A stretch of 64,000 nt of DNA from positions 1 to 64,000 of the forward strand of contig JAUNAB010000005.1 in the NCBI GenBank assembly GCA_030527795.1, written 5' to 3'. The notes below the pieces were generated by a model. The model saw only the letters and a program-made list of their open reading frames with translations. It was not told the origin of the DNA and ran no database searches. The DNA is from Pasteurellaceae bacterium. GTDB taxonomy: Bacteria > Pseudomonadota > Gammaproteobacteria > Enterobacterales > Pasteurellaceae. Position 1 is the first letter of the stretch; each line of letters opens with the position of its first letter. This document shows, piece by piece, positions 1 through 64,000 of the stretch. The position numbers were made by a program, and so were the translations under genes.

Positions 1-123
1 TAGGGATTATTCTAACCTGAAATTAGATTTCCCTAGTTATCTAGTACAGCCCCTAATAATTTAATGTTGATAAATTGATGAATAAATAACATTCAAATAA
101 AGCTAAGAAAGTAAAAATACACA

Positions 124-168
124 GAACCGCGGTCAAAAATTTATACATTTTTTTTGACCGCGGTTTTA
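124..168. repeat. Inverted pair of ACCGCGGT uptake-like elements, probable terminator
   Basis: Two CCGCGG cores at 127-132 and 158-163 face each other, each flanked by A/T tracts, so the arms GAACCGCGGTCAAAAA and TTTTTGACCGCGGTTT can fold into a stable stem. It lies 51 bp beyond the stop of the minus-strand EthD-like gene, so it may terminate that gene and whatever lies to the left of the window. The remaining bases 1-123 hold nothing I can name. Confidence 0.75.
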
Positions 169-218
169 TTTATCTCATAACAATGTATTTCTCTCTTATT
201 CAAAGCAAATTACATCGT

Positions 219-577
219 TTAAATGATAAGCTCCTCTTCACCTAACCACATAACAGACTGAGCCAAATCCACAAAACGTAGCTCATCTTCTTTTAACATT
301 GCCAGAGCCTTCTTGCCATCCTCTGATTCACGAGCTTGCATAAATTCTTGTTTTGACTCATACCACAATTCGCCCATTGCATCGAACATAAATTCTGCAG
401 TTTGCCGTTGTGTATTTGGTCTATTTACAGATTTTAATGATAATGTTTTGCTGTATTTTTTTATTTTCAATACCTTTTGCAATGCCAATACTTTTTCCGA
501 GTGAGAATTCCACAGTACATAAAATTCACTTGTCGATAAATCAGCTTTTTTTTTACAAACATAATAACTTTAAACAT
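219..577 (-). pseudogene. EthD-like small protein, frameshifted at a poly-A tract
   Basis: The C-terminal part (219-488 and some codons upstream) reads GELWYESKQEF...DELRFVDLAQSVMW, the pattern of EthD-domain dimeric alpha-beta barrel proteins. The N-terminal part starts at ATG 575-577, after an AGGAAG ribosome site, and reads MFKVIMFVKKK, a typical EthD start. The two lie in different frames. One extra A in the run of T on the plus strand (546-554, nine bases) would join them into MFKVIMFVKKKADLSTSEF and onward, about 119 residues. This is therefore a one-base deletion, a slippage or phase-variable tract, or a sequencing error. The substrate is unknown. The gene is divergent from a MerR-type regulator, also damaged. 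Confidence 0.6.
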
Positions 578-632
578 TTTTTCTTCCTCTTTTAATCATA
601 TAAATATATGATATCTATAAATTACAATAAAT

Positions 633-646
633 ATCCTAAATAGGAT
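633..646. promoter_or_regulatory. Palindromic operator candidate between EthD-like and MerR genes
   Basis: ATCCTA-AA-TAGGAT is a 6+6 bp inverted repeat with a 2-bp spacer. It sits 56 bp upstream of the EthD-like start (577, minus) and 37 bp upstream of the MerR-type start (683, plus). MerR proteins usually bind such palindromes between divergent promoters. The assignment is inferred from position and symmetry only. Confidence 0.45.
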
Positions 647-682
647 AAAGTATGACATTATATAAGGGTCAATAGGGATGTT

Positions 683-994
683 ATGAAAATCGGAGAATTT
701 GCTAAGAATTGTCACATCAGTATACGAATGGTACGCTTTTATGAACAATTAAATTTAATTAAGCCCACACGAACTCAGAATGGGTATCGCTATTATTCAG
801 AAAGACATATTGATGAGGTCAAGAAAATTAGAATATTAAATCAAGTGGGCATACCATTGAAAGATATTGCCTTATTACAGAACTGTTTACAAAATAATGT
901 GCAAACTATTTGCCCGCTACTACGTGAAAAATTACAGTAAAAACAAAAAGAAATTCAACAACAAATAAATACGCTGAGTTATTCAGAAAATTAA
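683..994 (+). pseudogene. MerR-family transcriptional regulator, interrupted by a stop codon
   Basis: The first 85 residues form a complete MerR-type winged helix-turn-helix: MKIGEFAKNCHISIRMVRFYE, the GYRYY wing motif, then KKIRILNQVGIPLKDIALL. The start has an AGGGATGTT leader. Translation stops at TAA 938-940 after REKLQ, yet the same frame continues with KQKEIQQQINTL, the coiled-coil dimerisation helix normal for this family, to a second stop at 992-994. A shift of frame near there would read on as RKLINKILLTQNNK. Full MerR proteins of this type have about 120-140 residues, so the effector end is lost or broken. The DNA-binding part could still be made. Target and ligand are unknown; the divergent EthD-like gene is the obvious target. 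Confidence 0.6.
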
Positions 995-1119
995 TCAATA
1001 AAATACTTTTAACTCAAAATAATAAGTAATATCTTTCTTCTTATTTAATGAAGCTATATTCATTATATATGATCTATATATTAAAGTGTTTACAAACAAG
1101 ATCTTATCTATTTTAAATA

Positions 1120-1151
1120 AAAATCCCCTACCTAAAAAGACAGGGGATTTA
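1120..1151 (-). terminator. Rho-independent terminator of guaB
   Basis: AATCCCCT and AGGGGATT form a hairpin (loop of about 14 nt) just beyond the guaB stop codon at 1155, flanked by A and T runs. The stretch 995-1119 between the MerR remnant and this hairpin shows nothing I recognise. Confidence 0.7.
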
Positions 1152-1154
1152 ACA

Positions 1155-2618
1155 TTAACCCATACGATAATTTGGTGCTTCTTTAGTTATCGTCACATCG
1201 TGGACGTGGCTTTCTTTAATACCTGCACCACTAATTCTCACAAACTCTGCTTTAGTGCGTAGCTCCTCAATGGTGGCACAACCTGTTAAGCCCATACAAG
1301 AACGCAAACCGCCCATTTGTTGATGGATAATTTCCTTTAAATAGCCTTTATAAGCAATTCGCCCTTCAATACCTTCAGGGACTAATTTGTCCGCAGCATT
1401 ATCCGATTGGAAATAACGATCACTTGAACCTTTTGACATCGCGCCCAATGACCCCATTCCACGATAGGATTTGAATGCACGACCTTGATATAACTCAATT
1501 TCGCCTGGGGCTTCTTCCGTTCCCGCAAACATTGAACCCACCATTACACAACTCGCCCCTGCGGCAATCGCCTTAGCGATATCACCAGAATAACGGATAC
1601 CGCCATCGGCGATAACAGGAATGCCACGTTCTTTCAATGCGGCGGCGGCTTCTGATATTGCTGTAATTTGTGGCACGCCCACACCTGTGACAATTCTCGT
1701 AGTACAAATTGACCCTGGACCAATCCCTACTTTTACTGCACTCGCTCCTGCATCTGCTAAGGCAATCGCCCCTTCAGCCGTGGCAATATTCCCTGCAATG
1801 ATCGGTAAATTCGGATATTTCGCTCGTGTTTCACGCACCCGTTTCAACACTCCTTCAGAATGCCCGTGTGAACTGTCAATTAATAACACATCAACGCCCG
1901 CTTCAACTAAGGATGCAATTCGCTCTTCATTACCAGGGCCCGCTCCGACCGCAGCACCGACACGCAAACGCCCAAATTCATCTTTACACGCATTCGGTTT
2001 TTGTTCCGCTTTTTGATAGTCTTTTGACGTAATCATTCCCGTTAAACGGAATTTATCATCAACGACCAACACTTTTTCCACACGATGTTCGTGCATTAAT
2101 TGCAAAATTTCTTCGCGTGGCGCCCCCGCTTTAACTGTGACTAATTCGTCGCGTGGTGTCATCATTTCCGCGACTGTTTTTGATAAATCAGAAACAAAAC
2201 GCGTATCGCGACTTGTCACGATTCCAACTAATTCATTATTGTGATCAACTACAGGATAACCCGCAAAGCCATTTTTCTTCACAAACTGTGCTAATTCGCC
2301 TAAGGTTGTGGTTGGCAATACACTCACAGGGGCAGATACAACGCCACTTTCAAATTTTTTCACTTTGCGGACACGATCAGCTTGGCGTTCAATAGTCATA
2401 TTTTTATGGATAAACCCAATCCCACCTTCTTGAGCAAGGGAAATCGCGAGTTTAGTTTCAGTTACAGTATCCATTGCCGCTGACAACATCGGTATATTCA
2501 AACGAATATCTTTGGTTAATTGAGTAGAAAGATCCGCGGTATTGGGCAGAACAGTTGAATGGGCTGGGACGAGTAATACATCGTCAAAGGTTAAGGCTTC
2601 TTGTTTGATTCTAAGCAT
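1155..2618 (-). CDS. guaB: Inosine-5'-monophosphate dehydrogenase
   Basis: GuaB oxidises IMP to XMP with NAD+, the first committed step of GMP synthesis, in the cytosol. The 487-residue protein has the family length. It opens with [13 protein letters not shown], carries two CBS modules at about 95-205, and has the catalytic-cysteine loop [13 protein letters not shown] near residue 300, followed by the flap region with RGMGSLGAM. The start at 2616-2618 fits the conserved N-terminus. GuaA, its usual partner in a guaBA operon, is not adjacent here but lies at 28.7 kb. The gene is divergent from birA. One CCGCGG copy lies inside it (2534). Confidence 0.97.
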
Positions 2619-2774
2619 TGCAATATTTCTCTTAGGTTAATATGAAGGTTAAAAAATATTGCGGACGGATTATACAGATTTTCTCCTTGCTTGAAAACTG
2701 CTTTTTATGCAAAATGCTCTTTTTTATTGAGAATAATCATTTGGCGGTTTACGCCATTACACAAGGGGATCGCA

Positions 2775-3737
2775 ATGTTTAATTTACTGCAACTACTCGC
2801 TGATTGCCAACCAAAATCACGCCAATTTTTGACCGCGGTTTTGGCTATTTCACCTGAACAGCTTGAGAACTGGGTTATTCAGTTGCTAACCCAAGGCTTG
2901 CAAATTGAACGCACACCTCTTACTTTACGTCTAATACCGCAATCACCATTGCTCAACGCCAATCAACTAAAAAACGCACTTTTACCTTATAATCTACATT
3001 ATCAAGCTATTATTGACTCAACTAATCAATATTTACTGGATAATATCCCGACTCTGCACAAAGGCGATTTATGCGTGGCGGAATATCAAAGTGCAGGGCG
3101 TGGGCGACGTGGGCGTCAATGGCAATCCCCTTTTGCTAGCCAGTTAATTATGAGCTTTTATTGGACTCTCGAGCCACGTACGACTTTAGACGGTTTAAGC
3201 ATTATTATCGGAATGGCAATTTTTGAGACTTTTCAATCACTTATTCAGCAATCAACATCATCTTCACAAAGCAATGAACTCGCATTGAAATGGCCAAATG
3301 ATGTCTTACTTAATCAACGAAAACTCGCGGGCATTTTAGTTGAAATAGGAAAATCAGATAATGGGCTCATTAATTTAGTTATCGGGATTGGCATTAATTT
3401 ACGATTACCCGAACACCCTCAAATCGATCAATCTTGGGCACAATTAACTGAAGCCTTACCCCAAGCCGATCGCAATCAAATTATCCCGTTGTTAGTTCAA
3501 CAGATTTATCAGGATTTACACCAATTTGAACAACAAGGGATTAGTGAAACCCGCCGTCAACAATGGGCAAAAATAGATACATTCTTTGGAAAAACCGTGA
3601 AAATTGTGCAAGGCAATACCGATATTATAGGCATTGAGCAAGGCATTGATCAATATGGACATCTTATTCTCTCTTGCAACGGAGAATTACGCACCTTTAA
3701 TGCTGGCGATGTGTCATTACGCGACAGCCAAGCATAA
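2775..3737 (+). CDS. birA: Bifunctional biotin ligase and biotin operon repressor
   Basis: BirA makes biotinyl-AMP and transfers biotin to the acetyl-CoA carboxylase carrier protein; the biotinyl-AMP-bound form also represses biotin genes. The 320-residue product has an N-terminal winged helix (about 1-60, LLQLLADCQPKSRQFL) and the ligase core with the GRGRRGRQW adenylate-binding loop near residue 107 and KWPNDVLLNQRKLAGILVE. I chose ATG 2775, which follows AAGGGGAT at good spacing, over a longer reading from 2691 that lacks family similarity. An ACCGCGGT element at 2833 is embedded in the DNA-binding domain coding region. The next gene follows 28 bp downstream. Confidence 0.95.
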   Translation: MFNLLQLLADCQPKSRQFLTAVLAISPEQLENWVIQLLTQGLQIERTPLTLRLIPQSPLLNANQLKNALLPYNLHYQAIIDSTNQYLLDNIPTLHKGDLCVAEYQSAGRGRRGRQWQSPFASQLIMSFYWTLEPRTTLDGLSIIIGMAIFETFQSLIQQSTSSSQSNELALKWPNDVLLNQRKLAGILVEIGKSDNGLINLVIGIGINLRLPEHPQIDQSWAQLTEALPQADRNQIIPLLVQQIYQDLHQFEQQGISETRRQQWAKIDTFFGKTVKIVQGNTDIIGIEQGIDQYGHLILSCNGELRTFNAGDVSLRDSQA

Positions 3738-3765
3738 TTCACATTGACTTAGCTAAGGATTGAAT

Positions 3766-4401
3766 ATGTTTCGTTTAATTAAAAAAGCAATAAATCTCAG
3801 TTTACGTAAAGGGATCAATCAACGTAACCGTCAACGTTTACACAACCAAACACCCACCATTATTGCAAGTAATTGTAATGGTGCATTTATTGCTCACGAC
3901 TTAGGTTTGCAATTTCGTTCACCCTTTGTGAACTTATACCTTAGCTCACAGGATTTTATTCAATATCTACAACATATTGACGATTATCGCAATGCACCAC
4001 TGCATTTTATCGCCAATCCAAATGGTGCATACCCATTAGCGAAATTAAATGACCTAACCATTCACTTTATGCACTACCATTCAGAACAAGAAGCCCAACA
4101 AAAATGGCAACAACGCTCACAACGAATGGATTTGAATAACTGCTTTCTAATGATGACCGACCGTGATGGTTGCACCGAACAAGATCTTATCGCATTTGAT
4201 CAGCTGCCTTATCCGCACAAAGTGGTATTTACCCATAAATCCTATCCCCATATTCAATCATCGTACTATCTTGCTGATTTTGCTAATCAAACACAAGTGG
4301 GCGATTTGTTTGAATTCAGTGGTTGGAACGGCAAAAAATATTATGATCAATTTGACTATGTCAACTGGTTTAACCAAAGTGAGAAAAACAATGACATTTA
4401 G
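3766..4401 (+). CDS. DUF1919 family protein
   Basis: The 211-residue product has the features of the DUF1919 family: an early basic stretch, then [35 protein letters not shown] and a later MMTDRDGC motif. Members are often found in capsule or exopolysaccharide loci, and no enzymatic activity is established that I know of. It sits between birA and glnE in the same direction, and its stop overlaps the glnE start by 11 bp, suggesting co-transcription and translational coupling. No polysaccharide genes are nearby. The start ATG 3766 follows TAAGGAT. Confidence 0.75.
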
Positions 4402-7333
4402 TACTGATTATCTTCACGAAGTCGATCAACAATTAGCAGAAATCGCGGTTATCCATTTTCCAGAACAACATAAACAAATAATTCTAGAACAAATCCAATC
4501 GCAAAAAAAGGATGTCAATGCTCCTTGCACAATGCTCGCTCGTGCGATCGCAATGTCGCCCTTTGTGGCAGAAGTGCTACGCAAACAAGCGGATTTATTC
4601 CAACAATGCTGGCATCACGCCCTGTCCTTTGATTATTGTCAACATTATGATGCTCGCTTAGCTCAACAACTTGCCTCAATTCAAGATGAAAACCAACTTT
4701 ACCGTGAATTACGCCAATTTCGTTATCGCGAAATGGCAAAATTAAGCATTTGCCAAAGTTTAAATTTAGCTAGTGTGGAACAAATTTTCATTCAACTATC
4801 TAAGTTAGCAGAAAGTCTGATTATTGCCTCACGTGATTGGCTTTATCAGCAGGCTTGCATAGAAATGGGAACGCCTGTTGATGAGCAAGGACAACCACAA
4901 CAATTATATATTCTTGGAATGGGTAAATTAGGAGGATTTGAACTCAATTTTTCATCAGATATTGATTTAATTTTCACTTATCCAAGCCAAGGCGAAACGA
5001 TGGGCGTTCGGCGTCCTGTTGACAATGCCAAATTTTTCACCCGACTAGGTCAACGCCTAATTAATGCACTTGATCGCTATACCTCGGACGGTTTTGTATA
5101 TCGTACCGATATGCGTTTACGCCCCTTTGGTGAAAGTGGTGCATTGGCTCTCAGTTTTACGGCACTAGAAAACTATTATCAAGAACAAGGACGTGATTGG
5201 GAACGCTACGCAATGATTAAAGCTCGCATTCTCGGTTCAAATGAACAAGATCCTCATATCAACGCCTTACGCCAATTATTACGCCCCTTTGTCTATCGCC
5301 GCTATATTGATTTTAGTGTTATCCAGTCACTACGCGATATGAAAAGGAAAATTGAACGGGAAATTCGCCGCCGTGGGTTAGTGGATAATATCAAATTGGG
5401 GCGTGGCGGGATTCGTGAAATTGAATTTATTGTACAAGTCTTTCAGCTAATTCGTGGCGGACGTGAAGTCACCTTGCAACAAACTGAACTCCTAAAATTA
5501 TTACCTGAAATCAAACGATTAGCCTTACTTCCTAGCGAACAATGTACACAGCTACGCCAAGCCTATTTATTTTTACGCCGAGTGGAAAATGTATTACAAG
5601 CTATTGATGATAAACAAACCCAGCTGCTTCCAACCACTGAAATCGATCGCCAACGTTTAGTTTGTGCCTGTGCTGAATTTGTGCAACTTGATCCGCAAGG
5701 CAAGCCAATTTGGCAACGCTACCCTATTCAAGATTGGACAAGCTTTTATGCGGTACTGCAACAACATCAACAACAAGTGCAAGCAATTTTTGAGCAATTA
5801 ATTGGCGATGAGAATAATCAAAATAAAATGCCCGATAGCACCTGTTTTGATCTTTTTGATGACGGATTAACCAATGAAGAATTAGATCAATGGCTACTTG
5901 ATTTGGGTATGCCAGCGGATGAAATTGAAAAACCGCGGTCAAAAATTCAAACGTTTTGCCGTGAGCTTAATCGACGTGCAGTAGGCGTTCGGGGGCGAGA
6001 AGTATTAAGCCAACTGTTACCCAATTTATTACGTGAAGTACTTGCACACCAACAATATTTAATTCTTTTGCCCCGCATTCTCAACATTATTGAGAAAATA
6101 TTAACCCGCACCACCTATTTAGAATTGCTGCAAGAAAATCCGCAAGCCTTAACCCAATTAATTGAGCTCTGTGCACAATCTCAAATGATTGCCGAGCAAG
6201 TGGCTCGTTATCCTATTTTGCTCGATGAATTGCTCAATCCGCAAACCTTGCACAATCCAACACCCTTTAGTGAATACGGCAATGAACTACGTCAATATTT
6301 ATTGCGTATCCCTTCTGATAACGAAGAAATGCTCATTGATGCACTGCGTCAATTCAAACAGGCTTGCCATTTGCGTATTGCCAGTGCGGATATTGTTGGT
6401 GCTTTACCCGTGATGAAAGTGAGCGATCATTTAACCTTCTTAGCCGAAGCCATTTTAGCTGAAGTTATTCATCTCGCTTGGCAACAAGTAAGCTATCGCT
6501 TTGGTGTCCCCGCACATTTAGCGGAAAATGAAAAAGGTTTTGCGGTCATTGGTTACGGAAAACTCGGCGGAATTGAATTAGGCTATCAATCAGATTTAGA
6601 TTTAGTCTTTCTCTACGACAGTTCACGTCAAAGTGACACCGTTGGCGGCAAAAAACAAATTGATAGCAACCAATTTTACCTAAAATTAGCACAAAAAATT
6701 ATCAGCATTTTTAGTATGAATACCAGTGCAGGCGTGTTATATGATATTGATACCCGCCTACGCCCGTCAGGCGAAGCAGGTCCTTTAGTGAGCAGTTTCC
6801 ACGCCTTTGAGCAATATCAACAACAAGATGCGTGGACGTGGGAGCAACAAGCCTTAGTTCGTGCGCGTGTCGTGTTTGGCGATGCACATTTACAACAGCA
6901 ATTTGAACATATTCGCCGTGCAGCCTTAGCAAAACCGCGGAATATTTCTCAATTAAAACGAGATGTTGTAGCAATGCGACAAAAAATGTATCAATATCTA
7001 GCCAATACAAACCCTACTCAATTTAATCTGAAAACAGACAAAGGTGGCATTACGGATATTGAATTTATTGCACAATATCTAGTATTAGCCCACGCACAAA
7101 ATAACCCTGAGTTGACACGCTGGTCTGATAATGTGCGTATTTTTGAACAAATGGCAACTTACAACGTGCTTTCACAACAAGATGCAGAACAGCTAAAAGA
7201 CTGCTATACCAGCCTACGCAACCGCATTCATCACTTGAATTTGCTCGGTTTACCCAACCAAGTGTCAACACAAGAATTTATCCCACAACGTCAATTTGTC
7301 CAACAAATCTGGCAGCGTTTTCTCGTTGATTAA
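4391..7333 (+). CDS. glnE: Glutamine synthetase adenylyltransferase/adenylyl-removing enzyme
   Basis: GlnE adds and removes AMP on the conserved tyrosine of glutamine synthetase under control of PII and glutamine. The product has 980 residues, slightly longer than the roughly 946 of E. coli. Both nucleotidyltransferase halves are visible: [18 protein letters not shown] near residue 176 (deadenylylase half) and [18 protein letters not shown] near residue 716 (adenylylase half), each followed by the R-L-R-P motif ([20 protein letters not shown]). ATG 4391 was chosen because a longer in-frame extension runs through the DUF1919 gene without similarity. Its target glnA is at 9.5 kb and the PII modifier glnD at 33.4 kb. 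It ends at a paired ACCGCGGT hairpin. Confidence 0.96.
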
Positions 7334-7349
7334 ATAGAGAGAAATCATC

Positions 7350-7392
7350 AAACCGCGGTCAAAAAAATGCTTAAAATTTTGACCGCGGTTTT
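7350..7392. repeat. Inverted ACCGCGGT pair between convergent glnE and typA
   Basis: Cores at 7353 and 7383 with arms AAACCGCGGTCAAAA and TTTTGACCGCGGTTTTTT form a long hairpin with a terminal T run on the plus strand. It lies 17 bp past the glnE stop and probably terminates glnE. Confidence 0.8.
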
Positions 7393-7409
7393 TTATATTT
7401 CTAACCAAT

Positions 7410-7437
7410 AAAAAAGCGCCCATTATAAAATGGGCGG
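7410..7437 (-). terminator. Rho-independent terminator of typA
   Basis: CGCCCATT and AATGGGCG pair around a 4-nt loop (7417-7436). Read on the minus strand it is followed by a run of T. It lies just beyond the typA stop. Confidence 0.75.
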
Positions 7438-7460
7438 TAGATAGATAAGAAAATGAAAAC

Positions 7461-9311
7461 TTAGTGAGTACTTGTACTCGTTGTGCTACGGTTAGCTCGC
7501 TTCCGATCGTTTTCAGTTAATAATTTTTTCCGAACACGGATAGATTGCGGTGTAACTTCAACTAACTCATCGTCATCAATAAATTCAATCGCTTGTTCAA
7601 GGGTGAATTTAATTGGTGTGGTTAATACGATCGCATCATCTTTACCTGATGCACGCATATTGGTTAATTTTTTACCTTGCAAGCAGTTTACGGTTAAGTC
7701 ATTTGAGCGACTATGAATACCAATGATTTGACCTTCATATACTTCAACCCCGTGTTCAACCAACAATTTGCCACGCTCTTGTAAACCAAATAACGCGTAA
7801 GCTAGCGCTTTACCTGTACCATTTGAAATTAACACGCCATTTTTACGTTGCCCGATTTCACCTGGTTTAATATCGTCATAATGGCTGAAACTTGAATACA
7901 GCAAACCTGTACCTGACGTCATTGTCATAAATTCATTACGGAAGCCAATTAGACCGCGGCTCGGAATAATATATTCTAAACGGGTGCGTCCTTTACCATC
8001 TGGAATCATATCTTTGACTTCGCCTTTACGAATACCTAATGCTTCCATTACTGAACCTTGATGTTGTTCTTCAATATCAATGGTCACTTGCTCAAACGGC
8101 TCTTGTTTACGCCCGTCAATGGTTTTGTAGATTACTTTCGGACGTGATACCGCTAATTCATAACCTTCACGGCGCATATTTTCAATTAATACGGAAAGGT
8201 GTAATTCGCCACGGCCAGACACGCGGAAAGCATCAGGATCTTCGGTTTCTTCCACGCGTAATGCCACGTTATGCACCAATTCTTTGTTTAAACGTTCAAG
8301 AATTTGGCGAGAAGTAACATATTTCCCTTCTTTACCACAGAATGGCGAGGTATTTACACAGAAGAACATCGTTACCGTTGGTTCATCTACGCTCAATGCA
8401 GGAAGTGCTTCAACATTATTAATATCGCAAATGGTATCTGAAATGTTTAACTCACCTAAACCAGTGATTGCCACGATATCACCGGCAAACGCACGATCGG
8501 TTTCATAACGTTGTAACCCTAAATGCCCTAAAACTTGCCCAACTTTACCGTTACGTGTTTTGCCAAAGCTATCAATAATAGTGACACTTTGATTTGGTTT
8601 TACCGAACCACGTTTGATCCGCCCAATCCCAATAACACCCACATAGCTATTATAATCTAATTGAGAAATTTGCATTTGGAAAGGTTGCTCTAATTCAACC
8701 GAGGGCAGTGCAACATGCTTAACAATGGCTTCAAATAATGGCGTCATATCTGGGGCAAGATCTTCGTGTTCTAAACCTGCAACGCCCATTAATGCAGAAG
8801 CATAAATAATTGGAAAATCTAATTGTTCATCGGTAGCACCAAGATTAACAAATAAATCAAAAACTTGGTCAACAACCCAATCAGGGCGTGCGCCTGGACG
8901 GTCAACTTTATTAATCACTACGATTGGTTTTAATCCGTGTGCAAAGGCTTTTTGTGTTACAAAACGAGTTTGTGGCATTGGACCATCAAAGGCATCTACC
9001 ACTAATAAAACACTATCAACCATTGATAGCACACGTTCAACTTCGCCACCGAAGTCCGCGTGTCCTGGGGTATCCACAATATTAATGCGGTAGTCATTCC
9101 AATTAATCGCGGTATTTTTAGCAAGGATAGTAATTCCACGCTCTTTCTCTAAATCATTAGAGTCCATTACACGTTCATCGCTATCGCCATTGCGTGCAGC
9201 TTCCAATGTGCCTGATTGTTGGAGAAGTTTGTCAACAAGGGTGGTTTTACCGTGGTCAACGTGGGCGATGATTGCGATATTACGCAATTTATTGATATCT
9301 AAATCTGACAT
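7461..9311 (-). CDS. typA: Ribosome-associated translational GTPase TypA/BipA
   Basis: TypA/BipA is an EF-G-like GTPase that binds 70S ribosomes and supports ribosome assembly and stress or cold adaptation. The 616-residue product has the G1 loop AHVDHGKTT at 16-24, the switch region [25 protein letters not shown], and the NKVD G4 motif, then domains II, III and V, and the BipA-specific C-terminal part. The length matches the family. It is divergent from glnA (188 bp apart) and convergent with glnE. Confidence 0.96.
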
Positions 9312-9499
9312 TATAAATAATTCTTAACTGTTTAATATATAAAGAAAATATGCTCAAAATAAAAAGGTTTGCCCAAGCATATCAACGAAAGGACACGAAT
9401 TATACAACTTTTTATATCATTGGGCTATTAAATAATATAGAAAAATAGTATAAAATTAGGCAACTATTATTTTCTTTTAATCACAGAGGATCAATCTCA

Positions 9500-10927
9500 A
9501 TGACAAACGCAGCAGCAATTTCGAATGTATCTAAATTAATTCGAGAAAACAGCATCAAATTTATCCTACTTCGTTTTACCGACATTAAAGGTAAAGAACA
9601 CGGTGTGTCATTACCCGTTAGCCAAGTTGAAGACGATTTAGAAGATCTATTTGAAGAAGGAAAAATGTTTGATGGCTCATCCGTAGAAGGTTGGCGTGCA
9701 ATCAATAAAGCAGATATGCTCTTGATGCCGATTGCAGAAACCGCGGTCGTTGATCCTTTCGCCCAAATTCCTACCCTTTCCATTCGTTGTAGTATCTATG
9801 ATCCAAACACAATGCAAAGCTACGACCGTGATCCTCGCTCAATTGCAACACGTGCAGAAAACTATTTAAAATCAACAGGCGTAGCTGATACGGTATTCTT
9901 TGGTCCTGAACCTGAGTTTTTCTTATTTGATGATGTACGTTTTAGCACTGAAATGCATAACGTCAGCTATAAAATTGATGATGTGGAAGCGGCGTGGAAT
10001 ACCAATCGCCGTTTTGAAGACGGCAATAATGGCTATCGCCCATTGAAAAAAGGTGGTTACTGTGCCGTGGCACCAATTGATAGTGCTCACGATATTCGCT
10101 CTGAAATGTGTTTAATTTTAGAAGAAATGGGGCTAGTCATTGAAGCCCATCATCACGAAGTGGCGACCGCGGGTCAAAATGAAATTGCAACGAAATTCAA
10201 TAGCTTAACAAGCAAAGCAGATGAAACCCAAATCTATAAATACGTGGTGCAAAATGTCGCACTTGAACACGGCAAAACTGCTTGTTTTATGCCAAAACCT
10301 TTTGCAGGCGACAACGGCTCAGGTATGCACTGTAATATGTCCTTAGGCAAAGACGGCAAAAACGTATTCCAAGGCGATAAATATGCGGGCCTTTCAGAAA
10401 CTGCATTATATTACATTGGTGGTATTATTAAACACGCCAAAGCACTCAATGCCTTTACTAACCCAACTACTAACTCATACAAACGCTTAGTGCCAGGCTT
10501 TGAAGCACCTGTATTATTAGCGTATTCTGCGAGCAACCGCTCTGCTTCCATTCGTATTCCTGCGGTAACTAATCCAAAAGCAATCCGTATTGAAGCACGT
10601 TTCCCTGATCCAATGGCAAATCCATACCTTTGCTTTGCCGTATTATTAATGGCAGGGTTAGACGGTGTGATCAACAAAATTCACCCAGGCGATGCGATGG
10701 ATAAAAATCTTTATGATCTACCGCCAGAGGAATTGCAAAATATTCCAGCCGTAGCAAGTTCATTAGAGGAAGCCTTAAACAGCCTTGAAAAAGACTATGA
10801 GTTCTTAACTCAAGGTGGCGTATTCAGTAAAGAATTCGTGGATGCGTTCATTGCAATGAAACGCAAAGAAGTGGAGCGTTTAAATATGACCCCACACCCA
10901 GTAGAATTTGAAATGTATTACGCATAA
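9500..10927 (+). CDS. glnA: Glutamine synthetase type I
   Basis: GlnA makes glutamine from glutamate, ammonia and ATP as a dodecamer. The 475-residue sequence has the beta-grasp start, [10 protein letters not shown], the metal-binding [24 protein letters not shown] and the adenylylation-site motif [10 protein letters not shown] with the target tyrosine at about residue 405, so it should be controlled by GlnE. The start at 9500 has AGAGGATC ahead of it. I saw no sigma-54 -24/-12 element upstream; a TATAAAAT box near 9449 suggests a sigma-70 promoter. Several ACCGCGGT or near copies lie inside (9741, 10167). Confidence 0.97.
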
Positions 10928-10929
10928 AT

Positions 10930-10962
10930 AAAAAGTCCCCTTAAATAAAGGGGATTTTTCTT
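10930..10962 (+). terminator. Rho-independent terminator of glnA
   Basis: TCCCC and GGGGA pair (10936-10954) and are followed by TTTTTCTT, directly after the glnA stop. Confidence 0.75.
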
Positions 10963-10977
10963 ATTCTCCACAAAACC

Positions 10978-11021
10978 AAAACCGTGGTCAAATTTTCAAA
11001 TGTTTTTCTGACCGCGGTTTA
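10978..11021. repeat. Inverted uptake-like pair with one decayed arm
   Basis: The right arm is intact (CTGACCGCGGTTT, core 11012) but the left core reads CCGTGG (10982-10987), a single C to T change. It lies between convergent glnA and the DyP peroxidase gene, 92 bp from a second, intact pair. Confidence 0.65.
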
Positions 11022-11112
11022 TGTTGTTTAGCAATAAAATAGACAATTTTTATGTTTAACTATGAAATGTATTAAACAACAAGATGACTAAAAACGCTTT
11101 TTTAATTCTACA

Positions 11113-11157
11113 CAAAACCGCGGTCAAAATTTCAAACGTTTTTTTGACCGCGGTTTA
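11113..11157. repeat. Inverted ACCGCGGT pair ending the DyP peroxidase gene
   Basis: Cores at 11118 and 11148. The left arm has the full extended form ACCGCGGTCAAAATTTCAA followed by ACGTTTTTTT, then the opposing GACCGCGGTTT. It lies 8 bp beyond the peroxidase stop (minus strand) and probably terminates it. Confidence 0.8.
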
Positions 11158-11164
11158 TGCTAAT

Positions 11165-12100
11165 TTATTCCGCAAACTGATCTAACATATCTAAACTTGG
11201 CACAAAAAATAATGAGCCTGTTTCAGCACGGCTAAAATCCAAAATGCGATCATAATTACCCTTTGGCACCCCGATAAACATATTTGACAACATTTTGTTG
11301 ACCGTTTTGAACGTACTCGCATAAGCAATAAAATACGTCCCCATTTCATTTGTCCCTGCATTGCCAAAAGGCATATTGTCACGCACAACTTTGAAATCAT
11401 CACCAACATTGGCTAACGCAATATGTGAATTTGTCGGTTTGGTATCGTCATCCATTTCAATATCATCTTGTTTGCTACGTCCAATGATCTTTTCTTGCTC
11501 ATCCACTGGCAACTTACGCCAAGCTTGCATATTATGCACATATTTCTGCACGAACAAATAACTGCCGCCACGGTAATTTGGATCATTATCTCCAATCACA
11601 CTAAAAAATTCACGTTCCTCTGCACTGTGCGGATTTTCAGTACCATCAACAAACCCTAGAATAGAACGCCCATCCCAATAACGAAAACCGTGGATCTCTT
11701 CCGTACAATCGGCAACATCAATCAACGTATCAGTTAAAATAGCTGAAATATCATACACAATACTCTTTTCGCTGGCACGAATATGGAAATGTAAATCGGC
11801 AGGCGTTGAAACCGCAACGTGCTTATCGCCTTTAATCGCTCGGAAATTTGTCAATTCTTTTGGCAAAGGTTGCGGCAAATCTAAACATAGCCACGCATTA
11901 TAGCCAATCCCCATCACACAACTGGCTTGTGCAGTTGGGTAACGATTAGCGGCTGAATTATTAATATTCGCCATTAATCCGCATAATTTTTTAAATGTCG
12001 GTTGAATATCAATTCCATCTTTAAATTGCCACACCATAAAAATAGTATTTTCATTGGGTTCATCAATAACCGCCTGCGATTGAGGTTTATCTTGCATCAT
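11165..12100 (-). CDS. DyP-type haem peroxidase, YfeX-like
   Basis: DyP peroxidases use haem and H2O2 to oxidise dyes and other substrates; YfeX members are cytosolic and have also been tied to haem metabolism. The 311-residue product carries the signature GFVDGTENP at about 150, with the distal aspartate, the proximal-haem histidine in NSHIALANV at about 225, and the distal arginine in VVRDNMPFGNAG. No signal peptide is present, so a cytosolic role is expected rather than the Tat-exported EfeB role. Two adjacent ATG codons exist (12100 and 12097); AGGAG lies at better spacing for the second. No partner gene is clear; the formate dehydrogenase operon lies upstream in the same direction. Confidence 0.9.
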   Translation of the reverse strand: MMQDKPQSQAVIDEPNENTIFMVWQFKDGIDIQPTFKKLCGLMANINNSAANRYPTAQASCVMGIGYNAWLCLDLPQPLPKELTNFRAIKGDKHVAVSTPADLHFHIRASEKSIVYDISAILTDTLIDVADCTEEIHGFRYWDGRSILGFVDGTENPHSAEEREFFSVIGDNDPNYRGGSYLFVQKYVHNMQAWRKLPVDEQEKIIGRSKQDDIEMDDDTKPTNSHIALANVGDDFKVVRDNMPFGNAGTNEMGTYFIAYASTFKTVNKMLSNMFIGVPKGNYDRILDFSRAETGSLFFVPSLDMLDQFAE

Positions 12101-12182
12101 CTACTCCTAAAAACACGCTTTGCACTATTTTAACGCATTTCTTGGTGCTTTTCTAATAGTATCATTTCTTTAAGCAAATAAA

Positions 12183-12226
12183 AAAACCGCGGTCAACATT
12201 TCAAACGTTTTTTAACCGCGGTTTTT
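12183..12226. repeat. Inverted ACCGCGGT pair between fdxI and the peroxidase gene
   Basis: Cores at 12187 and 12216 with TCAAACG in the loop region, almost the same sequence as the pair at 11113. It lies 13 bp past the fdxI stop in the direction of transcription, so it likely terminates the fdxGHI operon. Confidence 0.75.
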
Positions 12227-12238
12227 GCTCAAATTGTT

Positions 12239-12952
12239 CTATTTGAACTTGCCTTTTTCGACAAGATATTTCTCAATTTCAGGCTCGATTTGCGTACGAT
12301 ACCAACGTGGGTGATGTTTTTTCGCCCAACGTACCGTGACCCAACCTTCTACGATTGACGTAATCGATCCTTTCACCCAAAACGCCATATACATATGCAC
12401 TAAAATACCCGTAAACAGCATAAATGCACAGAATGAGTGGGCTAAGATAGCAATGCGAATTACAGGAATTGAGAAATTATGACTGAAATATTCACGCCAC
12501 ATAATAATTCCTGATACTAGCAACACAACCATCGCCAAAATCAATGTCCAAAACAACATTTTTTGACCCAAATTGTATTTGCCATTATCCGCAACATCGT
12601 GTTCATTACCTTTTAGCACTTCTAAAATTCCGAATGCCCAACGAATATCGTTGCGTTCAGGAATGTTATAACGCCAATAGATGCTACATAAGAAAATGAA
12701 CGCACAGAACATTAAAATTCCCGTAAAAGGATGCACTGCACGTGCAATTTTAGGCGTCCCTAAAATTTCAGTTAGCCATGCAAAATCAGGGAAAAAGAAG
12801 GCAACTCCAGTAAACATTGTCATAAAGAAGCAAATTACCAATGTCCAATGGCTCAAGCGGGCAGGAATACGATGGCGAATGATTTTGGTATCATTGGTTA
12901 TCACGATCGATTCTTGCTGACCTTGTACAACTCGATGTACGACTTTACTCAT
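12239..12952 (-). CDS. fdxI: Formate dehydrogenase gamma subunit, cytochrome b556
   Basis: This membrane subunit anchors the periplasmic FdxGH dimer and passes electrons through two haem b groups to quinone. The 237-residue product has four hydrophobic segments (for example [19 protein letters not shown] and [19 protein letters not shown]) and the histidines expected for haem ligation ([30 protein letters not shown]). It matches the H. influenzae FdxI length rather than the shorter E. coli FdnI. I placed the start at ATG 12952, which overlaps the fdxH end by 8 bp; a longer reading from 13063 overlaps fdxH heavily. It is the last gene of the fdxGHI operon. Confidence 0.92.
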
Positions 12953-13907
12953 TGTCGCCTCCTTTTTCCGCTTGTTTTGCTGCTTTCTTAGCAGCACGCT
13001 CCGCATCTTCACGTTCAAATTGTTCGTGATGATCTTCAACGTCTTCTTCTTTATTTGGACCAACCACTAAGTAGTGCCCAATTTCTGCTAAGGCTAAGCC
13101 ACCCATTGTGACTGCTGCTAATGGCTTCAACACATCTTTCCAAATTTTGATGGTTGGATCAATGTGAGGATCTTTTGGCAGACCGCTGTATAGCTCAGGT
13201 TTGTCAGCGTGATGTAAGACATACATTACGTGTGTACCGCCAACCCCTTCAGGATTATAAATTCCTGCATTTTCATAACCGCGAGATTTTAGCTCAGCGA
13301 CACGCTGTTCACCATACACGAGCATTTCTTCTTTGCTTCCAAAGCGAATAGCTCCCGTTGGACAAGTTTTCACACAAGCTGGCTCTTGACCAACAGTTAC
13401 ACGATCAACACAAAGGGTACATTTATACACACGGTTATCTTCTGAATTCATCCGCGGAATATTAAACGGACAACCTGCAATACAATAGCCACAACCGATA
13501 CATTTATCCGATTGGAAATCCACGATACCATTGGCATATTGAATAATTGCACCCGGTGATGGGCAAGATTTCAAACAACCAGGTTCAGCACAATGCATAC
13601 AACCGTCTTTACGGATTAACCATTCAAGACGATCATTTTCTTCCACTTCGTTAAAACGCATCACCGTCCACGCTTTTGCGTTTAAATCAGCAGGATTATC
13701 ATAGACACCCACACATTCTTGCGGTTCAGCACGGATATCATTCCACTCAGAACAACCTACTTGACAAGCTTTACAGCCAATACAGGTTGATACATCGATC
13801 AACTTCGCTACTTCCACTTGATGCGCACGTGCTTGTGGCGGTGGTGTCACGAAAGATGTCGCAGAGATCTTAATAATATCTTGTTCTTGTACATTACCAA
13901 CAGTCAT
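12945..13907 (-). CDS. fdxH: Formate dehydrogenase beta subunit, four-cluster iron-sulfur protein
   Basis: FdxH carries electrons from the formate active site to the cytochrome b subunit. The 320-residue product shows four cysteine groups for [4Fe-4S] clusters: [35 protein letters not shown] and CTLCVDRV...CVKTC. A single membrane helix near residues 240-265 ([21 protein letters not shown]) anchors it on the periplasmic side. A highly charged tail of Glu, Lys and Ala ends the protein. It starts one base after the fdxG stop and overlaps fdxI by 8 bp, a tightly coupled operon. Confidence 0.95.
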
Positions 13908-13908
13908 A

Positions 13909-16900
13909 TTAAGCCTCCACTTTCTCGATATTAACTAAGAACGATTTATATTCAGGGGTTTGTGAGTTCGCATCGCCCACAAACGGCGTCAAGGTATTCG
14001 CTAAGAAACCTTTTTTACCGACCCCTTCATAGCCCCAGTGCAATGGAATACCAATATGATGGATATCCTTACCGTCTGCTTTTAAGGTGCGGATACGTTT
14101 CGTCACCACTGCAACGGCTTTAATAAAGCCACGTTTGGAACTTACTTTCACATGATCGCCGTGCTTGATACCTTTCTCTTGTGCTAACCCTTCCCCGATT
14201 TCAATAAATTGTTCAGGTTGAGCAATCACGTTAAGCAAGGAATGTTTCGTCCAGAAATGGAAATGCTCAGTCAAGCGGTAAGTAGTACCAATATAAGGGA
14301 ACTCATCCACTTTACCAAATTGTTCCCAATCTGATTTAAACACGCGAGCTGCAGGATTTGAAACCACATTCGGATGCAATGGGTTAGTGCCTAATGGTGT
14401 TTCAAATGGCTCATAATGCTCTGGAAATGGGCCTTCATTCATTTTATTTAAAGCAAACAAACGCCCCACCCCTTCAGGTTGCATAATAAATGGCATAGTA
14501 TCCGTTCCCGGTGGTGCGGTACCAAAGTCAGCAACATCAACATAGTTCCAATTTTTACCATTCCATTTGATTAATTGGCGATGTTTATCCCAAGGGTTAC
14601 CATTAATATCCGCAGATGCACGGTTATAAATAATACGGCGATTCATCGGCCAAGCAAACGCCCAACCTAATGTATTGCCAAGGCCTGATGGATCGGAATT
14701 ATCGCGGTTTGCCATAATATTGCCTTTTGGCGTCCATTGCCCTGCGTAAATCCAACAACCTGATGAGGTTGTACCATCATCACGCATTTGTGCAAAGCTT
14801 GATAACAATTCACCTTTTTTCACAATGATATTGCCATCTTTATCCTTCAGATCCTCTAAAGCATAACCATTATTTTCTTTGGCTAACTCTTCAGGGCTTG
14901 GCTCATCAGGTAACGTATAATTCCAAGTCATTGCATCAAATGATTCAAAACCACGACCGCCTTCTGTGCGATATAATTCCATCATTGCTTCACGGATTCC
15001 CGCAAGAATTGCGACATCAGGTAAAGCTTCAGCAGGCGCATCCGCCCCTTTCCAGTGCCATTGTAACCAACGACCCGAGTTTGCAATTGAACCATCTTCT
15101 TCCGCAAAACAGGTTGTTGGCAAGCGGAATACTTCCGTTTGAATCGTAGCAGGATCAACGTCATTCATTTCGCCATGATTTTGCCAGAATGATGCGGTTT
15201 CAGTGGTTAATGGATCCATTGTAATTAAGTATTTTAATTTACTTAAACACGCCACCACTTTATTTTTATTCGGGAATGAGGCAACAGGGTTAAAACCTTG
15301 GCAGATATAACCATTGACTTTACCTTGATCCATCATATCGAAGTATTTTAATACATCGTACACACCATCATATTTCGGCAAATAATCAAAGCCCCAATTA
15401 TTATCTTTTGTTGCTTTATCACCATAGAAAGTTTTCATCATACTCACAAAAAACTTCGGCGTATTTTGCCAGTAGTTGACTTGGTCAGGCAACATAGCTT
15501 TTGGCGTAATCGCATTGATATAAGTATCATAATCAGGCTCATTATCCATTGGTAAACGGATATAACCTGGTAGCATATTACTTAATAAGCCTAAGTCAGT
15601 TAAACCTTGAATATTTGAGTGACCACGCAGTGCATTCACGCCACCACCAGCCATTCCCATATTACCGAGCAATAACTGGATCATTGCCATACAACGAATG
15701 TTTTGTGAACCAATAGAATGTTGTGTCCAACCCAATGCGTATAAGATTGTCATTGTTTTATCTGGCACAGCAGTTTTCGCCATTTCTTCACAGATATACA
15801 AGAAATCTTTTTGTTTGGTACCACAAATTTGTTCCACAATCTCAGGGGTATAACGAGAAACGTGTTTTTTCAATAAATTAATTACACAACGCGGATCTTG
15901 CATTGTCATATCACGTTTTGCATAGCCATTTTCATCCATTTGATAAGTCCAAGTGGATTTGTCATAACTACGTTTCGCTTCATCATAACCCGTAAATAAG
16001 CCGTCATTAAAATCAAAGGCTTCATTTACCAAGAAGGTGGCATTGGTATAATATTTTACATATTCGTGTTGAATTTTGTCGTTATCTAACAAATACTTCA
16101 TCACGCCAGATAAGAATGTAATATCCGTACCTGAACGAATAGGCGAATAGAAATCCGCAACTGATGCAGTTCGGTTAAACCGCGGATCAACTACCAATAA
16201 TTTTGCTTTATTATGTGTTTTAGCTTCAATCGCCCAGCGGAAACCCACAGGATGTGCTTCGGCGGCATTACCACCCATTACCATAACTAAATTGGCATTT
16301 TTAATATCACACCAGTGGTTGGTCATCGCACCGCGACCAAATGATGGAGCAAGACTTGCTACCGTTGGTCCGTGTCAAACACGCGCTTGGTTATCGACTG
16401 CTAATAATCCGAGAGAACGCGCCCATTTTTGCGTTAATAAGCCAGTTTCATTACTTGATGCAGAAGCACAAAGCATCCCTGTACTTAACCAACGATTAAC
16501 AGTGACGCCTTTGTCATTTTTTTCAATAAAATTCGCATCGCGGTCATCTTTCATTAAGCGAGCAATACGTTTAAAGGTTTCTTCCCAACTTAAACGCACC
16601 CACTTATCAGAACCTGGCGCACGATATTCAGGGTATTTCAAACGATTTGGACTGTTAACAAAATCAAGTGCCCCAGCCCCTTTCGGACAAAGTGCACCGC
16701 GGTTAACTGGATGATCGGGATCCCCTTCAATATGGGTTAATTTTGATTTTGCGTTGCGCGCACCGTCACCCATACTATAAAGCAACATACCACAACCAAC
16801 AGAACAATAAGTACAGGTGTTGCGCACTTCTTTCGCGCGTAATAATTTATATTCGCGTGGTGCGGCTAAGGCTGCCGTTGGTGCAAAACCTAACGCAGCA

Positions 16901-16962
16901 ATAGACGTTCCCGCCATACCACCTGCACAGATCTTAAAGAACTTTCTTCTTGTGACCTGCAT
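13909..16962 (-). CDS. fdxG: Selenocysteine formate dehydrogenase alpha subunit, with UGA read as Sec
   Basis: This is the catalytic subunit that oxidises formate to CO2 at a molybdenum bis-guanine dinucleotide centre. The reading frame is split only by TGA at 16375-16377, in the context NQARV[13 protein letters not shown], the conserved selenocysteine position of FdnG-type enzymes, so this is one gene of about 1017 residues, not a broken one. The N-terminus [15 protein letters not shown] is a twin-arginine signal, predicting export in folded form. A [4Fe-4S] motif [11 protein letters not shown] follows. Start ATG 16962 was preferred to 17046. The SECIS hairpin lies just after the TGA. The enzyme needs selenocysteine machinery (SelA, B, C, D), encoded outside this window, and FdhD, divergent here. 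Confidence 0.96.
16346..16363 (-). promoter_or_regulatory. Bacterial SECIS hairpin in fdxG
   Basis: On the mRNA strand, 11 bases after the UGA codon, GGUAGCAAGUCUUGCUCC forms a stem with an apical AGUCU loop. Distance, stem and GU-containing loop match the SelB-binding elements of E. coli fdnG and fdhF. It lies in the coding sequence and directs selenocysteine insertion at 16375-16377. Confidence 0.8.
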
Positions 16963-17161
16963 AGTATTTCCTTCAATAAAGTAGTAAATTCGATTTCTAA
17001 TGCCTGAGTAAAAGCGACATTGAAAAATAAAATTATGTAACACCACAAATTTGTATTAAAATTCGGGCAGATATAATCTAGGGTAGATTAAAATCGTGCT
17101 TAGGATACTCTTATTTAAACGAGAAATCTATAACCAATTACGCGGATAACGGGGTAAAAAA

Positions 17162-17175
17162 TTGATTGAGATCAC
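17162..17175. promoter_or_regulatory. FNR-like site between fdxG and fdhD
   Basis: TTGAT-TGAG-ATCAC matches the FNR consensus TTGAT-N4-ATCAA at nine of ten defined positions. It lies 200 bp upstream of fdxG, and it overlaps the TTG that I use as fdhD start. Anaerobic induction of formate dehydrogenase by FNR is known in enteric bacteria; action at this site is inferred. Confidence 0.4.
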
Positions 17176-18055
17176 AAAAAGAACGATTTATTTTTTCAAA
17201 AAATTAACAAATACAAAACAAAATGAATACAGTTCTCAAACCGCGGTAAAAAATCTAGCCGTTTTTTTACCAGAGAAAGAAACGAACCAACCAACTTGTG
17301 CCACCTTATCCCAACGAGATGAGCTCCTAGCACAAGAAACCCCTGTGGCATTGGTTTACAATGGCATTTCCCATACCGTGATGATGTGCACGCCTACGGA
17401 TTTATCTGATTTTGCCCTAGGTTTCTCCCTGACAGAACAAATTATTGATAAGCCTGAACAGGTGTACGACATTGATATCGTTCCAACTTGCCACGGCATT
17501 GAAGTTCATCTTGAGATTGCGACAGGCTGTTTCGTGCGTTTAAAAGACTTACGTCGCACAATGGCAGGCAGAACGGGTTGTGGCATTTGTGGCTCAGAAC
17601 AGCTAGAACAGGTCAATAAAACCTTACCGATTTTAGACCGCGGTTTTTGCCTTAATTTAAACCAACTTGATGACTGCTTAATCAAGCTGCAACAAGCACA
17701 ACAACTCGGTGCTCAGACAGGCTCAACGCACGCCGCGGCTTTTTTCACGCCCCAAGGCGAATTACTCGCTATCAGAGAAGATGTCGGACGCCACGTTGCC
17801 TTAGATAAATTATTAGGTTGGCACTCTAAAAACGGCAAACCACAAGGGTTCGTGCTTGCTTCAAGCCGTGCCAGTTATGAAATGGTGCAAAAAACCGCCA
17901 CTTGTGGCATTGAAATGCTCGTTACCATTTCTGCCGCCACCGATTTGGCAGTGAAAATGGCACAACAAAGCCAACTCACGCTCATCGGCTTTGCCCGCCA
18001 AGGACGTGCAACGGTTTATACTGGGGTTGAGAGATTAATTATTGAATCAGTTTAA
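17162..18055 (+). CDS. fdhD: Formate dehydrogenase maturation sulfurtransferase
   Basis: FdhD moves sulfur from IscS to the molybdenum cofactor of formate dehydrogenase and is required for its activity. The 298-codon frame shows [13 protein letters not shown], the sulfur-relay cysteines in GRTGCGICG near residue 140, and [15 protein letters not shown]. The start is uncertain: the only plausible initiator before the conserved core is TTG 17162, behind a GGGG ribosome site, and it coincides with an FNR-like palindrome. No ATG is in frame before the core. An ACCGCGGT element sits in the variable N-terminal region (17241) and another at 17638. It is divergent from fdxGHI, as in H. influenzae. Confidence 0.88.
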
Positions 18056-18075
18056 TCGTATTGATTAATCAAAAC

Positions 18076-18119
18076 AAAACCGCGGATCATTTTCAGGCTG
18101 AAAATAGTCCGCGGTTTTA
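18076..18119. repeat. Inverted CCGCGG pair between convergent fdhD and doxX-like gene
   Basis: Cores at 18080 and 18109 with arms AAAACCGCGGAT and AGTCCGCGGTTTTAG. The flanks deviate from the GGTCAAA form. It is placed 21 bp past the fdhD stop and 24 bp past the DoxX stop, consistent with a two-way terminator. Confidence 0.7.
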
Positions 18120-18142
18120 GGAATTATACTGTGGCTAATGCG

Positions 18143-18544
18143 TTATTTTTGTTTACGATTATCTAATGCAAATGCACCAGGTCCTGCAACAAAAACATAA
18201 AGGAAGATAAAGCAGTAAAGTACTGCAGCTTCACCACCGTTTGCTACTGGAAATAAAATACTTCCTGCACTTGCATGCATTAAGAAATACGCCACTGCCA
18301 TTTGTCCACTTAAGATGAACGCAGCGACACGGCTAAATAAACCTAAAATTAATAATGCGCCGAACACTAATTCAATGATACCACCAATACCAAAAATTGA
18401 ACCTAGTTCAACAGAACCGTGTCCGCCAGTCATTGACATTGGAAATTCCCAAAATTTTGCGGTGGCGTGTAAAATGAACATATATCCCGACACAATACGT
18501 AGGACACCTAAAACTAAAGGGCTAAACTTATTTAAAGTTGTCAT
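18143..18544 (-). CDS. DoxX family inner-membrane protein
   Basis: The 133-residue product has four hydrophobic helices and the DoxX pattern: LRIVSGYMFILHATAKFW, GIGGIIELVFGALLILGL, RVAAFILSGQMAVAYFL and a C-terminal segment with VLYCFIFLYVFVAGPGAF ALD. DoxX proteins occur widely and are linked to redox homeostasis in a few species, but the function of this member is unknown. It appears to be a single-gene unit with an AAGGAT ribosome site, convergent with fdhD. Confidence 0.85.
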   Translation of the reverse strand: MTTLNKFSPLVLGVLRIVSGYMFILHATAKFWEFPMSMTGGHGSVELGSIFGIGGIIELVFGALLILGLFSRVAAFILSGQMAVAYFLMHASAGSILFPVANGGEAAVLYCFIFLYVFVAGPGAFALDNRKQK

Positions 18545-18664
18545 ATAAAATCCTTAAAAATAAAACTAATAGATTCCGAGTAACGAAACACGGTAAATTC
18601 TATCAGCCTTATTTTTGTTAAACAAGTGTTAAACGGTAAAACTCTTTTTACTAATAGTTAACAA

Positions 18665-20455
18665 TCAATTTTTCTCTAAATGCATTTTTAACCATTGATT
18701 AAAGGGTTCTGCTGACATAAAGCCGTTCACTCTTGAACCTGAAATTTCCATAGCTTGTTGATTAAAGAATAAAATCGTTGGTAATCCCAAAATATTGAGT
18801 TTTTCACTTAACGCTTTATTTTCTGAGCTGTTTTTACTCATATCCACTTGCAAAAGTAAGATATCTTGCATTGTCTTTTGCACATTGGGATCACTAAAGG
18901 TGTATTTTTCAAACTCTTTACAAGCCACACACCAATCCGCATAAAAATCCAACATTGCGATTTTGTGTGGATTGTCGGCTAATGCCTGTTGTAACTCGGC
19001 GTAATTTTTAATCCGTTTGAATTGGGATTGAAAAACAAGGGATTTTTGATCCGCGGTTTTTGCTTGTTCAGGTGTTTGCCATAACCAATTTTGCAACGGT
19101 TTAGCAAGGACAATCGCAATAATAAAAAAAACAATACGCAATACCCAACCCAATTTGCTTTGCCCCATTGAAAACGCCAACCAAATGAAAAATGCCATTC
19201 CCAATGCTGACCACATTAATGCTTCCCATTCAGGTAGCACACGCGACAATAGAAACACAGGCAAAGCCAACATCACAAAACCAAAGGCGTTTTTGACGCT
19301 ATTTAGCCAATCGCCTGATTTAGGTAAAATGCGATTGCCAAATAAAGTGATCGCAATCAACGGCATTCCCATCCCCAATGCGAGTAAATACAGGGTAGCT
19401 GCCCCGGTCCATAAGTCACCACTTTGTGCCACATACAGCAACGCACCAGATAAAGGGGCAGAAGTACAAGGCGAAGCCACTAAGCCTGCTAACATCCCCA
19501 TAATGAACACACCACCCAATGCACCACCTTGTTGCTTTTGGCTGATTTGGGTTAATTTGGTTTGCAGTGACGCGGGCAACTGTAACGTAAACACGCCAAA
19601 CATTGATAAGGCTAACAGCACAAAAACAATGGATAATCCCACTAATACATAAAGACTCTGTAACGCCACTTGAAATGGCAATCCGATTGCGGCAACAACT
19701 AAGCCTAGTAACGTATAAGTCAATGCCATTCCTTGCACATAAACAATGCTTAGACTTAAAGCTCGTAAATTATTCGGGCGTTGCCCCGTGCCAATCACAA
19801 TTGCCGACAACAAAGGCAGCATTGGCAACACACAAGGGGTAAAAGCTAAACCAATTCCTAATAAAAAGAACCAAAAAATTGTGTATTTACTGTGCGAAAG
19901 ATCTTGTGCTAAGCGATCTTGTTCAGCCAATGGCGTATTTTGCACGTTTTCAGCGGAAACCGCGCTCAAATTCGGCATCGTTTTTTGAGCATCGGGCATA
20001 GTAAGGTCTTTAGCTACATCACCATTTGGCACCATTTTTAAATCAATCAGTTTGCTTTCTGGCGGATAGCATAACCCCGTGGTACAACCTTGATAAATCA
20101 CTTCCACTTTCGCGTCAGGGCGAATATCTTTTAATACAACGGCTAAATGCAGTTGATGACGAAAAATCTCTACCGCGCCAAAGAATTCGTCTTGATGAAT
20201 TTCAGGCGTTGGGAAATGCAATTCTCCAACATCAACCTGTTGACCTTGCACACGAATTTCTTTTTTATATAAATAATAACCATCCGCAATATGCCAATCT
20301 AATGTTAATTGATGATCTTGCTGCTCAACACTCAGTTGAAAGGCTTGATCCGCGGGCAAAAATTGCGGCGATTTATTCAATAATCCCGCTTGCACAGGCA
20401 ATATTGCAAAAAAAGACGTGAGTAAAATGCTAAAAAAAAGGAATATTTTTTTCAT
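18665..20455 (-). CDS. dsbD: Thiol:disulfide interchange protein DsbD
   Basis: DsbD carries reducing power from cytosolic thioredoxin across the inner membrane to periplasmic DsbC, CcmG and others. The 596-residue product has a signal peptide (1 to about 23, ending VQAG), an N-terminal periplasmic domain with the cysteine pair in GCTTGLCYPPE, a membrane domain of about eight helices with cysteines in FTPCVLPMLPLL and ASPCTSAPLSG, and a C-terminal thioredoxin domain with DFYADWCVACKEFEKYTF. All three cysteine pairs are intact. It stands as a separate unit between uvrB and the DoxX gene. Confidence 0.96.
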   Translation of the reverse strand: MKKIFLFFSILLTSFFAILPVQAGLLNKSPQFLPADQAFQLSVEQQDHQLTLDWHIADGYYLYKKEIRVQGQQVDVGELHFPTPEIHQDEFFGAVEIFRHQLHLAVVLKDIRPDAKVEVIYQGCTTGLCYPPESKLIDLKMVPNGDVAKDLTMPDAQKTMPNLSAVSAENVQNTPLAEQDRLAQDLSHSKYTIFWFFLLGIGLAFTPCVLPMLPLLSAIVIGTGQRPNNLRALSLSIVYVQGMALTYTLLGLVVAAIGLPFQVALQSLYVLVGLSIVFVLLALSMFGVFTLQLPASLQTKLTQISQKQQGGALGGVFIMGMLAGLVASPCTSAPLSGALLYVAQSGDLWTGAATLYLLALGMGMPLIAITLFGNRILPKSGDWLNSVKNAFGFVMLALPVFLLSRVLPEWEALMWSALGMAFFIWLAFSMGQSKLGWVLRIVFFIIAIVLAKPLQNWLWQTPEQAKTADQKSLVFQSQFKRIKNYAELQQALADNPHKIAMLDFYADWCVACKEFEKYTFSDPNVQKTMQDILLLQVDMSKNSSENKALSEKLNILGLPTILFFNQQAMEISGSRVNGFMSAEPFNQWLKMHLEKN

Positions 20456-20550
20456 AAAAATCCATATATTGTCAAAAGTGAAGAAAACCGTAACAGATTA
20501 GACGGCATAACCCTCTTTCTCTGACAAAAATCACCTTAAAATATTTTTCA

Positions 20551-22590
20551 TTATTCACTAAAAACAAAAGATTCTCTTAATTGTTGTAATTGATCACGTA
20601 AGGCAGCCGCTTTTTCAAATTCCAAATCTTGTGCAAATTTATACATTTGTTGCTCCAATTTTTTGATTTGTTGTTGTGCTTCTTTCGCACTACGAGGACT
20701 ATGATAATCAGCGGTTGGCTCGTTGATGGTTTTTCCACGCTGTTTATTTGCTTTCGCTTTGTTATTTACACTTTGACCAATATCCAGCAACTCACCCACT
20801 CTTTTGTTTAATCCTTGCGGTACAATGCCGTTTAACTCATTGTATTTCATTTGTTTTTCACGGCGGCGATTGGTTTCAGTAATGGCTTTTTCCATTGAGT
20901 TAGTTACCCGATCGGCATACAAAATTGCTTTGCCTTTCAAGTTTCGAGCAGCACGCCCAATAGTTTGAATTAGCGAACGTTCAGAACGTAAAAACCCTTC
21001 TTTATCCGCGTCTAAAATTGCCACTAACGACACTTCGGGAATATCTAATCCTTCGCGTAATAAGTTGATCCCCACTAGTACATCAAACTCGCCTAAGCGT
21101 AAATCGCGGATAATTTCAACACGTTCAACCGTATCAATATCACTATGTAAATAACGAACCCGAATGCCGTGTTCATCAAGATAATCCGTTAAATCTTCTG
21201 CCATTTTTTTCGTCAAGGTAGTAACTAAAACGCGTTCATTTTGATCCGCACGTTGACGGGCTTCTGAAAGCAAATCATCCACTTGAATAGCCACTGGGCG
21301 AATTTCAATCTCAGGATCAAGTAAGCCAGTCGGGCGTACTACTTGATCAATAATTTCACTGCCCGATTTATCTAATTCATAAGGCCCAGGGGTTGCAGAT
21401 ACATAAATCGTTTGCGGTGCTAAACGTTCAAATTCTTCAAAACGCAATGGACGATTATCTAACGCAGAAGGCAAGCGAAAACCGTATTCCACTAAGGTTT
21501 CTTTACGCGAGCGATCGCCACGGTACATTGCACCAATTTGTGGCACAGTAACGTGAGATTCATCAAGGATCAACAAGGCATCAGACGGCATATAATCAAA
21601 CAACGTAGGGGGCGGATCGCCTTCTTTTCGCCCCGACAAATAGCGTGAATAATTTTCAATTCCAGAGCAATAGCCCAATTCATTCATCATTTCAATATCA
21701 AATTGGGTACGCTGAGTAATTCGCTGTTCTTCAAGTAATTTATTGCCATCAATAAACTGCTGACGGCGTATGGCTAATTCTTGTTTAATTTGCTCAATCG
21801 CATCTAAAATACGTTCGCGTGGGGTCACATAATGGCTTTTAGGGTAAACCGTAAAACGTGGCACCGCACCAAAATTTTTTCCCGTTAGCGGATCAAATAA
21901 ACTTAACCGTTCAATTTCATCGTCAAACAATTCCACTCGCACTGCACGATCATCCGATTCCGCAGGGAAAATATCGATCACTTCTCCACGCACACGAAAT
22001 GTCCCACGCTGAAAAGCCTGATCATTGCGAGTATATTGCAATTCCGCCAATTTAGACAATATCTGGCGTTGATCAATAATAGCTCCTTTTTGCAAATGCA
22101 ACATCATTTTCAAATAACTATCAGGATCGCCTAAACCGTAGATTGCCGATACCGATGCCACTACAATGGTATCTCGCCGTTCTAAAAAAGATTTTGTTGC
22201 TGACAATCGCATTTGTTCAATTTGATCATTGATTGCCGCATCTTTTTCAATGAAGGTATCGCTACTCGGCACATAGGCTTCAGGTTGATAATAATCATAA
22301 TAAGATACGAAATATTCCACTGCATTTTCAGGGAAGAAGGCTTTCATCTCCGCATACAATTGTGCTGCCAAGGTTTTATTCGGTGCCATAATCATCGCTG
22401 GACGATTGAGTTGGGCGATTACATTGGCAATGGTAAAGGTTTTCCCCGATCCCGTTACCCCCAATAGCGTTTGATGTGCCAAGCCATCATCCAGATTTTC
22501 AACTAATTTCTGAATGGCTTGTGGTTGATCGCCCGAAGGTTGGAAATCGGAATGCAGAATAAAAGGTTTGCTATTAATTCGATGTGACAT
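20551..22590 (-). CDS. uvrB: Excinuclease ABC subunit B
   Basis: UvrB is the damage-verifying helicase-like subunit of nucleotide excision repair. The 679-residue product has the Walker A motif [10 protein letters not shown], the beta-hairpin region [21 protein letters not shown], helicase motifs ILDESHVT and [11 protein letters not shown], and the C-terminal UVR domain ([27 protein letters not shown], residues about 635-665, quoted in part) that binds UvrC. Length is as expected. I could not find a convincing LexA box upstream. The upstream 430 bp are non-coding and hold inverted DnaA boxes. Confidence 0.97.
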
Positions 22591-22943
22591 TGCTATTACT
22601 GATCATAATTCAAGTACTCGCATTTTAGCACAAAATATGGCAAAACGGCATCACTAAAAAAGTAGGTTTTACACAGGGTTAGCAATGTCAAGTTATTTCG
22701 TTGAAAAAATTATTCATTTTTGTGACAAAAACACTGGAAAAATCATAACCTATTGAAAAATAAAATAATGACATTTTGCAACCAATCACTATTTTTATTT
22801 ATAAAAACCCTGTTTTCATCAGGCATAAGCGATTTATTCAAAAGAAATTTCACAGAGTTATCCACAATTAATGTGGATAGAAACGGGTATCCATTTCATT
22901 CCATAAAAATCGTAAAAATATTTAAAGTTTTTGCAAAATCCGC
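22591..22943. other. Non-coding region upstream of uvrB
   Basis: This AT-rich stretch has no supported gene; a 64-codon frame at 22753-22947 has no ribosome site or family resemblance. It contains three DnaA-box-like 9-mers (22667, 22858 and 22872) described separately, and presumably the uvrB promoter. Confidence 0.6.
22858..22880. promoter_or_regulatory. Inverted DnaA boxes, DARS1-like candidate
   Basis: TTATCCACA (22858-22866) is a perfect DnaA box. TGTGGATAG (22872-22880) is a reversed box with one mismatch, so TATCCACA and TGTGGATA form a perfect inverted repeat with a 5-bp spacer. A further box-like TTTTACACA is at 22667-22675, and a weak half box lies at 22844-22852. In E. coli the DnaA-reactivating sequence DARS1 lies upstream of uvrB (bioD-uvrB gap) and is built on a cluster of DnaA boxes with an inverted pair. 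The matching position makes this a candidate counterpart. Confidence 0.5.
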
Positions 22944-22972
22944 TTGACAACAATTTAACCTGAGATTATCAT
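22944..22972 (+). promoter_or_regulatory. Sigma-70 promoter of tRNA-Asn
   Basis: TTGACA (22944-22949), a 17-bp spacer and TATCAT (22967-22972) lie 49 bp upstream of the tRNA. A second TATAAT near 23004 lacks a matching -35. Confidence 0.6.
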
Positions 22973-23020
22973 TCGCCACCTAAATTCATAATGTTTCCGC
23001 ATTATAATGTAACGAATTTT

Positions 23021-23096
23021 TCCTCCTTAGTTCAGTCGGTAGAACGGTGGACTGTTAATCCATATGTCGCTGGTTCAAGTCCAGCAGGAGGAGCCA
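23021..23096 (+). tRNA. tRNA-Asn (GUU)
   Basis: The 76-nt sequence folds as a cloverleaf: acceptor TCCTCCT with AGGAGGA, D-arm with AGTTCAGTCGGTAGAA, anticodon loop CTGTTAA with GTT at 23054-23056, T-arm GGTTCAAGTCC, discriminator G and an encoded CCA. It closely resembles E. coli tRNA-Asn. Confidence 0.97.
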
Positions 23097-23160
23097 ATTT
23101 TATCTTTCGAGCAGTTTTTATTTGTCTCCTTTTGTAAAAACTATCAGTATCGGAAGATTT

Positions 23161-23192
23161 TAGCCCGAACTTTTCGGGCTTTATTTTTTATC
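23161..23192 (+). terminator. Rho-independent terminator of tRNA-Asn
   Basis: AGCCCGAA and TTCGGGCT form a tight hairpin followed by TTATTTTTTAT, 65 bp past the tRNA and before the EamA gene start at 23208. Confidence 0.75.
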
Positions 23193-23207
23193 CGTAACTT
23201 ATCGCTT

Positions 23208-24052
23208 ATGAACGATTATCAACTTTCAGTCTTAAAAGTTCATTTTACCGCACTATTATTTGGGCTGACTGGCGTCTTTGGGGTATTAATCCAAGCTGGC
23301 TCTGATGTATTGGTGCTAGGGCGTTTACTTATTGCTTTCGCCACACTCAGTGTTTATTTCCTTTGGCGGAAACAACCCATTGTACGCCTAAACCGCGGTC
23401 AAATTTTCAATCAAATTTCGGTACATTACTCATATTACACTGGATTACCTTTTATATCGCAGTCAAAGTTGGCGGCGTGGCAATGGGTACCTTAGGCTTT
23501 GCTAGCTTTCCCGCATTCGTTGCCCTATTTGAGATGATCGCATTTCGTGAAAAATTAAAACAACGTGAAATAGTGTTATTGCTCATCATTTCTGCAGGTT
23601 TAATTCTTATCACGCCTCAATTTGAATTTATCAATCTTGCCACGCAAGGTTTACTGTGGGGCATTTTATCTGGAGCAATCTACGGCGTGCTTGCGGTTCT
23701 CAATCGCAAAACAATGCGAAATCTCTCAGGCACACAATCGAGTTGGTGGCAATATTTAGTCGGTTCATTACTCTTATTGCCTTTTTCAGCCCATAAATTA
23801 ACCGCGGTATCCACGCAAGATTGGGTTTGGATTGCCTGCATTGGCTTGCTTTGCACCAGCTTAGCTTACACGATCTTTGTATCCAGTTTGCAACATATCA
23901 ATGCCCGCACCGCATCAATGATAATCTCCCTTGAACCCGTTTACGCTATTTTAATTGTGTGGGCTTGGTTAGACGAACAGCCCACTTTGCGAATGGCACT
24001 CGGCGGAGCATTAATTATCGGTGCGGTAGTATTGGCTAATCGTAAAAAATAA
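23208..24052 (+). pseudogene. EamA/DMT-family transporter, frameshifted at an uptake-like element
   Basis: The product should be a drug/metabolite-type transporter of about 280 residues with ten membrane helices. The start MNDYQLSVLKVHFTALLFG (ATG 23208) and the rest (LHWITFYIAVKVGGVAMGT to LGGALIIGAVVLANRKK, ending 24052) lie in different frames. Adding one A in the CAAATTTT run just after the ACCGCGGT element at 23393 joins the two into LNRGQNFQSNFGTLLILHW. Both halves keep normal codon use and family sequence, so the lesion is recent, a slippage switch, or a sequencing error. Substrate unknown; solutes such as amino acids are typical for the family. Confidence 0.75.
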
Positions 24053-24062
24053 TAATTTAACA

Positions 24063-24114
24063 TTACCACGGATCATTTTTGGCTCAATTTTTGCCCGCGG
24101 TTTCCCCCCCCCCC
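24063..24114. repeat. Decayed uptake-like pair followed by an 11-base poly-C tract
   Basis: The left arm reads ACCACGGATCA (core CCACGG at 24066) and the right arm TGCCCGCGGTTT (24095). Directly next to it is a run of eleven C (24104-24114), out of keeping with the AT-rich surroundings. It lies after the EamA gene and 90 bp upstream of yciC. Confidence 0.65.
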
Positions 24115-24204
24115 ACATTCCAGAAAAATCCCCTATTCCGAGCTATGCAATAGTGCTAGAAATCCGTATAATAACCCCTTATTTTGTTTGGTTTAGGAAA
24201 AAGA

Positions 24205-24960
24205 ATGCCAATTAATTTTACCCAACTTTTGCGCGACAGTTGGAACTTTATGCGCAACCAACCCAAATTTGTGTTTACTTTTATTATCTTGATCGTGCTA
24301 GTTGATTTTTTATTCAATTTTATCACACCTAAAATTGATCTTATTCAGCCAACACAGGCTAGCGATGAATTAGTGTTAATGAAACAAATCCTAAAAAGTT
24401 ATATCAGTTTTCCTTATCTGATCTATTTAATTCTCGGTCAACTTGCTAACTTCTTTGTGGCTTGCTTATGCATAGTCGGCATTCAGCGAATCAGTCAAAA
24501 TGCCTCACTTAATCTAAGTATCCCAATGACACTCCAACGCTTTATCGGCACGTTATTTTTAACCGCGGTCAGTTTATCGCTTTTTACTATCGGAATGTGG
24601 CAAATTATCTACGCTTTCGCCAATGATATGCAACCCAATATCTTAAGCTCAATATTCGTCATTACAGGGATTTTTATTTTTTTCCGTTTAAAACTCGCAC
24701 ATTTTAGCTATTTACTCGGCGATCAGCCCCTTGAGCGTGCTATTGCCACAATTTGGCATAAAGGAAGAGGGAGAAATGGGCAGTTATTTTTATTTACCAC
24801 TCTCGTTAATTTCCTTATTCCGTTTTTAGGTGAACAGTTGTTATCCTTTTCAGCCAACGCATTCACCGATTACATAATGATACTCATTAATGCTGCACTT
24901 TGGGTATTTGCGTTAATCTTTAGCTACCGTTTTTACAGCCTTTTTATTCAGCAGAGTTAA
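24205..24960 (+). CDS. yciC: YciC family (UPF0259) inner-membrane protein
   Basis: The 251-residue product is a hydrophobic protein with about six membrane segments, beginning [19 protein letters not shown], which is characteristic of UPF0259/YciC. No biochemical role is established. I chose ATG 24205, after TTAGGAAAAAGA, over a TTG-type reading at 24184. It heads a set of four genes (yciC, yciB, yciA, yciI) with gaps of at most 11 bp, the same order as in other Gammaproteobacteria, so an operon is likely. One ACCGCGGT lies within (24563). A homopolymer of eleven C upstream could affect its promoter. Confidence 0.85.
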
Positions 24961-24961
24961 T

Positions 24962-25498
24962 ATGAAACAATTACTTGAATTTATCCCCCTGATTTTATTT
25001 TTTATCGTATATAAACTGTTTGGTATCCGTGAAGCATCGATCGTATTAGTGCTCGCCACCATTGCCCAACTTATCATTTTAAAATATCAATACGGCAAAA
25101 TTGAAAAACAACAACTCATTATGAGCATTTCAGTTGTCTTTTTTGGTTTGCTTACTGCATATTTCAATGATGTAAAATATTTACAATGGAAAGTAACCAT
25201 TATTTATGCCCTTTTTGCTTCAGCACTACTTATCAGTCAATTTGTGTTCAAAAAACCGCTCGTCAAACAGTTATTAGGCAAAGAAATTGAATTGCCTATT
25301 GCGGTATGGAATAAACTCAATCTTGGTTGGACGTTATTTTTCTTATTTTGTTTGCTCGCTAACATTTATATTAGCCAACATTATTCGGAAGAAATTTGGG
25401 TTGATTTTAAATCCTTCGGCATTATCGGTCTTTCACTGATTGCAACCATTATTACAGGCGTTTATATTTATCGCTATCTTCCCAAAGATAAAAACTAA
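24962..25498 (+). CDS. yciB: Inner-membrane-spanning protein YciB (septation protein A)
   Basis: The 178-residue protein has about five membrane helices and the family start [19 protein letters not shown]. YciB (IspZ) interacts with cell elongation and division proteins in E. coli, and its Shigella form was described as a septation factor. The pattern [15 protein letters not shown], then [12 protein letters not shown], is the family core. It starts one base after the yciC stop. Confidence 0.92.
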
Positions 25499-25509
25499 GG
25501 AACAATTTT

Positions 25510-25992
25510 ATGAGTCACGCAAGCAATTTTATTGATGAACAAACAGGGCGTCATTCGCAGGGTAGCCTGTTGTTACGAACGCTGGCAATGCCGTCTGATA
25601 CGAATGCGAATGGCGATATTTTTGGCGGTTGGATCATGTCGCAAATGGATATGGGGGGGGCAATTCTTGCCAAAGAAATTGCTCACGGACGCGTAGTTAC
25701 GGTTGCCGTTGAAAGTATGACATTCTACCGCCCTGTTACCGTGGGCGATGTAGTCTGCTGTTATGGACAATGCTTAAAAATTGGGCGTTCATCAATTACC
25801 ATTAAAGTTGAAGTTTGGGTTAAAAAAGTGGCTAACGAACCAATTAATGAACGTTATTGCGTAACAGATGCGGTATTTACCTTTGTGGCTATTGATAAAA
25901 ACGGAAAATCTCGTTCCATTCCGCGTGAAAACAATGCCGAATTAAACCGCGCACTTGAATCTATTCATCAACTCAATGAAAAGGAGAAATAA
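25510..25992 (+). CDS. yciA: Acyl-CoA thioester hydrolase YciA
   Basis: YciA hydrolyses a range of acyl-CoA thioesters in the cytosol. The 160-residue hot-dog-fold protein has [19 protein letters not shown], with the conserved Asn and Asp, and the helix [20 protein letters not shown]. The length matches the H. influenzae enzyme. An eight-base G run (25653-25660) encodes the conserved Met-Gly-Gly-Ala; it is in frame here but could slip. Its stop overlaps the yciI ATG. Confidence 0.94.
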
Positions 25993-26291
25993 TGAAATAC
26001 TACGTTATTTTTGCACAAGACAAACCCAATACCTTGGCTCAACGCCTTGCCGTACGCGAAAGCCATTTAGCTCGTTTACAACAATTACAAGCGGAAAATC
26101 GCTTGCTCACAGCAGGACCTAACCCTGCGATTGATGATGAAAACCCTGGTAATGCAGGTTTTAGCGGCTCAACTGTCATTGCACAATTTGAATCCCTTGA
26201 ACAAGCAATGGAATGGGCAAAACAAGACCCCTATGTGAATGCAGGGGTTTATGGCGATGTCATTGTAAAACCCTTCAAAAAAGTATTTTGA
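25992..26291 (+). CDS. yciI: YciI family protein
   Basis: This 99-residue protein has the YciI dimeric alpha-beta barrel pattern: [21 protein letters not shown]... RESHLARL, the RLLTAGP stretch and the C-terminal [21 protein letters not shown] (quoted in part). A His-Asp pair typical of the family is present. Function is unknown; a role in a catalytic or binding step tied to YciA has been suggested only from operon position. The ATG overlaps the yciA TAA by one base. Confidence 0.9.
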
Positions 26292-26293
26292 AC

Positions 26294-26329
26294 AAAAAGC
26301 CCCTTGCAATCATCAAGGGGCTTTTTGTA
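26294..26329 (+). terminator. Bidirectional terminator between yciI and rlmL
   Basis: AAAAAGCCCCTTG and CAAGGGGCTTTTT pair around an 8-nt loop, with A and T runs on both sides, serving the convergent yciI and rlmL genes. Confidence 0.8.
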
Positions 26330-26337
26330 TAAGTCAA

Positions 26338-28482
26338 TTAAACGTGTTGAATCAGCCAACAATTATGAATTTGTTTATTCCGCTCAAAATCTAAAGGTAA
26401 GGTTTTAGATGTAATTTCTTGTGCTTGCAATGCCAATTCAGATAGCCCGTTAAAATCCATTTTAAACCCACGTTTATTGTTGGAAAAAACCAACGTGCCT
26501 TGTGGACGCAAAATTCGTTTGAGATCTCGCAGCAAAGCAATGTGATCCCGTTGTACATCCCAACTGTCTTCCATTCGTTTAGAATTAGAAAAAGTCGGCG
26601 GATCAACAAAAATCAAATCAAATTCACGCTCACAACGGGCGAGCCATTGCAAACAATCGGCTTGAATTAACTGATGTTGTTTACCGTTAATGTCATTTAA
26701 AATCAAATTTTGTTCAGCCCAATTAAGATAAGTATTTGACATATCTACCGTTGTGGTTGATTTTGCTCCACCCAACGCAGCCTGTACCGTTGCCGATCCT
26801 GTATAAGCAAACAAATTCAAGAAATCTTTCCCTTGTGCCATTTCGCCTAACATTTTACGCGTTAATCGGTGATCCAAAAACAGCCCCGTATCCAAATAGT
26901 CGGTTAAATTCACCCATAATTTTGCACCATATTCATTCACATAAAAATAGTCACCTTGGTTGCCCAATTTCTCATATTGATTAGTACCTTTTTGCTTTTG
27001 ACGGACTTTTAAAATCAATTTATTGGTTTCCACCCCCGTTACTTGCAAGGTAGCACTCACCGCATCAAGCAAACGTTGACGTGCTTTATTCTCATCAATA
27101 TTTTTTGGTGCAGCGTATTCCTGTACCACTATATGATCAGCATAACGATCTACCGCTAAATTGTAATCAGGCAAATCCGCATCATACAAACGGTAGGCAT
27201 CAAGCTGTTGTTGAGCTGCCCATTTTTCTAATTTTTTACTATTCTTTTGTAATCGATTCGCAAAATCAACCGCCACAGGAGTTGAATTTTCATTTTCTAA
27301 TAAGAAATTGAGATCATCACTTTTTTGTGTTAAATCGCGGGCAGAAATTTGATAATTTTTTTGGATACAGTCTAATGGTCCATTTTTAGCTTTAAATTGA
27401 CGTTGAGCTCGCATACGCAAACAATCTAACAACCCTTGTTCTGAGCTGAAAATAGACGCATTCCATCCGCCGAATTGTTGCTTCAATCGTTGCCCAAACA
27501 CCGAATACAATGCGATTAATGCAGGCGTTGTGCCTAAACGTTCACCATAAGGTGGATTACAAATCACCGTTCCCACCACATCTGGACAAGGATTTTTCAA
27601 ACTTGCTACATCACCTTGTTGCCAACGGATCAAATGTGCCACCCCCGCATTCTGCGCATTTTTTTGTGCTTTCTTTAACACTCGATGATCCAAATCCATT
27701 CCCCAAAATAACGGTTTTGGATTTTGGTCAAACTGCTGTTCAGCTAAATTCATCGCGTCATTTTTGACCTTATCCCACGCAGATTGATTATGCCCTTTCC
27801 AATCATCAAACCCCCAACGCATACGATGTAATTGTGGTGCGATTTGAGCTACCATTTGTGCCGCTTCAATCAATAACGTTCCCGAACCACACATTGGATC
27901 CACTAATGGCGTGCCAATTTGCCAGCCTGAACGCATTACAATCGCAGCGGCTAAGGTTTCACGCAATGGTGCTTGCCCCGTTTCTTCACGATAACCACGC
28001 AAATGCAAGGCTTCGCCACTTAAATCAAGCGATAAAATTAAATTTTCTCTATTAAGATAAGCGTGAATGCGAATATCGGGATACGCTTTATCCACGTCAG
28101 GTCTTGCTCGCCCTTGCCGTTCAAAATAATCCACGATCCCGTCTTTAACACGCATTGCACCAAATTGAGTATGACGAATTTCGGCATTCGTGCCGTTAAA
28201 ATCAACAAAAAAACGGGATTTCTCATCAAATTGGGTTAACCACGCATAATTAACCACCGCATTATATAAATCTAAATCACTGTAAATTTTTGTTTGCACC
28301 AACGGCAATAAAATACGTGAAGCCAAACGCGACCACAGCAATGCACGATATTGGGTTTCATCATCAGCCATAAAATGCACCCCACCTTGTGCCACTTGGC
28401 AATCTTGTGCGCCTAAATTACTTAGCTCACTTTTTAATAATTCTTCAAACCCACGTGCCGTGGTCGCAAATAATTGCTTCAT
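26338..28482 (-). CDS. rlmL: Fused 23S rRNA methyltransferase RlmKL
   Basis: RlmL makes m2G2445 and its fused C-terminal RlmK domain makes m7G2069 in 23S rRNA. The product of about 714 residues starts [20 protein letters not shown], then a THUMP domain, a first methyltransferase domain with [16 protein letters not shown] and [10 protein letters not shown], and a second with [18 protein letters not shown] and [14 protein letters not shown] placed the start at ATG 28482, which gives the conserved N-terminus; ATGs at 28488 and 28500 are alternatives. Convergent with the yci operon, divergent from guaA. Confidence 0.95.
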
Positions 28483-28600
28483 TCTCATACTCTCAATCAC
28501 AAAAATTGGGCGGAGTATAGCATATTCACACCTTGAATTACTATTCAGCCCGTGAGATTTATGGCATAATGCGCCACAAATTTATAGGCGAAAATCGCTA

Positions 28601-28642
28601 AAACCGCGGTCAAAATTTCAATCGTTTTTTGACCGCGGTTCT
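28601..28642. repeat. Inverted ACCGCGGT pair in the rlmL-guaA divergent promoter region
   Basis: Cores at 28604 and 28633 with arms AAAACCGCGGTCAAAATTTC and TTTTTTGACCGCGGTT. Unlike the other pairs, it lies between divergent starts, 43 bp upstream of guaA, where a terminator would sit inside a leader or promoter. Confidence 0.75.
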
Positions 28643-28684
28643 CCACGATAACAAACATTCTCATTACAACGGAAAATAGGGCAT

Positions 28685-30259
28685 ATGAATAATATTCATC
28701 AACACAAAATTTTAATTTTAGATTTCGGCTCCCAATACACACAACTGATTGCACGCCGTGTGCGTGAAATTGGCGTATATTGCGAATTGTGGGCATGGGA
28801 TGTTACCGAACAACAAATTCGTGAATTTGCCCCAACAGGGATTATTTTATCGGGCGGTCCTGAAAGCACAACCGAACAAAACAGCCCACGTGCACCTGAA
28901 TATGTTTTCCAAGCGGGAGTGCCTGTTTTAGGGATTTGCTACGGAATGCAAACAATGGCAATGCAACTTGGCGGTTTAACGGAAAATTCCGATCACCGTG
29001 AGTTTGGCTACGCCTCCGTGGAATTACAAGGCAACGATCGCTTATTTGCTGATTTACAAGATAGCTTATCTGCCACCCAAAGCGCACAACTTGATGTGTG
29101 GATGAGCCACGGTGATAAAGTTACTCGTTTACCCGCTAAATTTAAAATTACAGGCACCACACCAACTTGCCCAATCGCTACGATGTCTGATGAAAGCCGT
29201 CATTTCTACGGTGTACAATTCCATCCTGAAGTGACGCACACAAAAAGTGGCTTAGCATTATTACGCAATTTCGTTGTCACGATTTGTGGTTGTGAAACAC
29301 GTTGGACCGCGGAAAATATTATTGAAGATGCCGTTGCTCGCTTAAAAGCACAGATTGGCGATGATGAAGTGATTCTAGGGCTATCTGGCGGCGTTGATTC
29401 TTCAGTTACCGCTCTATTATTACACCGTGCAATTGGCAAGAATTTACACTGCGTTTTCGTTGATAACGGTTTACTTCGTTTAAATGAAGGTGACCAAGTG
29501 ATGGAAATGTTTGGCAATAAATTTGGCTTAAATATTATCCGCGTGAACGCTGAGGAACGCTTTTTATCTGAATTAAAAGGCGTATCTGATCCTGAAGCCA
29601 AACGTAAAATTATCGGCAAAGTGTTTGTGGATGTATTTGATGATGAATCCAAAAAATTAAATTCAGTAAAATGGCTAGCTCAAGGTACCATTTACCCTGA
29701 TGTCATTGAATCTGCAGCAAGTAAAACAGGCAAAGCTCACGTAATCAAATCTCACCACAATGTTGGGGGCTTACCTGATTATATGAAGTTAGGCTTAGTT
29801 GAGCCACTCCGCGAGTTATTCAAAGATGAAGTACGAAAAATCGGTTTAGCATTAGGCTTACCAGCTGAAATGCTCAATCGCCATCCTTTTCCAGGGCCAG
29901 GTCTAGGCGTGCGAGTACTGGGTGAAATCAAAAAAGAATATTGTGATTTATTACGCCGTGCTGATGCCATTTTTATTGAAGAATTGCATAACTCAGGTTG
30001 GTACGCCAAAACAAGCCAAGCCTTTAGTGTGTTCTTACCCGTGAAATCTGTCGGCGTAATGGGCGATGGCCGCAAATACGACTGGGTAATCTCGCTACGT
30101 GCAGTTGAAACCATTGACTTTATGACCGCTCACTGGGCACATTTGCCTTATGACTTGCTCGGCAAAGTATCCAACCGCATTATCAACGAAGTTAATGGCA
30201 TCTCCCGCGTGGTCTATGACATTAGCGGAAAACCACCAGCGACGATTGAGTGGGAATAG
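28685..30259 (+). CDS. guaA: GMP synthase (glutamine-hydrolysing)
   Basis: GuaA converts XMP to GMP using ATP and the amide of glutamine. The 524-residue product has the class I amidotransferase domain first, with [10 protein letters not shown] (catalytic cysteine near residue 87) and VQFHPEVTH, then the ATP pyrophosphatase P-loop [10 protein letters not shown], and the C-terminal dimerisation domain ending KPPATIEWE. It is not linked to guaB here. The leader contains an inverted ACCGCGGT pair. Confidence 0.97.
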
Positions 30260-30271
30260 TCTTCTTTCTAT

Positions 30272-30304
30272 AAAAAAAGCCTTGTTTTACAAGGCTTTTT
30301 TATT
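30272..30304 (+). terminator. Rho-independent terminator of guaA
   Basis: AAAAAAAGCCTTG and CAAGGCTTTTTTT form a hairpin with a T tail, 12 bp after the guaA stop. Confidence 0.8.
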
Positions 30305-30331
30305 TCATCAATCTAATTCACTACGAATAAA

Positions 30332-30365
30332 AATATCGTTATATAAATAAATATGGTACGATATT
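30332..30365. promoter_or_regulatory. Inverted repeat upstream of the metal ABC importer, ModE-like
   Basis: AATATCGT and ACGATATT form a perfect 8-bp inverted repeat with an 18-bp spacer. Inside it, CGTTATAT (30337-30344) and a terminal ACG at the 24-bp end resemble the E. coli ModE operator layout (CGTTATAT ... ATAACG, 24 bp). It lies 40 bp upstream of the permease start. A Fur box of the usual GATAAT type is not visible. Confidence 0.35.
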
Positions 30366-30404
30366 AACTCGGTTGTTATCTATTTGGTTATTGTACATTT
30401 TTAT

Positions 30405-31391
30405 ATGAAAAATTATCAATATTTGCTTTACTCGCTACTTATTTTGCTGCTTGGATTAGGAATTATGTCCTTATCTTTGGGGAGATACTTTATTCCTCTT
30501 AATGATGTAATAGCGAGTATTTTTGGCAAGAATACTAATGACGTACAAAATAACATTATTTTTAATTTACGATTAACTCGTGTCATCTCTGCGATGTTAG
30601 TTGGCGCTGCTTTAGCGGTTGCTGGCACCGTATATCAAGGCGTGTTTCGTAATCCCTTAGTTTCCCCCGATTTACTCGGTGTATCAAGTGGTGCTTGTGT
30701 GGGGGCATCTATTGCAATCTTATTTAGCCTTAATATCTTTGCCATTCAAATAACAGCCTTTATCGGTGGCATTCTAGCGGTACTATGTACAATGCTCTTA
30801 CCCAAACTCATCCAAAAAGACTCCACCATCATTTTAGTGCTATCTGGCATTATTGTGTCAGGTTTTATGTTAGCCTGTCTTGGTTTATTAAAATATTTAG
30901 CCGATCCCGAAACTCAGTTAGCTGAAATCGTCTATTGGCAATTAGGTAGCCTGGCAAAATCGGATTACAAAAATTTACTCATCCTTGCCCCAATAATGCT
31001 CATTACAATTTTGCTCTTATTCTTGCTACGTTGGCGTATCAATTTACTTTCATTAGGCGAAAATGAAGCACGTTTGGTTGGAGTGAATGTCACACTTGAA
31101 CGCAATCTATTTGTCGTCTGTGCCACATTATTAACAGCATCTGCCGTTTGCCTAAGTGGCACTATCGGTTGGGTTGGGCTTATTATCCCTCATTTAGCAC
31201 GCTTATTTATCGGTGACGATAATGTTCGTTCATTACCTATTTCAATGCTAATTGGTGCAATATTTATGCTCATTGTAGATACCCTTTCACGTAATATTTA
31301 TGTACAAGAAATTCCTCTTGGTATTTTAACGGGCTTTATTGGTGCCCCGTTCTTTGCTTACGTCTTAACGAAACAAAAAGTAGGGCATTAA
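30405..31391 (+). CDS. FecCD-type ABC transporter permease
   Basis: The 328-residue permease belongs to the BtuC/FecCD family of metal-chelate importers: about ten membrane helices, with LRLTRVISAMLVGAALAVAG, QGVFRNPLVSPDLLGVSSGA, GTIGWVGLIIPHLARL and the C-terminal IPLGILTGFIGAPFFAYVL. I chose ATG 30405 over a TTG at 30384. It overlaps the ATPase gene by one base (TAATG) and forms a three-gene operon with the ATPase and binding protein. The substrate is not evident: ferric siderophore, nickel or cobalt chelate, cobalamin and molybdate are all possible for this family. Confidence 0.9.
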   Translation: MKNYQYLLYSLLILLLGLGIMSLSLGRYFIPLNDVIASIFGKNTNDVQNNIIFNLRLTRVISAMLVGAALAVAGTVYQGVFRNPLVSPDLLGVSSGACVGASIAILFSLNIFAIQITAFIGGILAVLCTMLLPKLIQKDSTIILVLSGIIVSGFMLACLGLLKYLADPETQLAEIVYWQLGSLAKSDYKNLLILAPIMLITILLLFLLRWRINLLSLGENEARLVGVNVTLERNLFVVCATLLTASAVCLSGTIGWVGLIIPHLARLFIGDDNVRSLPISMLIGAIFMLIVDTLSRNIYVQEIPLGILTGFIGAPFFAYVLTKQKVGH

Positions 31392-32176
31392 TGTTACAGG
31401 TAGAACATCTTTATTATCAGCATAATGATAAACCAATTTTAAACGATATTAATTTCCAACTTAGTAAAGGCGAATTATTGACCTTACTTGGTGCGAATGG
31501 TGCAGGTAAATCAACTTTATTAAACTGCATAGCAGGGCTATTAAAAATCAATCAAGGAAAAATTCTTTGGCAAAACCAATCAATTAAAGATTTTTCCCCC
31601 AAACAAATTGCACAACGTATCGCTTATGTGTCGCAATATGCCCCACAAACATATCAATATTCAGTGCGTGATTTTGTCGTACTTGGGCGAGCAAACCATT
31701 TAGGCTTATTTAACCGCCCATCTAAAGCAGATTTTTTATTAGTGGATAATGTATTATCCCAATTAAACATCACTAAATTAGCGAATAAAATCTATATGCA
31801 CTGCTCAGGTGGCGAAAAGCAGTTAGTCAACATTGCAAAAGTATTAGTCCAACAACCTGAACTCATCTTATTTGACGAGCCGACATCCGCATTAGATTAT
31901 GGCAATGTGTTTAAAACAATAAGTTTAATTCGCGAACTCGCAGATAATCAATTTAGTATCATTATGACTACGCATAACCCAGATCATCCCATTTTATTAC
32001 ATAGCCGTTTACCGAATAGTAAAACGGCTATCCTTAATCAACAAGGCAATCTCATTATTGGCAACACGCCCGAAATTATTACCGAACAAAATTTAAATAA
32101 ACTCTATCAAACGGAATTAAAACTGATTCAAGTCCCCGAGCTCAATCGTAAGATTTGTGCAATCACTCATATTTAG
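31391..32176 (+). CDS. FecE-type ABC transporter ATP-binding protein
   Basis: This 261-residue ATPase energises the importer. It has Walker A GANGAGKSTLL, the signature CSGGEKQLV (slightly unusual, with CSGGE rather than LSGGQ), Walker B ILFDEPTSALD and the switch histidine in MTTHNPDH. Its ATG overlaps the permease stop. The start of the binding protein gene follows after 8 bp. Confidence 0.93.
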   Translation: MLQVEHLYYQHNDKPILNDINFQLSKGELLTLLGANGAGKSTLLNCIAGLLKINQGKILWQNQSIKDFSPKQIAQRIAYVSQYAPQTYQYSVRDFVVLGRANHLGLFNRPSKADFLLVDNVLSQLNITKLANKIYMHCSGGEKQLVNIAKVLVQQPELILFDEPTSALDYGNVFKTISLIRELADNQFSIIMTTHNPDHPILLHSRLPNSKTAILNQQGNLIIGNTPEIITEQNLNKLYQTELKLIQVPELNRKICAITHI

Positions 32177-32184
32177 GAGAACCT

Positions 32185-33210
32185 ATGTTAAAAAAATCAC
32201 TATTGGCACTATGCCTTATCCCATTATTCACAACAAGCCTTTGCACACAAGCAAAAACAATACAAGATATAAAAGGCGACCAAATTGAACTGCCCGATAA
32301 CATTGAACGTATCGCAGATTTATGGCACGCCAACAATCAAATTGTACTATTGCTTGGTGGTGCAGATAAATTAGTCGCTACAACCAATAATATCCACGCG
32401 AATAAATGGTACAACCTTGTTCATCCTTCAATCAAAAATGTGCCAGTATTAACCAATGGTGAAGATATTCAACTTGAAGAATTACTCAACCAGCAACCAC
32501 AAGTTGTTTTACTGTCCAAATCATCAATGCAACAAGAAGTTGAGAAAGCTGGGCTAAAAGGTGTGAAAGTGAGTTTTCAAGATTTTGATGGTTTGAAAAA
32601 AACCGTCGCCATCACCGCTGATGTCATTGGTGGCAACGCACCAAATATTGCTAAAAGCTATATTTCTGAATTGGAAAATAACATTAAATTCGTTGAAGAT
32701 CGGATAAAAAACCTATCTGATGATAAAAAACCAACGGTTATTCACATCGCTAATCAAAACAATTTACTTAAAATTGATGGTGGTAAATCAATGATTGGTG
32801 ACTGGATCAACAAGGCTGGTGGAAAAAATGCGTTGCCAGATCAAGCAAATTTAGTTGATGTCAGTATGGAAGAATTGATTAAAGCCAATCCTGACGTCAT
32901 CATTATCGGCAGTACCAATGCACAAAACGGCGTGGATAAAATCCTCAATGATCCAAGCTGGCAAAGCATTACCGCGGTCAAAAATAAGCACGTTTTTGTA
33001 AACCCGCTCGGCACATTTCCTTGGGATCGATACAGTGCAGAAGAAGCATTACAAATTCTGTGGGCGGCAAAATTATTTCATCCAGAACTCTTCAAAGATG
33101 TTGATATGATTGCTAAAACCCAAGCATTTTATCAAAAATACTATCATTATGAGTTATCTAAACAAAATGCGGAACAGATCCTAAAAGGATTGGATCCTAT
33201 AACTCACTAA
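32185..33210 (+). CDS. Periplasmic metal-chelate binding protein of the FecB/BtuF type
   Basis: The 341-residue product has a signal peptide (MLKKSLLALCLIPLFTTSL up to about residue 23) and the two-lobed TroA-like fold pattern: ELPDNIERIADLWHANNQ, LLNQQPQVVLLSKS, ANPDVIIIGS and FPWDRYSAEEALQILWAAK. There is no lipobox, so it should be soluble in the periplasm. Start ATG 32185 follows TAGGAGAA. The substrate is unresolved; see the ModE-like repeat upstream of the operon. One ACCGCGGT is embedded (32972). Confidence 0.88.
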   Translation: MLKKSLLALCLIPLFTTSLCTQAKTIQDIKGDQIELPDNIERIADLWHANNQIVLLLGGADKLVATTNNIHANKWYNLVHPSIKNVPVLTNGEDIQLEELLNQQPQVVLLSKSSMQQEVEKAGLKGVKVSFQDFDGLKKTVAITADVIGGNAPNIAKSYISELENNIKFVEDRIKNLSDDKKPTVIHIANQNNLLKIDGGKSMIGDWINKAGGKNALPDQANLVDVSMEELIKANPDVIIIGSTNAQNGVDKILNDPSWQSITAVKNKHVFVNPLGTFPWDRYSAEEALQILWAAKLFHPELFKDVDMIAKTQAFYQKYYHYELSKQNAEQILKGLDPITH

Positions 33211-33285
33211 TTTAATTACATCATCCAATTAAACTCATACTAAACTATTTTTATTGAATGATATTGCTAAGATTGTGATATGTTC

Positions 33286-33331
33286 AATACCGCGGACAAA
33301 AATCCACATGAATTTTATGTCCGCGGTTTTT
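33286..33331. repeat. Inverted CCGCGG pair after the ABC importer operon
   Basis: Cores at 33290 and 33321 with arms ATACCGCGGACAAAA and TTATGTCCGCGGTTTTT, 76 bp past the binding protein stop and before glnD. A probable terminator. The flanks match GGACA rather than GGTCA. Confidence 0.7.
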
Positions 33332-33434
33332 ATTAGAAATTTCTGATCTATCTAGTTTAGGATAACATTTAATTGTTTATCAACGCCCCTATTCTTGCTA
33401 AGATTTGCACATATCAATCAAATTTCTAAACCCT

Positions 33435-36020
33435 ATGCTATTTCGTTATCAACCCGAAACCGTGCCAACGCCTGCGGCGATTAAGCGACAACGTGAGCAA
33501 CTAAAGCAATCTGAATTATTGACATTTAATCAACTTCCCGTTAATCAGCTTATTGCTAATCGGACGCAATTTTGTGATGAGTTATTGTGCCATTTATGGC
33601 GTTATTTTGGTTTCGCACAAACGGATTTGGCATTGATTGCCGTAGGCGGATATGGTCGTGGGGAAATGTTTCCGTTATCTGATTTGGATTTTTTGATTTT
33701 AACCAACCAGCCAATCAATCCATTATTAGAAAATAATATTGCCGAATTTGTCCAATTCTTGTGGGACTGTGGTTTTGAAGTTGGACATTCGGTGCGTAAT
33801 TTATCCCAATGTGAACAGAAAGGTTTAGCCGATATCAGCGTTGCGACCAATTTGTTAGAAAGCCGTTTTTTAATCGGCAATGTTGCATTATTTGAACAAT
33901 TAAATCAGCTTGTAACACAGCCACATTTTTGGACTGTTCAGGATTTTTTTAATGCTAAGATAGCAGAAAAAAATCAACGTTATCAACGTTATAACAATAC
34001 GAGTTACAACCTTGAACCCGATATTAAATATAGCCCTGGTGGGTTACGCGATTTACATTTGATTTATTGGATCGCATTACGTCATTTTGATGCACGTAAT
34101 TTAGCCGAAATGCTCCACTGTGGCTTTATTTATCCAAACGAATTTTTGGCTTTACAGCGTAACCAACAATTTTTATTCCGCGTACGGTTTGCATTACATC
34201 TTATTTTAAAACGATATGAGAATCGCTTACTCTTTGATCGGCAAATTAAAATCAGCGAATTATTAGGTTATCAAGGTGCAGGCAATCACGCAGTTGAAAC
34301 AATGATGAAGGATTTTTTCCAAGCGTTACAGTCAATCTCGGTACTCAGTGAAATCTTGTTAAAACATTACCAAGAACATTTTTTACAACCTGATCAACTG
34401 CTAGAAATCCGTCAGCTAGATTCTCATTTTGAATTGGCTAATAATGCCATTCGTTTACGTGATCCAAATTATTTTCAAGCAAATCCAAGTGCAATATTGG
34501 ATCTTTTTCAGCATTTGTGTGACTTGCCTGATAGCGAAATTCATTCTGATTGTTTACGCCAACTTCATTTAGCCCTGCAACAACGTACCGCATTACTCTG
34601 CGAACTCGCCCCTGCACGTGAGAAATTTCTACGCTTATTTAATCAACCGCGGTCAATTATTCGTGCGTTTATGCCGATGCACAGATATGGTGTGCTTGCT
34701 GCTTACATTCCAAACTGGCAAGAAATTCAAGGGCTTATGCAATTTGATTTATTTCACACTTATAGCGTGGATGAACACACTTTGCGTGTGATGCAAAAAT
34801 TAGAAAGTTTTTTAGATCCTGAAAATGAAAATGCACATCCTATTTGTCACCGCATTTTTAGCCGATTAAATGACCGCGATTTACTCTACATTAGTGCATT
34901 ATTCCACGATATCGCCAAAGGGCGTGGCGGTGATCACGCACAACTAGGCGGGCAAGATATTCGGCACTTTGCCGAATTGCACGGCTTTGATCAACAAGAA
35001 ATTCGCACAATGGTATGGCTAGTAGAACAGCATTTATTAATGTCAATTACCGCACAACGACGTGATATTCAAGATCCTGAAGTCATTATGGCATTTGCTG
35101 CCGAAGTACAAAATCAAGTGAGATTAGATTTGCTCACTTGCCTAACCGTCGCGGATATTTGTGCCACGAACGAAACACTTTGGAACAGTTGGAAACGTTC
35201 GCTTTTTATGGTGCTTTATCAATCTTGTGGTGAACAATTCCAACAAGGCATTGGGCAACTATTGGATAATCAAGATAAAATTGATTTACACCGTAAACAA
35301 ACAATTTTATTATTGCAACCTCAATACCCACAAGCAGTACTAGACAAATTAATAGCCTATTGGGATCGCCTGCCCGACGACTATTTTTTACGTAACAATC
35401 CACATCAGATCGCTTGGCACGCAAAACTGCTCAAAAATAATACAAAAAATATATTGGTTAAAATCAGCAATCGCTTTAGCCAAGGCGGAAGTGAAATTTT
35501 TATCTATTGCTCAGATCAACCTCATCTTTTCCACAATGTAGTTAGCACCATTGGGGCGAAAAAATTGAGTATCCACGATGCACAGATTATTACCTCAAAA
35601 GACGGATACGCATTTGACAGTTTTATTATTACTGAATTCAATGGAGAATTACTCAAATCGGAGCGTCGTCGTCAGATTGAAATAGCGTTACAACAAGCAT
35701 TACAAACCAATAAAACCGTGAATAATTATGCAACACCAGTGCGAAAATTACATGCATTTCAAGTCAAAACCGAAGTCCGTTTTTTAAACTTAACAAAAAA
35801 CAATCAAACTGAACTTGAATTATTTGCCCTTGATAGTGCAGGTTTACTCGCTAAAGTTAGCCAAATTTTTAATCAACTGCATTTAAATTTATTGCACGCG
35901 AAAATCAGTACCGTTGGCGCACGGGCAGAAGATTTTTTTATTTTAACCAATTCGCAAAATCAAGCACTTAACGCTGATGAACGAGCGCATTTAACCTACC
36001 GCTTACAAACTGAGCTATAA
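33435..36020 (+). CDS. glnD: PII uridylyltransferase/uridylyl-removing enzyme
   Basis: GlnD senses glutamine and uridylylates or deuridylylates PII, which in turn controls GlnE and GlnA. The product has 861 residues. It shows the nucleotidyltransferase motif [16 protein letters not shown] near residue 70, the HD hydrolase motif with [14 protein letters not shown] near 495, and two C-terminal ACT domains ([38 protein letters not shown]). ATG 33435 gives the expected N-terminus; a TTG extension at 33405 is less likely. It stands with glnA and glnE as separated parts of one regulatory cascade. Confidence 0.96.
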
Positions 36021-36055
36021 AACCGCGGCCAAAAAATGCATTAAATTTTAACCGA
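36020..36055. repeat. Uptake-like pair with a decayed right arm after glnD
   Basis: The left arm AAAACCGCGGCCAAAAAA is intact in the core (36023), but the right arm reads TTTTAACCGAAAT, so the second core is lost. It begins at the glnD stop codon. Confidence 0.5.
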
Positions 36056-36130
36056 AATAATAGCTTCAAAATTGAAATCGCACATTCAATTTGTTACATT
36101 GTTTTCTTTATCAAAATAAAAGGAAACAAT

Positions 36131-37081
36131 ATGCAAACATTCGTTAAACTCTCTCAATTTGTGAGTAAAACCTTCACCCTTTGGGTATTATTATTTGCGT
36201 TTTGGGCATTTTTATCACCCAATACATTCTTGTTTATACGCACTTACATCCCCTACTTATTAGGCATTGTCATGTTTGGAATGGGCATAACGCTCACGAT
36301 AAACGATTTCAGCGAAGTCGCTAAACACCCTAAAGCCGTTATTGTGGGCGTAGTCGGGCAATTCGTGATTATGCCAACCGTGGCTTTCATTTTAGCCAAA
36401 TTATTCGCGCTTCCTGCCGATTTAGCTATCGGAGTGATTTTAGTGGGGGCTTGTCCAGGCGGAACATCATCAAATGTAATGACGTATTTAGCAAAAGGTA
36501 ATACCGCCTTATCCGTTGCTTGCACGACCATTTCTACACTCTTATCGCCACTATTAACACCCGCAATATTCTATGTTCTCGCAAGCCAATGGATTGACAT
36601 CAATGCAGGAGCAATGTTCTTGTCGGTGCTTGAAATGGTCTTGTTACCGATTTTCTTAGGTTTAATCGTTCGAACATTATTCAAACATCAAATTGAACAA
36701 ATTAGCCAAACAATGCCATTAGTTTCGGTCATTGCCATTGTGCTTATTCTTGCCGCGGTTGTCGCAGTAAGTAAAGAAAAAATCCTTGAGTCAGGCTTAT
36801 TGATTTTTGGCGTAGTCATACTCCATAACTGCTTCGGCTATTTACTCGGCTTTACTTCTGCGAAGCTATTAAAATTGAACAATTATGATAGCAAAGCCAT
36901 CGCCATTGAAGTAGGAATGCAAAACTCAGGATTAGGTGCCGCATTAGCCACAGCATATTTTAATCCTATTGCCGCGGTACCTAGTGCGATTTTTAGCTTC
37001 TGGCACAATGTTTCAGGCCCAATTCTTGCTAATTACTTCTCAACCTTAAACAATGGTAACGAAGTCAACGAAAAGAAATAA
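36131..37081 (+). CDS. BASS-family transporter (PanS/YocS-like)
   Basis: The 316-residue protein has about nine or ten membrane helices and motifs of the bile acid:sodium symporter family: [37 protein letters not shown] (sodium-site region) and [14 protein letters not shown]. Related bacterial proteins move pantothenate or ketopantoate (PanS) or other organic anions. The substrate cannot be told from sequence. AAAGGAAAC precedes the ATG. It appears to be a single-gene unit. Confidence 0.87.
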
Positions 37082-37204
37082 GAAAACTATCTAAAAACAT
37101 AAACTGCATTGATATGCGGTTTATGTTTGATTTCATTTAAAAATTGATCCATATCAACTTCATTGCTTAATTAAAAAATCTCATTTTAACCAACATTCAA
37201 ATCT

Positions 37205-37218
37205 TTGATATTGATCAC
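37205..37218. promoter_or_regulatory. FNR-like site upstream of ompW
   Basis: TTGAT-ATTG-ATCAC fits TTGAT-N4-ATCAA at nine of ten positions. It lies 82 bp upstream of the ompW ATG. A TATAAATA stretch 14 bp further on could be the -10, placing the site close to the -41 region of a class II FNR promoter. OmpW is FNR-activated in E. coli. Confidence 0.5.
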
Positions 37219-37299
37219 AGATTTACTTACTATAAATAGGTATATTTTACATCGTCAATAGACATATTTTTTATAAGGTTATTAATTAAGGAGTCAAAT

Positions 37300-37947
37300 A
37301 TGAAAAAATTAGCATTAGTTGCGGGTATTTCTGCCGCATTAATGAGCGGTATCGCTAGCGCACACGAAGCAGGTTCAACTATTCTTAGAGCGGGCGGCGC
37401 TTTAGTTATCGCCAATTCACATTCTTCTACCAAAACTGCGACTGAAATCGGTCTAGAAGTCAATAACAATGCTCAACTCGGTTTAACTGGTACCTATATG
37501 TTTACCGATAATGTTGGGGTTGAATTACTTGCCGCAACACCATTTTCTCATAAAATTGATGCCCATATTCCAGCATTAGGTGCAAATTTAGGCACAGTTG
37601 CTAAAGTTAAACATTTACCGCCAAGCCTTTATGTTCAATACTATTTCTTAAATAAAGATTCAGGTTCACGCCCTTATGTTGGGGTAGGTTTAAACTACAC
37701 TAGATTCTTTGGTGCTAAATCATTAAATCCAGCTATCACTAATTTACAAGTGAAAAAACATTCATTTGGTCCTGTCGTCAATGCGGGTATTGATATTAAA
37801 TTGACCGATAATCTTTATTTCAATACCGCATTATGGTACACCCATATTAAAACCAAAGCGAAGTTTGATGCACTTAATGCCAGCCACGAAGTCAATATCA
37901 AACTCGATCCAATCGTCTTTTTCACTGGTTTAGCTTATCGTTTCTAA
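37300..37947 (+). CDS. ompW: Outer-membrane protein OmpW
   Basis: OmpW is a small eight-stranded beta barrel with a narrow hydrophobic channel. The 215-residue precursor has a signal peptide (MKKLALVAGISAALMSGIASA), then HEAGSTILRAGGALV, a central NVGVELLAATPFSHKI motif, and the C-terminal FFTGLAYRF ending in phenylalanine, as barrel proteins do. Length matches the family. It has a strong AAGGAG ribosome site and stands alone between the BASS gene and a terminator pair. Confidence 0.94.
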   Translation: MKKLALVAGISAALMSGIASAHEAGSTILRAGGALVIANSHSSTKTATEIGLEVNNNAQLGLTGTYMFTDNVGVELLAATPFSHKIDAHIPALGANLGTVAKVKHLPPSLYVQYYFLNKDSGSRPYVGVGLNYTRFFGAKSLNPAITNLQVKKHSFGPVVNAGIDIKLTDNLYFNTALWYTHIKTKAKFDALNASHEVNIKLDPIVFFTGLAYRF

Positions 37948-38002
37948 TTTAACCATATTACATATCTTAGAAATAAGGATCTAAATTAGTTAATCAAACC
38001 AA

Positions 38003-38045
38003 AAACCGCGGTCAAAATTTCAATTATTTTTTTGACCGCGGTTTT
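38003..38045. repeat. Inverted ACCGCGGT pair between convergent ompW and recN
   Basis: Cores at 38006 and 38036 with arms AAAACCGCGGTCAAAATTTC and TTTTTTTGACCGCGGTTTTA. This is one of the most complete copies and a likely two-way terminator. Confidence 0.8.
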
Positions 38046-38112
38046 ATCTAACTTCCTAAATAAAATCCCGAATAATTCAACATTAAAACAACCGCAGTGA
38101 TTGATATTTATA

Positions 38113-39789
38113 CTATGAAGCTAAAACCAACATTTCTTCCGCATTGGCTAAAGCGTGTGGCGTGATCTTACTTCCACCAAGCAAACGTGCTAATTCTTTA
38201 ATACGTTGCGGTGTATCTAATAGCTTCATTTGCGTTTCTGTTGCACCATTTTGTACAAACTTTTCTACGGTAAAATGTTGATGCCCTTGGCTTGCTACTT
38301 GCGGTAAATGGGTTACACAAATTACCTGACATTTTTTGCCTAGTTGGCGTAATAATTTTCCAACAATACTTGCCGTTGCACCACTAATCCCAACATCAAT
38401 TTCATCAAAAATTAAAGTCGGGATCGCGGATTGATCTGAAGTTAATACCTGAATAGCTAAGGCAATTCGAGATAATTCACCGCCCGATGCGATTTTTGCT
38501 AAAGGTTGCATTACTTGCCCAAGATTACTTTGGATCATAAAGGTCACATCATCCGCACCATTTGCTGCTATTTTGTGATAATCCGAATTGATTTGAATAG
38601 AAAATTCCGCATTTTCCATTGCAAGTTGTTTAATGGACTGTGTAACTTGCTGTGCTAATTTTTTTGCACCTTGCTGACGAATTTCTGTTAATTGTTGTGC
38701 AGATAATAGTAGCCGTTGATAAGCTTCTTGTTCTTTCTTAATCAGCTCATTTTCACTCTCTGCAAAATCTTCCAATGAATGTAACTCTTGGGTAAGTTGT
38801 TGATGCAATTCGGTCAACTTTTCAGGTTCAACATAATGTTTTCTTGCTAATTGAATAGCTTTACTCACTCTGTCATCAATTTCTTTTAGCAAATCAGGAT
38901 CTTGCTCAACCTCACTTGCTAAGTGCTGCATTTCATTACTTGCTTCTTGTACCTGAATCAGTGCTTCTTGCAACATATTTTGCACATTCTCGTAACGAAT
39001 ATCTAACTCACACAACTCTTCTAAATATTGTGTCGCGTGATATAACATACTATCAATACTGACTGCTTCATTTTCACTTAAGAGTTGTAAAGTGCTTTGT
39101 GTTAAAGAGGTCAGTTCTTCGCTATTAGAAAGGCGTTTATGCTCTTCTTCTAATTCTAAATATTCATTTTCTTGCAGATCAAATTCATCTAATTCATCAA
39201 CTTGATATTTCAATAATTGCTTACGTGCTTCTGCTTCTGCACATTTCTGCTTAAAGGTTTTGACTTGATACTGCAGATCTTTCCATTGACGATAATGTTG
39301 AGAAACAGTATTTAATAATCCTTGATTATCACAGAAATTATCCAAAATAGTTAACTGATGTTCCGTTTTAAGCAAAAGCTGCGAAGCGTGTTGACCATTA
39401 ATGTGGATAAGATATTGGGAAAATTCTTTTAACTGAGTAATAGAAACAGGAATGCCATTAATAAAGGCTTTAGAACGTCCATCAGCATTAATGATGCGGC
39501 GCAAAATACATTCTTCAGGATTGTCTGAATCTTGCAATTCATTTTCATTCAACCAATTATACGCAGAACTCATTGATTTCAAATGAAAAGTAGCACTAAT
39601 ATCTGCACGCTCTTGCCCATCTCGTAACATTGAGCTATCCGTGCGTTGCCCTAAGCAAAGTCCTAACGCATCAATCGCAATGGATTTTCCTGCACCAGTT
39701 TCTCCCGTGATAACGGACATTCCATCAGTTAATTCAAGATTTAAATGGCGTACAATGGCAAAATTATTAATGGTAAGTTGAGTTAGCAT
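38113..39789 (-). CDS. recN: DNA repair protein RecN
   Basis: RecN is an SMC-like ATPase that acts on double-strand breaks. The 558-residue protein has Walker A GETGAGKSIAIDALGL near residue 35, long central coiled coils (about 155-370), the signature LAKIASGGELSRIALA and Walker B TLIFDEIDVGISG. I chose ATG 39789, behind AAGGGAATT, over 39816. A LexA-like box lies 35-54 bp upstream. It follows nadK in the same direction, as in E. coli. Confidence 0.95.
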   Translation of the reverse strand: MLTQLTINNFAIVRHLNLELTDGMSVITGETGAGKSIAIDALGLCLGQRTDSSMLRDGQERADISATFHLKSMSSAYNWLNENELQDSDNPEECILRRIINADGRSKAFINGIPVSITQLKEFSQYLIHINGQHASQLLLKTEHQLTILDNFCDNQGLLNTVSQHYRQWKDLQYQVKTFKQKCAEAEARKQLLKYQVDELDEFDLQENEYLELEEEHKRLSNSEELTSLTQSTLQLLSENEAVSIDSMLYHATQYLEELCELDIRYENVQNMLQEALIQVQEASNEMQHLASEVEQDPDLLKEIDDRVSKAIQLARKHYVEPEKLTELHQQLTQELHSLEDFAESENELIKKEQEAYQRLLLSAQQLTEIRQQGAKKLAQQVTQSIKQLAMENAEFSIQINSDYHKIAANGADDVTFMIQSNLGQVMQPLAKIASGGELSRIALAIQVLTSDQSAIPTLIFDEIDVGISGATASIVGKLLRQLGKKCQVICVTHLPQVASQGHQHFTVEKFVQNGATETQMKLLDTPQRIKELARLLGGSKITPHALANAEEMLVLAS

Positions 39790-39823
39790 AACAATTCCCT
39801 TTACTGATTTAAACACAGTTTAA

Positions 39824-39843
39824 TACATGATTTTTATACAGTA
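39824..39843 (-). promoter_or_regulatory. LexA-box candidate of recN
   Basis: Read on the minus strand, TACTGTATAAAAATCATGTA agrees with the E. coli SOS box TACTGTATATATATACAGTA at about 15 of 20 positions. The left half is nearly perfect. RecN is a strongly SOS-induced gene in E. coli. Confidence 0.5.
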
Positions 39844-39852
39844 AAGTAATTT

Positions 39853-40755
39853 TTAAAATAATTTTTTAAGCCAACCCAATTTTGTTCGTAATGTATTGTA
39901 ATAACTGTAGTTTTTTAAATGTAACAAACGTAATTTCAATGCGCTCTTTTGCACTGTAATTATATCATCACTGGAAAAACCCAAGGTTAATTGACTATCA
40001 CAACTCGCTTCAAGTGATGACGTATTATAATCAGCAAAACGCAATGTAATCTTACTGTTACCATCAATTACCAAAGGGCGTGAAGATAACGTATGTGGAA
40101 ACATCGGAACGAGTGTAATCGCATTTAATGAGGGAGTTAGGATCGGCCCACCAGCCGAAAGCGAATACGCGGTTGATCCTGTTGGTGTGGCGATAATTAA
40201 GCCGTCTGAACGTTGGGAAAAAGCAAATCCATCATCAATGTAAACGTGAAAATCAATCATATGTGCAATTTTCGCAGGGTGAATGACCGCTTCATTAACC
40301 GCAATCCCCGATGAAATGATCTCGCCATTACGTTCTACTTTCACATCCAATAAAAAGCGTTCTTCCACCGTAAATTCGCCATTTAAACAGGCTTGTAACT
40401 GTGCATACGCATTTTTGGGGTCAATATCCGTTAGGAAACCTAAATTTCCGCGGTTTATTCCGATTAAAGGAATATTATATTGTGCTAATAAGCGTGCGTG
40501 TCCAAGCATATTGCCATCACCACCAATCACAATCACAAGTTGCGCACGCAGTCCAATTTCTTCAATAGATACAATATGTTGCTTATCTACGCCAAGATGT
40601 TCACCTATTTCGTTTTCAACTAAAACTTGATAGCCTTGTTCACTTAGCCAATGAAAAATATTTTTATGCATCTGCAAAGTTTGGTCATGGCGTGGACGCC
40701 CAACTAAACCAATAGTTTTAAACGACGCATAAAGCGGTTGCGTTGCCGTTGTCAT
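39853..40755 (-). CDS. nadK: NAD kinase
   Basis: NadK phosphorylates NAD to NADP. The 300-residue product has the [12 protein letters not shown] motif near residue 75, [27 protein letters not shown] and [17 protein letters not shown], all defining features. It lies upstream of recN with 63 bp between, and is divergent from grpE, the conserved enterobacterial order. Confidence 0.96.
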
Positions 40756-40763
40756 AGCATTTA

Positions 40764-40790
40764 CTTGAATAATGAAAATTTAGCCTTATA
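40764..40790 (+). promoter_or_regulatory. Heat-shock (sigma-32) promoter candidate of grpE
   Basis: CTTGAA (40764-40769), then 13 bp, then GCCTTATA, compared with the sigma-32 consensus CTTGAA-N13-15-CCCCATAT. The -35 is perfect and the -10 partial. It is about 106 bp upstream of grpE. Confidence 0.4.
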
Positions 40791-40895
40791 TTACACACAA
40801 AACCTATTTTGCGCAAAGCGTTCGCATTTATTCAAATAGGCTTTTTTGTTATAATAACGCAACAACGCAATTTATTTCATTAGATGGAGAACATT

Positions 40896-41483
40896 ATGTC
40901 AGATCAAGAACAAAAAATCGCTAACGAGAATTCTGAAAATATTGAGAATAATCAAGAAGTTGAACAAAATGAGGTAACAACTGAAACACCAGAAAGCGAT
41001 GCGCTTGAAGAAGCAATTGCGCGCGTGCAAGAATTGCAGCAAGAATTAGAAGAATGTGCAAAAAAAGAGCAAGACATTACGTTGCGTGCACGTGCCGAAA
41101 TAGATAATATGCGCCGCCGTGCCGAACAAGATGTAGAAAAAGCACATAAATTTGCGTTAGAAAAATTTGCAAAAGACATTTTAAATACCATTGATAATTT
41201 AGAACGTGCATTAAATATTGCTACAAATCACGATGATGAAAGTGTGAAAGCCTTATTTGACGGTGTGGAATTAACTCTAAGAGAATTATTATCCACCGTT
41301 GCACGCTTTGGTGTTGAGCCTGTTGGTGTTGTTGGCGAGAATTTTGATGCAAACTTGCACCAAGCTATTTCAATGCAACCTGCGGAAGGTTTTAGCCCGA
41401 ATCAAATTACGCAAGTATTACAAAAAGGCTATTTATTAAACGGACGCGTGATCCGCCCTGCGATGGTTATGGTTGCTGCTTAA
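40896..41483 (+). CDS. grpE: Nucleotide exchange factor GrpE
   Basis: GrpE releases ADP from DnaK in the Hsp70 chaperone cycle. The 195-residue product has an acidic, low-complexity start, a long helix (about 35-85, with [19 protein letters not shown]), and the beta domain with [20 protein letters not shown] and [17 protein letters not shown] chose ATG 40896, which follows ATGGAGAACATT, rather than 40884. Convergent with purA. Confidence 0.95.
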
Positions 41484-41501
41484 TAAAAAACAATGCAAAA
41501 A

Positions 41502-41533
41502 AGACCGCGGTTTTAGCCTAAACCGCGGTCTTT
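41502..41533. repeat. Tight inverted ACCGCGGT pair between convergent grpE and purA
   Basis: GACCGCGGTTTTAG and CTAAACCGCGGTC with cores at 41505 and 41523, followed by TTTTTTAT. The arms are in the opposite order to the other pairs (GGTTTT facing inward), giving a short loop. A typical strong terminator. Confidence 0.8.
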
Positions 41534-41545
41534 TTTATCGCTATT

Positions 41546-42886
<1,341 letters not shown>

Positions 42887-42920
42887 TTACCCTTTTCCGT
42901 CTGTAATCTCAATGTAAAAA

Positions 42921-42956
42921 TAAATAAACCCCGACTTAATCTCGGGGTTTATTTAG
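42921..42956 (-). terminator. Rho-independent terminator of hflKC
   Basis: AAACCCCGA and TCGGGGTTT pair, flanked by TAAAT and ATTTA, 7 bp beyond the hflC stop. Confidence 0.8.
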
Positions 42957-42962
42957 TTAGTC

Positions 42963-43853
42963 TTATTTTGGCGATTGCATAAAACGGAAAAAATCACTAT
43001 CAGGTTTTAAAACCATCATATTATTTGCACCTTGGAAGCTCTTTTCATAAGCCTGCAAACTGCGAACAAAATCAAAAAACTCAGGTTGTTGTGCAAAAGC
43101 GTCACTATATAATTTCGCCGCTGTCGCTTCCCCTGTACCACGTAAATCTTGTGCGGTCTTATTTGCATTCGCTAAAATTAAGGTTACTTTACGATCAACA
43201 TCCGCCTGAATAAATGCAGCTTTTTCTTTCCCTTGTGAACGGTGTTCACGTGCTACGGCATCGCGTTCAGCACGCATACGCTGATAAATTGACTGTGAAA
43301 CTTCATTGGGTAAATTAATTTGCTTAATCCGCACATCAATCACTTCAATGCCCAGTTCAGAAGTACTGTCTTGCCCTGTATTCAAGGCATTTTTCGCACC
43401 AACCATTAATTCACCACGCGCTCCCGAAACAATATCTTTAATCGTACGCGAACCAATTTCTGAACGTAAGCGGTCATTTAATTTACGGCGTAATAAATTT
43501 GCCGCTTGATTATAATCGCCGCCTCCCGTTGCCGTAAAGAAACGCCCAAAATCACTGATTTTCCATTTGACATAAGAGTCAACCAATAAATCTTTTTTCT
43601 CAACGGTCACAAAACGATCTGCCTGCCCATCGCCATCAAGAGTTTGCGTGCGTGCATCAAGCAACTTGATATTGTCAATAAAAGGCAATTTAAAATGTAG
43701 CCCTGGGGTATAAACCACCACTTTATTATCTGCACCACGTTGCACTTTGCCAAAGCGTAGCATAATACCGCGCGAACCTTCTCCGACCACAACCATACTT
43801 GAGAAAGCCAATAACGCGACAATCACTATCGCAGGTAATAAAAATTTACGCAT
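42963..43853 (-). CDS. hflC: Membrane protease modulator HflC
   Basis: HflC forms with HflK a large periplasm-facing cage around the FtsH protease. The 296-residue product has one N-terminal membrane helix (LLPAIVIVALLAFSSMVVV), an SPFH/band-7 domain and a long C-terminal helix rich in Ala, Arg and Glu. Its ATG overlaps the hflK stop by one base, so the two are translationally coupled. Confidence 0.95.
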   Translation of the reverse strand: MRKFLLPAIVIVALLAFSSMVVVGEGSRGIMLRFGKVQRGADNKVVVYTPGLHFKLPFIDNIKLLDARTQTLDGDGQADRFVTVEKKDLLVDSYVKWKISDFGRFFTATGGGDYNQAANLLRRKLNDRLRSEIGSRTIKDIVSGARGELMVGAKNALNTGQDSTSELGIEVIDVRIKQINLPNEVSQSIYQRMRAERDAVAREHRSQGKEKAAFIQADVDRKVTLILANANKTAQDLRGTGEATAAKLYSDAFAQQPEFFDFVRSLQAYEKSFQGANNMMVLKPDSDFFRFMQSPK

Positions 43854-45091
43854 TAATTAAATCTCCCTTTACGATCTTCGATTTGATAACTCGTTGTACT
43901 AGCAGGTGCTTGGGTAGCATTGGTGCCATTTTGCATATTCACCGAACCATTCACTGATGTAGCCTGTGGCGTAGCCGAATGAAAATCAGCCGAATTTTTG
44001 TCCGCGGTATTTGGCATATTATTGGCATTCGCCGATAACACCTTATCTAATGGTAACACCGTCAGATTATTCCCACTATCTAGCATCACTTTTGGTGTTT
44101 TCGCCATAATTTTTTCCATCGCTTGAATATACAAACGTTGACGTGTTAATTCAGGTGCCGCATTAAATTCGGGCAATAAACGTTTATAACGTTCCACTTC
44201 GCCTTGAGCATCTAACACCACTTGCTCTTTATATGCCGTGGCTTGTTCCACAATCCGTTGAGCTTCACCACGTGCGATCGGTTCTTGCTCACGGGCATAC
44301 GCATCGGCTTCACGAATATAACGTTGCTCATCTTCTTGTGCTTTAATCGCATCATCAAACGCATCTTTCACTTCTTCAGGCGGTCGTGCAGATTGGAAAT
44401 TGACATCAATCACTTCCAATCCCATATCATAAGGCTTAATGATCTCATTTAACGCTTTCCACGTTTGCTCACGCACCACCGCTCGCCCTGTGGTTAAAAT
44501 CTCATCCATTGACATATGCCCAATGGTGTAACGTAATGCACTATCTGTGGCTTGCGTTAAGCTATCATCGGGTTTTGTCACGCTAAAGAGATATTTCACG
44601 GGATCAGCAACGCGATATTGCACCGTCAATTCTACTTTGACCATATTTTCATCTTGCGTCAGCATTGAACCTTGAGTTCGCAATTCTTGGACTTTTTCAA
44701 CGTTAACCGTTCTTACCTCATCAATAAACGTCGGTTTCCAATTTAAGCCTGGTTGCACAATTGAATGCAACTGACCAAAACGTGTAACCACGCCTCGCTC
44801 CGCTTCTTTAATCGTATAAAAGCCACTGCCTGCCCAGACTAACCCTGCAATAATAACGGCAATTGGTAATGCTTTAGCCAAAGGCAAAGATGGAGTGGAT
44901 GAACCATTGTTTCCACTATGATTGTTAGATCCGCCCAGTTTTTTTAATAAATTATTAAATATGTCTTCAATATCAGGCGGCTGTTGGCTGTCGTTTGGCG
45001 ACTCAGGTTGTTTATTCGGTTCATTTGATTGCTCAGGCTGTTTGCTTTGCCCAGGCTTGCCCCAAGGATCTTGGGATGGGTGGTTGGACAT
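43853..45091 (-). CDS. hflK: Membrane protease modulator HflK
   Basis: This is the larger partner of HflC in the FtsH complex. The 412-residue product has a cytosolic, Pro/Gln/Asn/Ser-rich start (about 1-70, with PWGKPGQSKQPEQS), one membrane helix (LPIAVIIAGLVWAGSGFY), then a band-7 domain (VVTRFGQLHSIVQPGLNWK). I chose ATG 45091, giving MSNHPSQDPWGKP, over TTG 45133. A Ser/Thr/Asn/Gln-rich tail ends the protein. CCGCGG copy at 44002. Confidence 0.94.
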   Translation of the reverse strand: MSNHPSQDPWGKPGQSKQPEQSNEPNKQPESPNDSQQPPDIEDIFNNLLKKLGGSNNHSGNNGSSTPSLPLAKALPIAVIIAGLVWAGSGFYTIKEAERGVVTRFGQLHSIVQPGLNWKPTFIDEVRTVNVEKVQELRTQGSMLTQDENMVKVELTVQYRVADPVKYLFSVTKPDDSLTQATDSALRYTIGHMSMDEILTTGRAVVREQTWKALNEIIKPYDMGLEVIDVNFQSARPPEEVKDAFDDAIKAQEDEQRYIREADAYAREQEPIARGEAQRIVEQATAYKEQVVLDAQGEVERYKRLLPEFNAAPELTRQRLYIQAMEKIMAKTPKVMLDSGNNLTVLPLDKVLSANANNMPNTADKNSADFHSATPQATSVNGSVNMQNGTNATQAPASTTSYQIEDRKGRFN

Positions 45092-45186
45092 AAATTTCTC
45101 CGTATCAATAAAATTGCTTGTGCATTTCGCCATAAGGGGTAAGTCTAGCTAAAATCAAAAATCTTGTCTATATACCTTTTCATCAT

Positions 45187-45230
45187 AAAACCACGGTCAA
45201 AATTTGGCTCAATTTTGATCCGCGGTTTTA
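45187..45230. repeat. Uptake-like pair with decayed left arm between hflK and smpB
   Basis: The left arm is AAAACCACGGTCAAAATTTG (CCACGG, one G to A change) and the right arm TTTTGATCCGCGGTTTTA (core 45220). It lies 15 bp beyond the smpB stop, so it probably terminates smpB. Confidence 0.65.
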
Positions 45231-45244
45231 TAGAATAAAGACGA

Positions 45245-45727
45245 TTAGCCACGATGTGCATTTTTCATAATGCGATCTTTGGCGACTTTCCATTCACGCT
45301 CTTTAATATCTTCACGCTTATCGTGCTGTTTTTTCCCCTTGGCTAAACCAATTTTTAATTTTGCCCAAGGTCCTTTCCAATATAAAGAAAGTGCGACAAT
45401 GGTATAACCATCACGTTGCGATTTACCAAATAAGCTTGCTAATTCCCGTTCATTAAGCAGTAATTTACGTGTTCTGGTGGGATCGCAGACGATATGCGTT
45501 GATGCCACATTGAGTGGCTGAATAGATGCACCAAACACATAGGCTTCGCCTTTATCAAAAATAATATAACTATCGCTGATATTCGCTTTACCTGCACGCA
45601 TTGACTTCACTTCCCAACCTTGCAAAGTAAGTCCCGCTTCAATTTCATCTTCAATAAAATATTCGTGACGTGCACGCTTATTTAACGCAATCGTATTTGA
45701 ACCGACTTTCACTTTTTTCTTCGTCAT
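45245..45727 (-). CDS. smpB: tmRNA-binding protein SmpB
   Basis: SmpB brings tmRNA to stalled ribosomes in trans-translation. The 160-residue product shows [38 protein letters not shown], the [12 protein letters not shown] stretch and the basic C-terminal tail [17 protein letters not shown]. Length matches the family. I did not see the tmRNA gene ssrA in the window. Confidence 0.96.
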
Positions 45728-45877
45728 TTAGGTTCCTTTCTCTACACCAAATTTGGCGTGATTCTACCCAATCCTAAAAGAAAGTACAAACTAAAACCCA
45801 CATCCAATCCATAAACGCGTTAATTTGAGCCATTTGTCTTTCCCTATTACCATCAAATTAAATACTTTTTCACTTTT

Positions 45878-45893
45878 TTGAATTTTTATGCAA
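45878..45893. promoter_or_regulatory. ArgR-box candidate upstream of artP
   Basis: TTGAAT-TTTT-ATGCAA matches the ArgR half-operator TGAAT-N4-ATTCA at nine of ten positions and is palindromic. It lies 87 bp upstream of artP. Arginine repression of art genes by ArgR is established in E. coli. A second tandem box is not clear. Confidence 0.45.
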
Positions 45894-45979
45894 ATTTTAC
45901 TTGCATCATAAAATCAGATTGCGTAATATCCTTATCAACAAGAAGTAAACGGAGATCGAATTAACTATCGAATTTTATT

Positions 45980-46714
45980 ATGGCAATAAGTGTTAAAAAT
46001 CTGAATTTTTTTTATGGTTCAACCCAAGCATTATTTGATATCAATTTAACCGCTCAAGATGGCGATGTGCTTGTTTTGCTTGGTCCTAGTGGCGCAGGAA
46101 AAAGCAGTTTAATTCGGACATTGAATTTGCTTGAAGCCCCGCAATCAGGGCAATTAAGTATCGCGAATAATCAATTTGATTTATCAAAAAATAGCGATCC
46201 CAAAGCCATTCGCCAATTACGTCAACAGGTCGGTATGGTATTCCAACAATACAATTTGTGGCCGCATTTAACCGTAATGCAAAATTTGATTGAAGCACCA
46301 ATGAAGATTTTAGGCTTAGATCAAGCGACAGCCAAAGCACAGGCATTAGAACTGCTCGCACGTTTACGTTTAGATCAACAAGCTGACCGTTACCCACTGC
46401 ATTTGTCAGGCGGGCAACAACAACGTGTTGCCATTGCACGTGCATTAATGATGAAACCAGAAGTTTTGTTATTTGATGAACCTACCGCAGCACTCGATCC
46501 TGAAATTACAGCACAAATTGTATCCATCATTCAGGAATTGCAAGAAACGGGCATCACACAAGTGATTGTTACGCACGAAGTTGGCGTTGCTCGCAAGGTT
46601 GCCACGAAAGTGGTGTATATGGAACAAGGGCATATTGTGGAAGTTGGCGATGTAAATTGCTTTGAACAACCACAAACTGACGCATTTAAACATTATTTAT
46701 CTCACTCTGAATAA
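45980..46714 (+). CDS. artP: Arginine ABC transporter ATP-binding protein
   Basis: ArtP powers arginine uptake. The 244-residue ATPase has Walker [18 protein letters not shown]-loop [12 protein letters not shown], signature [16 protein letters not shown] and Walker [15 protein letters not shown]. It is first in artP-artI-artQ-artM, with gaps of 11, 3 and -1 bp, the E. coli arrangement. Confidence 0.94.
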
Positions 46715-46725
46715 GGACTCACATT

Positions 46726-47445
46726 ATGAAAAAATTACTTTTAGCTAGCTTACTTATGGGCTCAACTCTCGCAGCACAAGCACAAGATATTACGTTCGCA
46801 ATGGAACCAAGCTATCCGCCGTTTGAACTTACCACTGAAAAAGGGGAAATTGTTGGTTTTGACGTGGATATTGCCAATGCGATTTGTCAGCAAATCCAAG
46901 CGACTTGCCATTTTAAAAGCCAAGCCTTTGATGCGTTAATTCAAAGTGTGAAAACAAAACGGATTGATGCTGTAATTTCAGCAATGGATATTACTGAAGC
47001 CCGTGCCAAACAAGTGGCATTTAGCAATCCTTACTATGATAGCTCCGCGAGTTTCATTACCTTAAAAGACAAAAGTTTAGCGGATGCGAAGACCATTGGG
47101 GTGCAAAACGGTTCAACTTTCCAACAATACATTACTAGCGAAGCAAAACAATATAAAACGCTTTCTTATACCTCATTACAAGATGCGTTATTGGAATTAA
47201 AAAATGGGCGTATTGATGCGATCTTCGGTGATACTGCCGTGTTAGCGGATATGCTAAATAAAGAACTAAGCTTTGCTTTCAGTGGCGATAAAGTAACTGA
47301 CAAGAAATATTTTGGTAATGGTTTAGGTATCGCGGTCAATAAAAACAACCAAGCGTTAGTTGAACAGATTAATAAGGGATTAGCCGCGGTCAAAACCAGT
47401 GGTGAATATCAAAAAATTTACGATAAATGGATGACAAATAAATAA
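46726..47445 (+). CDS. artI: Arginine-binding periplasmic protein
   Basis: The 239-residue precursor has a signal peptide ([19 protein letters not shown]) and a type II amino-acid-binding fold: [37 protein letters not shown] and [12 protein letters not shown]. No lipobox cysteine is present, so it is a soluble periplasmic receptor. It lies between the ATPase and the two permeases. One CCGCGG copy near the end (47384). Confidence 0.92.
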
Positions 47446-47448
47446 TTT

Positions 47449-48120
47449 ATGTTTGTAGATTATCTTCCAATTATGGGTACCGCAACGCTAATGACCTTGG
47501 CGTTGGCGGTCACCTCATTACTCTGCGGATTAATCATCGCGATGTTGTTTGTGAGCTTAGAGAGTCATAAATCGCGTTATATCAGCCAACCTTCATCAGT
47601 CTTTATCGCTCTATTGCGCGGTTTACCTGAAATCATCGTGGTTTTGCTGATTTACTTCGGTTCAACGCAATTAGTTGAAATGATAACGGGCGAATTTATT
47701 GAATTTAGCCCCTTTGGGTGTGGTGTGGCAGCCTTATCTATCATCTTTGCCGCCTATGCTTCACAAACACTACGTGGTGCAATCCAAGCGATACCAGTTG
47801 GACAATGGGAAAGTGCCGCGGCACTAGGATTAAGTCGCCCTTATGCCTTTTTCCATATTATCTTGCCACAAGTTTGGCGACACGCTTTACCAGGGTTAAG
47901 CAACCAATGGCTAGTGTTGCTTAAAGATACCGCACTTGTTTCATTAATTGGCGTGGATGACTTGATGCGTCAAGCACAGTTGGCAAATACCAACACCCAT
48001 CAGCCATTTACTTGGTATGGTTTTGGTGCATTGTTGTATCTCGCTATTACGCTTATCAGCCAATATTTTATTCGCAAATTAGAGTTACGCATCACGCAAT
48101 TTGAACGGGGGAGTTGTTAA
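47449..48120 (+). CDS. artQ: Arginine ABC transporter permease ArtQ
   Basis: The 223-residue inner-membrane permease has about five helices and the EAA loop QWESAAALGLSRPYAFFHIILPQ that contacts ArtP (residue run shortened: the core is ESAAALGLSR). It begins 3 bp after the artI stop with no visible long leader and overlaps artM by one base. Confidence 0.92.
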   Translation: MFVDYLPIMGTATLMTLALAVTSLLCGLIIAMLFVSLESHKSRYISQPSSVFIALLRGLPEIIVVLLIYFGSTQLVEMITGEFIEFSPFGCGVAALSIIFAAYASQTLRGAIQAIPVGQWESAAALGLSRPYAFFHIILPQVWRHALPGLSNQWLVLLKDTALVSLIGVDDLMRQAQLANTNTHQPFTWYGFGALLYLAITLISQYFIRKLELRITQFERGSC

Positions 48121-48806
48121 TGTTTCAAGATTACGCTATGACTATTATGCAAGGCATTCCAACCAGTTTAGCCTTGACGTTAGTTGCATTACTACTCGCC
48201 TTTGCCTTAGCCGTATCAATGACTTTCATTTTGTCATCAAATAATGCTGTACTAAAATGTTTGGTTAATGGCTTTGTGACGCTCTTTACTGGCACACCAT
48301 TGTTAATTCAATTTTTCTTAATTTACAATGGCCCTGGGCAATTTCAATGGGTAGTGGACAGTCCATTTTGGGCGGTGTTATCTAATGCGTGGTTTTGTGC
48401 AATGCTCGCCCTTGCATTAAACAGTGCGGCTTATTCAACCCAGTTGTTCCAAGGTGCAGTTAAAGCGATTTCCAAAGGGCAATGGGAAAGTTGTGCCGCG
48501 CTCGGTTTAAGTCGCTGGCAAACCCTAAAAATTTTAATTCCTTATGCGTTGAAACGGGCGTTGCCTTCATATAGCAATGAAATTATTTTGGTATTCAAAG
48601 GCACTTCCCTTGCTTCAACCATTACCATTATGGATATTATGGGCTATGCGCGCCAATTATACGGCACAGAATATGATGCTATCACTATCTATGGCATTGC
48701 GGGGGCAATTTATCTGATTATCACAGGTATTGCGACCTTGTTACTACGCCGACTCGAACGGAAAGTGCTATCATTTGAACGCTTTGACAGTATAAAAACA
48801 GCATAG
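48120..48806 (+). CDS. artM: Arginine ABC transporter permease ArtM
   Basis: The 228-residue permease pairs with ArtQ. It shows FVTLFTGTPLLIQFFLIYNG, the EAA-like loop QWESCAALGLSRWQTLKI and FKGTSLASTITIMDIMGY, matching E. coli ArtM closely. I chose ATG 48120 (overlap TAATG with artQ) over TTG 48114. It is the last gene of the operon, ended by an inverted ACCGCGGT pair. Confidence 0.93.
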   Translation: MFQDYAMTIMQGIPTSLALTLVALLLAFALAVSMTFILSSNNAVLKCLVNGFVTLFTGTPLLIQFFLIYNGPGQFQWVVDSPFWAVLSNAWFCAMLALALNSAAYSTQLFQGAVKAISKGQWESCAALGLSRWQTLKILIPYALKRALPSYSNEIILVFKGTSLASTITIMDIMGYARQLYGTEYDAITIYGIAGAIYLIITGIATLLLRRLERKVLSFERFDSIKTA

Positions 48807-48818
48807 TCAATATTGTAA

Positions 48819-48863
48819 AAAACCGCGGTCAAAAAAACGATTAAATTTTTAACCGCGGTTTTC
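48819..48863. repeat. Inverted ACCGCGGT pair between convergent artM and hrpA
   Basis: Cores at 48823 and 48853, with arms AAAACCGCGGTCAAAAAA and AAATTTTTAACCGCGGTTTTC. A likely terminator for both genes, 13 bp past artM and 26 bp past hrpA. Confidence 0.8.
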
Positions 48864-48888
48864 TTTCTCCGTTAAAATGCCATCATCT

Positions 48889-51800
48889 TTAGCTCAAAGT
48901 TTGGATAAGATTGAGGATTCGTTTATCTGAAATTGGATAATTAGTACCGAGTTGTTGTGCAAATAAACTCACGCGTAGTTCTTCAATCATATAGCGAATT
49001 TCCAATATTTCGGCAAGAATAGGTTTTGACTTTGGCAGTTTATGTAATAACTGCTGATAGGCTTGGCTAACCTGTTCCACACGTAACATTGAAGCTCGAT
49101 CGCGGTTGCTGTCTTGCATTAACTTATCTATACGTTTATCAATCGCTTGTAAATAACGCATCAAATCAGGCAAACGCGGATAGCTGTGCTTTTCAACAAA
49201 ACCAGGGAAAATCAAATTGGTTAATTGCGATTTGATATCAGATAATGCAAATGCCATATTGAAATCCATTTTACCCTTTAAACGTTTGTTTATTTCAAAA
49301 CTCAAGGTCAAAATCTGTTCAACTTGTTTGGCAATTTCCACTACGGTATCGTTGAGATTCTCGCGGACGAAATCACGCAGTTTATTGAAATCACTTTCAT
49401 TCCACACCACGCCACCAAAATCCGCAATTAATTTGTCCACCGCACAGGCAATACAATCATCGATCAGTTGCAGTACATTGCCAAAAGGGGCAAAATAAAG
49501 ACCCAATTTTGATTTATTCGGCAATTTTTCGTGCAAATATTTAATCGGTGATGGCACATTGAGTAATAACAAGCGGCGTAAACCTTGTTGCATTGCGACA
49601 CGCTGTTCATATTCCGTTTCAAACAATTTGATCCCCACCGCATCTTGCTCATCAACAATCGCAGGAAAGGCTTTCACAGAAAAACCGCGGTTCTTTTGTT
49701 CATAGTATTGCGGTAATTGTTCAAAATTCCAAATATGAATACCGCTTTGCTCAATCCCATCATCAGCAACCGCAGCAATACTTTGCTGTACGCGATCTTT
49801 GAGTTGAAATTTGAGTTGATCTAAATCCATTGACTCTGCAATTTTTTTGCCTTTATCATCAATAACGCGAAACGTCATTTTCAAATGGTTCGATACTTGT
49901 TGCCAATTCCAACTGTCGTTTTCAACACTCACACCTGTCATTCTGCGAAATTCAGTCTGAAGAGCATCAAGTAACGGGTTTTGCATTGGAGTTACACGTG
50001 CTAAAAATGCTTCGGCATAATTAGGGGATGGCACAAAATTACGACGTAACGCTTTCGGCAAAGATTTAATCAACGCCACGATCAATTCGTGACGCAGACC
50101 AGGGATTTGCCATTCAAAACCTTGCATTTCAACTTGGTTTAGCAACGGTAAAGGAATATGCACGGTAACACCATCCGCATCGCTACCAGGTTCAAATTGA
50201 TAACTGAGTTTTAACTTCAAATTCCCCTGTTGCCAATAATTCGGGAAATCTAACTCACTGACTTTATTCGCATTATCATTAATTAAAAAGGATTTTTCAA
50301 AATTCAATAATTCAGGATCACGCTGACGGGCTTTTTTCCACCATTGATCAAAGTGGCGACTAGATACCACTTCGCTACCAATCCGTTGATCGTAAAATTC
50401 AAAAAGAGTCTGTTCATCCACTAAAATATCGCGGCGGCGAGATTTATGTTCAAGCTCTTCTACTTCACGAACAAGCCGTTGATTTTCTTTGAAAAATGGA
50501 TAATTCGTTACCCAATCCCCTTCAACTAAAGCACTACGAATAAAGAGTTCTCGGCTTAAAACTGGGTCTATATTGCCATAATTTACTGGACGATTTGCGA
50601 TAATCGGCACACCATATAACGTCACCTTTTCATTCGCCAACACCGCACCTTTTGATTTTGACCAACGTGGTTCTGCGTAAGATATTTTGACTAAACGTTT
50701 AGCAAGTGGCTCAATCCATTCAGGTTCAATCTCCGCCACCATTCGTCCCCACAATTTGCTCGTTTCCACCAACTCTGCTGCCATACAAAATTTAGGTTGT
50801 TTCTTAAATAACGCTGAATTAGGGAAAATAGAAAAATGAGCGTTACGCGCCCCCCAATAATTCGCCTTTTCATTATCTTTCAAGCCAATATGCGATAATA
50901 ATCCACTTAATAAAGCACAATGAATAGCTTGATATTGTGCAGGTGCTGAGTTGATTGGCAGCCCCATTTCTCGCACGGTTAAACGAATTTGGTGATAAAT
51001 ATCTTGCCATTCACGAACCCGCAGATAATTGAGAAAATCTTTTTGACATTGGCGGCGAAATTGATTTTTTGATAGCGTTTTTTGCTGTGCTTGAATCTCG
51101 TTCCATAAGTTCAAAAAAGCAAGAAAATCGGATTTTTTATCCCAAAATCTGCGGTGTTTTTGATCCGCGGTTTGTTGCTTGTCCGCTGGGCGTTCTCTGG
51201 GATCTTGAATAGATAACGCTGCTACAATAATCATCACTTCGTGTAAACAGGAAAATTGCACCGCACTCAATAGCATTTTAGCTAAACGGGGATCAACGGG
51301 TAATTGGGCTAATTGACGACCTGTTGGCGTCAGTTGACGCTGTTCGCCTTGCTTGGTTTTCACCCATTGAAATGCTTGTAATTCTTCTAATAATTTAATC
51401 CCGTCTTGAATATGGCGTTTATCAGGCGCATCTACAAAAGGAAACGCGGCAATATCATCTAAGCCGAGTGCGGTCATTTGCAAAATAACCGCGGCCAAAT
51501 TCGTGCGTAAAATTTCTGGATCGGTAAATAACGGGCGTGAATTAAAATCCTCTTCGGAATATAAACGAATGCAAATCCCTTCCGATACCCGTCCGCAACG
51601 CCCTTTACGTTGATTAGCGGAAGCTTGCGAAATAGGCTCAATGGGTAAACGTTGCACTTTGGTGCGATAACTATAACGTGAAATGCGTGCCGTACCAGGA
51701 TCGATCACATATTTAATCCCGGGCACAGTCAACGAAGTTTCTGCCACATTGGTTGCTAAAACAATTCGATTTAATCCACTTGGGTGAAAAATTTTATTTT

Positions 51801-52812
51801 GCTCTTGTGCTGACAAGCGTGCATACAACGGCAAAATTTCGGTATGATGTAATGCTTGCTTATGCAAAGCTTCGGCTACATCGCGAATTTCTCGTTCCCC
51901 ATTTAGGAAAATTAAAATGTCGCCACGCCCTTCCGCTTGCAATTCATCTACGGCATTTAAGATCCCTTGGAGTTGATCTTGCTCATCACTCTCAGTGATA
52001 GGACGATAACGAACTTCCACGGGGAACGTACGCCCCGAAACTTCAATAATCGGGGCATAATTAAAATGGTGTGAGAACCGTTCAACATCAATAGTTGCTG
52101 ACGTAATAATCACCTTTAAATCGGGGCGTTTTGGTAATAACTGCTTTAGATAGCCTAAAATAAAATCATTATTTAAACTGCGTTCGTGGGCTTCATCAAT
52201 AATCAAACAATCATATTGATTTAAAAAGCGATCTTGCTGAATTTCCGCCAGCAAAATCCCATCTGTCATTAATTTTATTTGCGTTTCGTCACTAATTTGA
52301 TCGTTGAAACGCACTTTATAACCGACTAATCCGCCCAATTCACAATGCAATTCTTCCGCGATACGCGTAGCAACAGAACGTGCAGCTAAACGCCGTGGTT
52401 GAGTGTGTCCAATCAGCCCTTTTTTGCCCAACCCTAATTCTAAGCACATTTTAGGCAATTGCGTTGTTTTACCAGACCCCGTTTCCCCAGCAATCACAAC
52501 CACTTGATGCTGAGCAATAATCTTCTCAATTTCTGCTCGGCGTTGGCTTACAGGCAAATTATCAGGGAACGTAATCTGTTCGGGAATCGCTTGACGTTGT
52601 TGTAAGCGTAGCTTGGCTTGATCAATTTGTTGAGTGATTTCGGCTGTCACACGCTCCTGCGTTTGAATATTCTTGATTTGCCCCAAGCCCCGAATACGTG
52701 CAAGCAAACGACGTTGATCCAAAATCATCATTGAATTAAGCTGTTGGAATAACGCTTGTTGAACAGGATTAAAGGGTTGTTTTGATTTAGATTTTGAGAT
52801 TACTTTTGACAT
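48889..52812 (-). CDS. hrpA: ATP-dependent RNA helicase HrpA
   Basis: HrpA is a DEAH-box RNA helicase of enteric and related bacteria, recently tied to rescue of stalled or collided ribosomes. The 1307-residue product has the P-loop VIAGETGSGKTTQLPKM near residue 95, DEAH motif LIIDEAHERSLN, SATID, the VI motif QRKGRCGRVSEG, helicase-associated and OB-fold domains, and the HrpA-specific DUF3418 C-terminal part of about 600 residues. Full length for the family. Start ATG 52812, 3 bp after the yeaL-like stop, so the pair is probably co-transcribed. Confidence 0.95.
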   Translation of the reverse strand: MSKVISKSKSKQPFNPVQQALFQQLNSMMILDQRRLLARIRGLGQIKNIQTQERVTAEITQQIDQAKLRLQQRQAIPEQITFPDNLPVSQRRAEIEKIIAQHQVVVIAGETGSGKTTQLPKMCLELGLGKKGLIGHTQPRRLAARSVATRIAEELHCELGGLVGYKVRFNDQISDETQIKLMTDGILLAEIQQDRFLNQYDCLIIDEAHERSLNNDFILGYLKQLLPKRPDLKVIITSATIDVERFSHHFNYAPIIEVSGRTFPVEVRYRPITESDEQDQLQGILNAVDELQAEGRGDILIFLNGEREIRDVAEALHKQALHHTEILPLYARLSAQEQNKIFHPSGLNRIVLATNVAETSLTVPGIKYVIDPGTARISRYSYRTKVQRLPIEPISQASANQRKGRCGRVSEGICIRLYSEEDFNSRPLFTDPEILRTNLAAVILQMTALGLDDIAAFPFVDAPDKRHIQDGIKLLEELQAFQWVKTKQGEQRQLTPTGRQLAQLPVDPRLAKMLLSAVQFSCLHEVMIIVAALSIQDPRERPADKQQTADQKHRRFWDKKSDFLAFLNLWNEIQAQQKTLSKNQFRRQCQKDFLNYLRVREWQDIYHQIRLTVREMGLPINSAPAQYQAIHCALLSGLLSHIGLKDNEKANYWGARNAHFSIFPNSALFKKQPKFCMAAELVETSKLWGRMVAEIEPEWIEPLAKRLVKISYAEPRWSKSKGAVLANEKVTLYGVPIIANRPVNYGNIDPVLSRELFIRSALVEGDWVTNYPFFKENQRLVREVEELEHKSRRRDILVDEQTLFEFYDQRIGSEVVSSRHFDQWWKKARQRDPELLNFEKSFLINDNANKVSELDFPNYWQQGNLKLKLSYQFEPGSDADGVTVHIPLPLLNQVEMQGFEWQIPGLRHELIVALIKSLPKALRRNFVPSPNYAEAFLARVTPMQNPLLDALQTEFRRMTGVSVENDSWNWQQVSNHLKMTFRVIDDKGKKIAESMDLDQLKFQLKDRVQQSIAAVADDGIEQSGIHIWNFEQLPQYYEQKNRGFSVKAFPAIVDEQDAVGIKLFETEYEQRVAMQQGLRRLLLLNVPSPIKYLHEKLPNKSKLGLYFAPFGNVLQLIDDCIACAVDKLIADFGGVVWNESDFNKLRDFVRENLNDTVVEIAKQVEQILTLSFEINKRLKGKMDFNMAFALSDIKSQLTNLIFPGFVEKHSYPRLPDLMRYLQAIDKRIDKLMQDSNRDRASMLRVEQVSQAYQQLLHKLPKSKPILAEILEIRYMIEELRVSLFAQQLGTNYPISDKRILNLIQTLS

Positions 52813-52815
52813 CAA

Positions 52816-53268
52816 TTAAAACTTTCCTAAAATAACCGCTAAAATGCCCGCGGCAATTAATGGACCAACTGGAATACCGCCTAAAAAAGCCACGCCAATG
52901 ATAGTACCAATTAATAAGCCCGTTAAAATACTGGGTTGAGTTGACATTAATGGCACGCCTTTACCCGCTAGCCAAGCCACCAACATTCCCACCGCAATTG
53001 CCACTAACATTTTCCAATTTAATATTTCATCCCAACTTGATAATGCAATACGTCCAGACACCAAGGGAGCAAGCACCCCAATGGTTAAAATAATTACCCC
53101 AATATTCAAGCCATATTTATCAAAAAAGGGAATATACTTCGCCAAAAAGCTCTGCTGCATAAATAGCAATACTAAAGAAGATAAGGTGATCGAATTATTA
53201 TTGCTTAATACCCCAAGTAAAATTAATAACACAAGCAACAATGCAATCGGATTAAATTGTAATGACAT
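52816..53268 (-). CDS. yeaL: DUF441 (UPF0756/YeaL) membrane protein
   Basis: The 150-residue protein has four or five hydrophobic segments and the family patterns [36 protein letters not shown] and [20 protein letters not shown]. Function unknown. It lies directly upstream of hrpA with a 3-bp gap and is divergent from lysC. Confidence 0.88.
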
Positions 53269-53426
53269 AGTTTCCCCACCGTCTTTTTCTACAACGCCAC
53301 TAATATTTTGGTATCGGTTAGATAAAATTTAGCATCGGATTATAGCAATACAAGGCAATGATTACTACAATCCCCACAAGATTTCCCCAATACATCGCCA
53401 ACTTATCCCAACTTCATAAAATTTAT

Positions 53427-53455
53427 TTGACAAAATAAGCGTAAATCGTTATTTG
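53427..53455 (+). promoter_or_regulatory. Promoter candidate of lysC
   Basis: TTGACA (53427-53432), 17 bp, then TATTTG (53450-53455), 43 bp upstream of the lysC ATG. The -10 is weak. I looked for a lysine riboswitch in the 229-bp gap upstream of lysC and saw no sign of one, nor room for it after this promoter. Confidence 0.35.
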
Positions 53456-53497
53456 TATAGACACACAAATTTTATTGGAATTTAGAAGGAAATATTT

Positions 53498-54850
53498 ATG
53501 GCTAATTTATCTGTTGCGAAATTTGGCGGTACCAGTGTCGCCAACCACACAGCAATGACAGCTTGTGCGAACATTGTACTTGCCGATCCCAATACTCGCG
53601 TAGTAGTGCTCTCCGCTTCTGCGGGCATTACCAACTTATTAGTTGAATTAGCAAACGGCTGTGATGCCCCGAAACGAGCTAAATTGCTCGGCGAAGTTCG
53701 CCAAATTCAAGAAAACATCTTAAATGAATTGCAAGACGATAGCCACGTTCGCCCCGACATTGAACTATTACTAAACAACATTGAATCCCTAGCAGAAGCT
53801 GCCAGTTTAGCCACGTCCAATGCACTTACTGATGAATTAATTAGCCACGGCGAAATGATGTCATCTAAAATTTTCATTCAAATATTACGTGAACTCAATA
53901 CGCAAGCGACTTGGCTTGATATCCGAACTATCGTCGCCACTAATGATAATTTTGGTAAAGCGGTACCAAATGATGAACAAACCCAGAAAAATAGCGACAA
54001 TATTCTCAAACCGCTTATTAACCGCGGTGAATTAGTAATTACACAAGGGTTTATTGGCCGCGATCCAAAAGGACGTACCACCACCTTGGGTCGGGGCGGT
54101 TCCGATTATTCCGCCGCCCTACTCGCTGAAATATTACACGCCAAAGATGTATTAATTTGGACTGACGTTGCAGGGATTTACAGCACCGATCCCCGTGTTG
54201 TACCTGCAGCACAACGTATTGACACAATGAGCTTTGCTGAAGCCGCTGAAATGGCAACTTTTGGTGCCAAAGTCTTACACCCAGCTACCTTACTGCCTGC
54301 TGTGCGTAGCAATATCCCCGTGTATGTAGGTTCAAGTAAAGCCCCACAAGAAGGCGGCACTTGGGTAACACGCGATCCCCAACCGCGTCCAACATTCCGA
54401 GCTATCGCACTACGCCGCGACCAAACCTTATTAACGCTTTCAAGCTTAAGTATGCTACACGCACAAGGCTTTTTAGCGAAAATTTTTGGTATTCTCGCTA
54501 AACATAAAATCTCTGTTGATACCATTACCACTTCAGAAGTGAGCATCGCTCTTACCTTAGATAAAACGGGATCAGCATCATCAGGTGCAGAACTTTTATC
54601 CAATGATTTACTCAGCGAACTCAGCGAAGTTTGCTCGGTAAAAGTGGATACAGGGTTATCACTCGTAGCATTAATCGGCAATGATCTTCATCTTAGCAGT
54701 GGCGTAGCAAAACACATTTTCAGTGCTTTAGAGCATTACAGCGTGCGTATGATTAGCTACGGTGCAAGCACAAATAATATTTGTATGCTCGTACCAAGCA
54801 CACAATCAGATGATGTCGTGCGTGCACTTCACGCCGAATTATTTGAATAA
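53498..54850 (+). CDS. lysC: Aspartokinase III, lysine-sensitive type
   Basis: LysC phosphorylates aspartate, the first step to lysine, threonine and methionine. The 450-residue monofunctional enzyme begins NLSVAKFGGTSVAN (KFGGTS catalytic motif) and has TTTLGRGGSDYSAALLAE, followed by two ACT domains for feedback control (DTITTSEVSIALTLD region). The length equals that of E. coli LysC (449). No homoserine dehydrogenase domain is fused. Confidence 0.95.
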   Translation: MANLSVAKFGGTSVANHTAMTACANIVLADPNTRVVVLSASAGITNLLVELANGCDAPKRAKLLGEVRQIQENILNELQDDSHVRPDIELLLNNIESLAEAASLATSNALTDELISHGEMMSSKIFIQILRELNTQATWLDIRTIVATNDNFGKAVPNDEQTQKNSDNILKPLINRGELVITQGFIGRDPKGRTTTLGRGGSDYSAALLAEILHAKDVLIWTDVAGIYSTDPRVVPAAQRIDTMSFAEAAEMATFGAKVLHPATLLPAVRSNIPVYVGSSKAPQEGGTWVTRDPQPRPTFRAIALRRDQTLLTLSSLSMLHAQGFLAKIFGILAKHKISVDTITTSEVSIALTLDKTGSASSGAELLSNDLLSELSEVCSVKVDTGLSLVALIGNDLHLSSGVAKHIFSALEHYSVRMISYGASTNNICMLVPSTQSDDVVRALHAELFE

Positions 54851-54865
54851 TCAGTTTTTTCTTTT

Positions 54866-54926
54866 ATACCGCGGTCAAAATATTAGATTATTTTCAAAAA
54901 ATAATAAAATTTTTGACCGCGGTATT
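54866..54926. repeat. Inverted ACCGCGGT pair with a long loop between lysC and rpsO
   Basis: Cores at 54869 and 54917 with arms ATACCGCGGTCAAAATATT and AAAATTTTTGACCGCGGTAT. The AT-rich centre lets the whole element fold as a long hairpin. It follows the lysC stop by 15 bp. Confidence 0.75.
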
Positions 54927-55083
54927 CGCCTATTTCGGTAACTATCAAGCCATTCCCTTCGCTCGCTTTCCAAGTTTTTATTGCTTTTTTGCCATTTATC
55001 GCTAGAATAAGCCACTCTTGTCATCGCTGAATTAGAGATCGGCGAATGATGTATCATCAACCCTTAACTAAAAAGGAAAAAAT

Positions 55084-55353
55084 ATGTCTCTAAGCGTAGA
55101 ACAAAAAGCAAAAATCGTTGCTGAATTCGGTCGTGATGCAAAAGATACTGGTTCATCAGAAGTTCAAATTGCATTATTAACTGCACAAATCAACCACTTA
55201 CAAACTCACTTTGCTGAGCATAAAAAAGACCACCATGGTCGCCGTGGTTTATTACGTATGGTTTCACGCCGCCGTAAACTTTTGGACTACTTAAAACGTA
55301 CCAATCTAGCACTTTACTCTGAAACTATCGCACGTTTAGGTTTACGTCGCTAA
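55084..55353 (+). CDS. rpsO: 30S ribosomal protein S15
   Basis: The 89-residue protein has the S15 hallmarks [36 protein letters not shown] and [12 protein letters not shown]15 binds 16S rRNA early in 30S assembly. AAGGAAAAA precedes the ATG. pnp, often downstream of rpsO, is not next; a terminator and tRNA-Ser follow. Confidence 0.98.
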
Positions 55354-55366
55354 TTAACGGTTTACA

Positions 55367-55393
55367 AAAGCTCTCACTTGAGAGCTTTTTTCT
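55367..55393 (+). terminator. Rho-independent terminator of rpsO
   Basis: AAAAGCTCTC and GAGAGCTTTTTT form a tight hairpin with a T run, 13 bp past the rpsO stop. Confidence 0.85.
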
Positions 55394-55408
55394 TGCCCTT
55401 AACCCATC

Positions 55409-55445
55409 ATACCGTGGTCAAAATTTTAACTATTTTTTGATTAAT
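55409..55445. repeat. Remnant uptake-like element after rpsO
   Basis: ATACCGTGGTCAAAATTTTAA with core CCGTGG (55412-55417), then TTTTTTGATTAATATT where the opposing arm would be. Both arms are damaged, but the outer and A/T-tract sequence is preserved. Confidence 0.45.
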
Positions 55446-55489
55446 ATTGTTTTAAAAACAATCAATTGAATCATTTTTTATTTTTATTC

Positions 55490-55518
55490 TTGACATAAAA
55501 ACACAAAATCCGTATTAT
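55490..55518 (+). promoter_or_regulatory. Sigma-70 promoter of tRNA-Ser
   Basis: TTGACA (55490-55495), a 17-bp spacer and TATTAT (55513-55518), 18 bp upstream of the mature tRNA 5' end. Confidence 0.7.
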
Positions 55519-55536
55519 CCACTCCACTTAAATCAC

Positions 55537-55626
55537 GGAGGAATGGTCGAGTGGTTGAAGGCACCGGTCTTGAAAACCGGCGAGGGTTTACGCCCTCCGT
55601 GAGTTCGAATCTCACTTCCTCCGCCA
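55537..55626 (+). tRNA. tRNA-Ser (UGA)
   Basis: A 90-nt tRNA with acceptor GGAGGAA paired with TTCCTCC, a D-arm GTCGAGTGGTTGAAGG, anticodon stem ACCGGTC/ACCGG around TGA (55571-55573), a long variable arm (CGAGGGTTTACGCCCTCCG), T-arm GAGTTCGAATCTC, and encoded GCCA. It resembles E. coli tRNA-Ser(UGA). Confidence 0.97.
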
Positions 55627-55805
55627 CTTCAAATTATTTATCAATAGACCATCCTAACGTTATCTTAAACAATTATTATTTCAAGTGATTAAAATTATTC
55701 GCTTAATTAAATTTAACTGGATAATTCTCTCAAAATTCTCTATAATTCACCGAAATTTTACGCCGAATGGCGTTTTGTTCTTTAATACTGTCAAGTGGAA
55801 AAACT

Positions 55806-56606
55806 ATGAATCCAATGCTTAATATTGCAATCCGTGCAGCGCGTAAAGCGGGTAATGTGATTGCCAAAGGCTATGAGCACCGAGATAGCGTGCAAGCCAC
55901 CGTAAAAAGTACGAATGATTATGTCACCAATATTGATAAAGCAGCAGAAGCGAGCATCATTGAAGTGATTAAAACCTCTTATCCTGAACACGCAATTATC
56001 ACCGAAGAAAGTGGTGCATTAGCGGGTAAAGAAAACGATATTCAATGGATTATTGATCCCCTTGATGGTACCAATAACTTTGTCAAAGGTTTTCCACAAT
56101 TTTGCGTTTCTATTGCCATTCGTGTTAAAGGTCGCACCGAAGTAGGCGTAGTTTACGATCCTATCCGTAACGAACTTTTTACCGCGGTGCGTGGCGAAGG
56201 TGCTAAACTCAACGATATGCGTTTACGCGTGGATAATAAGCAAGAATTACAAGGTGCGATTATCGCCACAGGCTTCCCATTTAAACAAACCCACTCAATG
56301 CATTTACAATTTGCGATTATGCAAAGCCTTATTGAACAGTGTGCAGATTTCCGCCGTGCAGGTGCTGCTGCACTGGATTTATGCTATGTTGCAGCAGGTC
56401 GCGTAGATGGTTATTTTGAAATTGGTCTAAAACCTTGGGATTGTGCTGCTGGCGAATTAATCGTGCGTGAAGCTGGTGGATTAGTCACTGATTTCAATGC
56501 TGGGCATAACTATTTAGCAAGTGGGAATATCGTTGCAGCCCCTGCTCGCGTCTTAAAAGAAATGCTTGCACGGATTCAATCTTATTCCAATGGGCAAGCT
56601 AACTAA
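55806..56606 (+). CDS. suhB: Inositol-1-monophosphatase SuhB
   Basis: SuhB hydrolyses inositol phosphates and also binds RNA polymerase antitermination complexes needed for rRNA maturation in E. coli. The 266-residue product has the metal-binding motifs ITEESGAL, WIIDPLDGTNNFVKGFP and GLKPWDCAAGELIVREAGG. I chose ATG 55806, giving MNPMLNIAIRAARKAGN, over 55767. It ends at an inverted ACCGCGGT-type pair opposite ubiG. Confidence 0.95.
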   Translation: MNPMLNIAIRAARKAGNVIAKGYEHRDSVQATVKSTNDYVTNIDKAAEASIIEVIKTSYPEHAIITEESGALAGKENDIQWIIDPLDGTNNFVKGFPQFCVSIAIRVKGRTEVGVVYDPIRNELFTAVRGEGAKLNDMRLRVDNKQELQGAIIATGFPFKQTHSMHLQFAIMQSLIEQCADFRRAGAAALDLCYVAAGRVDGYFEIGLKPWDCAAGELIVREAGGLVTDFNAGHNYLASGNIVAAPARVLKEMLARIQSYSNGQAN

Positions 56607-56631
56607 AATATCAATAAGTAGATTTTAATAA

Positions 56632-56675
56632 AAACCGCGGTCTAAATTTCCTTTGAATTTTAGACCGCGGTTTTT
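56632..56675. repeat. Inverted ACCGCGGT pair between convergent suhB and ubiG
   Basis: Cores at 56635 and 56665 with arms AAAACCGCGGTCTAAATTT and AATTTTAGACCGCGGTTTTTT; the stem extends over about 19 bp because GTCTAAA pairs with TTTAGAC. It directly abuts the ubiG stop. Confidence 0.8.
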
Positions 56676-57388
56676 TAGTCTGAAATCTTAAAGGTCGCAA
56701 TATAATTTGCACTCACGTCTTGGTTAAACCAAAAATGTGCATTGAATGGGTTGTAATGGTAACCTTTTATATCAACACATTGCAGCTTACTCTGCTCTGC
56801 CCAACTAATTAATTCCGCGGGTTTAATAAATTTATCGTAATCGTGCGTTCCTTTCGGTAATAATTTGAGAAGGTATTCCGCCCCAATCACAACCAATGCC
56901 CAAGCTTTAAAAGTGCGATTAATTGTAGAAAAAATCAACGTGCCATTCGGTGCTAATAACTGACGACAGCTTTCAATAATAGAATGGGGTTCTGGAACGT
57001 GTTCTAACATTTCCATACAAGTAATCACATCAAATTTAGGTAAATTCTGCTCCGCCCGTTGCTGTACAAATTGTTCAATCGTGATTTGTTGATAATCAAT
57101 GTCCAAATTATTTTGTTTAGCGTGCTGACGAGCAACGGTTAACGGCGCACTTGACATATCAATTCCCGTCACGTTCGCTCCTTGCTTAGCCATTGCTTCA
57201 GCAAGAATACCGCCACCGCATCCTACATCTAACACATTTTTCGCAAATAATCCCTGCGATTTATCTAAAATATATTGCAAGCGTAACGGATTAAATTGAT
57301 GAATAGGTTTGAAATCCCCATTGGGATCCCACCAAGTTGCTGCCATTTTCTCAAATTTATCCAATTCTTGCTGATCAATATTTTGCAT
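56675..57388 (-). CDS. ubiG: Ubiquinone biosynthesis O-methyltransferase UbiG
   Basis: UbiG performs both O-methylations of ubiquinone synthesis with S-adenosylmethionine. The 237-residue product has [20 protein letters not shown], the SAM motif [29 protein letters not shown] and the family region [21 protein letters not shown] chose ATG 57388 (MQNIDQQ) over 57445. Divergent from gyrA, as in E. coli. Confidence 0.95.
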
Positions 57389-57525
57389 TATCTGTCCGTT
57401 AATTATCGTATCAAATGAACCATCATTATTGCCTAAATTCAACAAAATTTCACTATAAAATTAGTTAAATAGGGGATATTATGCTATAATTTCAGGCAAT
57501 TTTTCAGAAAGATTTAGGATAACAA

Positions 57526-60168
57526 ATGAGCGAGTTAGTTCAAGATATTACCCCTGTGAGTATTGAAGAAGAATTGAAGTCTTCTTATCTCGATTACGCT
57601 ATGTCGGTCATCGTCGGGCGAGCCTTGCCTGATGTACGAGACGGATTAAAACCTGTGCATCGCCGCGTATTATTTTCAATGGATCAAAGTGGTAATACCC
57701 ATAATAAAGCCTATGTAAAATCTGCACGTGTCGTCGGTGATGTGATCGGTAAATATCACCCACACGGAGATAGCGCCGTCTATGATACGATAGTGCGTAT
57801 GGCACAACCTTTCTCATTACGTTATATGCTCGTTGACGGGCAAGGTAACTTTGGTTCAATAGATGGTGATGCGCCTGCGGCAATGCGTTATACCGAAGTG
57901 CGTATGCAAAAAATTACGCAAGAATTATTGACCGATTTAGATAAAGAAACCGTGGATTTCTCGCCAAACTACGATGGCAAAGAAATGATCCCCGATGTAT
58001 TGCCAACCAAAATTCCCGCATTATTAGTCAATGGTTCATCTGGTATTGCGGTAGGTATGGCAACCAACATTCCTCCGCATAATTTAAACGAAGTATTAGA
58101 CGGCTGTTTAGCCTATATAGATAATGAAGATATTAGCATTGATGAGCTAATGCAATTTATTCCGGGTCCTGATTTTCCAACCGCTGCGTTGATTAATGGG
58201 CGTAAAGGCATTGAAGATGCTTATAAAACGGGGCGTGGGAAAGTCTATGTGCGTGCACGAGCTAGCGTTGAAACTAACGATAAAGGGCGTGAACACATCA
58301 TTATCACAGAACTACCTTATCAAGTAAACCGAGCGAAATTAGTTGAAAAAATTGCCGAACTTATTCGTGAAAAACGCATTGAAGGCATCAGTGGTATTTT
58401 AGATCTTTCAGATGAAAACACCCATATTGATATTGAAATCAAACGCGATGCGGTAGGGGAAGTGGTATTAAACAACCTTTATGCACTAACCCAAATGCAA
58501 GTGACGTTCGGGATCAATATGGTCGCCTTAGACCACGGTCAGCCGAAATTATTTAATTTAAAACAAATTATTGAAGCCTTTATTAAGCATCGCCGTGAAG
58601 TTGTCACACGCCGAACCGTATTTGAATTGCGTAAAGCACGCGAACGTACGCACATTTTAGAAGGGTTAGCGATTGCATTAGCAAATATTGATCCTGTTAT
58701 TGAATTAATTCGTGCATCAAAAACCGCGGAAGAAGCACGCGCAGGATTATTGGCTCGCTCGTGGCAACTTGGCAATGTTGCTGCAATGCTTGATGCCGCA
58801 GGAGCAGATATTTCACGCCCTGAAGATTTAGATGCGGAATTAGGCGTTCACAACGGTGAATATCGTCTTTCTGATGCCCAAGCACGCGCAATTTTAGAAT
58901 TACGTTTACATCGTTTAACAGGCTTAGAGCATGAAAAAATCGTTGATGAATACAAAGCCTTATTAGTTGAAATTGGCGAATTATTGCACATTCTAAACAG
59001 CAGCGAACGTTTAAAAGAAGTTTTGCGTGAAGAACTTGAGCGTGTGAAAAATGAATTTGGCGATGCTCGTAGAACGGAAATTACCAGTGCATCAGGCGAT
59101 ATTAATTTAGAAGATTTAATTGCACCTGAAGATGTTGTGGTCACCCTTTCTCACGAAGGCTATGTGAAATATCAACCACTTAATGATTATGAAGCACAAC
59201 GCCGTGGCGGTAAAGGTAAATCCGCAACAAAAATGAAAGAAGAAGATTTCATTGAAAAATTACTGGTTGCAAATACGCACGACACGATTTTATGTTTCTC
59301 TAGCCGTGGTCGCTTATATTGGTTAAAAGTTTATCAATTGCCACAAGCAAGCCGTGGTGCGCGTGGTCGTCCAATTGTAAATATTTTACCATTGGAAGAA
59401 AATGAACGTATCACCGCTATTTTGCCTGTTGCTGCCTATGAAGAAAATAAATTTGTTGTGATGGCAACCGCGGGCGGTATCGTGAAAAAAACGGCGTTAA
59501 CGGAATTTAGTCGCCCACGTTCAACAGGTCTTATCGCTCTTAACTTGCGTGATGAAGATGAATTAATCGGTGTTGATATTACCGATGGTGAAAATGAAAT
59601 AATGCTCTTCTCCGCCCAAGGTCGTGTCGTTCGTTTCCAAGAGAGTGCCGTTCGTGCAATGGGGCGGACTGCAACAGGGGTGCGTGGTATAAAATTAGCA
59701 TTAAGTAATGATCTAAATGACGATGAAACCGCGGACAATAATGAGGATGTTTCTGACGATCAACAAGAAGAAACTTTAGATTTGAATATTGATAAAGTGG
59801 TTTCTCTCGTTATTCCAAAAAATAACGGTGAAATTCTGACCGCGACACAAAACGGTTACGGTAAACGAACTAGCTTAGCGGAATACCCAACGAAATCGCG
59901 TAATACAAAAGGGGTGATCTCAATTAAAGTTAGCGAACGAAACGGAAAAGTAGTTGCGGCGACTCAAGTTGAAGAAAACGATCAAATTATGTTGATTACT
60001 GATGCAGGAACGCTCGTGCGTACTCGTGTCAGCGAAGTCAGCGTTGTAGGGCGTAACACTCAAGGGGTGCGTTTAATTCGCACAACGGATAACGAACAGT
60101 TAGTCAGTTTAGAACGTATCTGTGATGTTGATGAAGAAACCGATGAAATAGAACAAAACGCAGAATAG
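57526..60168 (+). CDS. gyrA: DNA gyrase subunit A
   Basis: GyrA is the cleavage and wrapping subunit of DNA gyrase. The 880-residue product has catalytic Tyr122 (in [10 protein letters not shown]), and the quinolone region [10 protein letters not shown] with Ser83 and Asp87, the sensitive wild-type residues. The C-terminal beta-pinwheel has the GyrA-box [13 protein letters not shown]. An acidic insert (about 735-760, [18 protein letters not shown]) and an acidic tail are visible. Near copies of the uptake-like core lie at 58724, 59468 and 59729. Confidence 0.97.
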
Positions 60169-60183
60169 CGTTAATCTCATTCT

Positions 60184-60213
60184 AAAAAGGCACGATTAGC
60201 GTGCCTTTTTTAT
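60184..60213 (+). terminator. Rho-independent terminator of gyrA
   Basis: AAAAAGGCACG and CGTGCCTTTTT pair around a short loop, 15 bp past the gyrA stop. Confidence 0.85.
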
Positions 60214-60321
60214 TCGCAATAAATGATGATCTAAATCACATTCCTATGAATTCTTTGTTTTCAGATCAATGGGTAAATGCTAGAATTTTCTTAGATTTTA
60301 TTTATAGTTAAGGTGATGATT

Positions 60322-61719
60322 ATGACTCAATTCCGTATTGAAAAAGACACAATGGGCGAAGTGCAGGTTCCTGCTGATAAATATTGGGCAGCACAAACTG
60401 AACGTTCTCGCAATAACTTTAAAATTGGTCCCGCTGCCTCAATGCCAAAAGAAATTATTGAAGCTTTTGGTTATTTAAAAAAAGCCGCGGCATTTGCCAA
60501 TACTGATTTAGGTGTATTGCCATTAGAAAAGCGTGATTTAATTGCGCAAGCTTGTGATGAAATTTTAGCGAACAAATTAGATGACCAATTCCCGTTAGTG
60601 ATTTGGCAAACAGGTTCGGGTACACAATCTAATATGAATTTAAACGAAGTGATTGCAAACCGAGCTCACGTATTACAAGGGGGGAAATTAGGTGAGAAAT
60701 CGGTTATTCACCCCAATGATGATGTAAATAAATCACAATCATCAAATGATACCTACCCGACCGCAATGCATATTGCCGCCTATAAAAAAGTGGTGGAAGT
60801 CACCATTCCAGCTGTTAAACGTTTACAAAAAACATTAGAAAAAAAATCCGCGGAATTTAAAGATGTGGTTAAAATTGGACGTACGCATTTAATGGACGCT
60901 ACGCCATTAACATTAGGTCAAGAATTTTCAGCCTATGCTGCGCAACTTAACTTTGGTTTACAGGCATTAAAACATACCCTTCCCCATTTAGCACAACTTG
61001 CACTTGGCGGCACCGCAGTGGGTACGGGGTTAAATACACCAAAAGGCTATGATGTAAAAGTTGCAGAATATATCGCACAATTTACAGGTTTGCCATTTGT
61101 TACCGCGGAAAATAAATTTGAAGCTTTAGCCACTCACGATGCTGTTGTTGAAACGCACGGCGCACTTAAACAACTCGCTGTTTCTTTATTTAAAATTGCC
61201 AATGATATCCGTTTGCTTGCTTCTGGACCACGTTCAGGCATTGGCGAAATTCTCATCCCTGAAAATGAACCAGGCTCATCCATTATGCCGGGAAAAGTTA
61301 ATCCGACTCAGTGCGAAGCCTTAACGATGGTTTGTGCTCAGGTGCTAGGAAATGACACCACGATTTCATTTGCAGGCACGCAGGGGCATTTCCAATTAAA
61401 CGTATTCAAACCTGTTATGGCAGCTAACTTCTTACAATCAGCACAGCTTCTTGCAGATGCTTGTTTGTCATTTGATGAACATTGTGCAAGCGGCATTGAG
61501 CCGAATTATCCACGTATAAAACAACAACTTGATAATTCATTGATGTTAGTAACCGCATTAAACACCCATATTGGCTATGAAAATGCAGCTAAAATTGCCA
61601 AAACCGCACATAAAAATGGCACAACATTGCGTGAAGAAGCTATTAATTTAGGCTTAGTCACGGCAGAACAATTTGATCAATGGGTTCGCCCTGAAGATAT
61701 GGTTGGGAGCCTAAAATAA
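60322..61719 (+). CDS. fumC: Fumarate hydratase class II
   Basis: FumC interconverts fumarate and malate; it has no iron-sulfur cluster and is oxidant-resistant. The 465-residue product has the superfamily patterns [36 protein letters not shown] and the signature [13 protein letters not shown] near residue 318. I chose ATG 60322 after AAGGTGATG; earlier ATG codons at 60313/60316 are possible. Four near copies of the uptake-like core fall in its first 800 bp. Confidence 0.96.
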
Positions 61720-61738
61720 GGCTTTGATATAAATCAAA

Positions 61739-61776
61739 ACGGCGTGCAACAATAAGTTTACACGCCGTTTTTTATT
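61739..61776 (+). terminator. Rho-independent terminator of fumC
   Basis: AACGGCGTG and CACGCCGTT enclose a 14-nt loop and are followed by TTTTATTG. Confidence 0.8.
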
Positions 61777-61836
61777 GCCAAACCCTGCTCAATATCCTAC
61801 TATAACACTCAACTATTTAACAATAAGGATAAAATG

Positions 61837-62697
61837 ATGACAACAGAATTAATTTGTTATAAACGCATGCCTGTTTGGACCAAAGACAGTTTGCCAAAAA
61901 TGTTCCAAGAAATGCACAATACAAAAGTCGGCACTTGGGGAAAAATCACTATTCTGAAAGGAAAACTCAAATTTTATGCCCTAGATGAAAAGGGGCAAAT
62001 CATTAGTGAACACATTTTTAGTGCAAATGAAGACACGCCTTTCGTTGAGCCTCAACAGTGGCACAAGGTAGAAGCATTAAGTGATGATTTAGAATGCTAT
62101 CTTGAATTCTATTGTCAAAAAGCAGATTATTTCAGTAAAAAATATAATATGACCGCCACCCATTCTGAAGTCAAAAAAGCGATTGAGATCATCAAACCTT
62201 GTAAAGTCTTAGATTTAGGTTGCGGACAAGGGCGTAATTCATTGTTTTTAAGTTTACTCGGCTATGACGTCACTGCGTGGGATCACAACCCAACCAGTCT
62301 TGAATTTCTAAAAAGCACGGCGGAAAAAGAGCAACTTGCGATGAATATCGCACAATATGATATAAATCAAGCGGCTATTCAACAGCAATATGACTTTATT
62401 TTATCTACCGTTGTATTTATGTTTTTAGATCCTGCCGCGATTCCTGCAATCATTGACAATATGCAGCAACATACCCAATCTAGCGGTTATAATTTAATTG
62501 TTGCCGCAATGGACACGGCTGATACCCCTTGCCCAATTCCGTTCTCATTTACCTTCAAAGAAGGCGAATTGAAAACCTATTATCAAGATTGGGAATTGAT
62601 TAAATACCAAGAAGAACTGGGTGAATTACATAAAACGGATGCGCAAGGAAATCGAATCAAACTCAAATTTGTCACAATGCTCGCACGCAAAAAATAG
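61837..62697 (+). CDS. tehB: Tellurite resistance methyltransferase TehB
   Basis: TehB uses S-adenosylmethionine to detoxify tellurite and related oxyanions; in H. influenzae it also helps against oxidative stress and in haem use. The 286-residue product has an N-terminal DUF1971 cupin-like domain (about 1-90: ELICYKRMPVWTKDSLP, VGTWGKITILKGKLKFY) and a methyltransferase domain with VLDLGCGQGRNSLFLSLLGYDV and STVVFMFLDP. The long form with the extra domain is the Haemophilus type; E. coli TehB lacks it. ATG 61834 directly precedes; AAGGAT is better spaced for 61837. tehA is not adjacent. Confidence 0.94.
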   Translation: MTTELICYKRMPVWTKDSLPKMFQEMHNTKVGTWGKITILKGKLKFYALDEKGQIISEHIFSANEDTPFVEPQQWHKVEALSDDLECYLEFYCQKADYFSKKYNMTATHSEVKKAIEIIKPCKVLDLGCGQGRNSLFLSLLGYDVTAWDHNPTSLEFLKSTAEKEQLAMNIAQYDINQAAIQQQYDFILSTVVFMFLDPAAIPAIIDNMQQHTQSSGYNLIVAAMDTADTPCPIPFSFTFKEGELKTYYQDWELIKYQEELGELHKTDAQGNRIKLKFVTMLARKK

Positions 62698-62701
62698 CAG
62701 A

Positions 62702-62745
62702 AAACCGCGGCCCAAAAAACGAACGAATTTTTGACCGCGGTTTTT
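62702..62745. repeat. Inverted CCGCGG pair between convergent tehB and sstT
   Basis: Cores at 62705 and 62735, arms AAAACCGCGGCCCAAAAAA and GAATTTTTGACCGCGGTTTTT. The left arm carries GGCC instead of GGTC. It begins 5 bp past the tehB stop. Confidence 0.75.
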
Positions 62746-62751
62746 AATATA

Positions 62752-62778
62752 AAAATGCGACTCTCAGGTCGCATTTTA
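62752..62778 (-). terminator. Rho-independent terminator of sstT
   Basis: AAAATGCGAC and GTCGCATTTT pair around a short loop; on the minus strand it is followed by T-rich sequence. It lies 15 bp beyond the sstT stop. Confidence 0.75.
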
Positions 62779-62791
62779 AAATATTCAAAAA

Positions 62792-64000
62792 CTATGCTTT
62801 GCCATTACGGCGATCTTCTGCCATACAAACCGCGGCGGTAAAGAGAACGTCCGTTGATGAGTTTAACGCAGTTTCAGTAGAATCCTGCAATACCCCGATA
62901 ATGAAACCGACCCCAATAACTTGTGCAGCAACATCATTTGAAATACCAAACAAGCTACAAGCGAGCGGAATTAAAAGTAACGAACCGCCCGCAACGCCTG
63001 AAGCACCACAAGCACAAATACTTGCCACAACACTTAACAACACAGCACTTGGTAAGGAAACATCAATACCTAACGTATAAACCGCGGCTAACGTGAGGAC
63101 AGTAATGGTAATTGCCGCACCCGCCATATTAATATTTGCACCTAACGGAATCGCAACGGAATAAGTTTCTTCATCTAAACCTAGACGTTTGGATAATTCC
63201 ATATTTACGGGAATATTTGCCGCTGAACTACGCGTTAAGAACGCAGTCAATCCACTTTCACGGATACACATCCAAACTAATGGGTAAGGATTACGGCGGA
63301 TTTTCCAATAAACTAAAATTGGATTAACCACAAATGCCACAAAGAACATTGAACCGATTAAGACAATCAACAACTGTGCGTAACCGAGTAACGCACTTAA
63401 TCCTTTATCTGATAAGGTAGAAGCCACTAAACCAAACACGCCAAGTGGTGCAAAAACAATAATGAAATGTACGATTTTAGAAATGGCTTCAGCAAAATCA
63501 TTCACCACATTTTTTGTTGAATCTGATGCGTGACGTAACGTTAAACCTAAACCAATCGCCCAGGCTAAGATACCAATAAAGTTTGCATTGAATAAGGCAT
63601 TAAATGGGTTGTCAATCACATTAAAGACTAATGCAGAAAGCACTTCACCAATGCCACCCGGTGGGGTTAATGAACTGTCGCCCGTTGCTAACGCCAATTT
63701 AGTTGGGAAAGCAAAGCTGGCAACGACCGCGGTCAAGGCAGCTAAAAATGTACCGATAAGATACATAATAACGATTTCTTTCATATTACTTTTTGAGCCG
63801 ACTTTTTTATTTGCTAACGCCGCAATAACTAAGACGAAAACTAAAATAGGGGCAACCGAACGTAAAGAACGGACAAAAAGCTGACCAAAGAAACCCACAT
63901 CTGCGGCTAAACTTGGGCTAATTAAGGCAACAATGATGCCTAATAGTAAGCCAATAAAAATACGCTTAATGAGATTTCCGTGAAATAGAAATGAGAAAAG
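62792..64000 (-). CDS. sstT: Serine/threonine:Na+ symporter SstT, N-terminus cut by window edge
   Basis: SstT imports serine and threonine with sodium. About 403 residues are visible, from [15 protein letters not shown] near the window end through [59 protein letters not shown] and [20 protein letters not shown] to the stop, matching E. coli SstT (414 residues). An internal GTG at 63898 is not the start because the family sequence continues in frame to base 64000. Only about ten N-terminal residues are missing. CCGCGG copies at 62830, 63082 and 63727. Confidence 0.95.

Follow-up and report, generated by a model that had tools for sequence, protein, structure and literature searches.

Does the DNA upstream of uvrB in the Pasteurellaceae contain a counterpart of E. 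coli DARS1, a site that recharges DnaA? The question is raised by one non-coding gap in a contig of a Pasteurellaceae bacterium, of which a stretch of 64,000 nucleotides (the window) was analysed. The gap is 430 bp long and is bounded by uvrB (20551..22590, minus strand) and a tRNA-Asn gene (23021..23096, plus strand). A first-pass annotation of the letters alone had noticed an inverted pair of DnaA boxes there, TTATCCACA and TGTGGATAG with 5 bp between them, and a further DnaA-box-like TTTTACACA about 190 bp away. It had proposed a possible Pasteurellaceae DARS1 with uvrB still in place and tRNA-Asn standing where bioD would be. The pair does lie at 22858-22866 and 22872-22880, the further box lies at 22667-22675, all of the boxes fall within the gap, and the gene coordinates agree. 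The proposal itself has gained support from a core layout identical to that of E. coli, from its direction toward uvrB and from its conservation in the family. The element at 22667-22880 is, very probably, a Pasteurellaceae DARS1 that would recharge DnaA with the aid of IHF.

The three-box core and its surroundings

The defining core of a DARS is three DnaA boxes, spaced alike in DARS1 and DARS2, with box I opposed to boxes II and III (PMC5742627). In E. coli K-12 the bioD-uvrB gap reads, toward uvrB, TTATCCACT attcc TGTGGATAA cca TGTGTATTA, and the DARS2 core near rppH reads TTATTCACC ttttc TGTGGATAG agt TGTGAAGAA. The window site, read toward uvrB on the minus strand from 22880 down to 22846, is CTATCCACA ttaat TGTGGATAA ctc TGTGAAATT. 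It likewise has three boxes with 5- and 3-bp spacers and an opposed box I. Box I (22872..22880, minus strand; TGTGGATAG on the forward strand) has the place and orientation of E. coli DARS1 box I. Box II (22858..22866, plus strand; TTATCCACA as written forward) is separated from it by the 5-bp gap ATTAA, and box III (22846..22854, plus strand; AATTTCACA as written forward) follows 3 bp beyond box II. All three are close to the DnaA-box consensus, with one mismatch in box I, none in box II and two in box III (to TTWTNCACA). In the family box III has the form TGTGrrTTA, and it has at most one mismatch in 25 of 38 genera.

This means that the earlier description of the box cluster stands for the inverted pair and fails for the third box. 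The adjacent AATTTCACA is box III, which had been missed, and TTTTACACA, which had been counted as the third, is an additional conserved box. The interval 22667-22880 that was given nevertheless happens to enclose the whole conserved element, box III included. TGTGGATAGaaaCGGGTATCC, between the pair and the tRNA gene, was also considered as box III and rejected as a poor match that is not conserved.

Could DnaA-box-like words, which are common, simply have clustered here by chance, the intergenic DNA being AT-rich? Single boxes are indeed frequent, and the window holds 38 TTATCCACA-like 9-mers at up to one mismatch where 20 are expected. However, the box I/II pair at up to three mismatches occurs in the 1.95-Mb genome only at this site and at one weak match, in line with the earlier judgement that layout and position together go beyond chance. 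A genome scan with the three-box core likewise gave one match at one mismatch, which is the same site on the other strand, and one weak match elsewhere. Since single boxes are common and the pair is rare, it is the paired layout that is informative and not the single boxes. In addition, the reversed pattern has zero matches in 50 genomes and the position is conserved across families. Conservation has already refuted chance clustering, which is left with almost no probability.

Two other features of the neighbourhood lie beyond the tRNA gene. A known-RNA search of the locus returned only the tRNA at its gathering score. Downstream of it, 23123-23187 gave a sub-threshold match to a Betaproteobacteria toxic sRNA (30.2 bits against a gathering score of 50), which may be just a terminator hairpin. 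An EamA/DMT-type transporter gene beside the tRNA (23210-24052) is apparently split across two frames near 23415, be it as a pseudogene, by phase variation or by sequencing error.

Conservation, the extended element and separation from uvrB

The pair pattern is matched in 140 of 140 Pasteurellaceae genomes, and the stricter three-box core of DARS type in 50 of 50 genomes representing 43 of 43 genera. Neither a pair that is missing from relatives nor an abundance of similar pairs in the genome, either of which had been named in advance as fatal to the idea, was seen. With the DARS1 and DARS2 classes separated by sequence, the DARS1 type is recognised in 41 of the 43 genera. In the sampled genomes of the other two (g20 and g28) only a DARS2-type core and weak matches are recognisable, and these genomes (G069, G089 and G091) are possible cases of natural DARS1 loss.

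The suggested comparison of uvrB upstream regions was made by locating uvrB in 136 genomes and reading the upstream region in representatives. The core is near uvrB in about 26 genera, mostly 275-420 bp upstream (290 bp in the window), and always reads toward uvrB. The boxes of these uvrB-linked cores are nearly invariant whereas the 5-bp spacer varies, and the conserved third box that had been sought is the AATTTCACA site. tRNA-Asn is found beyond the core in the uvrB-linked genomes tested. Nevertheless, the tRNA gene is a neighbour and not a functional feature.

Conservation does not stop at the core. The conserved element is about 215 bp long (22667-22880) and adds three features to the core: about +121 there is an IHF consensus, near +189 a TTGACA and near +205 a fourth DnaA box. 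In the window the IHF-consensus site TTTCAATAGGTTA (22746..22758, minus strand), with one mismatch to WATCAANNNNTTR, is at +122, the TTGACA (22686..22691, minus strand) is at +189 and the fourth box TTTTACACA (22667..22675, plus strand) is at +205. Copies that are linked to uvrB and copies that have been relocated agree on these positions: +120 to +122 for the IHF consensus, +188 to +190 for TTGACA and +202 to +206 for the fourth box (TGTGyAAAA). In a tabulation of 38 genera with one sequence per genus, box II is present in all 38, 37 have an IHF consensus with at most one mismatch at +119 to +124, where equally wide control windows gave about 0.5 of 38, and in 34 the fourth box has the exact consensus.

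What if the boxes serve uvrB instead? A DnaA-dependent operator, at which bound DnaA represses or times uvrB transcription without any recharging of DnaA, has a precedent in E. coli, where DnaA represses uvrB through these same boxes (PMC6015884), and the element is upstream of uvrB in some 26 genera. However, two observations do not fit. One is that the distance to the uvrB start varies and the internal spacing does not: in uvrB-linked genomes box II and the fourth box are 191-194 bp apart, whereas the distance from the fourth box to uvrB ranges from about 84 to 215 bp. The other is that some 16 genera in which uvrB is far off still have the element, with its internal spacings constant. An operator acting alone is very improbable, although an operator role and a DARS role can coexist. 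The search for ordinary uvrB control signals bears on the same region. TTGACA was considered as a uvrB -35 element and rejected, for inspection found no acceptable -10 at 16-18 bp and TTGACA is kept where uvrB is absent. A promoter search reported no minus-strand promoter in the uvrB/tRNA-Asn gap. No LexA box (CTG-N10-CAG) was present upstream of uvrB in the window or in seven relatives, with one found in the K-12 positive control, and no Fis consensus held a constant position across the 38 genera.

In the 16 or so genera without the linkage, uvrB has other neighbours and no core upstream, and a DARS1-type core is present at other loci. The relocated copies keep the IHF site and spacings in nearly all cases and the fourth box in most. 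One of them, in g2, is between putP and a gene for an IclR-type regulator, with putP adjoining in g21 as well; ten loci in ten genera are beside a methyltransferase gene; and in g37 the core is beside gyrB and rpsB; these are examples among several such places. In g13 and g29 the core is still beside tRNA-Asn with uvrB elsewhere. Constant internal spacing combined with a variable uvrB distance is unexpected of a uvrB operator and makes a separate function probable; in other words, this DARS1 element is probably not merely an operator. Genera in which it lies far from uvrB are natural experiments that separate a replication role from the control of uvrB.

The chromosomal position of the element bears on another possibility, namely that this is a site of the datA type, a DnaA box, an IHF site and a DnaA box that would titrate DnaA or promote ATP hydrolysis and lower ATP-DnaA rather than raise it. 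DnaA boxes do flank the IHF site, as they do in datA (PMC5742627). On the other hand, datA is oriC-proximal in E. coli (PMC4585315), whereas in complete genomes the site is mid-arm or further from oriC. With mnmG as the oriC proxy, its fraction of the ori-ter arm in 23 relatives (the genome of the window itself is in 24 contigs) is 0.68-0.97 where it is linked to uvrB (13 genomes) and 0.35-0.82 otherwise (10 genomes), compared with 0.66 in E. coli. Moreover, the spacing and orientation of the three-box core are exactly those of a DARS, and its E. coli orthologue, next to uvrB, reactivates DnaA. This makes a datA-like role very improbable, somewhat more so than that of an operator.

Proposed mechanism, host proteins and a second core

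How might a DARS1 element work here? ADP-DnaA would bind the opposed boxes I and II, and also box III. The AAA+ domains of two DnaA molecules would then meet head to head and loosen the ADP, after which the empty DnaA would be released, take up ATP and be ready for the start of replication at oriC. Bending of the DNA by IHF at about +121 probably carries the fourth DnaA box closer to the core. The conservation of the site suggests that such a bend might make DARS1 activity IHF-dependent, as at E. coli DARS2. Binding of DnaA and IHF, nucleotide exchange and an effect on replication timing at the element are all things that we infer from its sequence. Some points do count against a DARS1 reading: the box III of the window is weak, bioD is missing from the other side of the element, the sampled genomes of g20 and g28 have no recognisable DARS1-type core and E. 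coli DARS1 works without IHF.

The host's own proteins can be set beside this scheme. Its DnaA is 59% identical to that of E. coli, and in an alignment R227, R281, R285 and L290 are conserved, whereas K stands opposite R399, another residue cited for DNA binding. A further short match to the DnaA family is probably Hda. Three genes of the HU/IHF family are present in the genome, two of them beside rpsA and pheT, where ihfB and ihfA are usually found.

Most genera also have a second core, TTATTCAnn-N5-TGTGGATAA-N3-TGTG or of the TTATCCCCA type, upstream of rppH and reading away from it, like E. coli DARS2. These DARS2-type cores have their IHF consensus most often at +96 or +107, where E. coli has it at +93 and +109. 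For the genome from which the window comes, TTATGCCATTTGCCTGTGGATAAAGTTGTGGTTGA beside coaD (G000:C12:44212-44246; L171, about position 1501) is tentatively the best candidate. It shares a contig with rppH but is some 5 kb from that gene and not directly upstream of it, and has an IHF-like site at +96. With both DARS-type sites placed in the Pasteurellaceae, the DnaA recharging cycle becomes testable outside the E. coli group. One more inverted DnaA-box-like pair, TTATTCACA-N5-TGTGGATAACTTCGTG, was observed near xseA and mltA (L175, about 5884, in g2; L256, about 3001, in g20). In g2 it adjoins ParA- and DnaB-like genes and could belong to an integrated element.

The order Enterobacterales and the E. 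coli systems

The earlier suggestion that DARS control would be newly extended to this family is correct only in part. A review citing the 2009 discovery paper already reports conserved DARS1- and DARS2-like sequences in many proteobacteria (PMC10380432), and conservation of DARS2 to Vibrio and Shewanella is documented (PMC8682772). Yet no treatment of DARS in the Pasteurellaceae was found in the literature searched, a search outside which the species coverage of Fujimitsu 2009 lay. Orthology therefore extends what is known, whereas the IHF site of DARS1, the fourth box and a life apart from uvrB were not found described and appear to be new.

Across the order the core is present in 82 of 119 genomes drawn. 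The smallest genomes (0.2-1.4 Mb) are without it, in line with relaxed replication control in what are presumably endosymbionts. The 83 DARS1-type cores outside the Pasteurellaceae are mostly linked to uvrB where this was checked. Of the 83, 49 have an IHF consensus with at most one mismatch within +116 to +125, compared with 1.5% per control window; one core (L337) was read on the wrong strand, which can only lower this count. The exact consensus is found in 22 of 83 against 0.3%. These order-wide counts come from sequences that are related to each other. Many other families of the order also have the site, at +119 to +122; the Vibrionaceae and several others are without it.

E. coli DARS1 has been reported to be IHF-independent (PMC4245941, PMC8407004), and in K-12 only a remnant with two mismatches, TTTTAACTGGTTA, is present at +121. 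K-12 appears to have lost an ancestral DARS1 IHF site. The conserved site suggests that DARS1 may work without IHF only in K-12 and a minority among its relatives. Perhaps DARS1 was ancestrally under IHF control across the whole order (a core, then IHF at about +121), with K-12, the sole system studied, a derived exception, and the Pasteurellaceae added a fourth DnaA box, giving a 215-bp module that is complete in itself and persists when separated from uvrB. The odds on this broader idea seem to us about even.

How, then, does the window site compare with the E. coli systems? Its sequence, its architecture, its orientation toward uvrB and its conservation allow it to be called a DARS1 orthologue with high confidence. 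It shares with E. coli DARS1 the three boxes, the 5- and 3-bp spacers, the opposition of box I to boxes II and III and the direction toward uvrB. It differs in its distance from uvrB (290 bp, compared with 419 bp in K-12), in its neighbour (tRNA-Asn instead of bioD), in having CTATCCACA as box I and a weaker box III, and in carrying, at +122 and +205, a conserved IHF consensus and a fourth DnaA box. Like E. coli DARS2, it has a core followed on the same side by an IHF consensus (+93 and +109 in E. coli) and a further DnaA box (+211). However, DARS2 is at another locus, E. coli DARS2 has essential Fis sites and the Pasteurellaceae own a separate DARS2-type core. Like datA, it has an IHF site between DnaA boxes, but datA lacks a DARS core, is oriC-proximal and promotes ATP hydrolysis; here a DARS core is present and the sites of relatives are not oriC-proximal.
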